From Nitrosomonas sp. (lineage in GTDB: Bacteria > Pseudomonadota > Gammaproteobacteria > Burkholderiales > Nitrosomonadaceae), in assembly GCA_024281995.1 (NCBI GenBank), contig JAMWZW010000013.1, forward strand, positions 1 through 64,000: a DNA stretch of 64,000 bases, read 5' to 3'. A program made the translations under genes and the position numbers. The notes under the pieces were generated by a model. It saw only the letters and a program-made list of their open reading frames with translations, searched no databases and was not told the origin of the DNA. Positions within the stretch are counted from its first letter, which is position 1. Each line of letters begins with the position of its first letter. Below, piece after piece: positions 1-64,000 of the stretch.

Positions 1-1343
1 TCACCATCCCACGGCCCCGCTATATTACCGTTGACATGCCATTGTGCCTGGAATGCAGGTTCGCTGGCATTAACTAAGGCTTTGACTTCATCGACTTTGC
101 GATTGTGCTCGGCATGGAAAATGGTATGTACCGTCGTCAACCCGATATTTTCGTTGCCGCGGCCGTCACCGGTGATGAAATGCGCATCGAGCAATTCATC
201 ATCGTATTCTCCGGCTTCTGGTGGTACTTGATTAATGAAATTATCGCCATCAGCGGTTTTCATCGCGCCCGCAGAATTTCGTGGTGCTGCATTATGTGCA
301 ATGTCATCCAGGAAAGCATGGCCTGTACGTACCGCTCCTGCAGTACTGATCGGTGCGTTAGGATTTCCCTCAGTCAGATTATTACCTGGAAACACGACTT
401 GCGGAAAACCATTTGGACCAGGAATAAATTGTCCATAACTGTCTGTTGCCAGTAATGGCAAATCGGTAATATCAGCATCCGATAGGTTGATACCCAACAG
501 ATCTCGCGCCTGCGCTTTGACTTCGGCCCAATTCGCAAGTCCGCCCGCACCATTGCCACCTTCCAGCAATTTACCTGTGGAAACCGGATCGCCCCCATTT
601 AGCGCATATTCACGTAAAAAAACCTGGTGTGAAGGATGCGAAGTATATGTTTGGTTTTGATCAATGAAAGGTGTAGTTTGATTGACATGCTCATGCTGCC
701 CGCCTTGATTGGTCGCCCGTGTCACGGTCATGAAATTCGGGGCGCCTGGAGTGTCGTCATACAACGGATCATCCGGCTGCAACGGCACAAATACTGTACC
801 GCTATTGCCTTTGTTAACGAGATCCAAACCATGATCGAAGAACTGGCCGAACAATGTAAACCAGGAATTGTATGGCGCTGACAAGCCTTGGTCCGGCGTT
901 ACGTTGGGAATAAAGTACGTCGTAAAGTCTGTGCCATCCATACGGGTGCCATTAACCAGCTCCGCACCGGGTGTTTGATTAAAGGCCGCTTCAGCCGCTG
1001 GATTGTTAGGCGTCTGATCAACAATAAAATTACTGATGGTACGCGGTTGCGAATCGGTTACGATACCACTGAATTGCGCATAAGACGTTCCCCCTTCTGC
1101 AGTTTTAAAATTGGGGGGTAATAGGCGTGGAAAAATCTGGTCTGCTGCGCCAAAAAATCTTTGACCAGGCTCCAGGTTATTATACGACCCGTCGACATTA
1201 CGCAAACCATCCCGCAATACAGGACTGCCAACAAGCCCTGGCAGTGCAGTGAAGTTGCCGTTGCGTTGTGCGGCTGAATCATCTTCAGCAAGCAAAATTT
1301 GCTGAAGGACAAAATCAAGATCGGTTCTACTAAAATCTGCCAT
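1..1343 (-). CDS. Animal-type haem peroxidase, 3' end outside window
   Basis: The gene starts at ATG 1343-1341, after a GTGAGG ribosome-binding site, and stays open to the window edge (447 complete codons), so the C-terminus is missing. I translated it by hand from the reverse strand. Residues about 165-174 read FGQFFDHGLD, which resembles the distal-histidine/calcium-binding motif of the animal haem peroxidase superfamily. Around residue 390 the motif GDGRGNENIGL is followed by TTVHTIFHAEHNR, matching the conserved core of this family. Bacterial members are often large secreted proteins with C-terminal calcium-binding repeats, a part that cannot be seen here. No N-terminal signal peptide is visible, which suits type I secretion, but that is inference. 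It is divergent to three multicopper oxidase genes and carries the same upstream operator-like element, so co-regulation is likely. The family is well supported; the substrate is unknown. Confidence 0.85.
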   Translation of the reverse strand, partial: MADFSRTDLDFVLQQILLAEDDSAAQRNGNFTALPGLVGSPVLRDGLRNVDGSYNNLEPGQRFFGAADQIFPRLLPPNFKTAEGGTSYAQFSGIVTDSQPRTISNFIVDQTPNNPAAEAAFNQTPGAELVNGTRMDGTDFTTYFIPNVTPDQGLSAPYNSWFTLFGQFFDHGLDLVNKGNSGTVFVPLQPDDPLYDDTPGAPNFMTVTRATNQGGQHEHVNQTTPFIDQNQTYTSHPSHQVFLREYALNGGDPVSTGKLLEGGNGAGGLANWAEVKAQARDLLGINLSDADITDLPLLATDSYGQFIPGPNGFPQVVFPGNNLTEGNPNAPISTAGAVRTGHAFLDDIAHNAAPRNSAGAMKTADGDNFINQVPPEAGEYDDELLDAHFITGDGRGNENIGLTTVHTIFHAEHNRKVDEVKALVNASEPAFQAQWHVNGNIAGPWDG

Positions 1344-1522
1344 TTTTTTGCCTCACTTTTTTATAGTAATTAATAATGAGCGTAAGGGTACATATCGATT
1401 GAAGCTTTAAATCACGCTGCAGTTATTTATTTTTTTGCAATTTTAATTTTTGTTAATCGCTCTAAAACTTTTGAATCGCAGTGTTTAAACTTTAATCAAA
1501 CAGACACTCATTTCCACCGTGC

Positions 1523-1589
1523 ATATTAGCGATGCTCGTGCAATAAAAATATTGGCAAACTACTTGTTTTTTTCTAAGCAATTACTTAG
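1523..1589 (-). promoter_or_regulatory. Operator plus -10 element of the peroxidase gene
   Basis: On the minus strand the inverted repeat CTAAGTAATTGCTTAG (1589-1574) is followed after exactly 45 bp by TAATAT (1528-1523). Downstream of the palindrome comes AAAAAAACAAGTAGTTTGCC, nearly the same as the copy in front of the first multicopper oxidase gene. The distance to the ATG is about 180 bp. No sigma-70 -35 box stands out, which suggests an activator-dependent promoter (inference). The rest of the 1344-2018 gap holds the divergent copy of this element and no convincing gene. Confidence 0.6.
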
Positions 1590-1841
1590 AAAAGCCATCA
1601 GATGGTAGGAATTTTCTTATATCAAAGAAAAATTAATGGCTCTACATTGGCATTACTCATAGATCCACCCCGCCACACTTCATTTTTCCTGCCTGATTAG
1701 TTATAACTATTTGACTTATATTGAAAGATAGCGCTCAAGTCACACACTACTTTCAGCATATAGCAACACAGTTTTGCTTCATTGAAATCCAAGCTTAATA
1801 AAAACTTGCGATCATTAATACGAATCGATATCAATACGCTA

Positions 1842-1908
1842 CTAAGTAAATACTTAGATAAAAACAAGTATTTTGCCAATATATTTCACAATCAAGTAGT
1901 TCTACTAT
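1842..1908 (+). promoter_or_regulatory. Operator plus -10 element of multicopper oxidase gene 1
   Basis: The perfect 7-bp inverted repeat CTAAGTA-AA-TACTTAG (1842-1857) is followed by ATAAAAACAAGTATTTTGCC and, 45 bp after the palindrome, by TACTAT (1903-1908). The AAGTA half-site recurs 22 bp downstream, about two helical turns away. The palindrome centre lies about 53 bp upstream of the -10-like hexamer, a position compatible with an upstream activator site. The binding protein is not identified. Confidence 0.6.
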
Positions 1909-2018
1909 ACAAGCCACATCATAGGTCTGTGATGCAGTTTGTCCTATCGATTAAAGATTTAATTAAGAAAAAAAATGAGCAGCGATAGTATCAATGAGGG
2001 TAAGAGGAGGGAAATAAT

Positions 2019-3881
2019 ATGAAGTCTAATGAAAATGATTTAACGCATGATAGCAGCAATGATTTAACCCGCAACAATACACCAGATTCACCAGTTGATG
2101 AGTCACGGCGAGCTTTTTTTAAAGCAACTGGAGCCACACTTGTCGCGGCACCGGCAATTCTGACTTCGCGTAAAAGTGAAGCGCAAGCTGTTGCCCTGCC
2201 ACCAAGCCCAGCAACCACGCCTTGGCTGGTTGAATTGCCCAAAGCAATCGAACCTTTACAACAAACCGATTTGCTAACCGATCCTTATCGCATACCGCAA
2301 GGTCCGGCAAATACTGCGTATGATGAATGCGGGCGTAATCAACACCAGCGTTGGGCGGAGTTCTTTAATGGCCCACAAGCACAGTATGGCGAAGCGGATC
2401 TCTATGAATTAAGAGTACAAGAAATTAGTGATCATGTGTTTCACCCACAATACCCACCCCAGCTTGTTTGGAATTACGTAGGTGAACACGCAAATGGCGA
2501 TCCGTATCCGAATCCAGTCATTCATGCACGCTACGGCAAACCGGTAATCCTTCGCTTATACAATGAATTACCGGAGGATCATACGGGTTTTGGCACACCG
2601 GAAGTCAGCTTGCATCTGCACAATTTGCATACCCCTTCCGAAAGTGACGGCTTCCCCGGCGACTATTTCAGTGAAACCAAAGCAGGACCGACGATTTCCG
2701 GGCCAGGAAAATTTAAAGATCAGTTTTATCCCAATGTGTATGCAGGATATGATGATTTTCCCAAGGATCCTGTTACCAATCCTGTTGGCGGAGACAAACG
2801 TGAAGCATTGGGTACGTTGTGGTATCACGACCATTGCCTGGATTTTACCGCCGCCAATGCAACACGCGGCATGGCCGGTTTCTACTTGATTTATGACGAG
2901 CTTGATTCAGGTAACGAAAACGACCCCAATCCTGCAGCGCTGAGATTGCCAAGCCACCCTTACGACTATCCGTTGGCATTCCAGGACAAACGTTTCGATG
3001 CCGCTGGCATTCAAATTTTTGATCAACTGGATCCGGAAGGCACTTTCGGCGACAAAATCACGGTCAATGGCAAGATTGAACCGGTGTTAAGAGTCGCGCG
3101 CCGTAAATACCGCTTACGACTGCTCAATGCAGGGCCATCGCGGTTCTACCAATTTCACTTGGTAAATGGCGCCAATACGCAACAAACCTTCACCTATATT
3201 GCCAATGACGGTAATCTGTTACCCGCACCATTGCTCAATCGCACCAATGTGAGACTGGGCGTTGCCGAGCGCGGGGATATCGTGGTGGATTTCTCGCGCT
3301 ATCCTGTGGGAACACAGTTGTATCTCGTTAACCGTCTGGTACAAGACGATACCCGCGGACCCAGAGGTGTTCAAGCGCCCGGTACACGTGTGCTCAAATT
3401 TATCGTTGAAGCACTGCCTGCCGGCGAAGTGGATAATAGCCGCGTACCCACAAGTTTGCGTCCGATCCGCAGACCAACCGCAGCAGAAATTGCGGCAGCA
3501 CCTGTAAGAAATTGGGTGTTTGCACGCAAGAATGGCTTATGGACTATCAATGACAGATTAGTCAATGTTAATTCCGCTGCTGCGCACATCGCTCCGGGAA
3601 GTTTTGAAGTATGGAATCTCGATAATCCATCGGGTGGCTGGAGTCATCCCGTGCACATCCATTTTGAAGAAGGTCACATTCTGAAAAGATTCGTAAATGG
3701 CGTTCAAGTAGCCGTACCTGCACATGAAAAAGGGCGTAAGGATGTTTATGTACTAGGACCTAATGAACGTATACAGCTTTTCATTCGTTTCCGCGATTTT
3801 CCAGGAAAATATGTCATGCATTGCCACAATATGATCCACGAAGACCACGCCATGATGGTGCGCTGGGATATTGTCGATTAA
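2019..3881 (+). CDS. Tat-exported multicopper oxidase, copy 1
   Basis: A three-domain cupredoxin oxidase of the laccase/CotA/bilirubin-oxidase type, 620 residues. It begins with a twin-arginine signal (SRRAFFKATG, residues 29-38), so the folded, copper-loaded enzyme should be exported to the periplasm or beyond. Copper ligands are visible in order: HLHNLH at about 199-204, WYHDH at about 268-272, HPVHIH near 545, and HCHNMIHEDHAMM at about 601-613. The last motif contains the type 1 cysteine, its histidine, and a methionine ten residues after the cysteine as likely axial ligand. The start is supported by GGAGGG before the ATG. A SCO-type copper chaperone gene follows 19 bp after the stop, so the two form an operon. 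Two paralogues lie downstream. The family is certain. The substrate (phenolics, metal ion such as Mn(II) or Cu(I), or bilirubin-like compounds) cannot be deduced. Confidence 0.92.
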   Translation: MKSNENDLTHDSSNDLTRNNTPDSPVDESRRAFFKATGATLVAAPAILTSRKSEAQAVALPPSPATTPWLVELPKAIEPLQQTDLLTDPYRIPQGPANTAYDECGRNQHQRWAEFFNGPQAQYGEADLYELRVQEISDHVFHPQYPPQLVWNYVGEHANGDPYPNPVIHARYGKPVILRLYNELPEDHTGFGTPEVSLHLHNLHTPSESDGFPGDYFSETKAGPTISGPGKFKDQFYPNVYAGYDDFPKDPVTNPVGGDKREALGTLWYHDHCLDFTAANATRGMAGFYLIYDELDSGNENDPNPAALRLPSHPYDYPLAFQDKRFDAAGIQIFDQLDPEGTFGDKITVNGKIEPVLRVARRKYRLRLLNAGPSRFYQFHLVNGANTQQTFTYIANDGNLLPAPLLNRTNVRLGVAERGDIVVDFSRYPVGTQLYLVNRLVQDDTRGPRGVQAPGTRVLKFIVEALPAGEVDNSRVPTSLRPIRRPTAAEIAAAPVRNWVFARKNGLWTINDRLVNVNSAAAHIAPGSFEVWNLDNPSGGWSHPVHIHFEEGHILKRFVNGVQVAVPAHEKGRKDVYVLGPNERIQLFIRFRDFPGKYVMHCHNMIHEDHAMMVRWDIVD

Positions 3882-4592
3882 ATTACAAGGAAACCCTATC
3901 ATGAAAAAAGAACAATCAACACAAAATACGCGTAGAGAAATGCTCGCCGGTATGGGTTTAGCCACACTGGGTTTGATCGGACTAAACAGTGCGTGGCAAA
4001 AATTGGCAGATATCTCAGCCGATCCAGAACCCAATCGATTCATACCTCGCAGTGATACATCGTTTCCAAACGTCACGCTGTATACACACGACGGCGAGAC
4101 GGTCAATTTTTACGACGATGTGATTCACAATAAAGTCGTCGCCATCAATATGATGTACACCCAGTGCGGCGGCATTTGCCCGCGTTCGACAGCAAATTTG
4201 GTCGAAGTACAAAAGATGTTAGGTGATCGAATCGGACGCGATGTATTCATGTACTCGATCACATTGCAGCCTGAACTGGATTCACCACGGAAACTTAAAC
4301 AGTACGCTGAACGCCATGGCATTGGAGCCGGCTGGAAATTTCTAACAGGTACACCGGAAGATATCGAGATGGTTCGATACAAGCTAGGTTTTTATGATCG
4401 CGATGAAGATTTGGATAATATCAGGGAAAACCATACCGGCATGGTGCGCATCGGCAACGATGCGCTTAATCGCTGGAGCATGGCCCCTGCTCTAGCCGAA
4501 CCGCATCAGATCATGGCGACTATTAATCATCTTGATCCAAAAGCGATACACACCTCGGCTGTGCATCTTTTTGATCAACAGCACGGCTAAAT
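3810..4592 (+). repeat. Near-identical duplicated block, copy A
   Basis: This block covers the last codons of multicopper oxidase 1, the intergenic ribosome-binding site and the whole first SCO gene. It matches 6680-7462 at a constant offset of 2870 with only three substitutions (positions 3916, 4053 and 4116), and similarity falls off sharply on both sides. The rest of the oxidase genes is far more diverged, which points to gene conversion or a very recent partial duplication. Confidence 0.9.
3901..4590 (+). CDS. SCO1/SenC-family copper chaperone, copy 1
   Basis: A 229-residue thioredoxin-fold protein of the SCO1/SenC/PrrC family, whose members bind copper and deliver it to extracytoplasmic copper enzymes or act as thiol reductants. 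The CxxxCP copper motif is present as QCGGICP, and the third ligand is probably the histidine in ENHTGMVRIG near residue 180. The N-terminus (TRREMLAGMGLATLGLIGL) looks like a Tat-type or membrane-anchoring signal. I chose the ATG at 3901, preceded by AAGGAAA, over an upstream ATG overlapping the oxidase. It lies 19 bp behind a multicopper oxidase gene and ahead of a terminator, so copper loading of that oxidase is the likely job (inference). It differs from the second copy by one residue, Ser6 versus Pro6. Confidence 0.85.
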   Translation: MKKEQSTQNTRREMLAGMGLATLGLIGLNSAWQKLADISADPEPNRFIPRSDTSFPNVTLYTHDGETVNFYDDVIHNKVVAINMMYTQCGGICPRSTANLVEVQKMLGDRIGRDVFMYSITLQPELDSPRKLKQYAERHGIGAGWKFLTGTPEDIEMVRYKLGFYDRDEDLDNIRENHTGMVRIGNDALNRWSMAPALAEPHQIMATINHLDPKAIHTSAVHLFDQQHG

Positions 4593-4619
4593 CAACCGTA
4601 ATATAACTCGTTGTAATTC

Positions 4620-4659
4620 CACTAATTCCTGCAATCGCAGGAATTAGTGCGGTCCTTTT
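4620..4659 (+). terminator. Rho-independent terminator after SCO copy 1
   Basis: A perfect 13-bp stem (CACTAATTCCTGC with its complement, 4620-4632 and 4637-4649) with a 4-base loop is followed shortly by CCTTTT. It lies 29 bp after the SCO stop codon and closes the first oxidase-SCO unit. Confidence 0.8.
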
Positions 4660-4688
4660 AAATCCTCTATATCGATATCAACCGAAAA

Positions 4689-4755
4689 CTAAGTAAGTAC
4701 TTAGACAAAAACAAGAATTTTCCGACTTTACTCCTAAAAGCTACACTCCTACTAT
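4689..4755 (+). promoter_or_regulatory. Operator plus -10 element of multicopper oxidase gene 2
   Basis: The perfect inverted repeat CTAAGTA-AG-TACTTAG (4689-4704) is followed by ACAAAAACAAGAATTTTCC and, 45 bp downstream, by TACTAT (4750-4755). Spacing and flank match the other three oxidase promoters. It lies after the terminator of the previous unit, so each oxidase unit appears to be transcribed independently. Confidence 0.6.
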
Positions 4756-4852
4756 AAAAACTGGCTCATCAATCCCGAGACCTTTTTGTTCCTGTAACTT
4801 AAACAGTAGCGCCAATTAATCAGATATACCTTCAAGTAAAGGGGAAAATATC

Positions 4853-6751
4853 ATGAAACAGCATAACGAAGATGGTTCCACAATTAACGGCAATCCTGAA
4901 TGTATGCAAAATAGTTCTTATGTTCCTGCAGCGAACGAATCCAGGCGTGCTTTTTTTAAAACAACGGGGGCTACGATCCTTGCGGCACCGGCAATCTTGA
5001 CTACACGCAAAAGTGTTGCACAAGTAGTTGAGCCGGTATTACCGCCCAGTCCACCCACCACACCCTGGAAGGAGGAATTGCCCGAAATAATCGAACCGTT
5101 GCAGCAAACAGATCTTTGTGATGGTCCTTTACCACCCCAAGGTGAGGCTAATACCGCCGCAGGCGAGTGTGGACGCGCTAAGCACCAACGCTGGGACGAA
5201 TTTTTTGGCAGTGCGGTGCTGCAGTCCGGCCAAGCCGACACCTATGAATTGAGGGTTGAAGCGATTACCGATCATGTATTTCATCCGGATTATCCACCCC
5301 AGCTCGTGTGGAATTACGTAGGCCGTACTGAAAGTGACAATGAGCATCCCAATCCGACGATTGTCGCGCGCTATGGACATCCTGTTATCGTTCGTTTATA
5401 TAATGAAATAGAAAAAAATCATCAGCATGTCGGCTTTGGTACGCCAGAAATCAGTATGCATTTGCATAATCTGCATACGCCTTCTGAGAGTGACGGCTTT
5501 CCAGGTGACTATTTCAGCACGACAAAATCCGGCCCAACGCTCGGTGCACCCGGTACATTCAAAGATCATTTCTACCCCAACGTGTATGCGGGCTATGACG
5601 AATTCCCCAAAAACCTCAATAATCCTGTTGGTGGAGACAAGCGCGAAGCGTTGGGTACGCTGTGGTACCACGATCATACGTTGGATTTCACGGCGCCAAA
5701 TGCTAGCCGTGGTATAGCAGCTTTTTACCTGATCTATGACGAAATTGATTCAGGCAATGAGCACGATACCAACCCTAAAGCCTTGCGATTACCAAGCCAT
5801 CCCTATGATTATCCATTAGTATTTCAGGATAAGCGTTTTGGCGGTGTTGGCACTGCCAATGAAAGGATCCATATATTCGATCAGTTTAGTCCTGAAGGTA
5901 TTTTGGGTGACAAAATCACAGTCAATGGCAAAATCGAACCCGTACTCAAAGTTGCTCGCCGCAAGTATCGCCTCCGCTTGCTCAATGCGGGGCCAAGCCG
6001 CTTTTACCAATTTCATTTAGTCAATGGTTCAAACGTGCAACAGAGATTTACTTATATTGCCAACGACGGCAACCTTTTGCCCAGATCACTCATCAATCGG
6101 ACCAATGTGAGATTGGGCGTAGCGGAACGTGGCGATATCATCGTAGACTTCTCTCAATATCCACAAGGAACGGTACTTTACCTCGTCAACCGGCTGGTGC
6201 AAGACGATACCCGTGGGCCAAAAAAAGTTCAAGCGCCAGGTACACGAATCCTCAAGTTTATTGTCGATCGCGAACCTGCTGAGCCGGATGTCAGTCGCCC
6301 GATTGATAGTCAAGTACAAATCCCGTTGCGTTCAATACGCAGACCAACCGCATCAGAAATCGCGGCAGCACCCGTCAGACGCTGGGTGTTTGCGCGCAGA
6401 AATGGTATGTGGGCTATTAATGATCAGTTTGTCAATGTCAACTCTTCACGTGCCAATATGGCGAAAGGCAGTTCGGAAATCTGGGAATTGGATAATCCAT
6501 CAGGGGGTTGGAGTCACCCTGTTCATATCCACTTTGAAGAGGGCATCATTCTCAACAAATTTGTAGATGGCATTCAAGTGCCCATACCCGTACACGAAAG
6601 AGGACGCAAGGATGTTTATGTGCTGGGGCCGAACACACGCCTGAGAGTATTCCTGCGTTTCCGCGATTTTCCCGGAAAGTATGTCATGCATTGCCACAAT
6701 ATGATCCACGAAGACCACGCCATGATGGTGCGCTGGGATATTGTCGATTAA
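4853..6751 (+). CDS. Tat-exported multicopper oxidase, copy 2
   Basis: Paralogue of the preceding oxidase, 632 residues. It has a twin-arginine signal (SRRAFFKTTG) and all copper-ligand clusters: MHLHNLH, WYHDHTLDF, HPVHIHFEEG and HCHNMIHEDHAMM near the C-terminus. Against copy 1 it carries small insertions, for example GGVGTANERIH in the second domain and SRPIDSQVQIP before the third. This shows long separate evolution except at the extreme 3' end, which is identical to copy 1. The ATG at 4853 follows AAAGGGGAAAA. A SCO gene follows 19 bp after the stop. The gene sits between its own operator and a terminator. The function is copper-dependent oxidation outside the cytoplasm; the substrate is unknown. 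Confidence 0.92.
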   Translation: MKQHNEDGSTINGNPECMQNSSYVPAANESRRAFFKTTGATILAAPAILTTRKSVAQVVEPVLPPSPPTTPWKEELPEIIEPLQQTDLCDGPLPPQGEANTAAGECGRAKHQRWDEFFGSAVLQSGQADTYELRVEAITDHVFHPDYPPQLVWNYVGRTESDNEHPNPTIVARYGHPVIVRLYNEIEKNHQHVGFGTPEISMHLHNLHTPSESDGFPGDYFSTTKSGPTLGAPGTFKDHFYPNVYAGYDEFPKNLNNPVGGDKREALGTLWYHDHTLDFTAPNASRGIAAFYLIYDEIDSGNEHDTNPKALRLPSHPYDYPLVFQDKRFGGVGTANERIHIFDQFSPEGILGDKITVNGKIEPVLKVARRKYRLRLLNAGPSRFYQFHLVNGSNVQQRFTYIANDGNLLPRSLINRTNVRLGVAERGDIIVDFSQYPQGTVLYLVNRLVQDDTRGPKKVQAPGTRILKFIVDREPAEPDVSRPIDSQVQIPLRSIRRPTASEIAAAPVRRWVFARRNGMWAINDQFVNVNSSRANMAKGSSEIWELDNPSGGWSHPVHIHFEEGIILNKFVDGIQVPIPVHERGRKDVYVLGPNTRLRVFLRFRDFPGKYVMHCHNMIHEDHAMMVRWDIVD

Positions 6752-7462
6752 ATTACAAGGAAACCCTATCATGAAAAAAGAACAACCAACACAAAATACG
6801 CGTAGAGAAATGCTCGCCGGTATGGGTTTAGCCACACTGGGTTTGATCGGACTAAACAGTGCGTGGCAAAAATTGGCAGATATCTCAGCCGATCCAGAAC
6901 CCAATCGATTCATACCTCGCAGCGATACATCGTTTCCAAACGTCACGCTGTATACACACGACGGCGAGACGGTCAATTTTTACGATGATGTGATTCACAA
7001 TAAAGTCGTCGCCATCAATATGATGTACACCCAGTGCGGCGGCATTTGCCCGCGTTCGACAGCAAATTTGGTCGAAGTACAAAAGATGTTAGGTGATCGA
7101 ATCGGACGCGATGTATTCATGTACTCGATCACATTGCAGCCTGAACTGGATTCACCACGGAAACTTAAACAGTACGCTGAACGCCATGGCATTGGAGCCG
7201 GCTGGAAATTTCTAACAGGTACACCGGAAGATATCGAGATGGTTCGATACAAGCTAGGTTTTTATGATCGCGATGAAGATTTGGATAATATCAGGGAAAA
7301 CCATACCGGCATGGTGCGCATCGGCAACGATGCGCTTAATCGCTGGAGCATGGCCCCTGCTCTAGCCGAACCGCATCAGATCATGGCGACTATTAATCAT
7401 CTTGATCCAAAAGCGATACACACCTCGGCTGTGCATCTTTTTGATCAACAGCACGGCTAAAT
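6680..7462 (+). repeat. Near-identical duplicated block, copy B
   Basis: Second copy of the block at 3810-4592, with three substitutions in 783 bp. It again covers the 3' tip of the oxidase gene, the ribosome-binding site and the SCO gene. The terminators behind the two copies are unrelated in sequence, so the conversion tract ends just after the stop codon. Confidence 0.9.
6771..7460 (+). CDS. SCO1/SenC-family copper chaperone, copy 2
   Basis: A 229-residue protein identical to the first SCO copy except for Pro6. It carries the same QCGGICP copper motif, the same candidate ligand histidine in ENHTGMVRIG and the same N-terminal twin-arginine-like signal. It is translated from the ATG at 6771, behind AAGGAAA and 19 bp after the second oxidase gene. 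It probably supplies copper to the oxidases. With both copies essentially identical, the chaperone is under gene-dosage increase or homogenisation rather than specialising for one oxidase. A terminator follows 26 bp downstream. Confidence 0.85.
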   Translation: MKKEQPTQNTRREMLAGMGLATLGLIGLNSAWQKLADISADPEPNRFIPRSDTSFPNVTLYTHDGETVNFYDDVIHNKVVAINMMYTQCGGICPRSTANLVEVQKMLGDRIGRDVFMYSITLQPELDSPRKLKQYAERHGIGAGWKFLTGTPEDIEMVRYKLGFYDRDEDLDNIRENHTGMVRIGNDALNRWSMAPALAEPHQIMATINHLDPKAIHTSAVHLFDQQHG

Positions 7463-7486
7463 TACTCGCAGCATAGTTTATTGAGA

Positions 7487-7528
7487 TACCGCCGGTTCCT
7501 GAAAATGCAGGAACCGGCGGTATTTTTT
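7487..7528 (+). terminator. Rho-independent terminator after SCO copy 2
   Basis: A perfect 15-bp stem (TACCGCCGGTTCCTG at 7487-7501 with its complement at 7508-7522) and a 6-base loop are followed directly by TTTTTT. This is one of the strongest intrinsic terminators in the window. Confidence 0.88.
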
Positions 7529-7573
7529 AGTAACCGGCTTGGCGTCCATGCAATATCCCAAACACAGCTAAAT

Positions 7574-7640
7574 CTAAGTAAGCACTTAGATGAAATCAAG
7601 AACTTTCTGACTTTACTCTGCAAGCCTGCACGCCTACTAT
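7574..7640 (+). promoter_or_regulatory. Operator plus -10 element of multicopper oxidase gene 3
   Basis: The inverted repeat CTAAGTA-AG-CACTTAG (7574-7589, one mismatch between arms) is followed by ATGAAATCAAGAACTTTCTG and, 45 bp after it, by TACTAT (7635-7640). The stretch GACTTTACTC after it is shared with the copy 2 promoter, which makes these two the closest pair. Confidence 0.58.
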
Positions 7641-7800
7641 CGAACTTCAGTACCGGCCTGTAAGCATTCTTGCTCAGTTAATCAAAAAAATCCGGGAAAA
7701 ATCTTAACTCCTCAGAGTGAATATGTATCGCACAAGAATAATTTTATTCAAGTAATAACGGCAGGCGGCCGGATTATAACTTTCAAGTAAGGGGAAAATC

Positions 7801-9672
7801 ATGAAACGCCATAACAAGGATGATTCCACACACACTTGCAATTCCGGGAATGCACAAATCAATACTTCCGTTCCTGCAGTAAACGAATCGAGACGTGCTT
7901 TTTTCAAAACAACCGGCGCCACAATCCTTTCGACACCGGCAATCTTAACTTCGCGAAAAAGCGCTGCACAGGTAGCTGTTCCCATACTGCCACCCAGCCC
8001 ACCCACCACACCGTGGCGAGAAGAACTACCCATAGCAATTGAACCGCTAGTCCAAACTGATTTATTTGCAGGACCTTTACCGCCGCCTCAAGGAGAGGCG
8101 AATACCGCCGCAGGCGAATGTGGACGCGCTGAACATCAGCGCTGGAATGAATTCTTTGCTGCTCCGGTTCTTCAGCCCGGGGAGGCAGATCTTTATGAAT
8201 TGAAGGTTGAAGCAGTTACCAATCATGTATTCCATCCGAATTATCCACCTCAGCTCGTGTGGAATTACGTCGGTCGTACTGAAAGTGGCACGCCTCTCCT
8301 TAATCCTACGATTTTTGCCCACTACGGACGCCCGATCATCGTACGTTTGCATAACGAATTACCAGAAGATCATGGCAGTGACAGCAATGCACTGACAGCC
8401 TTCGGATCACCCGAAATCAGCATGCATCTGCACAATCTGCACGTGGCTTCTGAAAGTGACGGTTTTCCCGGTGACTTCTTCAGCAGAACAAAAAAAGGTC
8501 CGACACTTGGTGCGTCCGGCCTTTTCAAAGATCATTTGTATCCGAATGTTTATGCTGGCTTAGAAGAATTTGGTGGAATCGGAGATAGCCGCGAGGCACT
8601 GGGTACACTGTGGTATCACGATCATACGCTCAATTTCACCGCACCCAATGCGGTTCGTGGCATAGCAGCTTTTTATCTGCTGTTCGATGAACTCGATTCG
8701 GGCGATGAGCATGACACCAATCCAAATGCTTTGCGTTTACCGAGCCATCCTTACGACTATCCGCTGGTATTCAAGGACTTGCGTTTTAACGCGAATCGCA
8801 TTCATATATTCGATCAGTTCGATCCTGAGGGTACCCTGGGTGACAAAATCACGGTCAACGGCAAAATCGAACCGGTTCTGAGAGTCGCACGCCGCAAGTA
8901 TAGACTGCGTCTGCTCGATTCCGGGCCAAGCCGGTTCTACCAGTTTCATCTGGTCAATGCCGCAAATGTAGTACAGCGCTTCACCTATATTGCCAATGAT
9001 GGCAATCTATTGCCTACACCGCTGCTCAATCAAACCAGGATCAGATTAGCTGTGGCCGAGCGCGCGGATATTGTCGTGGATTTCTCGCAATATCCATTAG
9101 GAACGGAACTTTATCTCGTCAATCGCTTAGAGCAGGAAGATACGCGGGGTCCCGATGAAGTTAGGGCACCAGGCAGGCGTGTGCTCAAATTCATTGTCGA
9201 TCGCGAGCCTTCTGAACCGGATGTCAGCCGCGTGCCGAGTTTTTTGCGCCCGCTGCGCAGGCCTACTGCTGCCGAAATCGCAGCAGCGCGAGTCAGGAAT
9301 TGGGTATTTGCGCGTAAAAACGGTATGTGGTCAATCAATGACCGTTTCATGAATGCCAACAGTCCACGCATTACCATCGCAAAAGGCAGCGCGGAAATCT
9401 GGAACTTAAACAATCCATCCGGTGGTTGGAGTCATCCGATCCACATACATTTGGAAGAGGGAATTATCCTTAACAAGTTTGTCGATGGTGTCGCAGTACC
9501 CATACCCGCCCACGAAAGAGGACGCAAGGATGTTTTTGTGCTAGGGCCGAACACACGTATGCGAGTATTCATACGTTTTCGCGATTTCGTTGGAAAATAC
9601 GTCATGCATTGCCATAACACTATCCATGAAGATCACGCCATGATGGTGCGTTTTGATATTAGTGAAGATTGA
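7801..9672 (+). CDS. Tat-exported multicopper oxidase, copy 3
   Basis: Third paralogue, 623 residues, with twin-arginine signal SRRAFFKTTG. It keeps the copper-site motifs MHLHNLH, WYHDHTLNF, HPIHIHLEEG and HCHNTIHEDHAMM. It is closest to copy 2 in the N-terminal region (shared PPSPPTTPW and GEANTAAGECGRA). It differs by an insertion after the HNELPEDH segment and a shorter loop before the second histidine cluster. AAGGGGAAAATC precedes the ATG. Unlike the first two it has no SCO gene behind it; the next gene is on the opposite strand. It may therefore depend on SCO protein made from the neighbouring units (inference). Confidence 0.92.
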   Translation: MKRHNKDDSTHTCNSGNAQINTSVPAVNESRRAFFKTTGATILSTPAILTSRKSAAQVAVPILPPSPPTTPWREELPIAIEPLVQTDLFAGPLPPPQGEANTAAGECGRAEHQRWNEFFAAPVLQPGEADLYELKVEAVTNHVFHPNYPPQLVWNYVGRTESGTPLLNPTIFAHYGRPIIVRLHNELPEDHGSDSNALTAFGSPEISMHLHNLHVASESDGFPGDFFSRTKKGPTLGASGLFKDHLYPNVYAGLEEFGGIGDSREALGTLWYHDHTLNFTAPNAVRGIAAFYLLFDELDSGDEHDTNPNALRLPSHPYDYPLVFKDLRFNANRIHIFDQFDPEGTLGDKITVNGKIEPVLRVARRKYRLRLLDSGPSRFYQFHLVNAANVVQRFTYIANDGNLLPTPLLNQTRIRLAVAERADIVVDFSQYPLGTELYLVNRLEQEDTRGPDEVRAPGRRVLKFIVDREPSEPDVSRVPSFLRPLRRPTAAEIAAARVRNWVFARKNGMWSINDRFMNANSPRITIAKGSAEIWNLNNPSGGWSHPIHIHLEEGIILNKFVDGVAVPIPAHERGRKDVFVLGPNTRMRVFIRFRDFVGKYVMHCHNTIHEDHAMMVRFDISED

Positions 9673-9758
9673 ACAACGCTTTCGTGAATCTGAACAACTG
9701 CCATTTCATTGGCAATGGCAAATGTCGATTGCTCAGGGGAAACCTTAATGGATCAAAA

Positions 9759-9796
9759 GAAGAAGCTGATTACTGTTTTCCAGTAATCCCTTCTTC
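9759..9796 (-). terminator. Terminator hairpin at the end of the unknown minus-strand gene
   Basis: GAAGAAG and GATTACTG (9759-9775) pair with CAGTAATC and CTTCTTC (9781-9796) around a short TTTTC loop. Read on the minus strand, the stem is followed by TTTTG, and it overlaps the stop codon of the gene ending at 9795. It may also serve the converging third oxidase gene. Confidence 0.55.
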
Positions 9797-10244
9797 ACAC
9801 TAATTCCAAGTTCATATCAGACAACGTATGTTGGTATTGTTGCAAGTTACGCTCTGTAATGCGTACCTTATGTAGCAATAGAGTTAATTGCGCATGAAAT
9901 TGATCACTTGCCAGCAATTTCTGCCATTCATCGCCATCGGGATCAATTTCGTCAAGGTTACGCCAAAAAAGATTACAAAAATTGCAGAACGGCACAGGCT
10001 GTTGCGCAATTAGCGCCATTTTAGTTTTTTGATTAACCCATTGCTGCCGTCTTTTTACTAAACCCTCGGCGCCTTCATAGACAATAACGGATAAATAAAC
10101 ATATAAATCCGCTATAGCGTGAATATTTTCCAGTTCAGATAATCTTCGTTGATTGATGGCACTTGCAATCATTTCTTGTAATGCAACGGTAGAAATTTTA
10201 AAGCTAACACCCGTTTGTAAGGTATAAATTTTATCGAGATACAT
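9795..10244 (-). CDS. Uncharacterised 149-residue protein
   Basis: I do not recognise the family. The protein is probably cytoplasmic: no signal peptide or membrane segment is visible. It is rich in leucine and glutamine and likely mostly helical. It contains a CNFCNLFW motif near residues 87-94, where two cysteines in CxxC spacing could bind metal. It begins MYLDKIYTLQTG and stops with TGA inside the terminator hairpin. It converges on the third oxidase gene and is followed upstream by a phosphoribosyltransferase gene on the same strand after about 155 bp, so an operon is not obvious. Coding status is supported by length and lack of competing frames only. Confidence 0.55.
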   Translation of the reverse strand: MYLDKIYTLQTGVSFKISTVALQEMIASAINQRRLSELENIHAIADLYVYLSVIVYEGAEGLVKRRQQWVNQKTKMALIAQQPVPFCNFCNLFWRNLDEIDPDGDEWQKLLASDQFHAQLTLLLHKVRITERNLQQYQHTLSDMNLELV

Positions 10245-10400
10245 AGTCAGTAAAAAATGGAAATTCCAAAATTAATCTGATCATTCGATCAAATGAATAG
10301 ATGAAGGTTCATTTCTCAAAATGCGCATTTATTAGTACTACAAAACTCTAGGTGCAGAGTACAGGCGCCATGTCGATACTTAATAGACACTAACTATTTG

Positions 10401-11042
10401 TCACTTTCTGTATCTTGTATCGCTCAAACATGCGATAACCTCAGCATCGGCCACTTGTGGAAAATCGACATAGAACTGACCCACTGCATAAAAATTATCG
10501 GGCGATGATAAACAGATCATTCGATCAGCTTTATCTTGCAGCTTTCGAAGCGTATCGGGAGGCGCCACAGGTACCGCACAAATGAGTTCTGCCGGTTTTC
10601 TGTTGCGTAATGCATGCAGTGCGGCAATCATAGTAGAGCCGGTAGCCAGTCCGTCATCAATAACAATAACGATACGTCCTTCCGGATCAATGGGGGGATG
10701 CATGGGTGTATATTGTTTACGGCGTTGTCTGATTGTCTCGAGTTGGGTGGATACTTCCTGATCGATATAATCCTGATTTGCGCCCGCCTGTCCAGCGTAA
10801 TCAGTCAAATAAACCCAACCGCTCTCATCAACAGAGCCAATTGCAAATTCCGGATTTCCCGGTGCACGCAATTTGCGTACAAGCACCACATCCATTTCAC
10901 CATTCAATTGCTCGGCAATTACTTTCGCCATTGGTACGGCACCTCTGGGAATGGCCAGTATTAACGGGTGTTTACCGCGATAATCAGAAAGCGCTTCGGC
11001 AAGTTTCTCAGCAGCTGCAATACGATCGGAAAAAATCATCAT
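10401..11042 (-). CDS. Putative phosphoribosyltransferase
   Basis: A type I phosphoribosyltransferase-fold protein of 213 residues. The PRPP-binding motif is clear (VIVIDDGLATGST, about residues 125-137: two acidic residues followed by the phosphate loop). The start AIPRGAVPMAKVIAEQL and the middle VRKLRAPGNPEFAIGSV match the widespread family of stand-alone putative phosphoribosyltransferases of unknown substrate. AAAGGAGAGC precedes tandem ATG codons at 11042 and 11039. It is not a recognisable Apt, Hpt or PyrE. The following 11043-11321 gap is AT-rich and probably holds the promoters for this gene and for the divergent TonB receptor; no specific site could be assigned. Confidence 0.8.
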   Translation of the reverse strand: MMIFSDRIAAAEKLAEALSDYRGKHPLILAIPRGAVPMAKVIAEQLNGEMDVVLVRKLRAPGNPEFAIGSVDESGWVYLTDYAGQAGANQDYIDQEVSTQLETIRQRRKQYTPMHPPIDPEGRIVIVIDDGLATGSTMIAALHALRNRKPAELICAVPVAPPDTLRKLQDKADRMICLSSPDNFYAVGQFYVDFPQVADAEVIACLSDTRYRK

Positions 11043-11321
11043 GCTCTCCTTTTGACATTTTTATATTGTACGACAGTAACAATTAATGTACCTAAATTAG
11101 ATAATATATATAAACAAACAATATGTTAAATATCACGGCATCAATCAATTCCTTAATTGAATATCATCTATCGAATCGGGCAATGCAATTGAGTTTTGAG
11201 TAATTTTTTGCTTCGATTACAACAATGCAATTTATAACTCCTTAAAAAAATAGAGCAAAATTTCCAAGCCAATCAAAAACCAGTAAGCTATCTGGTTAAT
11301 TAAATCATTAATAGATTATTT

Positions 11322-13376
11322 ATGAGTTTTAACACTTGCTTGATACAGTCATTAAGATCTGGATTATTAATAATTTTTGCAATGGGTAGCTACATAAATC
11401 CTGCGTATGCGGCTAGCCAACAAAAAGATAATCCGCTACTTGATTTATCCATCGAAGAATTGATGAAAGTGGAAGTCACTTCGGTATCTAAGCGTGTGGA
11501 AAAACTTACCGAGGTTGCATCCGCAGTATTTGTTATTTCACAAGATGACATCAGGCGTTCTGGCGCTACCAGCATCCCTGAAGCATTGCGAATGGCGCCT
11601 GGTGTTGAAGTTGCGCGTATCGGAACTGATAAATGGGCGATCAATATTCGTGGATTTAATGGCCGTTTTGCCGATAAGCTGCAAGTGTTAATCGATGGTC
11701 GCAGCGTCTACAACCCGCTTTTTGCCGGAGTGCAATGGGAACAGCAAGATACGCTGATGGAAGATATCGAACGTATCGAAGTGATTCGTGGTCCGGGTGC
11801 AGCCGTATGGGGCGCCAATGCAGTCAATGGTGTCATCAATATCATTACTAAAAAGGCCGCAGATACGCAAGGCACGCTATTTACTGCCGGTGGAGGAAGT
11901 TTTGAACATGGCTTTGTGGGTGCACGTTACGGTGGAAAAATTAACGAACAAACCCCTTTTCGTTTTTATGCCAAGGGCTTTACGCGAGACAATATGAAAT
12001 CAAACTCGGGCGAGCATGTCAATGACGCCTGGCACAGCGCCAGAGGTGGGTTTCGCGTAGATCATAATCGTGGTAATGACCAGATAACGCTGCAAGGCGA
12101 CATTTTTTACAATTCCTTCGGCGATACATTGGATAAATCTCTGTTGAGTGCGCCGGTTATTCAAGCCGATACGGCGAGAGGTCATAATGAAGGCGGCAAT
12201 ATACGTTTTCGCTGGGATCGGACTTTCTCGGAAAAATCTTCCATCATGCTGCAAACCTATTATGATCGAGTGGATTATCGTTTATTAACCGTCTCTCAAT
12301 TTAGGGCTGAAAGCTTCGATATCGATCTTCAACATCGTTTTCCTTTATTCAATCGGCATGACTTAATTTGGGGAGCCAATTACCGCCTTTATGCCAATAA
12401 AGTATTCGATACCGAACTACTGAGCATGTTTCCCCGCCAGCAAACCAATCATCTTGCGAGTGTCTATGCGCGTGATGAAATAATGCTCATCCCTGAGCAT
12501 TTGAGGCTTACCTTAGGTGTCCGTCTTGATCATAATGATTTTACTGGATTAGAAATTCAACCGAACTCACGGCTCATGTGGACACCGGATTCAAGAAATT
12601 CCCTGTGGGCAGCAGTTTCCCGCGCAGTGCGAACGCCTTCCCGTGCTGAAAATGATGTTTTGCTCAATACTCGCACATTTGATGCAATTCCTGGAACTAC
12701 AACTTTGTTACCTCTCCCATTGCTAGCTCAGTTAGTTGGATCCTCGCAATTTAATGCTGAAAAGCTATTGGCATATGAAGTAGGATACCGCCATCAATTT
12801 TCTCCGCGAGCCTCCGTTGATATTGCCACCTTTTTCAATGATTACAGCCACCTGCGTGACTTATCCTTTGGTGCTTTATCGTTTCAGTCAGTTTTTCCGC
12901 CCCATTTATTATTGCCCTTAGGATTGAACAATAGTGCTAAAGGGCAAACATATGGCGCAGAAGTTTCGGCGGATTGGCGTCCCGTTGAAAGATGGCGCCT
13001 GCAAGCCAATTACAGTTTCTTACACATGCATATTGATTCAAGCTCGCCATTCCGGCAAATAGATCCCACGACTGGCAGCGCCGACAAAGTATCGCCTCAA
13101 CACCAGGTATCTTTCCGGTCAAACTTCGACTTATCGGAAAAAATGCAATTTAATCTGTGGTTACGCTATGTCAGCAGCGTAGACCTTTATAATATTCCAG
13201 GCTACGTTACTATGGATACCAAAGTGATGTATAAGCCTATAAGAAATCTTGAGTTGTTTATTGTCGGCCAAAATCTGTTTAGCCAAAACCATAGGGAATT
13301 CGTTTCAGATTTTATTCCCTCGCTTGCAACTACTATTCCACGCGGTGTCTATGCAGGTGCGCAGTGGCGCTTTTAA
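11322..13376 (+). CDS. TonB-dependent outer-membrane receptor, copy 1
   Basis: An outer-membrane beta-barrel receptor of 684 residues. It has a signal peptide ending near AYAASQ (about residue 30), an N-terminal plug with the typical segments IRGFNGRFADKLQVLIDGR and EDIERIEVIRGPGAAVWG, and NAVNGVINIITKK. The barrel ends in the C-terminal aromatic residue expected for outer-membrane insertion (AGAQWRF). TonB-dependent receptors import siderophores, cobalamin, haem or other ligands using energy from TonB-ExbBD. The ligand here is unknown, and no Fur box or riboswitch was noticed upstream. It overlaps or abuts a YfiR-like gene and has a close paralogue after it, with a nearly identical N-terminal stretch DNPLLDLSIEELMKVEVTS. 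Confidence 0.88.
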   Translation: MSFNTCLIQSLRSGLLIIFAMGSYINPAYAASQQKDNPLLDLSIEELMKVEVTSVSKRVEKLTEVASAVFVISQDDIRRSGATSIPEALRMAPGVEVARIGTDKWAINIRGFNGRFADKLQVLIDGRSVYNPLFAGVQWEQQDTLMEDIERIEVIRGPGAAVWGANAVNGVINIITKKAADTQGTLFTAGGGSFEHGFVGARYGGKINEQTPFRFYAKGFTRDNMKSNSGEHVNDAWHSARGGFRVDHNRGNDQITLQGDIFYNSFGDTLDKSLLSAPVIQADTARGHNEGGNIRFRWDRTFSEKSSIMLQTYYDRVDYRLLTVSQFRAESFDIDLQHRFPLFNRHDLIWGANYRLYANKVFDTELLSMFPRQQTNHLASVYARDEIMLIPEHLRLTLGVRLDHNDFTGLEIQPNSRLMWTPDSRNSLWAAVSRAVRTPSRAENDVLLNTRTFDAIPGTTTLLPLPLLAQLVGSSQFNAEKLLAYEVGYRHQFSPRASVDIATFFNDYSHLRDLSFGALSFQSVFPPHLLLPLGLNNSAKGQTYGAEVSADWRPVERWRLQANYSFLHMHIDSSSPFRQIDPTTGSADKVSPQHQVSFRSNFDLSEKMQFNLWLRYVSSVDLYNIPGYVTMDTKVMYKPIRNLELFIVGQNLFSQNHREFVSDFIPSLATTIPRGVYAGAQWRF

Positions 13377-13390
13377 GACTTATCCGGCAA

Positions 13391-13996
13391 ATGATTGTAT
13401 TCCATTCAATTTCAATTGATTTTAATAGTGCATATCTGAGTGTAAGGCTGCGCTTTGCAAGGATAAGATGCGTCTTTTTCGGACTAATCATTGCTATTGC
13501 CAGCACGGTAGGGTCTACCTCACTCACTTCCGCACAACCCATAGCAAGCGAACAAACATTGACGGCCGCCTTTCTTTACAATTTTTTAAAATTCACTGAA
13601 TGGCCCGACGATGCCTTTGATAGTGAAGTAACAATTTGCACCAGTATAAAGCCGGAATTTGAAGAATTGGACGCGATCCTAGGCCGCATCGCGCAAAACA
13701 AGCCGGTAAGTATAAGACGCATTGCCCACAAGGAATCCTTGAACAGTTGTCAACTATTATTCTTGCCGCGTGAAGAAGGTGTGCAGCACGTTCATGAATG
13801 GCTCAGCGCTGCTGCCGACAAACCCATTCTTACGGTCAGCAACATCAATGATTTTCTCGATGCTGGTGGCATGATTCAATTAAATAATGATGGCAAGAAT
13901 CTAAGTTTCTCAATCAATCTCGAATATGCCAGACGCGCCGGACTCAAATTCAATGCGCAATTATTACAAATCGCCCGTCAAGTGAGGGGGCGATAA
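13391..13996 (+). CDS. YfiR/DUF4154-family periplasmic protein
   Basis: The segment from SEQTLTAAFLYNFLKFTEWPD to the end matches the YfiR/DUF4154 family, small periplasmic proteins. In Pseudomonas, YfiR restrains the diguanylate cyclase YfiN in response to redox or envelope signals. Other features of the family are seen: the late CQLLFLP strand, the segment KPILTVSNINDFLDAGGMIQ, and the C-terminal NLEYARRAGLKFNAQLLQIA. A hydrophobic export segment lies at about residues 25-45 (CVFFGLIIAIASTVG). The start is uncertain: ATG 13391 is given; GTG 13364 inside the previous gene would add nine residues. It lies between two TonB receptor genes and 2 bp before the second, so the three form one transcription unit. 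No cyclase gene is adjacent. Confidence 0.75.
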   Translation: MIVFHSISIDFNSAYLSVRLRFARIRCVFFGLIIAIASTVGSTSLTSAQPIASEQTLTAAFLYNFLKFTEWPDDAFDSEVTICTSIKPEFEELDAILGRIAQNKPVSIRRIAHKESLNSCQLLFLPREEGVQHVHEWLSAAADKPILTVSNINDFLDAGGMIQLNNDGKNLSFSINLEYARRAGLKFNAQLLQIARQVRGR

Positions 13997-13998
13997 TT

Positions 13999-16107
13999 AT
14001 GATGCTGGCGATTGCATTACCAAGCTTCCGCCCAGAAATCCAGAAAAATTTATCCACCGTCATAAACAACCATTCAAAGCAACAATCACTTAAACAAAAA
14101 GTTTTCATCATTATCGCCTTATGCTGTTGTGCGAATTTGACATTTGCAAATGGTAAGCGCAACGATAATCCTTTATTGGATTTATCTATCGAAGAGCTGA
14201 TGAAAGTTGAAGTAACGAGCGCATCCCGGCGCTCGCAAAAACTGAGCGAGGTGGCCTCTGCGGTATTTGTGATTAGCCAAGACGATATAAGACGTTCCGG
14301 TGCCACGAATATTCCGGATGCGTTAAGGATGGCGCCAGGTGTAGAAGTCGCCCGCATTGGCACGGATAAATGGTCGATCAGCATCCGTGGTTTCAATGGA
14401 CGTTTTGCCAACAAATTACAAGTTCTCATCGATGGCCGTAGTGTGTATACACCTCTATTTTCCGGGGTAATATGGAGTCAGCAGGATACCTTCATTGAAG
14501 ATATCGAACGCATTGAAGTTATCCGTGGCCCCGGCGCCACAGTGTGGGGAGCCAATGCAGTGAATGGAGTCATCAACATTATTACCAAAAAAGCTGCCGA
14601 CACCCAAGGAATCCTGTTTACAGCCGGTGGCGGCAGTTTTGAACAGGCCTTTGTAGGCGCTCGTTATGGTGGCAAGTTAAATGAAGACACGCCATTTCGC
14701 ATCTACGCTAAAGGATTCGCCAGAGACAATACCCATTCTCTCAGCGGAACGAATGCGCAGGATAATTGGCAATCAGCGCGGGCGGGGTTTCGCGTAGATC
14801 ATACGCGTGGCATCGATCAAGTAACAATGCAAGGCGATATTTTTGTCAATAGTATCGGTAACAGCTTGCAACAACCAACATTAATCCCCCCATTTACGCG
14901 CCTTGATGTTGCCGATACGCATGAAAAGGGAGGAAACATTCGTTTACGGTGGGACCGGAAGTTCTCGGAAAAATCATCCCTCATGCTGCAAACTTACTAC
15001 GATCGCGTTCAGAATCAGTTAATTCCCTGGACAAAATATGCAGAAAGCTTCGACGTGGACTTTCAGCACCGTTTACCGCTTTACGATCGCCACGATGTCA
15101 CATGGGGACTTAACTATCGGTTGTATAACAACAAAGTCCCAATGACCGAATTGACAACTTTTACCCCGCAACAAAAAACCAATCACAATTTCAGCGCATT
15201 TATTCGTGATGAAATCACACTATTCCCTGATAAATTGCAATTATCGTTGGGTACACGACTCGATCACAACGATTTTACTGGTCTGGAAGTTCAGCCAAGT
15301 GGCCGATTAATGTGGACACCCAACGAATATAATTCAGTTTGGGCTGCGATATCTCGCGCGGTACGTATCCCCTCACGAGGTGAAAATGATGTCACCATCA
15401 CCGGTAGAGTGCTTCAATCGCTTCCGGGTAATCCGGTTTTACCGGTACCTGTCATGATGGTTGTGCAAGGAACCGATCGTTTCAATTCAGAAAAATTGAT
15501 TGCTTACGAAATGGGCTATCGCCACACACTGACTGCGAATGCATCAATTGATGTAGCAGGTTTCTTCAATGATTATAGTCAGTTGCGGGATTTCAGGTTT
15601 GGCGAAATTATACCGGGGAATGGCATACTCCCTCATCTGATTCTGCCGGTTTTTTTCAGTAACGGTACTTCAGCCTATTCCTATGGTATCGAATCGTCTA
15701 TTGATTGGCGGCCTTATGAAAAATGGCGCTTACAAGGAAGTTATTCTTTTTTGGATATCCATACAAAATCCAATCCCGAATTCAGACAGCTCGACTCCAC
15801 ATCGGGCGGTGCAGACAAAGCTAACCCACAGCATCAATTCTCGCTACGCTCCAATCATGATTTTTCAGAAAAACTACAACTTAATCTTTGGTTACGCTAT
15901 GTCAGTGGGTTAGCATTCTTCAATATTCCTCAATATGTTACGATGGATGCAAAATTTGCTTGGAAATACACCAGAAATATTGAATTCTTCCTAGTCGGGC
16001 AAAATTTGTTCAGCCAGCATCACCGGGAATCTCAATCTGATTTTATACCCACTATTGCGAGCTATATTTCCAGAGGAGTCTATGGCGGCGTCGAATGGCG
16101 ATATTAG
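13999..16107 (+). CDS. TonB-dependent outer-membrane receptor, copy 2
   Basis: Paralogue of the receptor at 11322, 702 residues, with the same plug motifs (IRGFNGRFANKLQVLIDGR, EDIERIEVIRGPGATVWG) and a terminal aromatic residue (GGVEWRY). GAGGGGG precedes two tandem ATG codons. The N-terminus is about 35 residues longer than usual before the hydrophobic signal (VFIIIALCCCANLTFA), so an internal start is possible. Barrel sequences agree well at both ends and diverge in the middle, around the presumed extracellular loops, which fits the two receptors having different ligands or phage-facing surfaces (inference). 16108-16269 separates it from the convergent czcA gene and holds no recognised gene. 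Confidence 0.87.
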   Translation: MMLAIALPSFRPEIQKNLSTVINNHSKQQSLKQKVFIIIALCCCANLTFANGKRNDNPLLDLSIEELMKVEVTSASRRSQKLSEVASAVFVISQDDIRRSGATNIPDALRMAPGVEVARIGTDKWSISIRGFNGRFANKLQVLIDGRSVYTPLFSGVIWSQQDTFIEDIERIEVIRGPGATVWGANAVNGVINIITKKAADTQGILFTAGGGSFEQAFVGARYGGKLNEDTPFRIYAKGFARDNTHSLSGTNAQDNWQSARAGFRVDHTRGIDQVTMQGDIFVNSIGNSLQQPTLIPPFTRLDVADTHEKGGNIRLRWDRKFSEKSSLMLQTYYDRVQNQLIPWTKYAESFDVDFQHRLPLYDRHDVTWGLNYRLYNNKVPMTELTTFTPQQKTNHNFSAFIRDEITLFPDKLQLSLGTRLDHNDFTGLEVQPSGRLMWTPNEYNSVWAAISRAVRIPSRGENDVTITGRVLQSLPGNPVLPVPVMMVVQGTDRFNSEKLIAYEMGYRHTLTANASIDVAGFFNDYSQLRDFRFGEIIPGNGILPHLILPVFFSNGTSAYSYGIESSIDWRPYEKWRLQGSYSFLDIHTKSNPEFRQLDSTSGGADKANPQHQFSLRSNHDFSEKLQLNLWLRYVSGLAFFNIPQYVTMDAKFAWKYTRNIEFFLVGQNLFSQHHRESQSDFIPTIASYISRGVYGGVEWRY

Positions 16108-16269
16108 TCTGAAAAGGCTTAATAACACCGGGCACTTCTAAATCCGCTTTCTTTAATAAACTTGACCGATTATTCACGAAACTTCTTGCCATACTCTTTC
16201 GGGGTAACTATTCCATTTTTGTCCTTCATTACATGTCTATGTTTTATGAAACTTTGGACTCTATAACAC

Positions 16270-19200
16270 TCAACCTACCTCACTCTTTCTATGCACTAAC
16301 TGATACAACACCGGCACCACCAGCAACGACAACAGCGATTGCGACAAAGTGCTGCCGATCATCACCGTTGCCAGGGTGCGCTGCACTTCGGCGCCGGTCG
16401 TGGTGCTAAGCGCCATCGGCAGAAAACCTAGCGATTCCACCCAGGTGGTGATCAATACCGGCCGTAATCGCAGCAGCGATCCGGTACGTATGGCTTCATT
16501 GAGCGGCAATCCCTGCTGTCGTAGATCGCGGATAAACGATAGCAGCACCAGACCATCCAAAACCGCTACGCCGGACATGGCAATGAACCCGACACCGGCC
16601 GAGATAGATAACGGAATATCGCGCAGCCATAGCGCGACGATACCGCCGACAATAGCCAGCGGAACCGCGCTAAATACCAGCAGGCTATCGCGGAAACTGC
16701 CGAGCATGGTATACAACAGAAAAAATACCAGTGCTAATGCCAATGGAATGACAAGCTGCAAGCGTTCCGCTGCCATGATTAACTGCTCGAACTGGCCGCC
16801 CCACGACAACCAATACCCTGGCGGGATTTTGACTTGCTGCCCGATACGTTCTTCCGCTTCCATGACGAAAGAACCGATGTCCCGGCCACGTACATTCGCA
16901 GTAACGACTACACGGCGCTTGCCGTTTTCGCGGCTGACTTGATTCGGGCCTTTGACAATGCGCAGATCGGCCACTTCGCCTAATGCAACATAAATAGGTT
17001 GCGCAGCGGCCGGCGTATTTTGAACGCCTGCCATAGGTAAAGCAGGCACATTCGATGCAGTCGCTGCATTCAATACCGGGAGTTTGACCGGCAATCGTTT
17101 GAGTGTGTCGATGTCCCCGCGAAGCGCCTCCGGCAAACGCACTTGCAATTCGAAACGGCGATCGCCTTCGAAAATCAAACCAGCGGTTCTGCCACCGACG
17201 GCAATGTTGACAGCATCTTGCACATCACTGCCATTTAGACCGTAGCGCGCCATTTTGGCGCGATCCATCTGCACCGACAATACAGGCAGGCCGGTGATCT
17301 GTTCAATACGCACATCCGCTGCACCGGGAACCGAACGGATAATTTTTTCAATCTTTTGTGCCACGTTGAGCATGACATCCAGATCATCGCCAAACACTTT
17401 CACCGCAACATCGGCCCGCACACCCGATATCAGTTCGTTAAACCGCATTTGTATCGGTTGGGTGAATTCGTAATTATTGCCTGGCACCTTGCGTACCGCT
17501 TGTTCCATCGCGGCGATCAATTCTTCCTTATCGCGGTACTTGCCAGACCATTCGGATTGCGGTTTGATGATAATAAAAATATCGGCAACACTTGGTGGCA
17601 TTGGATCGGTCGCTATTTCAGCCGTGCCGATTTTAGAATACACCCGGCTGACTTCGGAAAATTTCTTGATCGTTTCTTCCAGCTCATTTTGCATTTCAAT
17701 GGCGGTACTTAGGCTGGTTCCAGGAATGCGGATGGCATGTAGGGCAATATCTTCTTCATCAAGACTGGGAATGAATTCGCTACCCATACGCGTGATCAGC
17801 AGCATGGAAAGTATCACGATGACAACCGCCACGGTAACCGTCAATCCCTTATTATTCATGGAAAAATCCAAAGCGGGCGCATAGATATTCTTGGCCCATT
17901 GCACGGCGGCACCCTCTTTTTCCATCATTTTTCCGGAAAGAAACATGGCAACAGCCGCCGGTACGAACGTCACTGACAAAAATACCGCACCCAGCAACGC
18001 CAATAGCACTGTGAATGCCATCGGATGGAACATTTTCCCTTCCACGCCGGACAGTGCAAACACCGGCAAGTACACCACCATGATGATTATTTGTCCGAAC
18101 AGCAATGCCCGCCGCACTTCCTTGGAGGCGTCAAAGACCACTTCGAGGCGCTCGGCAGTTGTTAATTGCCGTCTTAATTTTTCCTGTTCAAGGGAAAGCC
18201 GGCGAATGCAGTTTTCGACAATGATGACGGCGCCGTCGACGATAATGCCGAAATCCAATGCGCCAAGGCTTAACAGATTAGCGCTGACATTATTGGCAAC
18301 CATCCCGCTGATGGTAAACAACATCGACAGTGGAATAATCAGCGCCGTGATCAGCGCTGCACGCAAATTTCCCAGTGCGACAAACAGTACGACAATCACC
18401 AGCGCAGCGCCTTCCAACAGGTTATTGGAAACCGTGTTGATGGTTTTATCGACCAGTGTAGTGCGGTTATAGACCGGCGTCGCCACCACGCCTGCCGGCA
18501 AACTTTGGTTTATTTCGGCTAGTTTTTCCGCTGCCGCTTGCGAAACGATCCGGCTGTTTTCACCCATCAGCATAAATGCAGTACCCAAGACCACTTCCCG
18601 GCTATTTTGAGTTGCCGCACCCGTGCGCAATTCCTTGCCGATCAAAACATCCGCAACATTTTTGACGCGTATCGGCACACCTTGGTTACTGCCTAAAATG
18701 ATCTCACCGATTTCAACCAAAGTTGCAACTTGCCCCGGTACTCTGACGAGATATTGCTCGCCGCTTTTCTCGATATAGCCAGCGCCCACGTTAAGATTAT
18801 TGCGCTCCAACGCAATCACCAGATCTTGCAGGGTCAGGCCATGCGCCAGTAATTTGTCGGGATAAGGTGTGACATGAAATTGCTTGACATAGCCACCAAT
18901 CGAATTGACTTCCGTGACGCCTTTCACCATGCGCATGCGCGGTTTGATAATCCAGTCTTCAATTTCACGTAGATCGGTTGTCGTGTATGGTGTGCCATCC
19001 GGTTTGCGCACACCCTCCTCAGCATCCACCGTCCACATGAAAATTTCGCCCAAGCCGGTTGAAATGGGGCCCATCGTCGGCACAATTCCGGCAGGCAGGC
19101 GACTTCTGACATCCTGGATTCGCTGACTGACCAATTGCCGTGCCAAATAGATATCGGTGCCGTCTTTAAAAATCACCGTTACCTGCGACAAGCCGTAGCG

Positions 19201-19458
19201 TGACAGGGAACGGGTATATTCGAGATCGGGTAAGCCGGACATAGCCATTTCGATCGGGAAAGTAATCCGTTGTTCGGATTCCAACGGCGAATAACCGGCT
19301 GCCGTGGTATTGATTTGCACTTGTACGTTAGTAATATCGGGCACCGCATCAATCGGCAGTTTCAGATAGTTATATACGCCCAATGCCGCCATCGCCAGTA
19401 CGGCTACCAACACAAACCCGCTCTGATAGATTGATAGTCTCAGAATGCGCTCAAACAT
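16270..19458 (-). CDS. czcA: RND heavy-metal efflux pump, CzcA type
   Basis: The inner-membrane proton-driven pump of a tripartite metal exporter, 1062 residues, the usual size for the HME-RND family. It starts MFERILRLSIYQSG, followed by a first membrane helix, the porter region with YTRSLSRYGLSQVTVIF, and the fourth helix carrying DFGIIVDGAVIIVEN. The paired aspartates and glutamate of that motif are typical of the Zn/Co/Cd (CzcA) group rather than the Cu/Ag (CusA) group, whose helix has a different pattern. I chose ATG 19458 because AAGGAGAG precedes it; the open frame extends a further 11 codons upstream. It is the last gene of czcC-czcB-czcA, 29 bp behind czcB. Metal specificity is inferred from the motif only. 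Confidence 0.9.
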   Translation of the reverse strand: MFERILRLSIYQSGFVLVAVLAMAALGVYNYLKLPIDAVPDITNVQVQINTTAAGYSPLESEQRITFPIEMAMSGLPDLEYTRSLSRYGLSQVTVIFKDGTDIYLARQLVSQRIQDVRSRLPAGIVPTMGPISTGLGEIFMWTVDAEEGVRKPDGTPYTTTDLREIEDWIIKPRMRMVKGVTEVNSIGGYVKQFHVTPYPDKLLAHGLTLQDLVIALERNNLNVGAGYIEKSGEQYLVRVPGQVATLVEIGEIILGSNQGVPIRVKNVADVLIGKELRTGAATQNSREVVLGTAFMLMGENSRIVSQAAAEKLAEINQSLPAGVVATPVYNRTTLVDKTINTVSNNLLEGAALVIVVLFVALGNLRAALITALIIPLSMLFTISGMVANNVSANLLSLGALDFGIIVDGAVIIVENCIRRLSLEQEKLRRQLTTAERLEVVFDASKEVRRALLFGQIIIMVVYLPVFALSGVEGKMFHPMAFTVLLALLGAVFLSVTFVPAAVAMFLSGKMMEKEGAAVQWAKNIYAPALDFSMNNKGLTVTVAVVIVILSMLLITRMGSEFIPSLDEEDIALHAIRIPGTSLSTAIEMQNELEETIKKFSEVSRVYSKIGTAEIATDPMPPSVADIFIIIKPQSEWSGKYRDKEELIAAMEQAVRKVPGNNYEFTQPIQMRFNELISGVRADVAVKVFGDDLDVMLNVAQKIEKIIRSVPGAADVRIEQITGLPVLSVQMDRAKMARYGLNGSDVQDAVNIAVGGRTAGLIFEGDRRFELQVRLPEALRGDIDTLKRLPVKLPVLNAATASNVPALPMAGVQNTPAAAQPIYVALGEVADLRIVKGPNQVSRENGKRRVVVTANVRGRDIGSFVMEAEERIGQQVKIPPGYWLSWGGQFEQLIMAAERLQLVIPLALALVFFLLYTMLGSFRDSLLVFSAVPLAIVGGIVALWLRDIPLSISAGVGFIAMSGVAVLDGLVLLSFIRDLRQQGLPLNEAIRTGSLLRLRPVLITTWVESLGFLPMALSTTTGAEVQRTLATVMIGSTLSQSLLSLLVVPVLYQLVHRKSEVG

Positions 19459-19487
19459 GATCTCTCCTTGCGTAATTTTTGTGCAAT

Positions 19488-20987
19488 TCAATGATCATGG
19501 GTTGCTCCCTCTTTATCCAGATCGGCTTTAATGGCAAAGCTGTTGCCCGCCGCGTACTGTTCACCCGCATTCAATCCTTTGAGCACTTCCACCATTTTGC
19601 CGTCGCTACGGCCCAGTTCCAACGGCCGGGCTTCGAAATAATCGCCATAGCGACCAAACACCACCGTCCAATCACGCAAGGTTTGGATGGCATGAGCCGA
19701 AACTGCGACCGGCACCTCAATTTCATCGGATACCAGCTCAACATTGACAAACATGCCAGGATGCCAGCGCCCGTCCGCATTATCTAAAATAACCCGTGCC
19801 GTCGCGGTGCGCGTTTGTCCGCCAATCAACGTGGTGATATATGTAACTATGCCTTCACCTTCGACATCAAACGCGGTAGCTTTGACGCGCGTTTTCTGTC
19901 CAACTCTGACGATGCTGAGATCTTTTGGATAAACCGTTACCGCCGTCCAAACCGTCGACATGTCGGCAACGGTAAAAATCGTTGCATCGTCTTTGAGTAC
20001 TGCTCCTAGAGCAATCGACCGGGCTGTGATGAGTCCGGAAATGGGCGCGAGGATCTCGTAACGGGTTAGGTCTTTGGCTTGTAAACCCAATTTGGGCTGT
20101 ACACCGAATGCGCGCAATTTTTCGGCAGCCAGATCGGCGGCAATCTTAGCTTCGCTTAATACCAATTCTGCAGCCAAGTAATCCTGCTTAGCGGAGATTT
20201 TCTCCTCCCATAATTGTTTTTCCCGCTGGTAAACGGTTCGCGCCAACGCTAATCTTCGCTGCGCTGCCAGGTATTGACTGTGCAAATCGGCCAGCATTTG
20301 GCTTTCGATAACCGCCAGCACTTGGCCTTTTTTCACCATCTGGCCCGGTTCGAAATTTACCGCAATAACTACACCAGGCAGCCGCGGCACTACTTGCACA
20401 ATCCTATCCGGATTAAATACGATTTCTCCGGGCAGTTTAAGTGTGGATTTAATGACTGCTGGTCCGGCCGTTTGGATTTCAACGCCGATCGTTTTCAGCA
20501 TATCGTTCGTCATTTCCAGCCGTGTTTCAATCTGGCTATAACCCCAGCGAAATGTTTGGCCATTGCGTTCCGCGACAATCGCCAAATCAAACGAATGCGG
20601 TTCTTCCACTACTTGATCGCCTAGCAAATAATCAGCTTCAGGCGTAAATTTAAAAATTTGTACGGGCGCACCCAACCGGGTCAGTGTGATATTGACCGTG
20701 GCCGCGGATGGCGGCAGCAATTTACCGTTTTCATAAAGATAAATTCGAAATTGCGGTGGCACACCCTTCTCAAAGATGGTCAATTCCACACTAAAACCAT
20801 TGCTCGTAAAGAGCCTGCCGTTCCTTGGTCCGGTATCTGGCCCAAGTTCTTGAGATTTCTCATTAGAATCGGAATCGGCATATCCGGCACCCTCCGTAGA
20901 AGGTTTATCCAACGTTAGAATCAATCCACCCAATACTATCCCAGCGGCAATCACGATTAGGATGGGTATCAATCGAGCATTATTCAT
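19488..20987 (-). CDS. czcB: Periplasmic adaptor (membrane fusion) protein, CzcB type
   Basis: The membrane-fusion subunit that links the RND pump to the outer-membrane channel, 499 residues. An N-terminal membrane anchor (LIPILIVIAAGIVLGGLIL) is followed by an extra beta-rich domain, then the barrel-sandwich and alpha-hairpin segment (VPRLPGVVIAVNFEPGQMV, with the coiled region DLHSQYLAAQRRLALARTVY) and the second lipoyl half ILAPISGLITARS. The extreme C-terminus has THDH, possibly metal-binding. The long N-terminal extension is typical of heavy-metal adaptors. It overlaps czcC by 8 bp, which shows translational coupling. Confidence 0.88.
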   Translation of the reverse strand: MNNARLIPILIVIAAGIVLGGLILTLDKPSTEGAGYADSDSNEKSQELGPDTGPRNGRLFTSNGFSVELTIFEKGVPPQFRIYLYENGKLLPPSAATVNITLTRLGAPVQIFKFTPEADYLLGDQVVEEPHSFDLAIVAERNGQTFRWGYSQIETRLEMTNDMLKTIGVEIQTAGPAVIKSTLKLPGEIVFNPDRIVQVVPRLPGVVIAVNFEPGQMVKKGQVLAVIESQMLADLHSQYLAAQRRLALARTVYQREKQLWEEKISAKQDYLAAELVLSEAKIAADLAAEKLRAFGVQPKLGLQAKDLTRYEILAPISGLITARSIALGAVLKDDATIFTVADMSTVWTAVTVYPKDLSIVRVGQKTRVKATAFDVEGEGIVTYITTLIGGQTRTATARVILDNADGRWHPGMFVNVELVSDEIEVPVAVSAHAIQTLRDWTVVFGRYGDYFEARPLELGRSDGKMVEVLKGLNAGEQYAAGNSFAIKADLDKEGATHDH

Positions 20988-22425
20988 CTTTTTTCCTTCT
21001 TGTTTTGGTAGCGCCGCGAGTACCTATCAGACTTTCAAGCGGTGCAGCAATCAACCTTTCAATATCATTGACCAACCGTTGGTAGTTGGCCAGTGCACGG
21101 ACATAGAGCACTTGATTCTGAAACAGTACACGTTGTGCATCGAGTAGCTCCAGTAAGCCGAATTTGCCTAGTTCATATCCTCTGCGCATGACGCTAAAAG
21201 CACTCTTGGCGCCTGGTAGAATTTCATCACGCAAGATGTTGATTTCATTCCAGATCGCTGACATTGCTTCATACGATTGCGCCAGCTCGGTTTTCAATCG
21301 CAACTCCATGATCATCCGTTCATCTTCCGCTTTGCTAACCCGCTGGTGCGCTTCTTTGAGATTGCCTTGGTTGCGATCAAATATCGGCAAGGGTATCACC
21401 ACGCTCGCTATAGCGGTGTTGCCGCCTACTACCGCATAATTCACAACGCCGGCATTCACGGTCAGATTAGGGATGCGGCGAGTTTGCTCTACTTCCAGCA
21501 ACGCCTTGCGATGCTCGATATTCTTCATGGCACGGAGTGCCATCGGATTATCCATCACACGCTCCTGTAGTATTTGAAAATCCGGGGGCGCAACCGATAC
21601 TTCCAGAACGCCCAGGGCCTTATCAAATTGCGGTGCGGCACTATCCCACATCAAGGCTAGCCGTTTGCGGGCTGAAATTAGGTCACGTTGCGCTTGTTCA
21701 AATTCAATGTTCGCAGTGGATAAGCCTACCTTGGCTCGAGTTTCTTCGATGGGCGGCACCTTGCCCGACTGCACCCGGTATACCACTGTATCGACAACGT
21801 TTTGCGCAAGCCGCTTAGTCTCCTCGGCCAATTTAAGCCTTTCCTGGCCTGCTAATACATCGGTAAACAAATTGGCCACCCTCGCCATGATTTCTATACG
21901 CCGTGATTCATAATCCATGGCAGCCAGTTCTTCGCCCAAGCGAGCTGCACTAACCCGGGCGGCGCGCTTACCCCCCAATTCGATTAACTGACCAATCCTT
22001 ATCGTCGTGACCTGCTGTGTCACTTCCTGCACGATTGATTCGGGTGAGTTAATATCGCTGCGCAACTTTTGAATATTTCCGGCATTTTCGACATTGACCG
22101 AGAATTCCGGATTGCGCAGTAAACCTGCTTGCAAAGTTACCCCCTCCAACGCGTGCATTTCCTTTGCAAATGCAGCCAATTCCGGATTGCGCAGCAATGC
22201 CAGATTAACCGCGTCGCGCAGAGTAAGATTGGCTTTCTCTCCACTAAGAACTAAATCCGTTACATTTCCATTGTCTCCACGCGCGTGAGTAAGAGTCGCA
22301 AACGAATGCGGCTCGGCCTTTACTTGTAGGCTAAAACTCAATAGCAAGAAAACGGCTAATGAGATAGCGGGTAATGTTGACGACATCCAATAGTTGAGCG
22401 CTATGGACAAATCGTTCGATTTCAT
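20980..22425 (-). CDS. czcC: Outer-membrane factor, TolC/CzcC family
   Basis: The outer-membrane channel subunit, 481 residues. It has a signal segment (ISLAVFLLLSFSLQVKA) and two repeated long helical regions with outer-membrane-factor features, such as TLRDAVNLALLRNPELAAF early and YELGKFGLLELLDAQRVLF late in the protein. GGAGGAAGTCC precedes the ATG at 22425. It is first in the czcCBA operon, and 128 bp of non-coding sequence separate it from the small exported protein gene upstream. Confidence 0.87.
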   Translation of the reverse strand: MKSNDLSIALNYWMSSTLPAISLAVFLLLSFSLQVKAEPHSFATLTHARGDNGNVTDLVLSGEKANLTLRDAVNLALLRNPELAAFAKEMHALEGVTLQAGLLRNPEFSVNVENAGNIQKLRSDINSPESIVQEVTQQVTTIRIGQLIELGGKRAARVSAARLGEELAAMDYESRRIEIMARVANLFTDVLAGQERLKLAEETKRLAQNVVDTVVYRVQSGKVPPIEETRAKVGLSTANIEFEQAQRDLISARKRLALMWDSAAPQFDKALGVLEVSVAPPDFQILQERVMDNPMALRAMKNIEHRKALLEVEQTRRIPNLTVNAGVVNYAVVGGNTAIASVVIPLPIFDRNQGNLKEAHQRVSKAEDERMIMELRLKTELAQSYEAMSAIWNEINILRDEILPGAKSAFSVMRRGYELGKFGLLELLDAQRVLFQNQVLYVRALANYQRLVNDIERLIAAPLESLIGTRGATKTRRKKDE

Positions 22426-22553
22426 GGACTTCCTCCGTGTGCTTACTTAAATATCGATTCAATGCAAGTCACATGCAAAGCATGAGTCGACTTTTCCGAT
22501 GGAAATATGGACCAAAATCCATCCATAAAACCACAAATTATTAATTACTGGAT

Positions 22554-22952
22554 TTAAGAAAGACTACGGGGAGGACGAAGAGGCAAATCGGGAATTGTTT
22601 CCGGAATGAATGCTGATATGAATACAACTAAAGTTTCAGTTGCCGCTAGGCCCGGTATCTGCGGAATGGAATTAAAGAAAAAAGGCTGAAATTGCCCTGC
22701 TGCATGTAAGCATATGTGCGTTGCCGCATCAAGATCTGCGCCTTCTTTGGCGATATTATTTCGATGCATTTCTAAGTGCGTTGCGGGATCCGCAGGTAAT
22801 TTCTGGTAAACATGATCCAATTCATGTGCAAATACCTCACCGCTAAAGGATAAACTCAATCCATTAGTCAGCATGCATACAATCAGCATCGCGATAACCG
22901 GATATTTAAAACATTTCCTAACGGCATTCATCATTAACGGGAAGAATCTCAC
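22554..22952 (-). CDS. Small exported protein upstream of czcCBA (CzcI-like?)
   Basis: A protein of up to 132 residues with an N-terminal hydrophobic export segment (YPVIAMLIVCMLTNGLSLSF), a histidine-containing mature part (HELDHVYQ, HLEMHRN, ATHICLHAAGQ), a second hydrophobic stretch and a proline/arginine-rich tail (PDLPLRPPRSLS). Small exported proteins with this plan often precede czcCBA genes in betaproteobacteria (CzcI and similar), but sequence similarity to CzcI itself cannot be shown here. The start is uncertain: GTG 22952, or the tandem ATG codons at 22934 and 22931. Direction and spacing suggest co-regulation with the pump. Confidence 0.5.
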   Translation of the reverse strand: MRFFPLMMNAVRKCFKYPVIAMLIVCMLTNGLSLSFSGEVFAHELDHVYQKLPADPATHLEMHRNNIAKEGADLDAATHICLHAAGQFQPFFFNSIPQIPGLAATETLVVFISAFIPETIPDLPLRPPRSLS

Positions 22953-23030
22953 ATAAAATATATAATCATTTTATATTACGCATTATATTCGCATATTATC
23001 AATTTGAAAGCCTTTTTATATGCATTTGCT

Positions 23031-23627
23031 TCAAAAAAATGTTACACCTTCTTGCGTCAGCATATCAATTAAAGCAATGAGCGGCAATCCAATCAATGCA
23101 TTGGGATCATCGCCGCTCATTCGCTCAATAAGCGCAATGCCCAATCCTTCTGATTTTGCGCTACCCGCACAATGATAAGGTTGCTCTTTAAGTAGGTAAT
23201 TCTCGATTTGCTGATCGCTAAGTTGACGGAATTTCACACAATAAGGCACAACCTGTAATTGCACATTCCCTGTGACACTATTGAATAAGCATAGCGCCGT
23301 ATGGAACATTACTTCCTTGTTTTGCATCGCTCGTAATTGTTTAACTGCGTTGCTATGATTGAGGGGTTTATCCAGACGTAAATCCCCCAATACCGCAACT
23401 TGGTCAGAACCTATAACCAATGAATCCGAATAACTCCGGGCTACGTTACGAGCTTTGGCTTCCGCTAAACGCAAAGCAGTCTCCTGCGGCGATTCATTGC
23501 TTAAAGCTGCTTCGTCAATATGAGGATTCTTTGTTACAAATGGAATTTGCAGGCGCTGCAACAGCGCTTTGCGATAAATTGAACTTGATCCTAAAACGAT
23601 TTTCTGAGTAATAAATTGTGTTCCCAA
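23031..23627 (-). CDS. yceF: Maf-like nucleotide pyrophosphatase (YceF type)
   Basis: A 198-residue member of the Maf/HAM1-fold pyrophosphatases, which remove modified nucleotides; the YceF branch hydrolyses 7-methyl-GTP. Evidence: the N-terminal [16 protein letters not shown] (phosphate-binding SxSxxR motif), the segment [12 protein letters not shown], and [16 protein letters not shown] with [12 protein letters not shown] near the end. The start is the TTG at 23627, preceded by AGAAGGAAAC; no ATG fits. It is divergent from yceD-rpmF-plsX, the usual neighbourhood of this gene in proteobacteria. Confidence 0.87.
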
Positions 23628-23682
23628 AGTTTCCTTCTATTTTTTTGACACTTAAAAACAAAAAATATAACATGCGCGCCTT

Positions 23683-24198
23683 ATGTCTGTACGATTTGTG
23701 ATAGATTCCCTCGATTTTGTCCGAAATGCGGGAGCACGCCGTGATAAAATCCCGGTGCTTGAGCTCATTCGTTTGCATGATCTGCTATATGATCAAGAAG
23801 GTGAAGTAACCTATGAAATTAGTGGTTACTTTGATCATAACGACAAACCAGTTTTGTACTTAAAAATTTCTGGCAATATACATCTTAGTTGTCAACGTTG
23901 CCTTAATAAGCTAACAAAAAACATAGATCTGCAGACTTATTTGTTATTGACTGAGAATGAGACAGAGCTTGATCTAAATAACGAAGAGGATACAATGGAT
24001 GCCATTTTGGCGTCACCTGAGCTGGATGTATGGAGTTTAGTAGAAGAAGAAATTATTCTCAATTTATCAATCTCATCCCGCCATCCCGAAGGGATGTGTA
24101 AAATGCATGAACTGATATCAAACGAGAAAGATTCAACTAAAGCATCACATATGTCACATCCATTCGCAGCATTGGCAGCACTCAAGAAAATTAAATAA
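23683..24198 (+). CDS. yceD: DUF177/YceD-family protein
   Basis: A 171-residue cytoplasmic protein of the YceD/DUF177 family, the conserved partner upstream of rpmF. The family has been linked to 23S rRNA accumulation and to RNase E regulation in other organisms. The core GNIHLSCQRCLNKLTKNID contains the characteristic CxxC pair. The acidic segment WSLVEEEIILNLSISSRHPEG and the C-terminal HPFAALAALKKIK also match the family. It lies 17 bp ahead of rpmF and probably shares its transcript. Confidence 0.85.
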   Translation: MSVRFVIDSLDFVRNAGARRDKIPVLELIRLHDLLYDQEGEVTYEISGYFDHNDKPVLYLKISGNIHLSCQRCLNKLTKNIDLQTYLLLTENETELDLNNEEDTMDAILASPELDVWSLVEEEIILNLSISSRHPEGMCKMHELISNEKDSTKASHMSHPFAALAALKKIK

Positions 24199-24215
24199 AT
24201 TTAAGGAGTCATTAA

Positions 24216-24395
24216 ATGGCAGTTCAACAAAATAAGAAATCTCCATCAAAGCGAGGTATGCATCGTTCACATGATTTTCTTAAAAATCCCCCATTGGCCG
24301 TAGAACCAAGCACGGGAGAAATCCATCTCCGTCACCATATTAGTCCTAATGGATACTATCGTGGCAAAAAAGTCATTAATACTAAAAACGACTAA
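24216..24395 (+). CDS. rpmF: 50S ribosomal protein L32
   Basis: A 59-residue protein found by direct reading. It begins [20 protein letters not shown] and ends [14 protein letters not shown], the expected bacterial L32 pattern including [23 protein letters not shown] lies 7 bp before the ATG. It sits between yceD and plsX, the canonical position. The zinc-ribbon cysteines of some L32 proteins are absent, as in many proteobacteria. Confidence 0.95.
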
Positions 24396-24454
24396 TGATT
24401 TAATTTATTGCTACATGTTGCATTGAAAATTTCGGACAGCATAAGAGCACTCAA

Positions 24455-25495
24455 TTGGATATCACTGTAGCAATAGATTGCATGGGAGGCGATCATGGAC
24501 CTCATGTCACTGTCCCATCTGCTATTGATTATCTCCGACATGACCCGGAAGCCAATATCATTTTGGTCGGCATTCCTGATGTTATTGAAGCTGAATTACG
24601 CGCAGCGAAATCAGAACTAAGCCCCCGGCTCCGACTGCATCCCGCCAATGAAGTTGTAGGCATGGATGAGTCGCCTGCATTGGCTTTGCGCTGGAAAAAA
24701 AATTCATCCATGCGTGTTTCTTTGAATCTAGTTAAAACGGGTGAAGCGCAAGCTTGTATCAGTGCAGGAAATACCGGTGCATTGTTAGCGACTTCGCGAT
24801 TTGTATTGAAAACCATTTCAGGCGTTGATCGACCGGCACTTGCAGTCATACTACCTACTATCACTGGTCACACGTACATCCTGGACCTCGGTGCAAATGT
24901 CGACTGTACCGCAGAACATTTGTTCCAATTTGGAATCATGGGCGCATCCTTAGTCTCCTCAGTTGAAAACAAACCTTCCCCAAGTGTGGGCTTACTCAAC
25001 GTCGGCGAAGAAGAAATCAAAGGCAACGAAATCGTAAAGCAGGCAGCAGAATTGCTACGTAATAGCGGACTTAATTTTTATGGCAATGTTGAAGGCAACG
25101 ATATATACAAAGGAACAACTGACGTTGTCGTGTGTGATGGTTTCGTTGGCAATATCACTTTAAAAACCTCCGAAGGTCTGGCTCAAATGCTAGCAACTTA
25201 TTTACGCGAGGAATTCAAACGTAATTGGCTCACTAAACTGGCAGGTGTCATTGCAATGCCGGTTATCAATTCCTTTAAACACCGAGTCGATCATCGCCGC
25301 TATAACGGCGCAAGTCTTTTGGGATTACGGGGGATCGTGATTAAAAGCCATGGTTCTGCTGACACATACGCATTTGGTTTTGCCATTAAGCGTGCAGCAG
25401 ATGAAGTACGTGGCGGAATGTTGCGCCGTATTAGCGAACGTGTAGCCGAACTTTCTCATCATCCTCAAACTTCTGCACAAGTAGTGACTAGATAA
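24455..25495 (+). CDS. plsX: Phosphate acyltransferase PlsX
   Basis: A 346-residue enzyme that converts acyl-ACP to acyl-phosphate, the first committed step of phospholipid synthesis with PlsY. The start [12 protein letters not shown] is the family signature, followed by [17 protein letters not shown] and the conserved [14 protein letters not shown] near residue 225. Translation starts at a TTG codon (24455); the ATG further in would cut the first strand. The stop TAATG overlaps the fabH start by one base, so translation is coupled. Confidence 0.93.
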
Positions 25496-26451
25496 TGTAC
25501 TCAAAAATCACCGGCACCGGCAGCTATTTGCCAGAAAAGATTCTCACCAATCAAGATTTGGAAAATATGGTGGAAACTAGTGATGATTGGATACGCACGC
25601 GCACCGGCATTACGCAACGCCACATAGCAAGAGACGATCAGGTTGCCAGCGATTTAGCGCTATATGCCAGTCAGAATGCCATGAAGGCGGCTGGAATCAG
25701 TAACAAAGATATCGATCTCATCATAGTTGCTACGACCACCCCGGACATGATTTTCCCAAGTACTGCCTGCATTTTGCAAAATAAACTAGGTATAGAAAAT
25801 TGCCCGGCTTTTGACGTACAAGCTGTTTGCAGTGGTTTTGTGTATGCATTGGCCACGGCCGACATGTTTGTCAGTTCAGGTAAATGTCGTAATGCGTTGG
25901 TGGTTGGCACCGAAATTTACTCAAAAATTATTGATTGGAACGATCGAAGCACTTGTGTTTTATTTGGTGATGGTGCGGGTGCAGTAATACTTTCTCAAAG
26001 TAATGCGCCGGGAATTTTATCTACGCACTTACATGCCAGCGGTAGTTACAGCAACGTTTTGTCTGCACCCGGAAGTATCAGTGGCGGCAAAGTACAAGGT
26101 GATCCTTACATTAGCATGGAAGGCAGCACGGTTTTCAAATTTGCAGTCAAGGTACTGGAAGAAGTTGTACAAGAAGCTGTATCACAAAATAATCTACAAG
26201 CAGCGGATATTGACTGGTTAGTTCCCCATCAGGCAAATATACGCATCATCCAATCAACTGCAAAGAAACTAGGCATTCCAATGGATAAAGTAGTTGTAGC
26301 CGTTGACAAACATGGTAATACATCTGCCGCATCGATTCCGCTTGCTTTGGATATCGCGGTACGGGATGGCCGTATCCATCCAGGTCAGTTAGTCTTGCTG
26401 GAGGGTGTTGGCGGCGGTTTTACATGGGGAGCAGTACTACTGCGTTGGTAA
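25495..26451 (+). CDS. fabH: Beta-ketoacyl-ACP synthase III
   Basis: The enzyme that starts fatty-acid synthesis by condensing acetyl-CoA with malonyl-ACP, 318 residues. The catalytic cysteine lies in [14 protein letters not shown] (about residue 113), the histidine in VPHQANIRI and the asparagine in [13 protein letters not shown], which completes the Cys-His-Asn triad. The N-terminal [14 protein letters not shown] is typical. It overlaps plsX by one base and is followed by fabD after 3 bp. Confidence 0.94.
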
Positions 26452-26454
26452 ATT

Positions 26455-27390
26455 ATGAAATTAGCATTCGTATTTCCAGGTCAAGGGTCGCAATCTGTTG
26501 GAATGATGAACGGATATGCGAATCTACCTGTTATCAGAGAAACGTTTCAAGAAGCATCCGATATCCTTAAACAGGATTTTTGGTCAATGGTAAATGAAGG
26601 TCCCGCTAATGATCTTAATCTCACCATCAATACGCAACCTTTGATGTTAATAGCTGGCATTGCTGTTTTCCGCGCATGGACCAGTTTAGGCGGCTCTCAA
26701 CCGGCAATGCTTGCTGGACATAGCTTAGGTGAATATACCGCATTAGTCGTAGCAGAGGTGCTAAGTTTCGCCGATGCGCTAACGCTGGTTCGATTTCGTG
26801 CGCAAACCATGCAATATGCAGTACCGGAAGGAATCGGCGGAATGGCCGCAATTCTTGGTTTAGATGATGAAGTTATTCAATCAATATGCCATGACATCAC
26901 ACAACAAAGCGACGAAGAATCTCTGGAACCGGCCAACTTTAATTCACCTGGCCAAGTAGTCATTGCTGGCCACAAAAATGCCATCCTGCAAGGCATTGAA
27001 ATGGCCAAATCAAAGGGAGCAAAACGTGCGATTATGTTGCCGATGAGCATTCCTTCCCATTGTTCATTGATGAAACCGGCAGCTGCCAGCATGCAACAGC
27101 AGTTGCAAAATATTGCTCTACACGCTCCCAAAATCACAATTTTGCATAATGCAGATGTACAACCACATAGCGATACCGCATCTATTAAGGAGATTTTGAT
27201 TCAGCAACTCGTAAATCCTGTCCGGTGGGTTGACACAATTAGCGCTTTTGCAACGGCCGGTATAACTCATGTTGTCGAATGCGGACCAGGAAAAGTTCTG
27301 GTTGGGCTCAACAAACGTATCAATCAAAATTTACAACACTTATCCTTGATAGATAGTGAAACGATCAAACAGACTGTTGGTTTAAGGTAA
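26455..27390 (+). CDS. fabD: Malonyl-CoA:ACP transacylase
   Basis: A 311-residue acyltransferase that loads malonyl groups onto acyl carrier protein. Seen: FPGQGSQSVGMM at the N-terminus (oxyanion region), the nucleophile serine in GHSLGEYTALV (about residue 90) with the following arginine in VRFRAQTMQ, and the histidine in IPSHCSLMKPA. It continues the fab operon, 3 bp after fabH. Confidence 0.94.
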   Translation: MKLAFVFPGQGSQSVGMMNGYANLPVIRETFQEASDILKQDFWSMVNEGPANDLNLTINTQPLMLIAGIAVFRAWTSLGGSQPAMLAGHSLGEYTALVVAEVLSFADALTLVRFRAQTMQYAVPEGIGGMAAILGLDDEVIQSICHDITQQSDEESLEPANFNSPGQVVIAGHKNAILQGIEMAKSKGAKRAIMLPMSIPSHCSLMKPAAASMQQQLQNIALHAPKITILHNADVQPHSDTASIKEILIQQLVNPVRWVDTISAFATAGITHVVECGPGKVLVGLNKRINQNLQHLSLIDSETIKQTVGLR

Positions 27391-27450
27391 TCATTACTAT
27401 GCTATGGATAGGCTACTGACAGTCATGACCCTATGTATGGAGAGATGATT

Positions 27451-28188
27451 TTGGAAAATAAAATAACATTGATAACAGGCGCTAGTCGCGGGATTGGACA
27501 ATCTATTGCGTTAAAATTAGGCCAAGAGGGTGCAGTCGTAATTGGCACTGCAACTACGGAAAACGGTGCCAATGCCATTAGTCATTACTTACAAAAAGCT
27601 GATATCAAGGGTATGGGTATCGCTTTGAATGTTAATGACGCAGAGCAAACTAACACCGCTGTGCAAATCATTCGTGAGAAATTTGGTGAAATTGAAATAC
27701 TGATTAATAATGCTGGAATTACACACGATAATCTATTGGTGCGTATGAAAGATGAAGAATGGGACAATATAATCGAAACTAACTTAAAAGCTGTTTTTCG
27801 TTTAAGCCGTATAGTTCTTCGCGCTATGATGAAAGCCCGTTATGGTCGTATTATTAACATTTCATCCGTTGTTGGCGCAATGGGCAATACCGGTCAGACA
27901 AATTATGCTGCTGCCAAGGCTGGTCTTTTTGGTTTTAGTAAATCATTGGCACGTGAAGTAGGCAGTCGAAACATTACTGTGAACTGTGTAGCCCCAGGTT
28001 TTATTGATACTGATATGACACGCTCACTGGCCGATGCGCATCAACAAAACTTAATTCAGCATATTCCACTTGGAAGATTAGGTCGCCCAGAAGAAGTGGC
28101 TTCTGCAGTTGCATTTTTGGCTTCTTCTGCGGCTGGTTACATTACAGGCACAACACTTCATGTCAACGGAGGAATGTATATGGGCTAG
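27451..28188 (+). CDS. fabG: 3-oxoacyl-ACP reductase
   Basis: An NADPH-dependent short-chain dehydrogenase that reduces 3-oxoacyl-ACP, about 245 residues. It has the cofactor motif TGASRGIGQSIA, the NNAG motif (INNAGITHDNLL), and the catalytic serine and YxxxK in ISSVVGAMGNTGQTNYAAAK. The C-terminal YITGTTLHVNGGMYMG is typical of FabG. I chose the TTG start at 27451 because GGAGAG lies 6 bp before it; ATG codons at 27433 and 27445 are alternatives adding six and two residues. Confidence 0.92.
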   Translation: MENKITLITGASRGIGQSIALKLGQEGAVVIGTATTENGANAISHYLQKADIKGMGIALNVNDAEQTNTAVQIIREKFGEIEILINNAGITHDNLLVRMKDEEWDNIIETNLKAVFRLSRIVLRAMMKARYGRIINISSVVGAMGNTGQTNYAAAKAGLFGFSKSLAREVGSRNITVNCVAPGFIDTDMTRSLADAHQQNLIQHIPLGRLGRPEEVASAVAFLASSAAGYITGTTLHVNGGMYMG

Positions 28189-28385
28189 TTAAAATCTGGT
28201 CTAATTAAATCGAATGGCAAAAAATAATTAATCACAAAATAATTACAAGAAATTTTTTATACTTGTAGGACTTTGTTAAAACATGCAAATATTGCAGCTT
28301 AATGCAGTAGTTATATTCTAGTTTTTCTAAGTCATAAAATTTGTTAAAATTCGTAAGTTTTCTTACCGGAAAAGGAAGTATCTAG

Positions 28386-28622
28386 ATGGAAAATATTGAA
28401 CAGCGTATTAAAAAAATCGTAGCTGAACAACTTGGCGTTAATGAAGCTGAAGTTAAAAATGAATCTTCTTTTGTTAATGATCTGGGAGCAGATTCACTTG
28501 ACACAGTTGAACTAGTCATGGCACTGGAAGAAGAATTTGAATGCGAAATACCGGATGAACAAGCGGAAAAAATTAATACCGTCCAAGAAGCAATTGACTA
28601 CGTCACAGCTCACACAAATTAG
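28386..28622 (+). CDS. acpP: Acyl carrier protein
   Basis: A 78-residue acidic helical carrier. The phosphopantetheine-bearing serine lies in [27 protein letters not shown] precedes the ATG. The 197-bp gap to fabG is AT-rich and probably holds a separate acpP promoter, as is usual for this highly expressed gene. Confidence 0.96.
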
Positions 28623-28663
28623 ATTAGTTTTTGTCCCTTTAAGTACAAGTAATTGGAGTTATA

Positions 28664-29905
28664 TTGTTCAAGCGTAGGGTAGTAATTACCGGATTGGGTA
28701 TTGTTTCGCCCGTTGGTAATACGGTATTGAGTGCATGGGAAAACATTGTTTCAGGTAAATCCGGTATTACCAAGATTACTCGCTTCGATGCCTCCAGTTT
28801 CCCCTCTCAAATTGCTGGTGAAGTCAAAGATTTTGATATTCATCAATATTTGTCAGTCAAAGAAGCACGTAGAATGGATACTTTTATTCACTACGGCATG
28901 GCTGCTGCGATTCAGGCGGTAAAAGACGCGGGTATAGAAGACACCACGCACCTTGATCCAGAGCAAATTGGTGTTAATATCGGATCGGGAATCGGTGGCT
29001 TACCGATGATTGAAAATACCGATACTGCATATCATGCAGGTGGTCCGCGTAAAATATCGCCTTTTTTTATTCCTAGCACAATCATTAACATGATTGCGGG
29101 CAATTTATCCATTATGTATGGATACAAAGGACCCAATATAGCCATTGTTACAGCTTGCACTACTGCTACGCACAGTATTGGCAACTCGGCTCGCATGATT
29201 GAATATGGCGATGCAGATATTATGATATGCGGTGGGGCGGAATCATGTGTCACGCCCCTTGCCATTGGTGGATTTGCGGCTGCAAAAGCCTTATCAGTAA
29301 GCAATGCTGATCCAGCATCCGCAAGTCGTCCATGGGATAAAGATCGTGATGGATTTGTACTCGGTGAAGGTGCTGGGATTCTTGTATTGGAAGAACTAGA
29401 GCACGCCAAACGGCGCGGCGCAAAAATTTATGCTGAATTAGTGGGTTTCGGCATGAGTGCCGATGCATTCCATATGACAGCACCTTGTGATGATGGTGAA
29501 GGCGCATCACGCTGCATGACCAATGCACTGAAAAATGGAGAAATTAATGCCGATGAGGTGGATTACATTAACGCACATGGCACATCTACACCTTTAGGCG
29601 ATATTGCTGAAACTATTGCTGTCAAGCGTTGTTTTGGAGACCATGCTCATAAACTTGCTGTCAATTCCACAAAATCAATGACGGGGCACTTGCTTGGCGC
29701 TGCAGGTGGTGTCGAGGCAGTTTTTTCTACACTGGCAATACATCATCAAATTGCACCACCAACTATTAATCTTATCAATCAAGATCCACAATGTGATCTG
29801 GATTATATTCCCAATACTGCAAGAGAAATGAATATCAAAGTCGCATTGTCTAATTCCTTCGGATTTGGAGGAACCAACGGAACCCTTGTTTTCCGTAAAA
29901 TTTAA
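28664..29905 (+). CDS. fabF: Beta-ketoacyl-ACP synthase II
   Basis: The elongating condensing enzyme, 413 residues. The catalytic cysteine is in [14 protein letters not shown], with histidines in [12 protein letters not shown] and [14 protein letters not shown]. The C-terminal [12 protein letters not shown] is the usual FabB/F loop. It starts at TTG 28664, with TTGGAG 7 bp upstream. It follows acpP by 41 bp, the conserved order. Confidence 0.94.
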
Positions 29906-29921
29906 ATTCACTTTTCGGCGC

Positions 29922-30917
29922 ATGCGTACGCTACTACGCCTTCTCCTCACCGTTACATTAACAATCATCTTGCTTATCGGATGGCTTTATCTTCACGTAC
30001 ATTCTAAGATTACACTTCCTACTATACCCTATGAGCTTTCCATTCGTCCCGGCAGTAATTTAAAACAAGTTGCACAACAACTAGCAGATGATGGCGTACT
30101 TCTCACCAAATGGTCGCTAATTCTACTGGCACGCTATTCGAACCAAGAATCAGCGATCAAAGCAGGTGATTATCAGCTCACTGAAAACATTACGCAGTTA
30201 ACCCTTTTAGAAAACCTTACAAAAGGTAATGCCAAACAAAATGAAATAAGATTCATTGAAGGTTGGACTTTTGCTCAATTGCGTAAAGTTCTAAATGAAC
30301 ACCCGGAGATAAAAAAAACAACGACCTACTTAAGTGAGGAAGAACTCCTTCGACGCATTGGCGCCACTGAAACCACTGCTGAAGGGCTATTTTTTCCCGA
30401 TACTTATTATTTTATTAAAGGTGATAGCGATATTGATATTTTGCAACGTGCCTATCAAGCTATGCAAAATCACTTGCAAACCAGCTGGGCATCACGCACA
30501 GAATCTTTACCTTTGGCAACACCTTATGAAGCGCTCATCCTTGCTTCCATCATAGAAAAAGAAACCGCAATTGAAAATGACCGAACACTCATTGCAGGTG
30601 TTTTTGTTAATCGTCTGCGTAAAGGCATGCGATTACAAACGGATCCTACTATTATCTATGGATTAGGTGAGCAATTCGACGGCAATTTACGCAAAAAAGA
30701 TCTGCTTGCAGATCAGGCATACAACACTTATACTCGCGCTGGCTTGCCGCCAACACCTATTGCGCTACCAGGTTTAGCCTCCATTCGCGCGGCGCTTAAT
30801 CCTGCTGAAACCAATGCATTATATTTTGTTGCAAAAGGTAATGGAGAATCTCAATTTTCTACCAATTTAGCGGATCATAATGAGGCGGTGAATAAATACC
30901 AGAAACAACAAAAATAA
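29922..30917 (+). CDS. mltG: Endolytic murein transglycosylase MltG
   Basis: A membrane-anchored lytic transglycosylase of the YceG family, about 331 residues, that cuts nascent glycan strands and helps set their length. A short cytoplasmic start and one transmembrane helix (LLRLLLTVTLTIILLIGWLYL) precede a LysM-like part. The catalytic glutamate lies in ASIIEKETAIENDR, with the family segment GMRLQTDPTIIYGLG following. ATG 29922 was chosen because it lies after the fabF stop; an upstream ATG at 29865 would overlap fabF. Confidence 0.88.
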   Translation: MRTLLRLLLTVTLTIILLIGWLYLHVHSKITLPTIPYELSIRPGSNLKQVAQQLADDGVLLTKWSLILLARYSNQESAIKAGDYQLTENITQLTLLENLTKGNAKQNEIRFIEGWTFAQLRKVLNEHPEIKKTTTYLSEEELLRRIGATETTAEGLFFPDTYYFIKGDSDIDILQRAYQAMQNHLQTSWASRTESLPLATPYEALILASIIEKETAIENDRTLIAGVFVNRLRKGMRLQTDPTIIYGLGEQFDGNLRKKDLLADQAYNTYTRAGLPPTPIALPGLASIRAALNPAETNALYFVAKGNGESQFSTNLADHNEAVNKYQKQQK

Positions 30918-30964
30918 AACCATGACACCAATTATTCATTGCCAACTCTAGACTGTGGAACTAC

Positions 30965-33580
30965 ATGACTCAATTTTCCATCGTAGTGCCTACACTGAAT
31001 GAATCCGAAAATATCGATTTACTCTTAACACGATTATTTGCATTAGATTTTAACCCTGACAGTTTTGAAGTCATTTTTGTTGATGATGGATCTACTGATG
31101 GCACACCTGATAAAATACGCGTTTGGGAAGAGAAAACCAATGTTCGCTTGATTGAACGGCGAAAAAAACCTGATTTAACCGCTTCAATACTAGCAGGTGT
31201 AGCAGCAGCCAAAAGTAACATCATTGTTGTAATGGATGCGGATTTAAGTCATCCACCGGAACGTTTAGCGGCAATTGTTACCCCCGTAATCAATGGTAGT
31301 TATGATATAGCCATTGGTAGTCGTTACGTAGCAGGTGGTAGCACTGAAAATTGGCCACTCCATCGCCAACTATTATCACGACTCGGTAGCTGTATAGCGC
31401 GCCCCATTTGTGATGTCAACGATGTTACCTCGGGATTTTTTGCATTCCGTCGAGAATTGGCAACGAGTATTTCTAACCATGCTCATGGCTATAAAATTCT
31501 TTTCGAATTACTGATGGCTAATCACGGGAAAATCCGTGTTATAGAGATACCTATTTGTTTCCATGATCGCACACATGGTACTTCAAAATTATCTTTTGCA
31601 CATCAACGGGCATATATCCACCGTTTATTAACTTTAGCAGGAGGAACAGTTACCCTTAATACAGCAGGTCGATTCGCTGTCGTTGGATTATTAGGCGTGT
31701 TCGTTGATGCCATTATTTTTCAATGGATGATCAATAATGACGCTGGACTGGCTTTCGCTCACTTTGTCAGTTTTTTTGTCGCAGTAACTACCAACTATGC
31801 ACTAAACTCAAAATGGTCGTTTCGTGAATACCACGCGGGCAATCTTCAATGGTATCGATTTAGTCGTTTTCTTACCGTTGGCGCACTTGCATTACTCATG
31901 CGCGGCGGAGTTCTGGCTCTGTTAGTGTATGTTTGGCATGTCCCAACCTATCTAGCCATTTTTCCAGCCATCCTTGCTACTGCAATCATAAACTATTTAG
32001 GTTCAGCGTTTTATGTCTTTCCTGACGAGAAAAATCCACCCTCGCAAGAAATACGCTGGCGAACAGCAGCTGTTGGTATCGTAGCTTTTGTCATCGCACT
32101 AAGGTTGGTTTATTTTGGTCTAGCACAACTGATTCCCGATGAAGCTTACTATTGGCAATATGCTCAACATATGGCTCTCAGCTTTTATGATCATCCGCCA
32201 ATGGTGGCTTGGTTAATTTGGCTGGGCACATCAACTCTTGGGCACAACGAATTTGGGGTGCGTATTGGAGCTATTCTCTGTAGTTTAATAGCAATGGGAT
32301 ATTTGTATGCTCTGGCACAAAATTTGTATGACAAATCTACCGCAATACGTACGTTACTGCTGGTAGCAATTTTTCCTTTCGCATTTGCTTCAGGTCTGTT
32401 AATGACTCCCGACGCCCCCTTAGTCGCAGCATGGGCCGCCGCTCTATATTATCTGGAACGCGCATTAATTGCTGGTCAACGCATAGCTTGGCTCGGTATG
32501 GGCATAGCCTTCGGTTTAGGACTACTATCCAAATATACTTTAGGTTTATTAGGGATTGCAGCACTGGTGTTTGTCATTATCGATCCTGTAGCAAGGCGCT
32601 GGCTGCTTCGCCCTCACCCCTATCTTGCTGCATTACTGGCATTATTGCTTTTTTCCCCTGTAATCATTTGGAATTATCAAAATGATTGGGCATCTTTTGC
32701 TTTCCAATCCAATCGTGTATTGGCTGACGAGTACAGATTCTCAGTACATTATTTAATCGCTCACATTATTATCCTGCTAACGCCTGTGGGCTTTCTCGCC
32801 GCAGCAATTGCCTTATTTTCAGTGATTAAGCCTAAACCTGAAAATCAATTGTCTGAACGTAGGCGCCAGTTATTTATTCAGGTATTTTCTGGTGTTCCAT
32901 TGCTGATTTTCTTCATCATCAGTACATTTGATGCACCGCGTTTTCATTGGACGGGACCGATTTGGCTTGCGATACTACCGACTATTGCCTGGATGATTGG
33001 TCAAAGCAATCATTTGAGCACTTTTACCAAGCGTGTTATGGCAGGCTGGCGATTTACTATCATTGCTAGTGTTTTTATCTATGCTTTTGTGTTGCATTAT
33101 GTTGCGTTAGGTATACCTGGCATACCTTATCAGTTTTTTACAGAACATTATTTTTGGCGAGAAACTGCCGCCGAAATTGAGCGTATCGCAGCTGACGTAA
33201 AAAACCAGAGTGGCATTGACCCTATTATCGTAGGAATGAGTAAGTGGTCCGTAGCAAGCGCACTGTCTTTCTATACTCACAATCATGCAAAGCTGGATAT
33301 TCGTGCACGTAATATGTTTGGTGGCAGTGGCGCCATGTATGAATTCTGGCTTCCCTCTCAAATACCTTCCAATCGCCCTATCATTCAGGTTGGAATGAAG
33401 CCCCGTCATTTGGAAACCGTCAAGATTGATCAGCAAGGCATCGACATTAAAGAAACGCTTATCCAGCCAGGCCCCATTGAATACCGCGTTGTCGAGCGCT
33501 ATGGCACACCGGTGCGGCGCATATACTACCGTATTTCTCAGGGATTCAAAGGTGCCAGCTTGTCCACACCTTCGCGCTAA
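30965..33580 (+). CDS. Three-module membrane glycosyltransferase (GT2-GtrA-PMT/ArnT)
   Basis: An 871-residue protein that combines three usually separate units. Residues 1-230 are a GT2 polyprenyl-phosphate sugar transferase of the DPM1/GtrB type (VVPTLNESENI, FVDDGSTDGT, VMDADLSHPPE, SGFFAFRREL). About 235-360 is a GtrA-like four-helix flippase domain (TAGRFAVVGLLGVFVDAIIF, NYALNSKWSF). About 370-840 is a large multi-helix region of the ArnT/PMT type (LIPDEAYYWQYAQHMALSFY, with the acidic DE in the first loop; DHPPMVAWLIW). This would make, translocate and transfer a lipid-linked sugar in one polypeptide. The acceptor (lipid A, protein or another glycan) is not known. The neighbouring mltG is on the same strand 47 bp upstream. 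Confidence 0.85.
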   Translation: MTQFSIVVPTLNESENIDLLLTRLFALDFNPDSFEVIFVDDGSTDGTPDKIRVWEEKTNVRLIERRKKPDLTASILAGVAAAKSNIIVVMDADLSHPPERLAAIVTPVINGSYDIAIGSRYVAGGSTENWPLHRQLLSRLGSCIARPICDVNDVTSGFFAFRRELATSISNHAHGYKILFELLMANHGKIRVIEIPICFHDRTHGTSKLSFAHQRAYIHRLLTLAGGTVTLNTAGRFAVVGLLGVFVDAIIFQWMINNDAGLAFAHFVSFFVAVTTNYALNSKWSFREYHAGNLQWYRFSRFLTVGALALLMRGGVLALLVYVWHVPTYLAIFPAILATAIINYLGSAFYVFPDEKNPPSQEIRWRTAAVGIVAFVIALRLVYFGLAQLIPDEAYYWQYAQHMALSFYDHPPMVAWLIWLGTSTLGHNEFGVRIGAILCSLIAMGYLYALAQNLYDKSTAIRTLLLVAIFPFAFASGLLMTPDAPLVAAWAAALYYLERALIAGQRIAWLGMGIAFGLGLLSKYTLGLLGIAALVFVIIDPVARRWLLRPHPYLAALLALLLFSPVIIWNYQNDWASFAFQSNRVLADEYRFSVHYLIAHIIILLTPVGFLAAAIALFSVIKPKPENQLSERRRQLFIQVFSGVPLLIFFIISTFDAPRFHWTGPIWLAILPTIAWMIGQSNHLSTFTKRVMAGWRFTIIASVFIYAFVLHYVALGIPGIPYQFFTEHYFWRETAAEIERIAADVKNQSGIDPIIVGMSKWSVASALSFYTHNHAKLDIRARNMFGGSGAMYEFWLPSQIPSNRPIIQVGMKPRHLETVKIDQQGIDIKETLIQPGPIEYRVVERYGTPVRRIYYRISQGFKGASLSTPSR

Positions 33581-33615
33581 GCATCTTTACCAGGTTAATG
33601 GAATATTCTCCCAAT

Positions 33616-34032
33616 TTACTTGATCGAATATTGCGAGACCCGCCACCCTCCATCAGAGGATTTTTCTAATGTTATCGTTTCCAAAGCTAAGCCTTTGACT
33701 GCAAAAGTGGTATAAAACTGTAACACGATATATTCTCCATCTGGCAATCCTGACAATGATTTTGCAGAACCTGCAGTGGCAATATAGCGTGCGGTCACTG
33801 CCCCTCGGGATTCTCTGCTTGCAGTGATTGTTCGTACCCATTCCGCTTCATCAGTTTTCGTTTTGAATACGGGTGATGCCTGCTCCAGACTTTCCTTGTA
33901 TTTTTCAGTATCAACTAACTCAAGCCAAGAACGGGCACTGCTTTCAACCTTTTCAAGAATACTTTTGTCATTCGCATGCGCTATAGTGAGATACAAAAAC
34001 AATAAAAATAGCCCCAGTAAGTGTTTTGTCAT
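33616..34032 (-). CDS. Exported DUF4019-family protein
   Basis: A 138-residue protein with a cleavable signal (LLGLFLLFLYLTIAHA). The mature part fits the DUF4019 family: ARSWLELVDTEKYKESLEQASPVFK, WVRTITASRESRGAVTAR, GEYIVLQFYTTFAVKG and a terminal ETITLEKSSDGGWRVSQYSIK. The family is probably periplasmic; function unknown. It converges on the glycosyltransferase gene with 35 bp between the stops. Confidence 0.75.
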   Translation of the reverse strand: MTKHLLGLFLLFLYLTIAHANDKSILEKVESSARSWLELVDTEKYKESLEQASPVFKTKTDEAEWVRTITASRESRGAVTARYIATAGSAKSLSGLPDGEYIVLQFYTTFAVKGLALETITLEKSSDGGWRVSQYSIK

Positions 34033-34085
34033 TTCCCATCCTTTTAACTTGAATCGTTAGAATTTTGTCATATTCACTCAATCAG

Positions 34086-34883
34086 CTAACCATGGGAAAA
34101 AATATTACCCATTACCCAAATAGAAGCAATTCCTAATAAAATTAGAATTACTTGTTGTATAGTGGCATTGATTTCTGGTCGCCTATGCAAACCTGGAATT
34201 AAATCTGACATCGCTACATAAATCATACTCGCTGATGCGAATCCCAATAACGGTTGTATCAAAAAATTCATGTGATGCAACATAAAAAAAGCCAATATAC
34301 CGCCTATTACGGTGGCAAGACTGGATAACACATTCATCAGAAACGCCATACGGCGCGTATAACCCGAATTCAATAGAATGATAAAATCACCGGCTTCTTG
34401 AGGGATTTCATGCGCAATAATGGCAATTGAAGTTACGATACCCAACTGCGTGTCCGCGATAAAAGCGGCTGCAATCAAGATACCATCTACGAAATTATGG
34501 AAGGTATCACCGACAATCACCATCATGCCACTGCGCCCATGATCGTGTATAGGATTGCTACTCACCATGGCCGAGGCATGCGCGGGATCATGCGCCTCGC
34601 AATCTTCTAGGTGACAATGACGCCACAATACTAATTTTTCCAAAATAAAAAAAATTAAAATCCCAGTTAAAACGGTAATCGTTACCTGCATGGGATTATC
34701 TGAAAGTTCAAGTGCTTCTGGTAATGTATTGAGAAAAGCAGCACCCAACAATGCACCAATGGCATAAGAAACTAATACTGATAGCCACGATACCCGAGCA
34801 TTAAGTGCTAATATTGCCGCAAATAATAAACTTAATATTCCCCCAAGTAAGCTCGCAGCAATAATCCAGGTAAGCGTTGACAT
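34086..34883 (-). CDS. ZIP-family metal transporter
   Basis: A polytopic membrane protein of about 265 residues from the ZIP (Zn/Fe-permease) family, which imports divalent metals. The core metal-site helices are visible: HNFVDGILIAAAF and IIAHEIPQEAGDFIILLNSG. Between helices lies a histidine/aspartate-rich loop (RHCHLEDCEAHDPAHA) typical of metal-sensing or metal-gathering loops. I chose ATG 34883; a TTG at 34901 would extend it by six residues. Metal specificity is not readable. Confidence 0.85.
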   Translation of the reverse strand: MSTLTWIIAASLLGGILSLLFAAILALNARVSWLSVLVSYAIGALLGAAFLNTLPEALELSDNPMQVTITVLTGILIFFILEKLVLWRHCHLEDCEAHDPAHASAMVSSNPIHDHGRSGMMVIVGDTFHNFVDGILIAAAFIADTQLGIVTSIAIIAHEIPQEAGDFIILLNSGYTRRMAFLMNVLSSLATVIGGILAFFMLHHMNFLIQPLLGFASASMIYVAMSDLIPGLHRRPEINATIQQVILILLGIASIWVMGNIFSHG

Positions 34884-34953
34884 AAAGATAATTAAAAACA
34901 AAGGCGGGATTATACGCTGTTGTACACTAACAAATTAATAAGTTGCAAAACAA

Positions 34954-35700
34954 TCATTCGAACCAGATTAATGCAGCCATTCGACCTGTCTCACCATCGC
35001 GGCGATGAGAAAAGAAACGTGTAGAATCACTGAAAGTGCAGACTCCACCACCGTAAATCTGATCAATGCCACTACTTTCTAATAGCTGACGAGCAAGTAA
35101 AAAAATATCTGCCAACCACTTATCCTCATAATCATTATCCTTACTCATAAAAGCTTGTGCGGCTGAAGCATGCTGCTCAACAAATGTTTCATAAACATCC
35201 CTACCGACTTCAAAATGATGAGGCCCGATAGCTGGACCCAACCACGCCATCAAGTTACTAGGATCAACTGGCATTGCTGCAATAGAGCGCGCAATGATTC
35301 CTTCAGCCAGGCCACGCCATCCTGCATGTAATACGCCAACCATAGTTCCTGCCGTATCGCACAAAAATACCGGCAAACAATCAGCAACCATGACAGCACA
35401 TACAAGCCCACGTGTACCACATAGTGCGGCGTCGCCTTGCGGTACTGCTTCTGTCTCAGAATCAATCCAGATCGGTAGCGTTCCATGCACCTGCTGCAAC
35501 CATTTAGGTTCAGATGGCAAATGACGACGTAATAACGCACGATTGCATGTCACATCGGATTGATCATCATTGACGTGCATGCCTAAATTGAATGACGCAT
35601 ACCTGCCCGCAACACCACGACTCACACCGCCATTGCGCGTAGTAAATAGAGCTTTGACATTATTGGGTGCTGGCCAATCAGGTATTATCCAATCATCCAT
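34954..35700 (-). CDS. pgeF: Peptidoglycan editing factor PgeF (YfiH, laccase-like domain)
   Basis: A 248-residue protein of the DUF152/YfiH family. Members carry a cysteine-histidine metal site, have been reported as polyphenol oxidases or purine nucleoside-active enzymes, and in E. coli act in peptidoglycan quality control. Seen: LFTTRNGGVSRG, WLQQVHGT, VMVADCLPVFLCD, GVLHAGWRGLAEGI and HRRDGETGRMAALIW. These contain the two histidines and the cysteine of the site. It is unrelated in fold to the multicopper oxidases earlier in the window. Confidence 0.87.
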   Translation of the reverse strand: MDDWIIPDWPAPNNVKALFTTRNGGVSRGVAGRYASFNLGMHVNDDQSDVTCNRALLRRHLPSEPKWLQQVHGTLPIWIDSETEAVPQGDAALCGTRGLVCAVMVADCLPVFLCDTAGTMVGVLHAGWRGLAEGIIARSIAAMPVDPSNLMAWLGPAIGPHHFEVGRDVYETFVEQHASAAQAFMSKDNDYEDKWLADIFLLARQLLESSGIDQIYGGGVCTFSDSTRFFSHRRDGETGRMAALIWFE

Positions 35701-35936
35701 TTAATTTTTCCGGAAATATTGCGGTCATAAATTTTTGCTTTGACCGGTTATCCATTCAATTACACCTTGAAATTGATATTAATAGGTTAAAATACGGCCA
35801 TCGCCGATTTCACTGAAGCAAGATGTGATTTCTCAATTCTTACCGACTCCACTATAAAGAATAATGAGTAATCACTTGTATCGATAACTGTAAAAACCCT
35901 AAAACTCAAACAAAATGTCAGATATAGGTGTAATAG

Positions 35937-37100
35937 ATGAATTATATAAAAAACTTGGTTAACCCTGCATTTAAATTCCTCATTTTATCAATCGCAACAA
36001 TTTTATTTTTCTCCGCAACCCATGCGTTGGCGGAAGACGATACTGAAACCGAATTTCTCAAATCTGCATTTTCCGGAAATAATCAAGCAATCGAGCAATT
36101 ATTGGAAAAGGGAGTCAATGTCAATTACCAAAACGAAAAAGGATTCAGCGCATTGATGGTTGCCTCTCAGTATGGGCATGCCGATATCGTCGATCTCCTG
36201 CTGAAAAACAATGCGACTGTCGATTTGAAAAATGCGGGCGATGCTACGGCATTAATTCTCGCTGCGAAAAATGGCCATGCCGGTATCGTCAGCGCATTAC
36301 TAGCTAAGGGTGCCCAAATTAACACCCAAACCGTTGACGGCATTACTGCTCTGATGTTGGCAATACAGAAAGGGAACGAAACAATCGTCGATGAACTGTT
36401 AGCCAAAGGCGCAGATATTCATTTACAAACCAAAGAAAAATTGACAGCTTTGATTATTGCCGCGATGGAAGGCCGTGAAACAATCGTTGATAAGCTTTTG
36501 GCCAAGAATGCAAAAATTGATGCACAAGCTGCCGATAATAGCACCGCCCTTTACATGGCTGCCAGAAACGGCCATACCGCAATCGTCGAAACACTGCTTG
36601 CCAAAAATGCATCATTTGATTTGACAGCTATCAATGACACGACGCCATTGTATATTGCCGCTCAGAATGGCCACGTTGATATTGTCAATGCACTGCTGGC
36701 AAAAGGCGCCAAAGTTGACGTAAAAGATAAAAATGACGCGACCGCACTGACACTCGCGGCATTGGCAGGCAACACCGAAATAGCCAAAGCGCTAATTAAG
36801 CATGGCGCCAAAGTCGATCACAAAGCATCCAAAGGTTTTACACCGCTCATATTGGCGGCGCAAAATGGTCATACTGCTGCCATCGAATTATTATTGGAGA
36901 ATCGCGCAAAAATCGACCTGCAAAACGATGACGGTATTACCGCTCTGATGTGGGCAGGTTTGCACGATCACGCCGAGGCCGTAAAAATATTATTAGCCAA
37001 AGGCGCCAACGTGAAAATAAAAAGCAAAACGGGAAAGACCGCTGCCGAAATTGCCAAGGATCCCGCTATCATAGAGTTGCTGCAAGCTGCAGCAAAATAA
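35937..37100 (+). CDS. Exported ankyrin-repeat protein
   Basis: A 387-residue protein with an N-terminal signal (FLILSIATILFFSATHALA) and about ten to eleven ankyrin repeats of 33 residues covering nearly all of the mature part. Repeat consensus units such as TALILAAKNGHAGIVSALLAKGA are seen as TALxxAAxxGxxxIVxxLLAKGA. The protein is probably periplasmic and mediates protein contacts; the partner is unknown. The upstream 235 bp hold no recognised gene. The gdpD-glpD genes follow after 29 bp on the same strand. Confidence 0.85.
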   Translation: MNYIKNLVNPAFKFLILSIATILFFSATHALAEDDTETEFLKSAFSGNNQAIEQLLEKGVNVNYQNEKGFSALMVASQYGHADIVDLLLKNNATVDLKNAGDATALILAAKNGHAGIVSALLAKGAQINTQTVDGITALMLAIQKGNETIVDELLAKGADIHLQTKEKLTALIIAAMEGRETIVDKLLAKNAKIDAQAADNSTALYMAARNGHTAIVETLLAKNASFDLTAINDTTPLYIAAQNGHVDIVNALLAKGAKVDVKDKNDATALTLAALAGNTEIAKALIKHGAKVDHKASKGFTPLILAAQNGHTAAIELLLENRAKIDLQNDDGITALMWAGLHDHAEAVKILLAKGANVKIKSKTGKTAAEIAKDPAIIELLQAAAK

Positions 37101-37129
37101 TTGTAATCGGATAACCGACAAGCCTGTGT

Positions 37130-37888
37130 ATGGATGAATTTTCCAAACAAAATCACATTCCCCAACAATGTTTGGTATTCGCCCATCGTGGCGCCAACCG
37201 GGAAGCCATGGAAAACACGCGGCATGCGTTTGACAAAGCGCTTGGCTATTCCATCGATGGTATCGAGACGGATGTGCAATTGAGCCGGGATGAAGTGGCT
37301 GTACTATGGCACGATCGCGCTCTCGACAAAATCGGATTACCCGACAAGCGAATCGACGACTTTGACTTTCATGAACTGCAGAAATTGATTAATCCACAAT
37401 CCGCAAGCGAAGGTATCATGATGCTGCAAGATTTTTTGATGTCGTATCGCGACCGCTGTCAGTTATTGATCGAAATCAAAAACCGCGACTGGGAATCTAT
37501 CACCCGCCATCAATTGAAAATCCGCCGGGCACTTGATCTGGTCGGCGATAACCCTCAGTTCCGGATTATTATGTCCTCGTTCAATCTGGCCAGCCTGGAT
37601 TATGCGCATCAATACAATACGATCTTTCCACTCATTTTCAATTTCGAAACCCACCAAACCCTCGCGGATGCGCGCCAGCTCCTGCACAGCCATCCTTATC
37701 TCTATGGTCTGTGCTTACCCATAGAGACTGCTGACCATGCGATAGTGGATTTGCTGCATAGTCATCACAAATGTGTCGCAGTCTATACTTGCAACACTGA
37801 CTTAGAAATCAACAAAGCTCTGCGATTGGGTGTTGATATCCTCATAAGCGACCTTCCCCAAAGAGCATTGATGTTACGCGATCAATGA
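37130..37888 (+). CDS. Glycerophosphodiester phosphodiesterase
   Basis: A 252-residue cytoplasmic GDPD-family enzyme that releases glycerol-3-phosphate from glycerophosphodiesters. Motifs: VFAHRGANREAMENT (catalytic HRG...E.N), GIETDVQLSRDEVAVLWHD and LLIEIKNRD. No signal peptide, so it resembles UgpQ more than GlpQ. It overlaps glpD by four bases (ATGA), which links it to glycerol-3-phosphate oxidation. Confidence 0.88.
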   Translation: MDEFSKQNHIPQQCLVFAHRGANREAMENTRHAFDKALGYSIDGIETDVQLSRDEVAVLWHDRALDKIGLPDKRIDDFDFHELQKLINPQSASEGIMMLQDFLMSYRDRCQLLIEIKNRDWESITRHQLKIRRALDLVGDNPQFRIIMSSFNLASLDYAHQYNTIFPLIFNFETHQTLADARQLLHSHPYLYGLCLPIETADHAIVDLLHSHHKCVAVYTCNTDLEINKALRLGVDILISDLPQRALMLRDQ

Positions 37889-39462
37889 AAAGAAATTTTA
37901 GCACATTGCAAAACCGGCAATTTGACCTGCTGGTTTGCGGCGGTGGCATCTATGGCGCCTGGACTGCTTATGATGCCTCTTTACGCGGTCTCAAAGTAGC
38001 TATCGTTGAACAAGGCGATTGGGCAAATGCCACGTCATCCGCCTCTAGCAAACTCATACATGGCGGTTTGCGTTATTTGGAGACCTATGATTTTAAAATG
38101 GTCAGCAAATCGCTTCAAGAACGAAAAATGCTGCTGCAAGCAGCGCCGCATCGCGTTTGGCCACTGCGTTTTGGCGTACCGGTCTATGCGCAACAACGCC
38201 TTAACCGGTTACAGCTAAAGCTAGGATTAACATTGTACGATTTTTTTGCAGATGCTGATGATTCCCACATGTCTCATCGTTATTTCAATGCTGCAAAATT
38301 CACCACACGCTTTCCTTTTCTCCGAGAGAATTCGCTAAAAGGTGGCTTTACATACGCTGACGCACAAACCGATGATGCTCGTTTGGTGCTTGAGCTCATT
38401 GCAGGTGCAGTGGATGCGGGTGCAGTCTGCGTTAATTACTGCAAATTTGTTGAATTGCTGCATACGGATGTCAAAGTTGATGGAGCAATCGTGCAAGATC
38501 AGCTTACTCAGACCCGGCAAAAAATCGCTGCCCAGCAAATTGTTTTCACCACCGGCCAATGGCTAGCCAACACTGCACCGGGCCGCGAATGGTGCCGGCT
38601 TGCTAAAGGCGTACATCTGGTCATGCCGGCTACGCATGTTAGTGAAGCACTGTTGCTGACAGCGCCAGTAGATGGACGGGTATTTTTCATGATTCCTTGG
38701 TACGGATTGACGTTACTGGGCACAACCGATACGGATTTCAAAGGGGATGAAGCGAAGACCGCCGTCGATGATAGCGACATCGATTACCTTCTTGCCGCTG
38801 CCAATCATTATCTCAAAATACCTTGGTCGCGCGCTGACATCATTGGCAGTTTTGCCGGTGTGCGGGTTTTTAAACAAGTTTCCCAAACTGCAATGCCTGC
38901 CTCCCCTTCTGCATTAAGCCGCGACTGGGAATTACGATCCACTTCGAATGCCGTGCATTATACCATTGGTGGAAAAATAACGTCGTCGCGCCAGGATGCC
39001 GCCCGTATTGTCGATGCGGTATGCGCGCAGCTTGGCAGCGCCACCACTTGCGCAACTGCAAACAAATTATTTCCCTGGGCACCTCAGCAAAATTTTGCGC
39101 ATTGGAAATCAACAATGCAAAACCAGGCGACACAACTGGGTATTGACGCACAAAGCGCCCATTGGCTGCTGCACCGGCATGGCACGCGTATCACCGCAAT
39201 TTTTCATACCATTGAAGCACAAGCCGATCTTGCGCAACGCATCCTTCCATCATTGCCATTTATTTATGCCGATTTGATCTACTGCGCTGCTACGGAAATG
39301 GTTATTCATTTGGACGACTTGCTACGCCGCCGCATGCCATTGCTCATTTTGGCCAGATTGACTCGCGACCAGTTACGGCACATCGCTCTACGCGTAGCCA
39401 ATACGATGCAGTGGGACAATAGCAGAATTGATCAGGAAATCGAGCGATGCCAACAACACTGA
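37885..39462 (+). CDS. glpD: Aerobic glycerol-3-phosphate dehydrogenase
   Basis: A 525-residue FAD-dependent membrane-associated dehydrogenase passing electrons to quinone. The N-terminal dinucleotide fold LLVCGGGIYGAWTAYDASLRG, the VEQGDWANATSSASSKLIHGG segment and LRYLETYDF are the GlpD signature. It is translationally coupled to the upstream diesterase and overlaps the downstream kinase by 16 bp, forming a three-gene operon for glycerophospholipid use. Confidence 0.9.
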   Translation: MKRNFSTLQNRQFDLLVCGGGIYGAWTAYDASLRGLKVAIVEQGDWANATSSASSKLIHGGLRYLETYDFKMVSKSLQERKMLLQAAPHRVWPLRFGVPVYAQQRLNRLQLKLGLTLYDFFADADDSHMSHRYFNAAKFTTRFPFLRENSLKGGFTYADAQTDDARLVLELIAGAVDAGAVCVNYCKFVELLHTDVKVDGAIVQDQLTQTRQKIAAQQIVFTTGQWLANTAPGREWCRLAKGVHLVMPATHVSEALLLTAPVDGRVFFMIPWYGLTLLGTTDTDFKGDEAKTAVDDSDIDYLLAAANHYLKIPWSRADIIGSFAGVRVFKQVSQTAMPASPSALSRDWELRSTSNAVHYTIGGKITSSRQDAARIVDAVCAQLGSATTCATANKLFPWAPQQNFAHWKSTMQNQATQLGIDAQSAHWLLHRHGTRITAIFHTIEAQADLAQRILPSLPFIYADLIYCAATEMVIHLDDLLRRRMPLLILARLTRDQLRHIALRVANTMQWDNSRIDQEIERCQQH

Positions 39463-40859
39463 GCCATTCAATAATTTCGGCAATCGCACTGGATCTGGGT
39501 ACAACCTCCATTAAAGCGGCTTTAATGGATAATCAAGGCAACCTGCAGCATATCGTGGCACACTCGGCACCCACCATCGACAACCAACAAGGGCGCTATG
39601 AAAGTAATGCACTGCACTATAGTGAAATTGCCGAACGGATCATCAAAGCATGTGCTGCACACACAAGCAGCAAGCCTCCTTTGGGATTGTGCAGTCAGCG
39701 CTCATCTTTCTTGCTGTGGGACAAAACCAGCGGCAAACCGGTAACCCCACTGATTTCCTGGCAAGATGACCGGGGTGCGGGCTGTTGCGAGCACCTACAA
39801 AACGCTACAAGCAGAATTCACGGGTTAACCGGTCTACGCTTGACTCCTTATTACTTTGCACCGAAACTCAGTGTTCTGCTGCATGATCATCCAGCTTGGC
39901 GTGACAAGCTCATTCGCCGCGAATGGCTGGTGGGCACATTGGATACTTTTCTGATTTGGCGCTGGACGCATGGCCAACATTTCGTCACCGATGCTTCAAT
40001 GGCCGCGCGTACTTTATTGATGGATATTCATAAACTGCAATGGTCGGATACTTTATGCCAACTATTCGATATCCCAATCACCGTTCTGCCCACTATCAAA
40101 CCTTCTACCGGATTGAATTTACCGCTGGATAACGGATTGACGTTACAAGCCAGTATTGGCGATCAATCCGCGGCCTTGATAGGTAGTCTTGCTGATAATC
40201 ACACCCAAGCTTTGATCAATCTAGGCACCGGCGGCTTTGTAATTCGTCCTGTTAAAACGACACAATCATCACCGGATGGTTATCTGCGAACACTGGTTTA
40301 TCAAGATAGCGATCGGTCGGTACAATTTGCACTTGAAGGCACGCTCAATTCAATCGCTGCTGCGCTAGCGCCCTACCCGACACAGAATTGCCGTAGCGTA
40401 GATTTAGCCGCCAATAATATTTTTTGCTTGGCAGAACCAAGTGGTTTGGGTGCACCATATTTTCGTAAGGATTGGGGCATTTTTTTTTCAGAATCCACTG
40501 CAAACTTAACTAGACAACAAATCACCGCACTACTGCTCGAAGCCATTATTTTTAGAATTACGCGTATCCTAGAAGATTTTCACACCATTTCACCGTTAAC
40601 AGGTGCTTATCTATCCGGTGGGTTATCGCAATTATCCTGTCTCCAACACGGTATAGCTCAGTGCGTGACATTCCCAGTTTTTTACTTGCAACAAAAAGAA
40701 GCAAGCCTGCAAGGTGTCGGTCTACTTGCCTCACAATTAAAAATAACGCCCTGCTGGGAAACAAAAAAAATAGAAATCAACATAACAAACACCGCACTCA
40801 TTGAAAAATATCAGAATTGGAAACGATGGTTGGACAAATTACTCAATAGTGGCGAGTAA
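39447..40859 (+). CDS. FGGY-family carbohydrate kinase
   Basis: A 470-residue sugar/polyol kinase with the ATPase fold: ALDLGTTSIKAALMD at the N-terminus, QDDRGAG in the middle and INLGTGGFVIRP plus a late YLSGGLSQLSCLQ. In context with glpD and a glycerophosphodiesterase, glycerol kinase is the obvious candidate. However, the protein is somewhat shorter than usual GlpK and motifs around the substrate pocket are not clearly GlpK, so the substrate is left open. Confidence 0.82.
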   Translation: MPTTLSHSIISAIALDLGTTSIKAALMDNQGNLQHIVAHSAPTIDNQQGRYESNALHYSEIAERIIKACAAHTSSKPPLGLCSQRSSFLLWDKTSGKPVTPLISWQDDRGAGCCEHLQNATSRIHGLTGLRLTPYYFAPKLSVLLHDHPAWRDKLIRREWLVGTLDTFLIWRWTHGQHFVTDASMAARTLLMDIHKLQWSDTLCQLFDIPITVLPTIKPSTGLNLPLDNGLTLQASIGDQSAALIGSLADNHTQALINLGTGGFVIRPVKTTQSSPDGYLRTLVYQDSDRSVQFALEGTLNSIAAALAPYPTQNCRSVDLAANNIFCLAEPSGLGAPYFRKDWGIFFSESTANLTRQQITALLLEAIIFRITRILEDFHTISPLTGAYLSGGLSQLSCLQHGIAQCVTFPVFYLQQKEASLQGVGLLASQLKITPCWETKKIEINITNTALIEKYQNWKRWLDKLLNSGE

Positions 40860-40992
40860 GTCTTCGACTTAAGTTTATAAAAAATAAACACTTGTTGCTA
40901 ATGTGCCAAATCATTGCATATTTCGTTGAAACAACAGCGTCATTGAAAAAACTAGAACGATCTAATTCCTTGAGTTGTACTGCACTGTTATT

Positions 40993-41373
40993 TTAGATCG
41001 ACTTGTCTTTTTCAAGCAAATAACCAGCTTCACGCCAAGCCTTAATTCCACCATCCATTGATACTACATTGGTATAACCCATTTGTTGTAGTGCATCCGC
41101 AACTAGAACCGACCGGTAACCTCCGCCGCAATACAGTACAATAGACGCTTGCTTATTAGGTATCACGGTTTCAATATCACGCTCAATAATACCTTTACCC
41201 ATGTGGCGCGCTCCAGCCGCATGATCTATCCAAAATTCGTGATCTTCTCGCACGTCGATAAAATGAAAGGGATCACCTCGTACTAATCTTGCCTGAACCT
41301 CTGCAGCAGTGCATTCTTTTACTCTCTGCCTCGCTTGTTCGACCAAATGTAAAAATCCTGGATTGTGCTGCAT
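40993..41373 (-). CDS. Rhodanese-domain protein
   Basis: A 126-residue single-domain rhodanese. The active-site loop is CGGGYRS with the persulfide cysteine, preceded by FIDVREDHEFWIDHAAGARH (the conserved DVRE). Such proteins move sulfane sulfur or act on cyanide/thiosulfate; the true donor is unknown. It stands alone, convergent with the kinase gene. Confidence 0.88.
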   Translation of the reverse strand: MQHNPGFLHLVEQARQRVKECTAAEVQARLVRGDPFHFIDVREDHEFWIDHAAGARHMGKGIIERDIETVIPNKQASIVLYCGGGYRSVLVADALQQMGYTNVVSMDGGIKAWREAGYLLEKDKSI

Positions 41374-41613
41374 GATTTTCCCCTATAACGTGAAGCCTAA
41401 AAATTTCTAGCTTTTACTTTAACACCGTGGCGGTAACGCAGCCAATTAGCGATCTGCAAAGCAACTGAAAATTTACCAAAGTTACGCAGAAATGCAAATA
41501 CTATGAGTAATTTTAACTATACAAAACCGTTTTGACTTCATACACAATCTTTGCTACTTTCCGGCTCTGAAAAAGCACTCCTAAACTTCTTAAAAAAATA
41601 AACGAGATATCAG

Positions 41614-43128
41614 ATGCACGAAGAAACAACAATGCACGGACTAAAGGCCAAAGGACTAAAGAAAGGATCCGTATCCAAATCAGCAGCGGTTACCATAGGC
41701 CTTGCAGCTACCGCACCTGCATATTCACTGACAGGAGCATTAGGATATGGTGCTTCGGAAACTGGTTATCAACTGCCGATTGTATTCATTTTATCAGTGA
41801 TTCCGATGTTTTTTGTCGCACTATCTTACAAGCATTTAACCACTTCAGCTCCAGATTCAGGCACAGTCTTTACATGGGGTTCCAAAGCTATTGGACCACG
41901 TTTTGGTTGGTTTGGCGGGTGGGCGCTGTTATTAGCCAGCATACTAGCAGGAGTTGCAGCGACACAGATCATCGTCAATGCAACGGCCATGATTCTTAAC
42001 TTAGAAGAAACACCCTTATGGTTTCACTTTAGTATTGCAGTTTTATTCATTTTCACCACGACTTATTTAACTGCGCTTGGAGCAGAGGAATCGTCCCGCA
42101 CCACCATGATCCTGACCATTACCCAGTATGGAGGGCTTATCACACTTGCAGTCTTCCTTTTCGTGCGTGTTTTGCAAGGAGAAGCTGTTAGCACAGCCGA
42201 GCCACTCTCGCTAGACTGGGTCAATCCGTTTGCTATTTCCTCATTCAATGCCTTTCTTAATGGATTTTTAGTGGCATTATTCATATTTTGGGGATTTGAT
42301 GCATCGTTGGCGATGTCTGAAGAAACAGAGGGTAGTGCTGAGCAAGCCGGCCGAAGTGGCATTATCGCTATGTTTATCACAGTCATGACTTATGTCGTTT
42401 TTGCCACCGCAGCATTAGCTTATGCTGGAATCGATACGCAAGATAAATCTAGTTTAACGTTTAAAGATAATATCGATTCGATCATCACAGTTTTGGCAAC
42501 CGATATTATTGGCACGAAAGGAGCCCTTATAGCTGCATTGATCATTGCAATCTCAGCTTTTTCAGCGACCATGTCTACCATCATGCCCGCAGCACGTGCG
42601 GCATTGGCAATGGCAACTTACCGCGCAATTCCACGTAAATTTTCTTCGGTCAATGAAACAACCCAAACACCCAAATTTGCAACGTGGGCAATTGGATTAA
42701 TGACGCTCGCAATCTATCTCACATTAAGCCTAATCAGCGAATCTATTGTTAAAGATTCAATTCATAGTGTCAGTATTGCTGTTTGCACTTATTACACGAT
42801 CGCAGCATTATCCTGTGTACTGTATTTCCACCGCACTGCATTTAATCATTGGCATACAGCGCTATCACAAGTAATTTTACCGTCTATTGCCGCAGCTATT
42901 TTGATCGCAGTCAGTATCATTCAGGCATGGAATATGCTGGATCCGAGCTACGGCTCCAGCGGATCGATTGCAGGTATCGGTACCGTATTCATGATTGGAG
43001 TCGTCACTTTGTTAGTGGGTGTGCCGCTGATGATCCTGTGGAACGTACATGAACCCAAATTCTTCCGTGGCGAAACACTACCTCTAGAGCGAGCACATAT
43101 GGTTTCCAATAATCATGATAAGATATGA
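41614..43128 (+). CDS. APC-family amino acid permease
   Basis: A 504-residue membrane protein with about twelve hydrophobic segments. The first helix has AAVTIGLAATAPAYSLTGALG, followed by the conserved FTWGSKAIGPRFGWFGGWALL. The ISAFSATMSTIMPAARAALAMA region matches the later helices of the APC (amino acid/polyamine/organocation) superfamily. The substrate cannot be deduced. It is a monocistronic gene with gaps of about 230 bp on both sides that show no other gene. Confidence 0.85.
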   Translation: MHEETTMHGLKAKGLKKGSVSKSAAVTIGLAATAPAYSLTGALGYGASETGYQLPIVFILSVIPMFFVALSYKHLTTSAPDSGTVFTWGSKAIGPRFGWFGGWALLLASILAGVAATQIIVNATAMILNLEETPLWFHFSIAVLFIFTTTYLTALGAEESSRTTMILTITQYGGLITLAVFLFVRVLQGEAVSTAEPLSLDWVNPFAISSFNAFLNGFLVALFIFWGFDASLAMSEETEGSAEQAGRSGIIAMFITVMTYVVFATAALAYAGIDTQDKSSLTFKDNIDSIITVLATDIIGTKGALIAALIIAISAFSATMSTIMPAARAALAMATYRAIPRKFSSVNETTQTPKFATWAIGLMTLAIYLTLSLISESIVKDSIHSVSIAVCTYYTIAALSCVLYFHRTAFNHWHTALSQVILPSIAAAILIAVSIIQAWNMLDPSYGSSGSIAGIGTVFMIGVVTLLVGVPLMILWNVHEPKFFRGETLPLERAHMVSNNHDKI

Positions 43129-43356
43129 TGATAAACGCAGTATTGGCCACTTTTGTTTATATAAGGAGATTTTAGCTTACTAATAACTCCCTCAGAAATT
43201 GACTTTAATAGCATCAATTTATTTACATAACTATCAGATTAAAAATAATAATCCATATTCACCCTTATTTCTGCTGTTTTATTCTTAAACACTCAAGTTG
43301 AATTAATCTTGGACGATAAACAACGTGCAAGTTGGATTGAGGAAATAGGAGAAAAC

Positions 43357-44613
43357 ATGAATGAAGTTTATCTTGGCAGATTACCGATTCTCGATAATAA
43401 GCAAAATGTAGTCGCATTTGAGCTCTTATTCCGCTCCGATCAGCAAAACAACGCCACCACCATCACAAATAATTCCTCGGCTTCAGCAAGCGTCATCATT
43501 GAGGCCTATGGTGAATTGGGAATAGAGAATGTCATTGGGAAAAGGCGTGGCTTCATTAAAGTCGATGCTCAATTATTAATGAATGACGCTATTTTTACAT
43601 TACCAAAAAAACACGTCGTTCTTGAGATTCTTAGAAGTGTAGAAATTAATGAGCAAATCATTCATCGGTGCTCGTTCCTGAAACAAAAAGGCTATCAATT
43701 GGCATTATCTAATGTCGTCCAGCTTAACAAGCAATATCGTTACATCATGCCATTGATTAATGTTGTTAGAATCAATGTCAATGCATTAAGCGTGCATGAA
43801 CTGCTCAGCTTACTGAAAGAACTCAAACATTGGCCGGTTTTATTGCTGGCTGAGAAAGTTGAGAATCCCGAAGTTGCGAGACGTTGCATCGCTCTGAATT
43901 TCCAAATGCTGCAAGGTTTCTATTTTGCAAAACCTGAAATCATTGCTGGCAAACGTATCGACCCTACTAAATTATCATTATTAAAACTATTACTACTGGT
44001 CGTAAAGGACAGCGAAGCTTCTGAAATTGAAAATGAACTCAAGTATCAGCCCGGCTTAAGTTATAACCTGATGCGCATAGTAAATTCAGCAGCTAGTGGT
44101 CTACCCAGTAAAATTAACTCCATCAAACGCGCCATTATGATACTGGGTCGTAAACAACTACAACGATGGATACAAATACTACTCTATGCCGCAAATAAAG
44201 AGAAAAATGGCGGTACATCCAATGTATTAATGCAGACTGCATCAGTTCGAGGGAAAATGCTTGAACTTATTGCGGTGGCAGATCGCCCGCATGATAAAAA
44301 TCACCAAGATCGCGCTTTCATGGTAGGTGTCCTCTCTTTATTAGATACTTTGCTAGGCATAGAAATGTCAAAACTTGTGGAAACGCTCAGTATTCAGAAA
44401 GATATGAGTGATGCGCTCGTGGCTCGTCGCGGCTATTTGGGACGGCAATTACAAATGATTGAGACCTATGAAAAAGGTGAATTTGAAAAAACTTCCACAA
44501 TCCTGACAGAAATGGGATTTCTTAGTTTCAGTGAATTTACTAAAATGGAACTGGAAGCTGCAGCATGGGCAAATCGCATCAGCGAAACAATCAAACAACA
44601 AGCTTCAAAGTAG
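43357..44613 (+). CDS. EAL-HDOD signalling protein (YuxH/CdgJ type)
   Basis: A 418-residue protein with an N-terminal EAL-like domain (residues 1-200, VYLGRLPILDNKQNVVAFELLFRS) and a C-terminal HDOD domain (about 205-400, with YQPGLSYNLMRIVNSAA and SIKRAIMILGRKQLQRWI). In related proteins of this architecture the EAL domain lacks the residues needed for c-di-GMP hydrolysis. Here too the usual EAL triplet region reads ELL, and later catalytic motifs are not obvious, so a binding or scaffold role is likely. The start at ATG 43357 is fixed by TAGGAGAAAAC; the open frame runs 16 codons further up to a TTG. Confidence 0.82.
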   Translation: MNEVYLGRLPILDNKQNVVAFELLFRSDQQNNATTITNNSSASASVIIEAYGELGIENVIGKRRGFIKVDAQLLMNDAIFTLPKKHVVLEILRSVEINEQIIHRCSFLKQKGYQLALSNVVQLNKQYRYIMPLINVVRINVNALSVHELLSLLKELKHWPVLLLAEKVENPEVARRCIALNFQMLQGFYFAKPEIIAGKRIDPTKLSLLKLLLLVVKDSEASEIENELKYQPGLSYNLMRIVNSAASGLPSKINSIKRAIMILGRKQLQRWIQILLYAANKEKNGGTSNVLMQTASVRGKMLELIAVADRPHDKNHQDRAFMVGVLSLLDTLLGIEMSKLVETLSIQKDMSDALVARRGYLGRQLQMIETYEKGEFEKTSTILTEMGFLSFSEFTKMELEAAAWANRISETIKQQASK

Positions 44614-44859
44614 ATATGCATCTAGATCGTAGTCGGGCAGAACTTCGCAACAACGATAAGTGGTATCCGGAACAATCGGAAATTCAATATCTCCTTAACT
44701 TGCAATTCCCGTACATTATTACGAGCAATACCCAGAAAACTTCTACATAACTGACATACTGATCACTTTATTATTCCTAAGCTATTGATTTAAAGAATTA
44801 TATAATTGAACACTTAAAAAAATAACGCACTATTATGTAATCAATTTGTTGGCAACAAA

Positions 44860-45537
44860 TCAGCTATTCTTGATAATTCCATCCTCCAATTCCACAACGC
44901 GATCAGCAACATCGAGAATGCGATAGTCATGCGTCACCAACAGGATAGTAGTCTGCGATTCTTTTGCCAGACGTTTTAAAATACTAACTGCTTCATAGCC
45001 ACTTTGCTTATCAAGCGAAGCGGTCGGCTCATCAGCCAAAACAATTTTAGGTTTCCCAACCAGAGCCCGTGCGATAGAAACGCGTTGACGTTGCCCACCT
45101 GAAAGTTGCTCTGGCTTGTAATCCAGTCGATTGCCAAGCCCCACGGCTTCTAGCATTTCTGCTGCCCGGTCGAGCCGTTGTCGTTCCGTCATAGCGTTAT
45201 GCATTTCTAGCGTCATACTAACGTTTTGCAATGCTGTAAGTGACTTGAGTAAATTATGCTGTTGGAATATATAACCGATTTGCTGTCGAACTTTAATTTT
45301 AGTTTGCTCATTGCTGTTGATTAACTGTTGATTAAGTACGATCACGCTGCCGTAAAAAGCCTGACGCAATCCGCCGATAATGGTTAAGAATGTGGTTTTA
45401 CCGGAACCGGAAGGCCCGGTTATCAGGACGATCTCCCCCTGATGAATTGAAATCGTAATATTCTTGAGAACAGATTGCGTTAGCACACCTCTACCGAAGC
45501 TAAAATTAAGGCGATCAACTTCGATAACAGTTAACAT
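44860..45537 (-). CDS. devA: ABC exporter ATP-binding subunit, DevA type
   Basis: A 225-residue ATPase of the LolD/DevA group. Walker A is GPSGSGKTT, the signature LSGGQRQRVSIARAL, and Walker B IVLADEPTASLD, followed by the H-loop LLVTHD. I chose ATG 45537, which overlaps the permease stop (TGATG); the open frame upstream belongs to the devC reading region. It energises the DevC-type permease and, with the DevB-like adaptor, exports a lipid or small molecule across the envelope via a TolC channel. In cyanobacteria DevBCA exports heterocyst glycolipid. The substrate here is unknown. Confidence 0.87.
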   Translation of the reverse strand: MLTVIEVDRLNFSFGRGVLTQSVLKNITISIHQGEIVLITGPSGSGKTTFLTIIGGLRQAFYGSVIVLNQQLINSNEQTKIKVRQQIGYIFQQHNLLKSLTALQNVSMTLEMHNAMTERQRLDRAAEMLEAVGLGNRLDYKPEQLSGGQRQRVSIARALVGKPKIVLADEPTASLDKQSGYEAVSILKRLAKESQTTILLVTHDYRILDVADRVVELEDGIIKNS

Positions 45538-46706
45538 CAAAACATATCCGCCGGATTGGCTACTCTCAATTTTCGTATAGCTAAGAATCCAGCTAATGCA
45601 CACATGGAAAGTATAAACATAAACACGGTAGCCCCTTTGCTAAAAGTCATCGGCATTGGCATGAATATCTGCGATTCAGCCAATTGGTATAAGCCGATGG
45701 AAAGCGCATAACCAGGAATAAAGCCCAATACCGCTAAAAAGAAAGCCGAGGCAAACACCACACGGATAAAATAGCCGTGCTCGTAACCCATGGCTTTTAA
45801 TGTTGCAAATTCATTGCGCAAATTGGCGATGTCAGTAAACAGAATCTGATAAACAATCACCAAACCCACTACCAACCCCATGATCGTCCCAAAACCAAAA
45901 ATAAAACCAATGGGTGCCATATTTGCCCAATAGTCCATCTCATGCTGCAACAGCTCCTCATAAGTAAAAATATTAATGAATTCATTGAGTTGATTACCAA
46001 GCTCGATCTGTGTCTGCGTCACCGATATCCCGGGGTGAAGTTTAATGACTCCCAAATCGATATCGCTATGATTTCTATTGGGAAAAATACGCATAAAGTT
46101 TAAATCGCTCGTAGCGACATTACCGTCGGCAGCAAAAGAAACACCAAGCCGAAACGTCCCGATAAGGGTGATTTTATAATCATTGATTTCTGTCTTATTT
46201 CGCCCCGCATCCAGTAATTGGCGAATCGGTCCAAATTCAGGACGGGAATATTCGTCAAACAGAACTGTGTCTTTAAGTTGCATTTCGATACGCTTATTTT
46301 TTATCCCTTCAACATTGAATATTTGCGAATCGGGGTCAAATCCGTACACCATCAATGTACGTTTCACTTGAGTTTCCATATTCTTAAATGGTGCCAATCC
46401 TAAATAAAGCGGATAGACTCCGGCAACTGCGGGATTTCCTAGCGCACGCATTAATTCACTGCGCTTAAATTTAACTGGCCGCCATATAGCTTCGCTTTGT
46501 TTGTGCATCAAAAATAAATCACCGCTCAATTTTACCGGTGCAGAAGCCGCACTGGCATATAATGAATCCTTAAAACCCAATTGCATGAACACCAATACGC
46601 ACGCAAACAAAACTCCGCTAGTTGCGGCAATCAATTTGGTTCGATCAAAAACCAATTGCCGCCAAGCTAACCTTGCCGGAAAATAAAACCAGGCCATTCC
46701 ATTCAT
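45537..46706 (-). CDS. devC: ABC exporter permease, DevC type
   Basis: A 389-residue MacB/FtsX-like permease: one N-terminal helix (LIAATSGVLFACVLVFMQLGF), a large periplasmic domain, and three C-terminal helices (MAPIGFIFGFGTIMGLVVGLVI and others). ARLAWRQLVFDRTKL at the start is typical of DevC. It overlaps devB by four bases and devA by one. Confidence 0.86.
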   Translation of the reverse strand: MNGMAWFYFPARLAWRQLVFDRTKLIAATSGVLFACVLVFMQLGFKDSLYASAASAPVKLSGDLFLMHKQSEAIWRPVKFKRSELMRALGNPAVAGVYPLYLGLAPFKNMETQVKRTLMVYGFDPDSQIFNVEGIKNKRIEMQLKDTVLFDEYSRPEFGPIRQLLDAGRNKTEINDYKITLIGTFRLGVSFAADGNVATSDLNFMRIFPNRNHSDIDLGVIKLHPGISVTQTQIELGNQLNEFINIFTYEELLQHEMDYWANMAPIGFIFGFGTIMGLVVGLVIVYQILFTDIANLRNEFATLKAMGYEHGYFIRVVFASAFFLAVLGFIPGYALSIGLYQLAESQIFMPMPMTFSKGATVFMFILSMCALAGFLAIRKLRVANPADMF

Positions 46707-47602
46707 GGAACAATCCGCACCGTCACTTGACGGAAAATTTGATGCTGCAACTCGACCACAGCTTCCGATTCAAGCGTCAAACGTACTTCAATGATACGAT
46801 TATCACGATCCGCCAGCGGATCAGTATCGTTCAAATCATTTTTCCTGACCAAAAAACCTAATTCTCTGACTTGAGCGTAATAAGCCCGTTTAAAACCAAC
46901 TGCATGAATACATCCCGATTGACCTATTTTGACGCGTAATAAGTCTGACTCATAAACCTCGGCAACAACATCTAGCTTGGTTAAATCTGCCATTTCCAGA
47001 AAACCTTTGTCACCAATACGCTCTCCAGCACGAGCATGAATTTTCAATATCGTGCCATCAACCGGCGCTACAATCTGTGTGTTGTTCAACTCTGCTTCTC
47101 GAACTTTCAAGTCGGATTGTGCATGGACGATTTCAGCGGATAAGCGCTTTAAATTGATTTGCGATTGCTCAAAGGCTAAACGTTTGGCATCAGCAAGCGA
47201 AATACTGGTTGCAGAGCTAAGCTCCAATGATTGATAGCGCGAATGTTCTCTTTTATTGAAGGCATGCGCGGCTTGTTCTGCTACTCGCTGCATTTCTAGT
47301 ACCTTAATACGCGCTTTAGCGGTTTCAACTTCCGCTTTTTTCTTTATGTGGTCAGACAATACTGCTATTTTTTCTCCGGATTTAACGGAATCGGCTTCCT
47401 CAAAAAAGAGTTGCTCTACACGAGCACCTTCCGGTCCTGCATTATGGGAGATTTTAATTACGCGGGAACGAGGCTCAATTCGTCCTAACGAACCAATTCC
47501 TCGTTGAGTATCGGGTATGCATGCACTTTCCGCCAGGACATTGGAACTGGCTAAAATGAAGCTTGCCGCAGCAAAAATGAAATATTTTATGTAACGATAC
47601 AT
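46703..47602 (-). CDS. devB: HlyD-type adaptor, DevB type
   Basis: A 299-residue membrane-fusion protein. An N-terminal signal/anchor (YIKYFIFAAASFILASSNVLA) precedes a mature part starting near CIPDTQRGIGSLGRIEPRSR, with a coiled-coil hairpin (KAEVETAKARIKVLEMQRVAE) and the second lipoyl half (NNTQIVAPVDGTILKIHA region). First gene of a tight devB-devC-devA operon. The 47603-47894 stretch upstream has no convincing gene. Confidence 0.85.
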   Translation of the reverse strand: MYRYIKYFIFAAASFILASSNVLAESACIPDTQRGIGSLGRIEPRSRVIKISHNAGPEGARVEQLFFEEADSVKSGEKIAVLSDHIKKKAEVETAKARIKVLEMQRVAEQAAHAFNKREHSRYQSLELSSATSISLADAKRLAFEQSQINLKRLSAEIVHAQSDLKVREAELNNTQIVAPVDGTILKIHARAGERIGDKGFLEMADLTKLDVVAEVYESDLLRVKIGQSGCIHAVGFKRAYYAQVRELGFLVRKNDLNDTDPLADRDNRIIEVRLTLESEAVVELQHQIFRQVTVRIVP

Positions 47603-47894
47603 GTATTATTTTTTTGTAATTAATCTGTCTTTACTGTCACATTTCTCTTGTCGATCTAACTACATTAACGCCATTTATAGTTTATATAAATTAATATTAT
47701 GCGTGAGGAAATGTTGATCGTCACGCTGATAATCTTTAATAAGCACTCCCGTACATTTTCACATTGCCCGTTTAGTGTTGTATTGACCATTGAATCAATC
47801 CAGCTAATTTCATGATCCAACAAAACCACAAACCCATTAGACAGTAATTTCTTGACACACGAGCCGCAGGTCAGGTAAGTTTGCGTCCTCACTG

Positions 47895-48095
47895 TTCAGG
47901 TGCTTTCAAGTGTCATCTTTAACTTGAAGGTTAAACGGGAAGCTGGTGCGTCATAATCCAATTCAGACAAAGCCAGCACTGCCCCCGCAACGGTAATTGA
48001 GTTAACAATTTGCATCATGCCACTGTGTGACCGCACGGGAAGGCGCAAATTCGGAATTAATTCCGCTCATCAGTCCGGAGACCGGCCCGAAGTGA
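47895..48095 (+). ncRNA. Cobalamin (B12) riboswitch
   Basis: The conserved blocks of the AdoCbl riboswitch appear in order: AGGTGCTTTCAAGTGTCATC, TTAAACGGGAAGCTGGTG, CACTGCCCCCGCAACGGTAA, CGGGAAGGCGC and the B12-box-like CAGTCCGGAGACCGGCC at about 48070-48086. It lies in the leader of btuB, whose ATG is about 148 bp downstream. No clear terminator follows: a small hairpin at 48108-48124 holds GGAGG in its loop but lies far from the start codon. Repression at low spacing by translation control is therefore not shown. The three downstream genes are all cobalamin uptake or modification genes, which confirms the call. Confidence 0.95.
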
Positions 48096-48242
48096 ACATT
48101 ACTACAGGATTGCGGAGGGCAATCAGTGGCATTTTGACCGACTTCTATCCAGATGGGTTCGTTTGTCCATTTGCAAATTTTCTTCCGCATCCGTTAATTT
48201 TTCAATTTGACACCACGCAGGTATGCGCGAAGGAATCAGAAT

Positions 48243-50093
48243 ATGCAAAAATGCCGTTTCTCTGCATCGGCTGTATTTTGGCTGGGTATAACTACCCATG
48301 TATTTGCCGTCAATACCGAACACCAAGAGAAACCAGTAATTGTCACAGCAACACGAACAGCTCAAACGGTGGATTCTGCATTGGCCTCAGTAACAGTAAT
48401 TACACGTAAAGACATTGAACGTCAGCAAGTGCGTTCGATTCAAGATTTGTTCCGTGGTGTGCCAGGAATCAATATCGTCAATCAAGGGGGACCGGGCAAA
48501 GCTACTTTTGTTCAGATGCGTGGCACCGAATCGGATCATGTTTTAGTGATGATTGATAACATCAAAGTCGGCTCCGCCACATCGGGTACAACCGCGTTTG
48601 AAAATATCCCTATCGAACAGATCGATCGTATTGAAATCGTACGGGGCCCGCGTTCCAGTTTATACGGCTCTGAGGCCATTGGCGGTGTCATTCACATTTT
48701 TACGCGTAAAGGTGATGGCGCCGGACTAAAGCAATATGTTGGTTTTGGCGGCGGTAGCTTCGGTACGTTAGAAGGCTCCACAGGTTTATCATACGGGGGG
48801 AAGCAAGGCTGGTTTAATATGACTGCCAGCGGTATTGGCACTCAAGGATTTAATGCCTGTACCGGTTCTAGTAATGCTGGTTGTTTTGTTGATGTGACGG
48901 ATCCCACATTGTTCGATCGCGATGGTTATCGCAATGTCGCCGGTTCAGCTCGTGCTGGGTATCGCTTCAAGAATGGGTTAGAAATTGACGCCAATTTTAT
49001 GCAATCTGCAGGAAAAACCCAGTATGACGGTAGCTTTGCCAATAGAGCCGTTCTAATGCAGCAAGTCATCGGCGGTACTGCACGCTATTCCCCGCTTGAT
49101 TTCTGGCGCATCAGTCTGATTGGTGGTCGCAGCCGGGAAGATTCGGACAATTTTCTTGGCAGGGCTTTTCAGGATCGATTTAATACCATTCGCGATACAA
49201 TTTCAGTATTAAATGATTTCACCATTAATCCCAATAACTTATTAACGATCGGCATGGATTACCAGAAAGATCATGTCAAAAGCACAGAAGCGTTTGCCGT
49301 GAATTCACGGACCAACTGGGGAATTTTTGCGCAACATCAAGCAACGATCGCCAAGCACGATTTTCAGTTATCCCTGCGTCACGATGACAACCAGCAATTC
49401 GGTAGCCGAGTGACGGGTGGGGTGGGCTGGGGTTTTCCGTTGACTGAGAATGTTCGCCTAATCGCCAATTTTGGCAGCGCCTTTAAAGCACCGACTTTTA
49501 ATGAGCTATATTTTCCATTTTCTAGCAACCCCAATCTGCGCCCCGAAGATTCACGCAGCTTCGAGTTTGGCACACGCGGCAAGGCTGATTGGGGTAACTG
49601 GTCGCTGAATGTTTATGAAACTCATATTGATCATCTAATCGCATTTGATGCCGTAACTTTTTCACCTGTAAATATTGACAAAGCTCGTATTCGCGGATTT
49701 GAAGGTATACTCAGCACCCAGATTAAGGGCTGGCAATTCAATACCAATCTGACACTACTTGACCCAGAAAACCGCTCTTCCAGCTTAAATCACGGTAATA
49801 TATTACCCAGACGCGCTCAACAGTCATTCCGGTTAGATGCCGATCGTCAGTTTGGTCAACATTATAGACTCGGTGCAATGTTGCTGGTGGAAGGTGAGCG
49901 TTTTGACGATCTAAGCAATACACGAAAACTGGACACTTACGTAAAATTTGACTTGCGTGCGGAATATATTTTAAATAAGCACTGGCGTTTGCAGGGGCGC
50001 ATTGAAAATTTATTTAATGAACGTTATGAAACAGCAGCTTTCTTTAATCAACCGGGGCGCAATTTCTTTGCCATGATACGCTATCAACCTTAA
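48243..50093 (+). CDS. btuB: Vitamin B12 TonB-dependent outer-membrane receptor
   Basis: A 616-residue outer-membrane receptor. It has a signal peptide (SASAVFWLGITTHVFA), the TonB box region KPVIVTATRTAQ, plug motifs (VLVMIDNIKVGS, IDRIEIVRGPRSSLYGSEAIGG) and a terminal barrel strand ending NFFAMIRYQP. The riboswitch in its leader and the btuM and cobO genes behind it identify cobalamin as the ligand. AAGGAATCAGAAT precedes ATG 48243; the frame upstream would add a non-signal extension. Confidence 0.9.
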   Translation: MQKCRFSASAVFWLGITTHVFAVNTEHQEKPVIVTATRTAQTVDSALASVTVITRKDIERQQVRSIQDLFRGVPGINIVNQGGPGKATFVQMRGTESDHVLVMIDNIKVGSATSGTTAFENIPIEQIDRIEIVRGPRSSLYGSEAIGGVIHIFTRKGDGAGLKQYVGFGGGSFGTLEGSTGLSYGGKQGWFNMTASGIGTQGFNACTGSSNAGCFVDVTDPTLFDRDGYRNVAGSARAGYRFKNGLEIDANFMQSAGKTQYDGSFANRAVLMQQVIGGTARYSPLDFWRISLIGGRSREDSDNFLGRAFQDRFNTIRDTISVLNDFTINPNNLLTIGMDYQKDHVKSTEAFAVNSRTNWGIFAQHQATIAKHDFQLSLRHDDNQQFGSRVTGGVGWGFPLTENVRLIANFGSAFKAPTFNELYFPFSSNPNLRPEDSRSFEFGTRGKADWGNWSLNVYETHIDHLIAFDAVTFSPVNIDKARIRGFEGILSTQIKGWQFNTNLTLLDPENRSSSLNHGNILPRRAQQSFRLDADRQFGQHYRLGAMLLVEGERFDDLSNTRKLDTYVKFDLRAEYILNKHWRLQGRIENLFNERYETAAFFNQPGRNFFAMIRYQP

Positions 50094-50106
50094 CCAGGAC
50101 TTCAAT

Positions 50107-50682
50107 ATGATGAATTTATCCACTCGCTCTCAAATTATCCTTGGATTGTTACTTGCATTATTGATGATAGTTACCCGTAGCCACCATTTCTCAACAGTAC
50201 ATAACCTAGCAGATGCATCCTGGGCGATTTTCTTTCTCGCTGGTTTTTACTTACGTTCTGCATGGCCGTTACTGGGATTCTTTGTTTTAAGCTGGTGGTT
50301 GGATTTTGCAGCCATCAACTTAGGCAATGTCAGTGATTTCTGCATTACACCCGCCTATGCTTTTCTGTTGCCGGCTTATACCTCATTATGGTTCGCTGGC
50401 CGCTGGTACGCTAAACAATATCAGTTTAAATGGAATACTCTCATACCGTTCACTATTAGTAGCATCGTAGGCTTGACATTATGCGAATTATTTTCCAGTG
50501 GTGGATTTTACTTTTTTTCGGGACGCATTGCGGAAACAAGTTTCCATGAGTTTGGTGAGCAATTAACCAAATATTTTCCACTTTACATCGAAACATTCGT
50601 ATTTTATATCGGCGTCGCCATCATAATGCACTTGCTATTCTCGTTAATTATTCTGCAATCAAAATCCGCAATATCACGATAG
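50107..50682 (+). CDS. btuM: Cobalamin transporter BtuM (ECF-type S-component)
   Basis: A 191-residue protein with about six membrane helices (ILGLLLALLMIVT, WAIFFLAGFYL, LLGFFVLSWWLDFAAI, and three more). BtuM proteins are solitary S-component-like vitamin B12 transporters found under B12 riboswitches in betaproteobacteria. Characterised members bind the cobalt through a conserved cysteine near residue 80. Here Cys79 lies in SDFCITPAYAFLLPAY, at the expected place. The gene follows btuB by 13 bp, with AGGA before tandem ATG codons. The identification rests on size, topology, the cysteine and context. Confidence 0.82.
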   Translation: MMNLSTRSQIILGLLLALLMIVTRSHHFSTVHNLADASWAIFFLAGFYLRSAWPLLGFFVLSWWLDFAAINLGNVSDFCITPAYAFLLPAYTSLWFAGRWYAKQYQFKWNTLIPFTISSIVGLTLCELFSSGGFYFFSGRIAETSFHEFGEQLTKYFPLYIETFVFYIGVAIIMHLLFSLIILQSKSAISR

Positions 50683-50691
50683 GGTGACGTT

Positions 50692-51297
50692 ATGACTGAT
50701 ACTGAGCGTGTGCAGCGCTATCGCGCACGCATGCAGCGAAAAAAAGAAATCATCGATGCTGCCATTGCGCGTGCGGATCGTAAACAAGGCCTATTGATCA
50801 TTCTCACTGGCAACGGCAAAGGTAAATCCAGTTCGGCATTCGGCATGATAGCAAGAGCACTAGGTCATGGTATGCATGTTGGTGTGGCACAATTCATTAA
50901 GGGTCGTTCAGACACTGGTGAAGAAGCTTTTTTTCGTAACCAGAAAAACATTGTTTGGCATGTCCTCGGTGAAGGCTTCACTTGGGATACACAAGATCTG
51001 CAACGCGATATTGCAATCGCACAACAAGGCTGGGCTATCGTACAATCAATGTTACATGATCCATCATTTGATTTGATCGTACTCGATGAGTTGACTTATC
51101 CACTCAAGTTTGGTTGGTTGGATTTAACGACGGTACTGCGCGATCTTAAGAATCGCCCCTCTATGCAACATGTCATCATCACTGGTCGTGGCGCACCCGG
51201 CGCATTGTGTGATAGCGCAGATACCGTGACAGAAATGACTGACATTAAACATGCTTTCCGTGCCGGCATTCAAGCACAAGCCGGAATAGATTTATAA
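50692..51297 (+). CDS. cobO: Cob(I)alamin adenosyltransferase, CobO/BtuR type
   Basis: A 201-residue enzyme that adds the adenosyl group of ATP to reduced cobalamin. P-loop GNGKGKSSSAFG at about residue 37, later VLDELTYPLKFGW and IITGRGAPGALCDSADTVTEM match CobO/BtuR. It closes the B12 operon, 9 bp behind btuM, so imported cobalamin is converted to coenzyme form. It converges on the copD gene. Confidence 0.93.
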   Translation: MTDTERVQRYRARMQRKKEIIDAAIARADRKQGLLIILTGNGKGKSSSAFGMIARALGHGMHVGVAQFIKGRSDTGEEAFFRNQKNIVWHVLGEGFTWDTQDLQRDIAIAQQGWAIVQSMLHDPSFDLIVLDELTYPLKFGWLDLTTVLRDLKNRPSMQHVIITGRGAPGALCDSADTVTEMTDIKHAFRAGIQAQAGIDL

Positions 51298-51327
51298 ATT
51301 CTTATGGTCAGTTACGTATAGATTACG

Positions 51328-53358
51328 TTAGCGAACATAATCTTCTGGAAATGGTATTTTCATCTGTTCGCGGTTCAACAAACTAACCTGTTGGATCAGT
51401 TCATCAATATCCGACCACCCTGATTTATCTAACGATGGAATCCAGCGTGCGCGAAGGTAGCCATTTTTGTCTATCAAAAACTCCATATGAGAAGGAATTG
51501 CTCCACGGCCGATAATATCAGGATGGTTCAATGTTCGGCGAGATAGTGAATAGCTATTTATAATTTCAGAAGCACTCTGAGTAATTATGGGAAAAGGTAA
51601 TTCATTTGTAATCTGTGCAAATTCATCAGCATCCAATTCTTTTGTAGGAACACCTAGTATAGCGATATTTTTATCATGAAAACGGCTGTATGTCATTTTA
51701 AGCTGCTCGATCCGATCTCTAGATTGTGGCCATGAAAAGAGAACTAGCAGTACTATTTTATGTTCACGAAAATCTTGTAATGTTCCACTGCTACCGTCAT
51801 GACCTGAAAAAGAAAAGGTCGGAGGTTTTACATAGGCTTTGTTAGGAATAATCTCGGGTGTCAAAATTCGCGCTTGATAGCCTCGAGATAACGCATGAAC
51901 AAAGTTAACGAGATCCCATCGATCTTCATCCGATAAATTTTCAGCATAACCTGGCATATCAGTATTAGCCATACCATAGCTTATCCAGTTATAAAAATCA
52001 CCAGGTGTATGTTCGGTAGTATGAGGTTCAGTCAAAAAATCAGGTAACTTGGTTGTCAAAGTACGTGACTTAATGCCATTGCCCATTCCTTGATGACCAT
52101 GACAATCAACACAGTATTTCGTATATATTGTTGCACCATTAGCCACTGAAATGACATCAAATGGCACTAGGGGTCTACGATAAGTTTCTGGGTATGCTTG
52201 AATAGTTAATGGTGGTAACGCAACTGCAAGACCTGACACGAAAAGAACAGTAGGTATACTAATTAAATGCTTCCATTTCCAACTGAAGAATTGGCCTAAT
52301 TTTAAAATAACTACAGCAGATAATAAAATCGCTAATCCTATCCAGACTTGTGTAGCTACATTAGGTTTATTCCAAGTCGCATCAATTGAAAATCGAAACG
52401 GCAGAGGCCAGTTTTCAATCAATGCATGCTTGGCAGGGGTATTATTGGCAATTAATGTAGCCAATAATACTAGTAACAGTGCTAAAACAAATTCGATACT
52501 TACCCATTTTATTATATTTTCTTTAATGTAAGTAGTAGTAACATCTTGGTTCTTACTAATTAATAGAGGCAACCAATAAGCACGCACACGTGAAGCAATT
52601 AAAAGAATGATACTCAGGACAAAAATTTTGGTAACAAGCATCCAACCATATGGCGTCGCCACCAATGCCGCGTAATGATCACCAAACATACGTTCACTTA
52701 CGATAATACCTGTGAGAATTATCATTAACATAACAGGCAAAGCTATAGAAGAAAAACGCATTATTGTTCTAAATTTTAAAGAATTTTTAGTATCCTTATT
52801 ATCTTTCCAATTTTCATAAAAGATTAATAGGAAACCAGGTAAGGCACCAAACCAAATGCCAGCGAAAACGAGATGAAATACATACGGAATAAATGCCGTT
52901 ATAGATAGTTCTTCTGCTGCAGCGTGGCTAGCGAAAGCACCGGCAATGAGTGGCAAGATTGTTATGACCGCGCATAAGATATATCGCCACCTAGTTCTGG
53001 GAGTTTTACTAAGATAAATAACTACTAGTAATAAAAAAACCGCTAATGAAATTCGCCAAATCCAAATTTGACCTACATAGGTTTCATTTAAAAAGTTTAG
53101 CCAAATTTTTTGTTGTAAAAGACTATCAATATTTCCGGTAACTTGTACTAAAGTTGCTGCTAAAGTGATAAGCAATCCTATTAGAATGCTAACAGCCAAC
53201 CACGGGAAAAATCGTTCCAATCGCTCGATCCATACATTAATATAAGATCGCTTTTCTAAATTTATATTGGTAATTATTAGAAAAATACAACTGCCTAATA
53301 ATACAAGATTTGCTACAAGCTGAAACCAGCGTGCAACTACCGCAATAACATCTATCAT
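51328..53358 (-). CDS. copD: CopD-cytochrome c-thioredoxin-fold fusion, amo-linked
   Basis: A 676-residue protein with three modules. Residues 1-310 form a multi-helix CopD domain (copper import in resistance operons). About 405-495 is a class I cytochrome c domain with haem motif CVDCH (416-420) and a likely methionine ligand in TDMPGYA. About 515-670 is a thioredoxin/SCO-like domain, in which the usual CxxC position reads FSWPQSRDR, with no cysteine, so it cannot do thiol chemistry. It follows copC by 9 bp and ends the amo-cop locus, where copC and copD genes are usual neighbours of amoCAB in Nitrosomonas. A role in copper supply for ammonia monooxygenase is inferred from position. Confidence 0.85.
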   Translation of the reverse strand: MIDVIAVVARWFQLVANLVLLGSCIFLIITNINLEKRSYINVWIERLERFFPWLAVSILIGLLITLAATLVQVTGNIDSLLQQKIWLNFLNETYVGQIWIWRISLAVFLLLVVIYLSKTPRTRWRYILCAVITILPLIAGAFASHAAAEELSITAFIPYVFHLVFAGIWFGALPGFLLIFYENWKDNKDTKNSLKFRTIMRFSSIALPVMLMIILTGIIVSERMFGDHYAALVATPYGWMLVTKIFVLSIILLIASRVRAYWLPLLISKNQDVTTTYIKENIIKWVSIEFVLALLLVLLATLIANNTPAKHALIENWPLPFRFSIDATWNKPNVATQVWIGLAILLSAVVILKLGQFFSWKWKHLISIPTVLFVSGLAVALPPLTIQAYPETYRRPLVPFDVISVANGATIYTKYCVDCHGHQGMGNGIKSRTLTTKLPDFLTEPHTTEHTPGDFYNWISYGMANTDMPGYAENLSDEDRWDLVNFVHALSRGYQARILTPEIIPNKAYVKPPTFSFSGHDGSSGTLQDFREHKIVLLVLFSWPQSRDRIEQLKMTYSRFHDKNIAILGVPTKELDADEFAQITNELPFPIITQSASEIINSYSLSRRTLNHPDIIGRGAIPSHMEFLIDKNGYLRARWIPSLDKSGWSDIDELIQQVSLLNREQMKIPFPEDYVR

Positions 53359-53367
53359 GTGATCAAA

Positions 53368-53775
53368 CTACATTTTATTTTTTACACTAAAGTCATAACT
53401 TGATTCGATGACATGACCATCTACTGACATCACCCGATACTGTACTGTATATTGACCTGGCTCAATTTGCGGTATATGTAATATAACGGATTTTGGATCA
53501 TCCAAAACAACTTCAGGATTATTTTCAGTTATTGATCTTTTTTTTGAGTCTATCACTGCAACTGACGCATATGCTCCCTCTATTTTTTCATTAAACCACA
53601 ACTGAACTTGCTTGGGTGGAGAAGAGAGTGAAGCTCTACGAGGAGGATCAGATTTCACTAGAGTTGCATGTGCCATAACCAAATTTGCATGGAATAGCAT
53701 TGAAAACGTCACTAGTAATGTAACTAAAACTGCTATTTTCCTGGTTAAAAATTCTAATAATCGCTTATTCCTCAC
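53368..53775 (-). CDS. copC: Copper-binding periplasmic protein CopC
   Basis: A 135-residue protein with a signal peptide cleaved before AHATLVKSDPP. The mature N-terminal histidine and the late histidine in VMSVDGHVIESSYDF form the expected Cu(II) site of CopC, and the beta-barrel segment VQLWFNEKIEGAYASVAV is typical. It lies between amoE and copD on the same strand. Probable role: binding copper in the periplasm for the amo system. Confidence 0.9.
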   Translation of the reverse strand: MRNKRLLEFLTRKIAVLVTLLVTFSMLFHANLVMAHATLVKSDPPRRASLSSPPKQVQLWFNEKIEGAYASVAVIDSKKRSITENNPEVVLDDPKSVILHIPQIEPGQYTVQYRVMSVDGHVIESSYDFSVKNKM

Positions 53776-53882
53776 AATTTTCCTCTCCCTGGATTTTCCT
53801 ACCTCTTAATCATCAATTAGATCATCTATATTAAAACGAGTTCAATATAGCATAATCTGATTATCAACAAATATTCAATAAG

Positions 53883-54464
53883 TTACGCTACATTTGTATT
53901 ATTTTTATTTTTGCGCATAAAGAAGAAAGCACCAAGAGCAATTACCAATACTATTGGTGCTATGATTGCTGCTTTAGGTGTAGGACGTCCTTCTCCCACT
54001 GAAAACGGAAAACGTGACACATAATCCTGTGCTCCTCCCGTCACCGTCACTAATCCAACAAATTTACCTTTCTCCGGAAAAGTATGTTCCACAGCAATTG
54101 ATGCCGACGGATATACTTTTGGAGGTAAGTGAAACACCGTTATCGCATCGAGATTCTCTTCTGATCCAGTATCACGAATAATCCTCACTTCCGTCGTCAA
54201 TGGTCTTAATTCTTCCTGTATATAGTCCAATGCAATTACTGTCTTGCCAGTCTCCGGTATGTCTTCACAAAATTCTTCTTCTTGCGATAAAGGTTGATAC
54301 CCTGTAAAGTGCATCCGGTATGGCCCTACTGTCAATACGCACATATCTTCCGCCAATGCCAAGCCACCATGCGCTTGCACTTGCGATGTTAATGCCATAC
54401 TTGTTACTAATACTAATAATATTGTCAATACTACTTGTTTTACTTCTGCTAATCTTGCTGACAT
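53883..54464 (-). CDS. amoE: AmoE-type membrane-anchored protein of the amo locus
   Basis: A 193-residue protein with a signal peptide ending QVQAHGG, a beta-rich periplasmic domain with two cysteines (AEDMCVLTVGPYRMHFTGYQP, EEFCEDIPETG) and a C-terminal membrane helix (AAIIAPIVLVIALGAFFFM). This matches the conserved orf4/orf5 pair (AmoE/AmoD) downstream of amoCAB in ammonia oxidisers, thought to assist copper monooxygenase assembly. It is intact, unlike its paralogue upstream. It shares the pattern CxxxxGxxMxxxxxYQP with AmoD. The assignment of E versus D follows gene order and is less certain than the family. Confidence 0.82.
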   Translation of the reverse strand: MSARLAEVKQVVLTILLVLVTSMALTSQVQAHGGLALAEDMCVLTVGPYRMHFTGYQPLSQEEEFCEDIPETGKTVIALDYIQEELRPLTTEVRIIRDTGSEENLDAITVFHLPPKVYPSASIAVEHTFPEKGKFVGLVTVTGGAQDYVSRFPFSVGEGRPTPKAAIIAPIVLVIALGAFFFMRKNKNNTNVA

Positions 54465-54548
54465 TATTAAAATTTCCTGTTGTTATTGAATTGTTAGTTG
54501 AGATGATTGCCTTCTTATTCTTTTCATCGTGCTATCTTACTTCCTATC

Positions 54549-55135
54549 TTACTTCTTCTCTGAGCTGCGTGAGGCTATCCACTCCCTGAAACGCCTTGAT
54601 CTAATCAGTTTATACCCAAGTATCGTTGCCAGCAATAGACCGACTACCGGTCCTATCCATGCTCTAAATACTTCCGCATAATTGATCATCTCTACACGTA
54701 AATGATATTCATAATTAAGTGGTGGAATCCCTTCGGCCGTAACCAATATAAGATATTTCCCTTGATCGAATACATTCTGAGTGCTAATAACGCCATCGTG
54801 ATATAACGCCAAACATTATGTGCGTGACCGTCTCCCTTCATCAATCTTATTACCTTTAATTACTTTCATTCCAATTGGCATATCGCGCAGCGAGGGATCT
54901 ACTAGATCTATCACGAGTATAGTATTACCTGCCTTAGGTATATCCGTACAGTAATGGCCTTCTTCATCCTCTTGAGGTTGGTAAGTGCTTAGATGAATCA
55001 TATTCTCGCCGATTCTACGCATACAGCTATCTTCTTCCATCGCCGCTTTACCATGGGCTCCAACTGTATTGCATAAAGCGCTATTACAAACTCAACAAGA
55101 ACAGAAATCCTTGTTTGTGCTATTTGCCTAACCAC
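54549..55135 (-). pseudogene. amoD: AmoD-type gene, interrupted
   Basis: Reading from GTG 55135 (GGAGG upstream) gives a signal segment ending FVIALYA. The frame then slips by one base near 55070, where AATACAG needs one more A. After the shift the text is AHGKAAMEEDSCMRRIGEN, the expected AmoD start of the mature part. It continues through YQPQEDEEGHYCTDIPKAG to an in-frame TAA at 54816-54818. Just before that stop a one-base frame change would give EGETVTHI. Beyond it comes LALYHDGVISTQNVF, and the gene ends with a membrane helix and RSRRFREWIASRSS. Residues are otherwise well conserved, so the lesions are recent or are sequence errors. Confidence 0.78.
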
Positions 55136-55232
55136 GACAAATTCCTCCTTTGGGTCAGCACCCTTAACTTTGCTTTGCTTCTGTGTTCGCATCTTCTGTG
55201 GTGCCGTAAATTTTACTGTATTTTCTGCTGAT

Positions 55233-55276
55233 AAAAAAACCGGTACACCGGCTGTCGTTGACAGTGGCGTACCGGT
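55233..55276 (-). terminator. Strong hairpin with T-tract after amoB
   Basis: ACCGGTAC (55239-55246) pairs with GTACCGGT (55269-55276), and CTGTC with GACAG inside. On the minus strand the stem is followed by seven T residues (55239-55233). It lies 19 bp after the amoB stop and before amoD, and could terminate or attenuate amoCAB transcription, allowing lower expression of amoD-E-copCD. Confidence 0.75.
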
Positions 55277-55294
55277 GTTGATACTTGCTTTCGC

Positions 55295-56566
55295 TTATAG
55301 CTTCGTGAAGACCGGTATTACCGCTCCAGCAATACTATTAATATAACGATTGCCTTGTTCATCCCATGTCATCAATAATCCACCAAAACGACTTTCTGGG
55401 TCACCCAACAACGCCATCAAACGTTGTACTTCCCATAATGCGTCTTTAGCTTCCATCTTAACTTCACGGGTCTCTCCTGGTTGAATCGCTCTGTCATCTT
55501 CCATCGTCAAACCAGTCGCTACCAGTTCTCTCGGATAGTCAGGATCTAAGTGCGATTGCCCAAGCTTGTTAACAAAACGCACACCAGCTGTCGTGCGTAG
55601 TCCCCCTATGTTCACCGGAGAATCTCCATTGTTGGTGATGTCCATCGTTACACGTAATGCACGTCCAGGTACGTCATAGTTCGCATGCGTTACTTTAATC
55701 GCTACCGGATTCGGTGCAATTGGCATCAGGTTCTACTTTGACTCACCTGCCTGAATCGGTACTGTGTAGGGATGTACGCTCTCTGTATAACGATAGCCTC
55801 CCCATACCAACGCACAGGTCAGTATCGCTACCGCCCACGCCAATTTACGATCAAATGGATCCAGTAACAGTTCATCACCATATGCCAACAGAGTACACCA
55901 TTTACAGGGTTACAACATCGGACGAGCTACAAATGCACCAATCCAGAAACAGCCTAAGCCTAACCATACAATGTGCCAAAACACACCGTTTGAAAAGTTA
56001 AACGTCTCCAGATCCTCAATCGTTTTTCCTGTCAACGTGGTTACAGGGTTAGTAAAGTCATCCCAGCTGCCTGAAATGTTCATCCATGCTGCTGGTCCTG
56101 AATAGGGCCCGCATCTTTTACGTTCACCATTGCATGCATGTGATGACGGCCTGGAATACGCGCTTTCAGTTTAACTTCAAACTCATAGTCACGGCCAATT
56201 ACCAGTGGTCCTGAAAATAAAATGTAGGTTCTCCATTTAACTTGGTGCTCAAACGTACAAATACCGGACTTGGGCTACCTACGTTAAAAAACGCGCGTTC
56301 GGGTTTACCTACCGCACGTGGCCAGTCTTCCGCCAGATGGAATTTCCCTGTCATGGTTGCAATGTCATTGACCTTGGTGACTTTCGGTTGCCATTTCAGG
56401 TCATACCATTGAATACTACGCATACGAAGAAATGGTTCTTGTGAACGTTCACCATGCGCCGCCACCGTCTTTACGTCCACCGTTAACGTCAGCGCCAATG
56501 ATGCCGCTCCTATCGCAGCTCCGTACAGGCCTAACACTCCCAGCTTAAAAATGCTCTTTATACTCA

Positions 56567-56567
<1 letters not shown>
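55295..56567 (-). pseudogene. amoB: Ammonia monooxygenase subunit B, interrupted
   Basis: The copper-binding, largely periplasmic subunit of AMO; about 424 residues when lesions are repaired, matching the family. It starts [16 protein letters not shown], with mature N-terminus at [14 protein letters not shown] (the copper-site histidine). A base is missing near 56214 (frame resumes [12 protein letters not shown]) and another near 56101 (resumes [15 protein letters not shown]). The metal-site segment [11 protein letters not shown] lies between them. In-frame stops follow at 55910-55912 and 55733-55735, each in a short stretch that looks locally scrambled. The rest, to [14 protein letters not shown], is typical AmoB. 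The start overlaps the amoA stop by one base. Confidence 0.9.
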
Positions 56568-57420
<853 letters not shown>

Positions 57421-57510
57421 TTAAATATGAAAACCATGATGACCTCTTATCTACTTATCATCACCTAGCTTCTCAGCTCGTCTTCATTACTACAACTTAA
57501 TTTCCATCCC

Positions 57511-57540
57511 TTTATCACCCCTAAGTCTAGGGGTGATAAA
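57511..57540 (-). other. Perfect hairpin between amoC and amoA
   Basis: TTTATCACCCCTA (57511-57523) and its exact complement (57528-57540) form a 13-bp stem with a 4-base loop, 11 bp after the amoC stop. It has no T-tract on the minus strand, so it is more likely an mRNA-stabilising or processing element than a terminator. Such a stem-loop and separate amoC transcripts are known from Nitrosomonas. Confidence 0.75.
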
Positions 57541-57551
57541 TATAACTTACA

Positions 57552-58361
57552 TTAAGGAACAACTCGGTTGTTCAGAATTTCTCTGCTTGCATTATTCCAG
57601 GTTACATCGGTCAGGTTCGAGTACCGGGTAATAATCTGTGCCGCTATGCCACCTGAAAATAATCCTGCCCAGCCCAGAATCACAAATCCCCAATGCAATG
57701 GCGCGCTAAACAACTCTTCCATGAACCAGAATGCATGGCCCCATTCGTTCAAGCCTACGTTCGGCAGAATCATCAACGGCCCTGCAATTGCCATCACCAA
57801 TGGAAATGATGTACCACGGCTATACAATGGCAAACGTGTCATCGCATACAAATACGAGGCTACGCCACACACAATGTACATCGGGAATGATCCGTAAAAC
57901 ACCACCACGTGACTTGGCGTAAAGCTCGTGTCACGAATAATCACTTGGTGCCATGACGCATCCTGTTCCGTAAAGAAACTTCCGCCCCAGTAAACACCAA
58001 ACAAATACACTCCCAGCCACATCATCCAGTAAAAATATCGTTTGATTTCTAACTTCGTGTCTAGGTTGTCCAATTGCTCTTTCGTGTCTCGGGTCTTCAG
58101 TATCCACCCCCATGTTACCAATGCAAACAATGGCATCAGTGTCATGTGTACACGCCATAACCCCATCCATACCTTATCAAACTCCGGTTCCATCGAATCC
58201 ATACCGTGAGAATACGCAAACGTCCTTTGGTACCAGATCCAAAATATCGCTACCAGCAGCATCGTTAGCATGCCCAACTTGTAGTACTTAGAATCGTACC
58301 ACAGCGACATGTCATAATTCGCGCTCGTACTCGCACTCGTCGTGCCGTATGTTGTTGCCAT
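57552..58361 (-). CDS. amoC: Ammonia monooxygenase subunit C
   Basis: A complete 269-residue membrane subunit of ammonia monooxygenase, which oxidises ammonia to hydroxylamine. Typical segments: [53 protein letters not shown] and [20 protein letters not shown]. The aspartate and histidines in these last two segments are the metal-ligand region of the family. GGAGGTAGAAAG precedes the ATG. It is the first gene of the amo operon and the only one of amoCAB that is open here. Confidence 0.96.
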
Positions 58362-58837
58362 CTTTCTACCTCCTAATGTTAATCAAATACTACTCGTTAC
58401 TTTTACTACTTCTTAATACTAATTAATTAGTACTGCTTAAAATTTCGGCAGCTAAATTAGCCTTTTTCCTCCCCTAATTTAACCACACCTCTCAGGCTAG
58501 TCGACCTTGCCACTTAAAGTCAAGTCATTTGTCATAAAATAACATCCCACTAATCATATACCCTTAACATATAAAACTCCCTTTCCACTTCTAGAACAAT
58601 ATGTTAATTATTGGTTCAATTTTTTTAATTAATTTTTATTTTTTTACGCGTAATTCATAGGCCAAGTCTAAAAAGTGAAAATTTGTATTTTACAAGACCA
58701 AAATTGTATATAAAGTTAAATAATTTCTCTGTTCACTCCTCGCCAAAAACTATTTTCTGAATAGTTAATTAATATTAATTATTGGCTCCTGCAAAATTCA
58801 CGCAACCATACTGACATACGCCCTTTTTGCGTAAAAG
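58362..58837 (-). promoter_or_regulatory. AT-rich leader/promoter region of the amo operon
   Basis: 476 bp with very low GC upstream of amoC and no credible gene. amoCAB promoters are expected here. Several AT-rich hexamers could serve as -10 boxes, but none is clear enough to name, and no operator was recognised. Confidence 0.4.
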
Positions 58838-59114
58838 CTATTGATCAACTGAAGTAACACAAGCCGCAATTAAGCATTCTTTAGACCCAAACGGCATATC
58901 AACTTCTTTAACCAGCCAGCCAGTGCAGCTTTTAACCTGTCGCACATAAGTGGCCCGCTGCAGCGCATCGTCCGACTTGCCTGGTAATCAGCAACGATCC
59001 ATACAGCGCAACTTCTGATATACGATTATTGACTTTAAGGCTTGCTGGCGTTTGAGCCAATTCCGCTGACAGTTTTGTCAGCAGCTTGTACTTGCCACGT
59101 TGAATGATTCCCAC
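58838..59114 (-). pseudogene. Degenerate unknown ORF upstream of amoC
   Basis: An open stretch beginning MGIIQRGKYKLLTKLSAELA and running to SLLITRQ, after which the frame must shift once (near 58985) to continue as RATYVRQVKSCTGWLVKEVD down to a TAG at 58838. Both parts look protein-like, so this may be a frameshifted small gene or the remnant of a mobile-element gene. I do not recognise the family. It lies between the amo promoter region and a decayed transposase. Confidence 0.3.
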
Positions 59115-59160
59115 CTCTGAATAGTCGGTATCTATACTGAATAAAGAAAAGGAATTGCCA

Positions 59161-59820
59161 GTGACAAAGTGTACTCAGGAATCATTTAATTTTCCAGAGG
59201 TAAAAAAAAGCGTACTGTTGAAGTGAATTTTGAAGGCGGAGATATCACTTCAGATGGTGGCGTGATGTTATAGCGGCAGGCGGATAAACGCATTGGGCTA
59301 AGCAAAGCTGTTGCTCAAGCCCTGTACGATAATCACCGGCAGGCAAGCTGCAAGCAGGGTAGTTTGGCGCTATTGCGGCAACGGGTTTATGCCTTGGCAT
59401 GTGGTTATGAAGACCTCAATGATCATCAGCAATTACGCCATGATTTGGCGATTCAATCAGCAGTTGAACGCGAGGAGGTATTGGCGAGCAGTTCCACCTT
59501 AAGTCGCTGGGAGAATCAGGCGAATCGACAAGCAGCTGGCATATTCATCAAGTGATGATAAAGCGGTTTGTGGCTTCATTCAAATAGCCACCCAAAAAAC
59601 TGCTTCCGGATTTTGAGGCCACCGATGATGCGGTGCATGGCAAACAGGAGGGCCGTTTCATTCATGGCTACTATGATTACTACTGCTTTTTGCCACTATA
59701 TGTGTTCTGCCAGGATCAACTTCTGGTAAGCTATCTGCGGTCCAGCAATACATTCGGCTGTTGATAAGAGCGTTTAGCTCACAGCCCCGATGGTGTATTC
59801 GCTGGCGGGTCCAAATCTGA
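59161..59820 (+). pseudogene. Decayed IS1380-family transposase remnant
   Basis: From GTG 59161 the text reads TKCTQESFNFPEVKK. After a frameshift in the A-run comes RTVEVNFEGGDITSDGGVML, a TAG, then RQADKRIGLSKAVAQALYDN, LALLRQRVYALACGYEDLND and STLSRWENQANRQA. After another shift and a TAG it reads ATDDAVHGKQEGRF and YCFLPLYVFCQDQLL. This order matches IS1380-type DDE transposases, but at least two frameshifts and two stops occur. The 3' half is missing, cut just before hemH. No terminal inverted repeats were identified. The element is dead. Confidence 0.8.
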
Positions 59821-59824
59821 ATAC

Positions 59825-60913
59825 CTAATCTTTGGCACCCATTTCTAGCGCACGTTTCCTAGATAATTGAGCTACTTCATCTGGAATATGGATCTCCAAC
59901 CATCCTTGCAGATGGCTACAGGTAAGATCTGCAAGAGCTTGAATCCAATCGTTTCGTTCATTGAGACAAGGAATATAATGAAACTCCTTGCCACCAGCTT
60001 GAATAAAAATATCCTTCCCTTCCAGAGCAATTTCTTCTAATGTTTCTAAGCAATCGGATACAAATCCAGGACATACGACATCAACCCGCGAAACCCCTGT
60101 TTTTCCAAGTTGCATTAAGGTTGTTGCGGTATAAGGAGTTAGCCATTTAGCTTTGCCAAAACGCGATTGAAAACAAACTGCATATTGGTTGATATCTAAA
60201 GCCAACGCTTCAGCTAATAACCGCCCCGTTTTCTGACATGCGCAGTGATACGGATCACCTTTATCGAGATTCGCGCGTGGAGTACCATGAAAACTAATTA
60301 TCAATTTATCAGGACGACCATGACTATCCCAATAATCACGTACATTTTGTGCCAATGCCGCAATATAGCGTGGATGATCATGGTATTGTTTAACCGTACG
60401 AATTTCAGGCATATTACGCATGTTACTTAGCACTGCAAAAACATTATCCATTGCAGCAGCAGTACTACTGGCGGCGTATTGTGGAAATAATGGAATGACA
60501 AGAATGCGCTCACAACCTTGTTTTTGCATTTTAGTTAGTACTGCTGCAATGGAGGGATTACCAATATTCATAGCATATTCCACGATGGGTGGATGTTGTA
60601 ATCGTATCTGCAACTCATTTCGCAGTAATTTTGTTTGACGTTCTGTATGAACTTTAAGTGGAGAACCCTCAGGCATCCAGATTTTTACATATTTCTCGGC
60701 AGATTTACTCGGTCTGAAAGGTAAAATAAAACTGTATAAAATAGGCCACCAAATAAGCTTGGGTACTTCTATCACGCGAGGATTACTCAGAAATTCTTTA
60801 AGGTAAGGGCGTAATGCTTGTGCTGTTGGTGAATCAGGGGTTCCCAAATTGATTAATAGCACTCCGCTACGATTAGGTGAACCATGCTGGTAATTTGATT
60901 TGGAAGTCATCAT
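59825..60913 (-). CDS. hemH: Ferrochelatase
   Basis: A 362-residue enzyme inserting Fe(II) into protoporphyrin IX, the last step of haem synthesis. Motifs: [21 protein letters not shown] at the start, the active-site histidine in [18 protein letters not shown], and [21 protein letters not shown] with the catalytic glutamates. It follows hrcA by 14 bp on the same strand. The transposase remnant abuts its 3' end. Confidence 0.93.
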
Positions 60914-60927
60914 GGATGATATAAAAT

Positions 60928-61947
60928 TTAATGTTGCGACAAGCTGCTGGACAAAAGTTTCGCGGTGATATGGACAATCGGAATAATACGTTCATAAGCC
61001 ATACGCCGTGGACCGATTACACCAACAGCGCCTACAATTTCCCCTTCAATTTCATAAGGTGCTGTTATAACACTAAATTCTTCTAGGGATGCGACATCTG
61101 ATTCACCACCAATAAAAATTTTTACACCATGTGCCTGGCGACTAAGTTCAAGCAGTTGCAGTAATTTAGTTTTACGTTCAAACAGTTCAAATAATTTCTT
61201 TAAACTGATTAGATTTTCTGTCAAATCATCAACTTGTATAAGATTTCGTTCGCCAGCCAATACTACAGCTTCGCTACCTTCAGTGATGGCACTCCCCCCT
61301 ACTTCTATAGCAGCACTCATTAAGCTAATCATTTCACTACGCAATTGCTTTAACTCTGTATTCAAACGACTTTGGATTTCATCGAGCGTACAGCCGGCAT
61401 AATGCTGATTGATATAATTTCCTGCTGCAACCAAATCGGATTGACTGTAAGGTTTGTCAGTAAAAATAATACGATTTTGCACATCACCTTCAGGGGTTAC
61501 GATAATAAGTAAAATGCGTTTTTCTGACAGCGCCATAAATTCGACATAACGAAATACAGCTCCCTTACGTTTGGGTGTAATAACTACACCTGCAAAATGC
61601 GTAAGCTCTGACAAAAGCTGAGGTACCGTATTGATTAGACGTGAAGGATTATCCGGATGTAATTGACTTTCCAGGTGATCAAGTTCTTTTTTATCCAGTG
61701 TCTTAACTACCAACAATGTATCAACAAAAAGGCGATAACCTTTAGGCGTAGGAATCCTCCCTGCTGATGTGTGGGGACTAGTGATTAATCCCATTTCTTC
61801 CAAATCAGACATTACGTTGCGAATAGTTGCAGGACTAAGATCAAGCCCCGAAAATTTCGAAAGCGCACGAGAGCCTACTGGTTGACCTTCATGAATATAT
61901 CGTTCTACCAGTGTTTTTAATAAAATTTGAGCACGTTCATTTAACAT
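60928..61947 (-). CDS. hrcA: Heat-inducible transcription repressor HrcA
   Basis: A 339-residue repressor that binds CIRCE elements in front of groE/dnaK operons. The N-terminal winged helix reads [22 protein letters not shown] and [18 protein letters not shown]. The C-terminal dimer/effector part has [20 protein letters not shown]. No CIRCE element was noticed in the window. The hrcA-hemH pair next to the divergent nadK is a common betaproteobacterial arrangement. Confidence 0.93.
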
Positions 61948-62230
61948 GCGTTAATTCTACACGAAGCTGCAGTATTCATATTGAGTTGTAAGCAATGATT
62001 TTGCCTTATTTTTATATGCTAAACTTTCCAATCGCCAACATATGTTTGATTGTGCGAATTTTGCTGGGTATCTATCTATTTTATTGATTTGATATTTTAT
62101 GGGTGGATGTTTGCCGAAGAATTATTTTACATCTGGAAAAGATTATAGATAGGTTTAAAAATTTTTTAATAGCACGTTGAACCTTTATGTTTAATTTAGA
62201 TTATAGATTAATTGCTAGTATACCTAATCG

Positions 62231-63103
62231 ATGAATTCACCATTCACATTCATCGCACTCATCGGTAAACATAAGAATCCAGAAATTGCGATACCCCTTC
62301 TCAATCTTGCCGAATATTTGAGCAAAAAGAATTACAAAGTTTTGCTGGATGGTTTTACTGCATCTCAGATTGGTAGCGACAAATATTCGATTTTATCTCT
62401 GGAAGAAATTGGTGAAAAAGCTGATCTGGCTGTCGTAATGGGAGGCGACGGCACGATGTTGAATATTGCGCGCATGCTAGTTTCTTATGATGTGCCATTA
62501 ATTGGCATTAACCAAGGAAGACTCGGCTTCCTCACTGATTTATCGGCAGATACCATGTTTGAAACGCTCGACGAAATGCTCGCAGGGCAATATACCACCG
62601 AGCGCCGTATGCTGTTATACGCTGAAGTCATTCGCAATGCTGAAAGTGTGTTCGGCAGCTTAGCATTCAACGATGTCGTGTTATACCGAGGAATGAGCAG
62701 CGGCATGATCGAGTTTGAAGTAAAAGTCGATAATGAATATGTCAATACCCTTCGTTCTGACGGTTTGATAGTGGCGACACCAACGGGATCAACAGCTTAT
62801 GCGCTATCGTCAGGCGGGCCAATTCTGCATCCCAGCTTGGATCTGATCACTCTTGTACCGATTTGCCCGCATACATTGAGTAATCGTCCAATCGTCATTG
62901 GTCCCGACACCAGTGTACAAATCCAGCTGCAGAGTTCAGTAAATGTGCGCATCAACTGTGACAGTCATTCCTGTTTTGATCTGGAACAAACAGATAGCAT
63001 TGTCGTGCGACGTTTTCCTAAAACAGTACGATTGTTGCATTCAATCAATCACAGTTATTATCGTACGCTCAGAGAGAAATTGGGATGGAGCGAATTTCCC
63101 TGA
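62231..63103 (+). CDS. nadK: NAD kinase
   Basis: A 290-residue enzyme phosphorylating NAD to NADP. The catalytic GGDGT motif is in LAVVMGGDGTML (about residue 75), followed by GINQGRLGFLTD and the second conserved region DGLIVATPTGSTAYALSSGGP. It is divergent from hrcA across 283 bp of AT-rich DNA and is followed by recN after 22 bp. Confidence 0.94.
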   Translation: MNSPFTFIALIGKHKNPEIAIPLLNLAEYLSKKNYKVLLDGFTASQIGSDKYSILSLEEIGEKADLAVVMGGDGTMLNIARMLVSYDVPLIGINQGRLGFLTDLSADTMFETLDEMLAGQYTTERRMLLYAEVIRNAESVFGSLAFNDVVLYRGMSSGMIEFEVKVDNEYVNTLRSDGLIVATPTGSTAYALSSGGPILHPSLDLITLVPICPHTLSNRPIVIGPDTSVQIQLQSSVNVRINCDSHSCFDLEQTDSIVVRRFPKTVRLLHSINHSYYRTLREKLGWSEFP

Positions 63104-63125
63104 TGTTCCAGTTCAATGCACGGTT

Positions 63126-64000
63126 ATGTTAAAGCACCTCAGCATTAAAGATTTTGTCATTGTTGACTGGATGGAGCTTGATTTTATGTCTGGTTTCACA
63201 GTATTAACCGGGGAAACAGGGGCAGGAAAATCCATTTTGATCGATGCATTGGGTCTTGCTTTGGGCGAGCGCGGCAATCCCGGTCAGATCCGGCACGATT
63301 GTGAGCGTGCTGAAATTAATGTGACATTTGAAATCCATGCCTTACCGGAGCTGGTACATTGGTTAAATGACAATGACTTGCAAGGTGACGCGGATACCTG
63401 CTTGATACGCCGCATTCTTGAAACCAATGGTCGCTCGCGTAGCTATATTAATGGTCATGCAGCGACATTACAGCAATTACGTAGCGCGGGAGAATTCCTG
63501 GTGACCATTCATAGCCAGCATGCGCACCAAGCCTTGCTACACAAGGATGAACAGCGTGTATTGCTCGATGCTTTTTGCGGCGGTATCAACCTGGCGCATG
63601 CAGTGAAAACAGCTTATCAGCGTTGGCAGGATTGTTATCAGCGAAGAATTGCTATGGAGCAGCAAGTAACAGAATTTCAGGGCAAACGGCAACAGCTTGA
63701 GTGGCAAGTTCAGGAATTATCAGCACTAAATTTTACGATAGATGAGTGGCAAACGTTGCAAACCGATCATAATCGGCTATCACATGTAGCTACACTGCTG
63801 GCGGCTACCGATATGGCCATTGAAGGATTATTGGAAAGCGAATCGGCGGTCATAACACAAGTAAATACCATCAATGCTCAATTACAAAATCTTCTGGCAT
63901 ATGATCGCCAACTTAAGGGAGTTATCGATTTGCTGGATTGCGCGCAAATCCAATTGCAAGAAGGAACTCGAGATTTGAAATATTACCGTAACAGCCTTGA
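63126..64000 (+). CDS. recN: DNA repair protein RecN, 3' end outside window
   Basis: The open frame starts at ATG 63126 as MLKHLSIKDFVIVDWMELDF and runs to the window edge (291 complete codons). The Walker A motif is in LTGETGAGKSILIDAL (about residue 35), followed by FLVTIHSQHAHQALLHKDEQ, a hallmark of RecN, and then a coiled-coil stretch (EQQVTEFQGKRQQLEWQVQE). RecN is an SMC-like ATPase in double-strand break repair. The gene follows nadK as in many proteobacteria. Confidence 0.93.
   Translation, partial: MLKHLSIKDFVIVDWMELDFMSGFTVLTGETGAGKSILIDALGLALGERGNPGQIRHDCERAEINVTFEIHALPELVHWLNDNDLQGDADTCLIRRILETNGRSRSYINGHAATLQQLRSAGEFLVTIHSQHAHQALLHKDEQRVLLDAFCGGINLAHAVKTAYQRWQDCYQRRIAMEQQVTEFQGKRQQLEWQVQELSALNFTIDEWQTLQTDHNRLSHVATLLAATDMAIEGLLESESAVITQVNTINAQLQNLLAYDRQLKGVIDLLDCAQIQLQEGTRDLKYYRNSL

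Follow-up and report, generated by a model that had tools for sequence, protein, structure and literature searches.

A predicted tandem-operator promoter element before oxidase genes of Nitrosomonas, with a NarL-type response regulator as its candidate reader

To our knowledge, regulation in ammonia oxidizers is little charted, and the closest described counterparts of the system considered here are GacS/GacA and BarA/UvrY (SirA), in which GacS and BarA are hybrid kinases, NarX-NarL and UhpB-UhpA, with NarL recognizing a site of 7-2-7 arrangement, and DevR/DosR, whose recognition sequence differs from the element here. According to excerpts of two reports, the published GacA/UvrY site is the 18 bp sequence TGTAAG-N6-CTTACA (PMC4950607, PMC4682653); excerpts of the latter place the csrB site near -182, describe a further sequence that resembles a half-site, is conserved in part and follows the csrB palindrome after 5 bp, and name the sRNA genes csrB and csrC as the strongest UvrY targets. 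For DevR/DosR, the available portion of PMC3029386 describes a primary site with an adjacent secondary site of lower affinity, a proximal site overlapping the -35 box, and autoregulation. Two papers on regulation in ammonia oxidizers concern, in their accessible parts, NsrR (PMC1274295) and CRP/FNR regulators (PMC8510549). Among the matches listed, literature on the motif and on Nitrosomonas regulons contained nothing on the site described below, and none of it dealt with a regulator of secreted oxidases or surface proteins. The initial annotation had known of no named regulator with this exact site, and we found none either, though its core is that of the GacA/UvrY site.

The stretch analyzed, hereafter the window, comprises 64,000 nucleotides of a Nitrosomonas sp. 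contig (JAMWZW010000013.1); among its closest relatives, which are Nitrosomonas, the element is found again. Judged from sequence, the repeat that precedes the oxidase genes is a genuine control element of ammonia-oxidizing Nitrosomonas. The four palindromes first reported at 1574..1589 (minus strand) and at 1842..1857, 4689..4704 and 7574..7589 (plus strand) were all recovered at these positions, the ones at 1842 and 4689 matching CTAAGTANNTACTTAG perfectly and those at 1574 and 7574 with one mismatch each. Their reported spacing also held, with exactly 45 bp between palindrome and TANTAT hexamer at all four sites (TAATAT at site 1, TACTAT at the other three).

Each palindrome is the predicted operator 1 of its promoter, and each is followed by an imperfect predicted operator 2. 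At the peroxidase promoter, on the minus strand, operator 1 is distal, and alignment and a half-site scan place the proximal operator 2 at 1552..1566 (left half ACAAGTA, right half degenerate); the sequence gives TAATAT at 1523..1528 as the probable -10 box. The heme peroxidase gene (1..1343, minus strand, MADFSRTDLDF..., ORF in L085/L089) is cut by the contig start and matches Pfam An_peroxidase over 3-1343 with 86.7 bits. On the plus strand, the promoter of multicopper oxidase (MCO) gene 1 has operator 2 at 1865..1879 (CAAGTATTTTGCCAA; alignment and half-site scan) and a probable -10 box, TACTAT, at 1903..1908. MCO 1 itself (2019..3881; Pfam Cu-oxidase_2/_3) has a Tat-like signal, RRAFFK, judged by eye, and is followed by a SCO1/SenC protein (3901..4590; Pfam SCO1-SenC). 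For MCO gene 2, alignment places operator 2 at 4712..4726, with a probable weak -35 box, TTTACT, at 4727..4732, 17 bp from the probable -10 box TACTAT at 4750..4755, and for MCO gene 3 the corresponding plus-strand features lie at 7597..7611, 7612..7617 and 7635..7640; the genes span 4853..6751 and 7801..9672 (both plus strand and assigned by Pfam).

To judge these matches against chance, we used dinucleotide-preserving shuffles of the window. Palindromes with at most one mismatch appeared in none of 300 shuffles, compared to four observed, and therefore none appeared with TANTAT at +45. Because a looser search allowing three mismatches expects 1.37 palindromes per window, and one of 100 shuffles reached four, it is the strict match and the fixed spacing that carry weight. 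Scanning the window with a 44-nt matrix returned these four sites and no others, a result that is not independent because the window's own sites were in the training set. Sites 3 and 4 are, on sequence comparison, partly related by duplication, and are not fully independent, since the stretches 3841-4590 and 6711-7460, which hold the end of an MCO gene and the SCO gene, agree at 747 of 750 positions and the two spacers share 21 of 29 bases.

The second conserved block noted initially does follow the palindrome as an A-rich stretch (AAAAACAAG/GAAATCAAG), but it forms the left half of a predicted operator 2, weaker than the first and of the form AAG-N6/7-CTTA, located 22–23 bp downstream of it. 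Across 43 non-redundant elements selected by the matrix (64 before copies 80% or more alike were dropped), a third half-site exactly 22 bp from the first had a mean score of 2.22, compared to -8.60 for the best of 200 shuffles. The right-arm CTTA was present in 15 of 43 elements (shuffle mean 2.2, maximum 10) and is degenerate in most. The length of the operator 2 spacer was coupled to the position of the -10 box, which lay at 61 and 62 in six and four N6 elements and in 0 and 18 N7 elements, respectively (p=5.6e-4; 15 of 43 elements could not be classified); the four N6 elements retaining the box at 62 are counter-cases. The supposed lack of a -35 box must be corrected, since TTTACT stands before the -10 box with a 17-bp spacer at sites 3 and 4, as it does in 11 of the 43 elements; sites 1 and 2 have TATTTT/TATATT at that position. 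The half-site at +22, the spacer coupling and TTTACT would fit a DevR-like tandem arrangement, but the right arm is mostly degenerate, and the start sites and binding are predicted.

In the genome that contains the window (G000), further palindromes exactly matching CTAAGYANNNRCTTAG occur at C1:284817, with the full architecture except that the -10-like hexamer is TATCCT, at C3:59537, and at C12:55401, where operator 1 precedes another peroxidase gene without the second block. Among 43 of 44 MCO loci scanned (L071 was left out; L037 and L060 have less than 140 bases upstream), the palindrome with at most two mismatches was found at 15 of 24 Nitrosomonas-type loci, compared to 0 of 19 others. 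An earlier strict pattern search (11 of 61 genomes positive) was superseded by the 44-nt matrix R1, whose training set of 29 elements included the window's four sites as well as relatives located via MCO. With this matrix the element occurred at E<=0.01 in 42, and as a strong element at E<=2e-5 in 25, of 85 genus genomes; G000 had six matches at E<=0.01, indicating that it is rare there. The element stands before homologous genes in many Nitrosomonas species. The idea of a dedicated regulon stands as regards the single operator architecture, the oriented promoter element and its recurrence, but the regulon is wider than four oxidase genes, the predicted targets also including RTX adhesin-like and other exported proteins. 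A plasmid search for MCO returned 768 records, every one below 60% identity.

The best candidate for the regulator is a pair consisting of a HisKA_3 kinase and a NarL-type response regulator (class III). Among the 85 genomes, 22 had both the class III regulator (at least 69% identity) and the strong element, three the element only, four the regulator only and 56 neither (p=2e-13, genomes being related and hence not independent trials); at element cut-offs of 1e-7 and 1e-4 these counts, in the same order, were 18/1/8/58 and 22/4/4/55. Because the 30 genomes in which class III first drew attention had been selected for element presence or absence, the other 55 were tested separately, with counts of 12/2/4/37 (p=3e-7, again for related genomes); 12 genomes, picked by eye, were removed as near-duplicates. 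Among the exceptions, G091 has an element-like match without the regulator (its genome is 89% complete and 7% contaminated), and G016, G029, G076 and G077 have the regulator at 69% identity or above with weak element matches only. Regulators at 49–62% identity were found in 13 genomes, 12 of them without a strong element. In a search of 250 genomes of the order, regulators at 49–52% identity occurred in five genomes outside the genus, and no strict dyad was found near those (51–52% identity) of the four relatives whose loci were examined.

In nine genomes the class III regulator and a strong element are no more than 20 kb apart (the linkage probability calculation assumes a chance of 0.053). 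In G098, G099 and G011, an element-like pair is located directly before the regulator gene, between the kinase and regulator genes; these account for three of the 10 matches scoring over 14 when 140 kb surrounding 20 places was scanned. In G018 and G061, which share the lineage of G098 and G099, the stretch between kinase and regulator holds no dyad. Thirty class III loci (106 kb) had 14 dyads and 30 class I loci none, which is weak evidence because seven of the 14 are of one kind, 3' of the gene and perhaps a terminator, and because a loose tandem rule that fires at 4 of 30 class III and 0 of 30 class I loci also fires at 2 of 13 other G000 loci. The dyad counts, together with the missing dyads in G018 and G061, weaken both the model and the wider reading presented below.

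The class III regulator is often found beside a comEC-like gene and next to a PAS/HisKA_3 histidine kinase. Neither it nor the kinase was found in the window's own assembly, the 9 kb around the sister species' kinase-regulator locus was absent apart from short repeats, and ComEC was not found in a search made without a positive control; together these absences, which count against the candidate, suggest, though they fall short of proving, a gap in the assembly. The sister species' regulator has the Response_reg and GerE domains of the NarL/FixJ family (Pfam, 101.7 and 69.3 bits). Its best NCBIfam model is NF007018 (GacA/UvrY/SirA), at 175.6 bits and below the curated cut-off of 280, and its closest solved structure is NarL (1a04), with the DevR match 3c3w ranking below NarL, VraR and EvgA. 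The adjacent kinase has HisKA_3, HATPase_c and a weak PAS match, is not a hybrid kinase of GacS/BarA type, and is closest to the UhpB model, but regulator and kinase both fall below the curated cut-offs of the NarX-NarL/UhpB-UhpA families. Apparent covariation of the recognition helix was also observed.

We consider it fairly probable that the element combines a sigma-70-type promoter with two operators in tandem, both read by a single NarL/GacA-like response regulator. This regulator is most likely class III and would activate genes for exported enzymes and adhesin-like proteins. Operator 1 (CTAAG-TANNTA-CTTAG, of high symmetry) would be centered near -65 and operator 2 (AAG-N6/7-CTTA, usually degenerate) 22–23 bp further down, near -43, where it would adjoin a weak -35 box, at best TTTACT, followed after 17 bp by a -10 box (TANNAT). 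Dimers of the phosphorylated regulator would bind operator 1 and assist the binding of a second dimer at operator 2, on the same helix face, and the bound dimers would contact RNA polymerase, switching on exported peroxidases, multicopper oxidases with SCO1, and RTX/cadherin adhesin-like proteins. The regulator would be the one encoded next to the PAS/HisKA_3 kinase, its presence in this strain being presumed. The basis of this model is sequence architecture, conservation, co-occurrence, gene linkage and the element-like pairs at regulator genes in three related genomes, from which binding, phosphorylation, activation and start sites are predicted; the geometry makes dependence on an activator plausible.

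The element could instead be read by a different NarL-family regulator in the same cell, with class III only sharing its clade. Class II (L016) and class I (L014/L015) are both found in the window's own genome and score best with the UvrY/SirA/GacA model, and class II occurs in 22 of 25 strong-element genomes. However, class II is missing from three strong-element genomes that are 99–100% complete (G082, G088, G090), occurs in 27 of 60 genomes without the strong element, and showed no clear association in the held-out 55 (11/3/23/18, p=0.20), while class I, whole or in pieces, was present in 29 of 30 genomes tested regardless of elements, with no strict dyad near its 30 loci. Both have a weaker co-occurrence profile than class III and were set aside as readers, and we regard this alternative as rather unlikely. 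We also judge it unlikely that the tandem operators serve a repressor that sits over the -35 box near -43 and keeps RNA polymerase out until it is released by a signal. A site abutting the -35 region, as operator 2 does, has a geometry that can also repress, but the distal operator, near -65, is the better of the two, promoter strength is low (TTTACT at best, with TANNAT), and the arrangement matches that of activated DevR promoters, with their proximal site overlapping -35 in the available text (PMC3029386).

A quorum-sensing LuxR protein reading a lux-type box seems very improbable. The palindrome does fit CT-N12-AG, the motif of such boxes, but the explanation was rejected because no autoinducer-binding domain (PF03472) matched in the window's own genome, an absence weakened by the incomplete assembly. 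It is equally hard to credit that the element is a mobile repeat or duplication relic spread with genes; the partial duplication behind sites 3 and 4 speaks for this, but across many species, and before unrelated genes, the element retains both its orientation and its place in the promoter, its core is kept while the rest varies, and it is rare in the genome.

More widely than the activation model with class III, these genes may belong to a Nitrosomonas-own two-component system for surface and extracellular chemistry, a tentative reading on which we are almost evenly divided. In it, a PAS-HisKA_3 kinase and a NarL-type regulator would act directly, without an sRNA, through tandem TAAG-N6/7-CTTA operators to switch on secreted heme peroxidases, multicopper oxidases and RTX adhesin-like proteins; some species would add PEP-CTERM proteins, a small heat-shock protein and a putative amyloid operon to these targets. 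In some lineages the regulator would also control its own gene, and between lineages the recognition helix would have diverged jointly with the operator. If true, one kinase-regulator pair would offer a handle on when nitrifiers alter their surface and secrete oxidative enzymes, with a bearing on attachment and on how flocs or biofilms grow in wastewater and soil. The site and a candidate protein are now available, and can be tested together.

As far as the excerpted sources go, GacS/GacA and BarA/UvrY (SirA) have in common with the present system the core TAAG-N6-CTTA of operator 1 and a NarL-type regulator, and by our count the spacing of the csrB half-site-like sequence (PMC4682653) differs from the one seen here by at most 1 bp. 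However, the outer bases differ, with C-TAAG here in place of TG-TAAG and no outer TG/CA, and the predicted targets are structural genes with an operator near -65, in contrast to the UvrY sRNA targets csrB/csrC. The kinase resembles UhpB (HisKA_3), unlike the hybrid GacS/BarA. NarX-NarL and UhpB-UhpA likewise combine a HisKA_3 kinase with an adjoining NarL-type regulator, but here a weak PAS match is all that the kinase shows apart from HisKA_3 and HATPase_c, and the operator arrangement differs from the 7-2-7 NarL site. DevR/DosR differs in its targets, and the class III regulator is not its orthologue by score; the likeness lies in the NarL-family regulator, the layout of primary and secondary sites and autoregulation, described for DevR in the available portion of PMC3029386 and predicted here.

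All four palindromes that the initial annotation had placed in the window were recovered by pattern search with the same positions and orientations (1574-1589 on the minus strand; 1842-1857, 4689-4704 and 7574-7589 on the plus strand), two of them perfect and two with one mismatch, and the 45-bp spacing to a downstream hexamer was exact at all four, the hexamer reading TA[AC]TAT. In 300 shuffles of the window that preserved dinucleotide composition, no palindrome with one mismatch or fewer appeared. Site 1 precedes a minus-strand heme peroxidase gene (An_peroxidase match), truncated by the contig start, and sites 2-4 precede three multicopper oxidase (MCO) genes; there are also two SCO1/SenC genes, the first copy identified by a Pfam scan and the second by its near-identity to the first. 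Judging from their sequences, sites 3 and 4 are in part copies of each other. Their spacers have 21 of 29 bases in common, and the MCO-end/SCO stretches preceding them (3841-4590 and 6711-7460) are identical at 747 of 750 bases. The MCO genes beside these stretches are just 69-74% identical as proteins, an arrangement that may reflect either recent duplication or gene conversion.

To describe the element's anatomy, 64 distinct elements were reduced to 43 by removing copies at least 80% alike. A half-site model derived from operator 1, the distal palindrome, found its best further match exactly 22 bp downstream on the same strand, the half-site at position 23 having a mean score of 2.22 versus -8.60 for the best of 200 shuffles. 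The right arm of this second, weaker operator reads CTTA in 15 of the 43 elements (shuffle mean 2.2), and is degenerate (CCAA, CGAC or similar) in the remainder, including the window's four sites. Where the spacer of the second dyad could be classified (15/43 elements could not be), the -10 box lay one base nearer in 6 of 10 dyads with N6, compared to 0 of 18 with N7. The half-site at 22 bp, the CTTA arm and the coupling of spacer to -10 box indicate that the second conserved block of the initial annotation, which is indeed present, most plausibly forms the left half of operator 2 rather than a separate block. A missing -35 box had also been proposed. Element positions 39-44, 17 bp upstream of the -10 box, read TTTACT in 11/43 elements and TTTATT in 5/43; the proposal fails for sites 3 and 4, which have TTTACT, but sites 1 and 2 carry only TATTTT and TATATT. 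If transcription is assumed to start about 7 nt past the -10 box, the operators would lie near -65 and -43. At three loci, L118, L120 and L121 (genomes G022, G020 and G091), operator 2 forms a dyad that is perfect or nearly so (ATAAGCATTTTGCTTAT), and operator 1 is one half only; PEP-CTERM protein genes lie downstream of two of them (L118, L121).

Among named genomes, the closest relatives of the MCO genes come from Nitrosomonas. We scanned 43 of 44 MCO-relative loci for the palindrome, allowing two mismatches. It occurred near the MCO gene at 15 of 24 Nitrosomonas-type loci, mostly in the promoter of the MCO gene itself or of a divergently oriented neighbour, and was found neither at the other nine (L034-L037, L040, L042, L044-L046) nor at any of 19 loci from Pseudomonas, Crenobacter and methanotrophs. 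Scanning related genomes and this one with a position matrix, as the initial annotation had proposed, detected the element in 42 of 85 genus genomes at E<=0.01 and in 25 at E<=2e-5 (44-nt matrix, built from 29 elements). Matches in the present genome, G000, were the window's four sites, C1:284817 and a partial match at C3:59537. A pattern search of 24 genomes from other genera of the order found no element.

The predicted regulon extends beyond the four oxidase genes of the initial annotation: the palindrome also precedes other genes, both here and in relatives. Further predicted targets in G000 are the genes for a peroxidase of 1729 aa with RTX repeats (contig C12), an RTX/Ig/cadherin protein of 1435 aa (C1) and a protein of 455 aa with no Pfam match (C3). 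Operator 2 is missing from the C12 site, which carries a TTGACA hexamer. Before the gene for the 455-aa protein, locus L145 (C3:59537-59600) has a degenerate full element and, upstream of it, two palindromes separated by 21 bp, one perfect and the other nearly so; we read this layout as a putative extended phased operator array. Elements in relatives precede homologues (by sequence likeness) of the RTX and 455-aa proteins, further peroxidases, MCO-SCO pairs, a GlmS-like protein (SIS and GATase), small-heat-shock/alcohol-dehydrogenase genes and, at L130, a DUF2334 protein. At L140 (G101 C75) the element lies upstream of a 231-aa ORF and a phage-tail-sheath gene, an operon that perhaps encodes a contractile injection system.

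Because the core TAAG-N6-CTTA is shared with the GacA/UvrY site, as given in excerpts of PMC4950607 and PMC4682653, NarL-type regulators were examined as candidates. Domain searches of G000 returned 15 GerE matches and no AHL-binding domain. Three regulator classes were discerned in 30 genomes, class I being present, intact or in pieces, in 29. Class III, which a tree sets apart from classes I and II, adjoins a HisKA_3 kinase gene and often also a comEC-like gene (Pfam Competence), and repeatedly shares a contig with elements. Among 85 genomes, 26 have class III at >=69% identity and 13 more at 49-62%. At >=69% identity, class III and strong elements (E<=2e-5) occurred together in 22 genomes, with 3 having the element only, 4 the regulator only and 56 neither (p=2e-13; as the genomes share kinship, this and the following p-values are guides, inexact as probabilities). 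The three were G000, G091 and G096, the last of which has a class III regulator at 59% identity. With class III of any identity included, the table was 23/2/16/44 (p=2e-8), and class II gave 22/3/27/33 (p=2e-4). In the 55 genomes outside the set in which class III was noticed, the association was 12/2/4/37 for class III (p=3e-7), with p=0.20 for class II. Removal of 12 genomes judged by eye to be near-duplicates gave 12/3/2/56 (p=2e-9). Genomes with the most CTAAGTA elements have KTVSVH as the class III recognition helix. The others mostly have KTVGVH, and their dyads are often TAAGCA or TAAGGA with N7; helix and operator possibly covary.

Neither the class III regulator nor its kinase was found in the G000 assembly, nor, short repeats excepted, was the 9 kb surrounding the pair in the sister species, G102; ComEC was likewise not found in a search run without a positive control. 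Since G102 carries the kinase and regulator genes, their absence here probably reflects a gap in the assembly.

Regulator and strong element lie within 20 kb on one contig in nine genomes (G072, G093, G101, G027, G103, G090, G088, G092, G096), a linkage with probability 1e-6 for 9/23 genomes, or 5e-4 for 6/20 counted by lineage, assuming a chance of 0.053 per genome. Element-like pairs, their two dyads about 23 bp apart, separate kinase and regulator genes in G098, G099 and G011 (matrix scores 19.8, 14.1 and 18.4). In G018 and G061, which have regulators of the same branch, no such dyad was found between the two genes. Across 140 kb around 20 places, 10 matches scored >14, comprising these three pairs, six known strong elements and one in G096, just past the regulator and upstream of an HSP20 gene. 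The surroundings of 30 class III loci (106.2 kb) held 14 strict dyads and those of 30 class I loci (106.6 kb) none; a loose tandem rule was positive at 4/30 class III loci, 0/30 class I loci and 2/13 other GerE-type loci of G000. Seven of the 14 are similar single dyads 3' of the regulator, five within ~50 bp; one of the others is within an ORF, and just three are in pairs upstream of other genes. The strict count is weak evidence by itself, because the 3' dyads may be terminators and the loose rule was also positive at other GerE-type loci. These single dyads, resembling AAATAAGCATnATGCTTATTT (L209, L211, L213, L214, L216, L218, L220), may be terminator hairpins or operators. Paired or single dyads also precede exported-looking repeat-protein genes beside the regulator in G101, G026, G035 and G099; TAAG-N6/7-CTTA dyads of this kind occur at L180:10202-14858 (G101), L243, L247 and L241. 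The G101 genes are followed by one for a C39 peptidase, a layout similar to that of Pseudomonas fap amyloid operons, and by this analogy the L180-type genes are a possible Fap-like amyloid operon in Nitrosomonas.

By its sequence the class III regulator is assigned to the NarL family. It is nearest to the UvrY/SirA/GacA model, with a score under the cut-off, and is therefore filed as GacA-like by site, apart from GacA. The kinase's PAS match falls below the Pfam cut-off in the sister species and above it in G098; this PAS-like domain, and the absence of other recognised sensor domains, suggest that the kinase would sense a cytoplasmic cue. In the mechanism that we infer, the phosphorylated regulator would activate the element promoters from the predicted start sites. 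The geometry of the element, as read from sequence alone, resembles that of DevR promoters, where, according to the excerpted text of PMC3029386, a strong and a weak site are bound cooperatively and the proximal site overlaps the -35 region.
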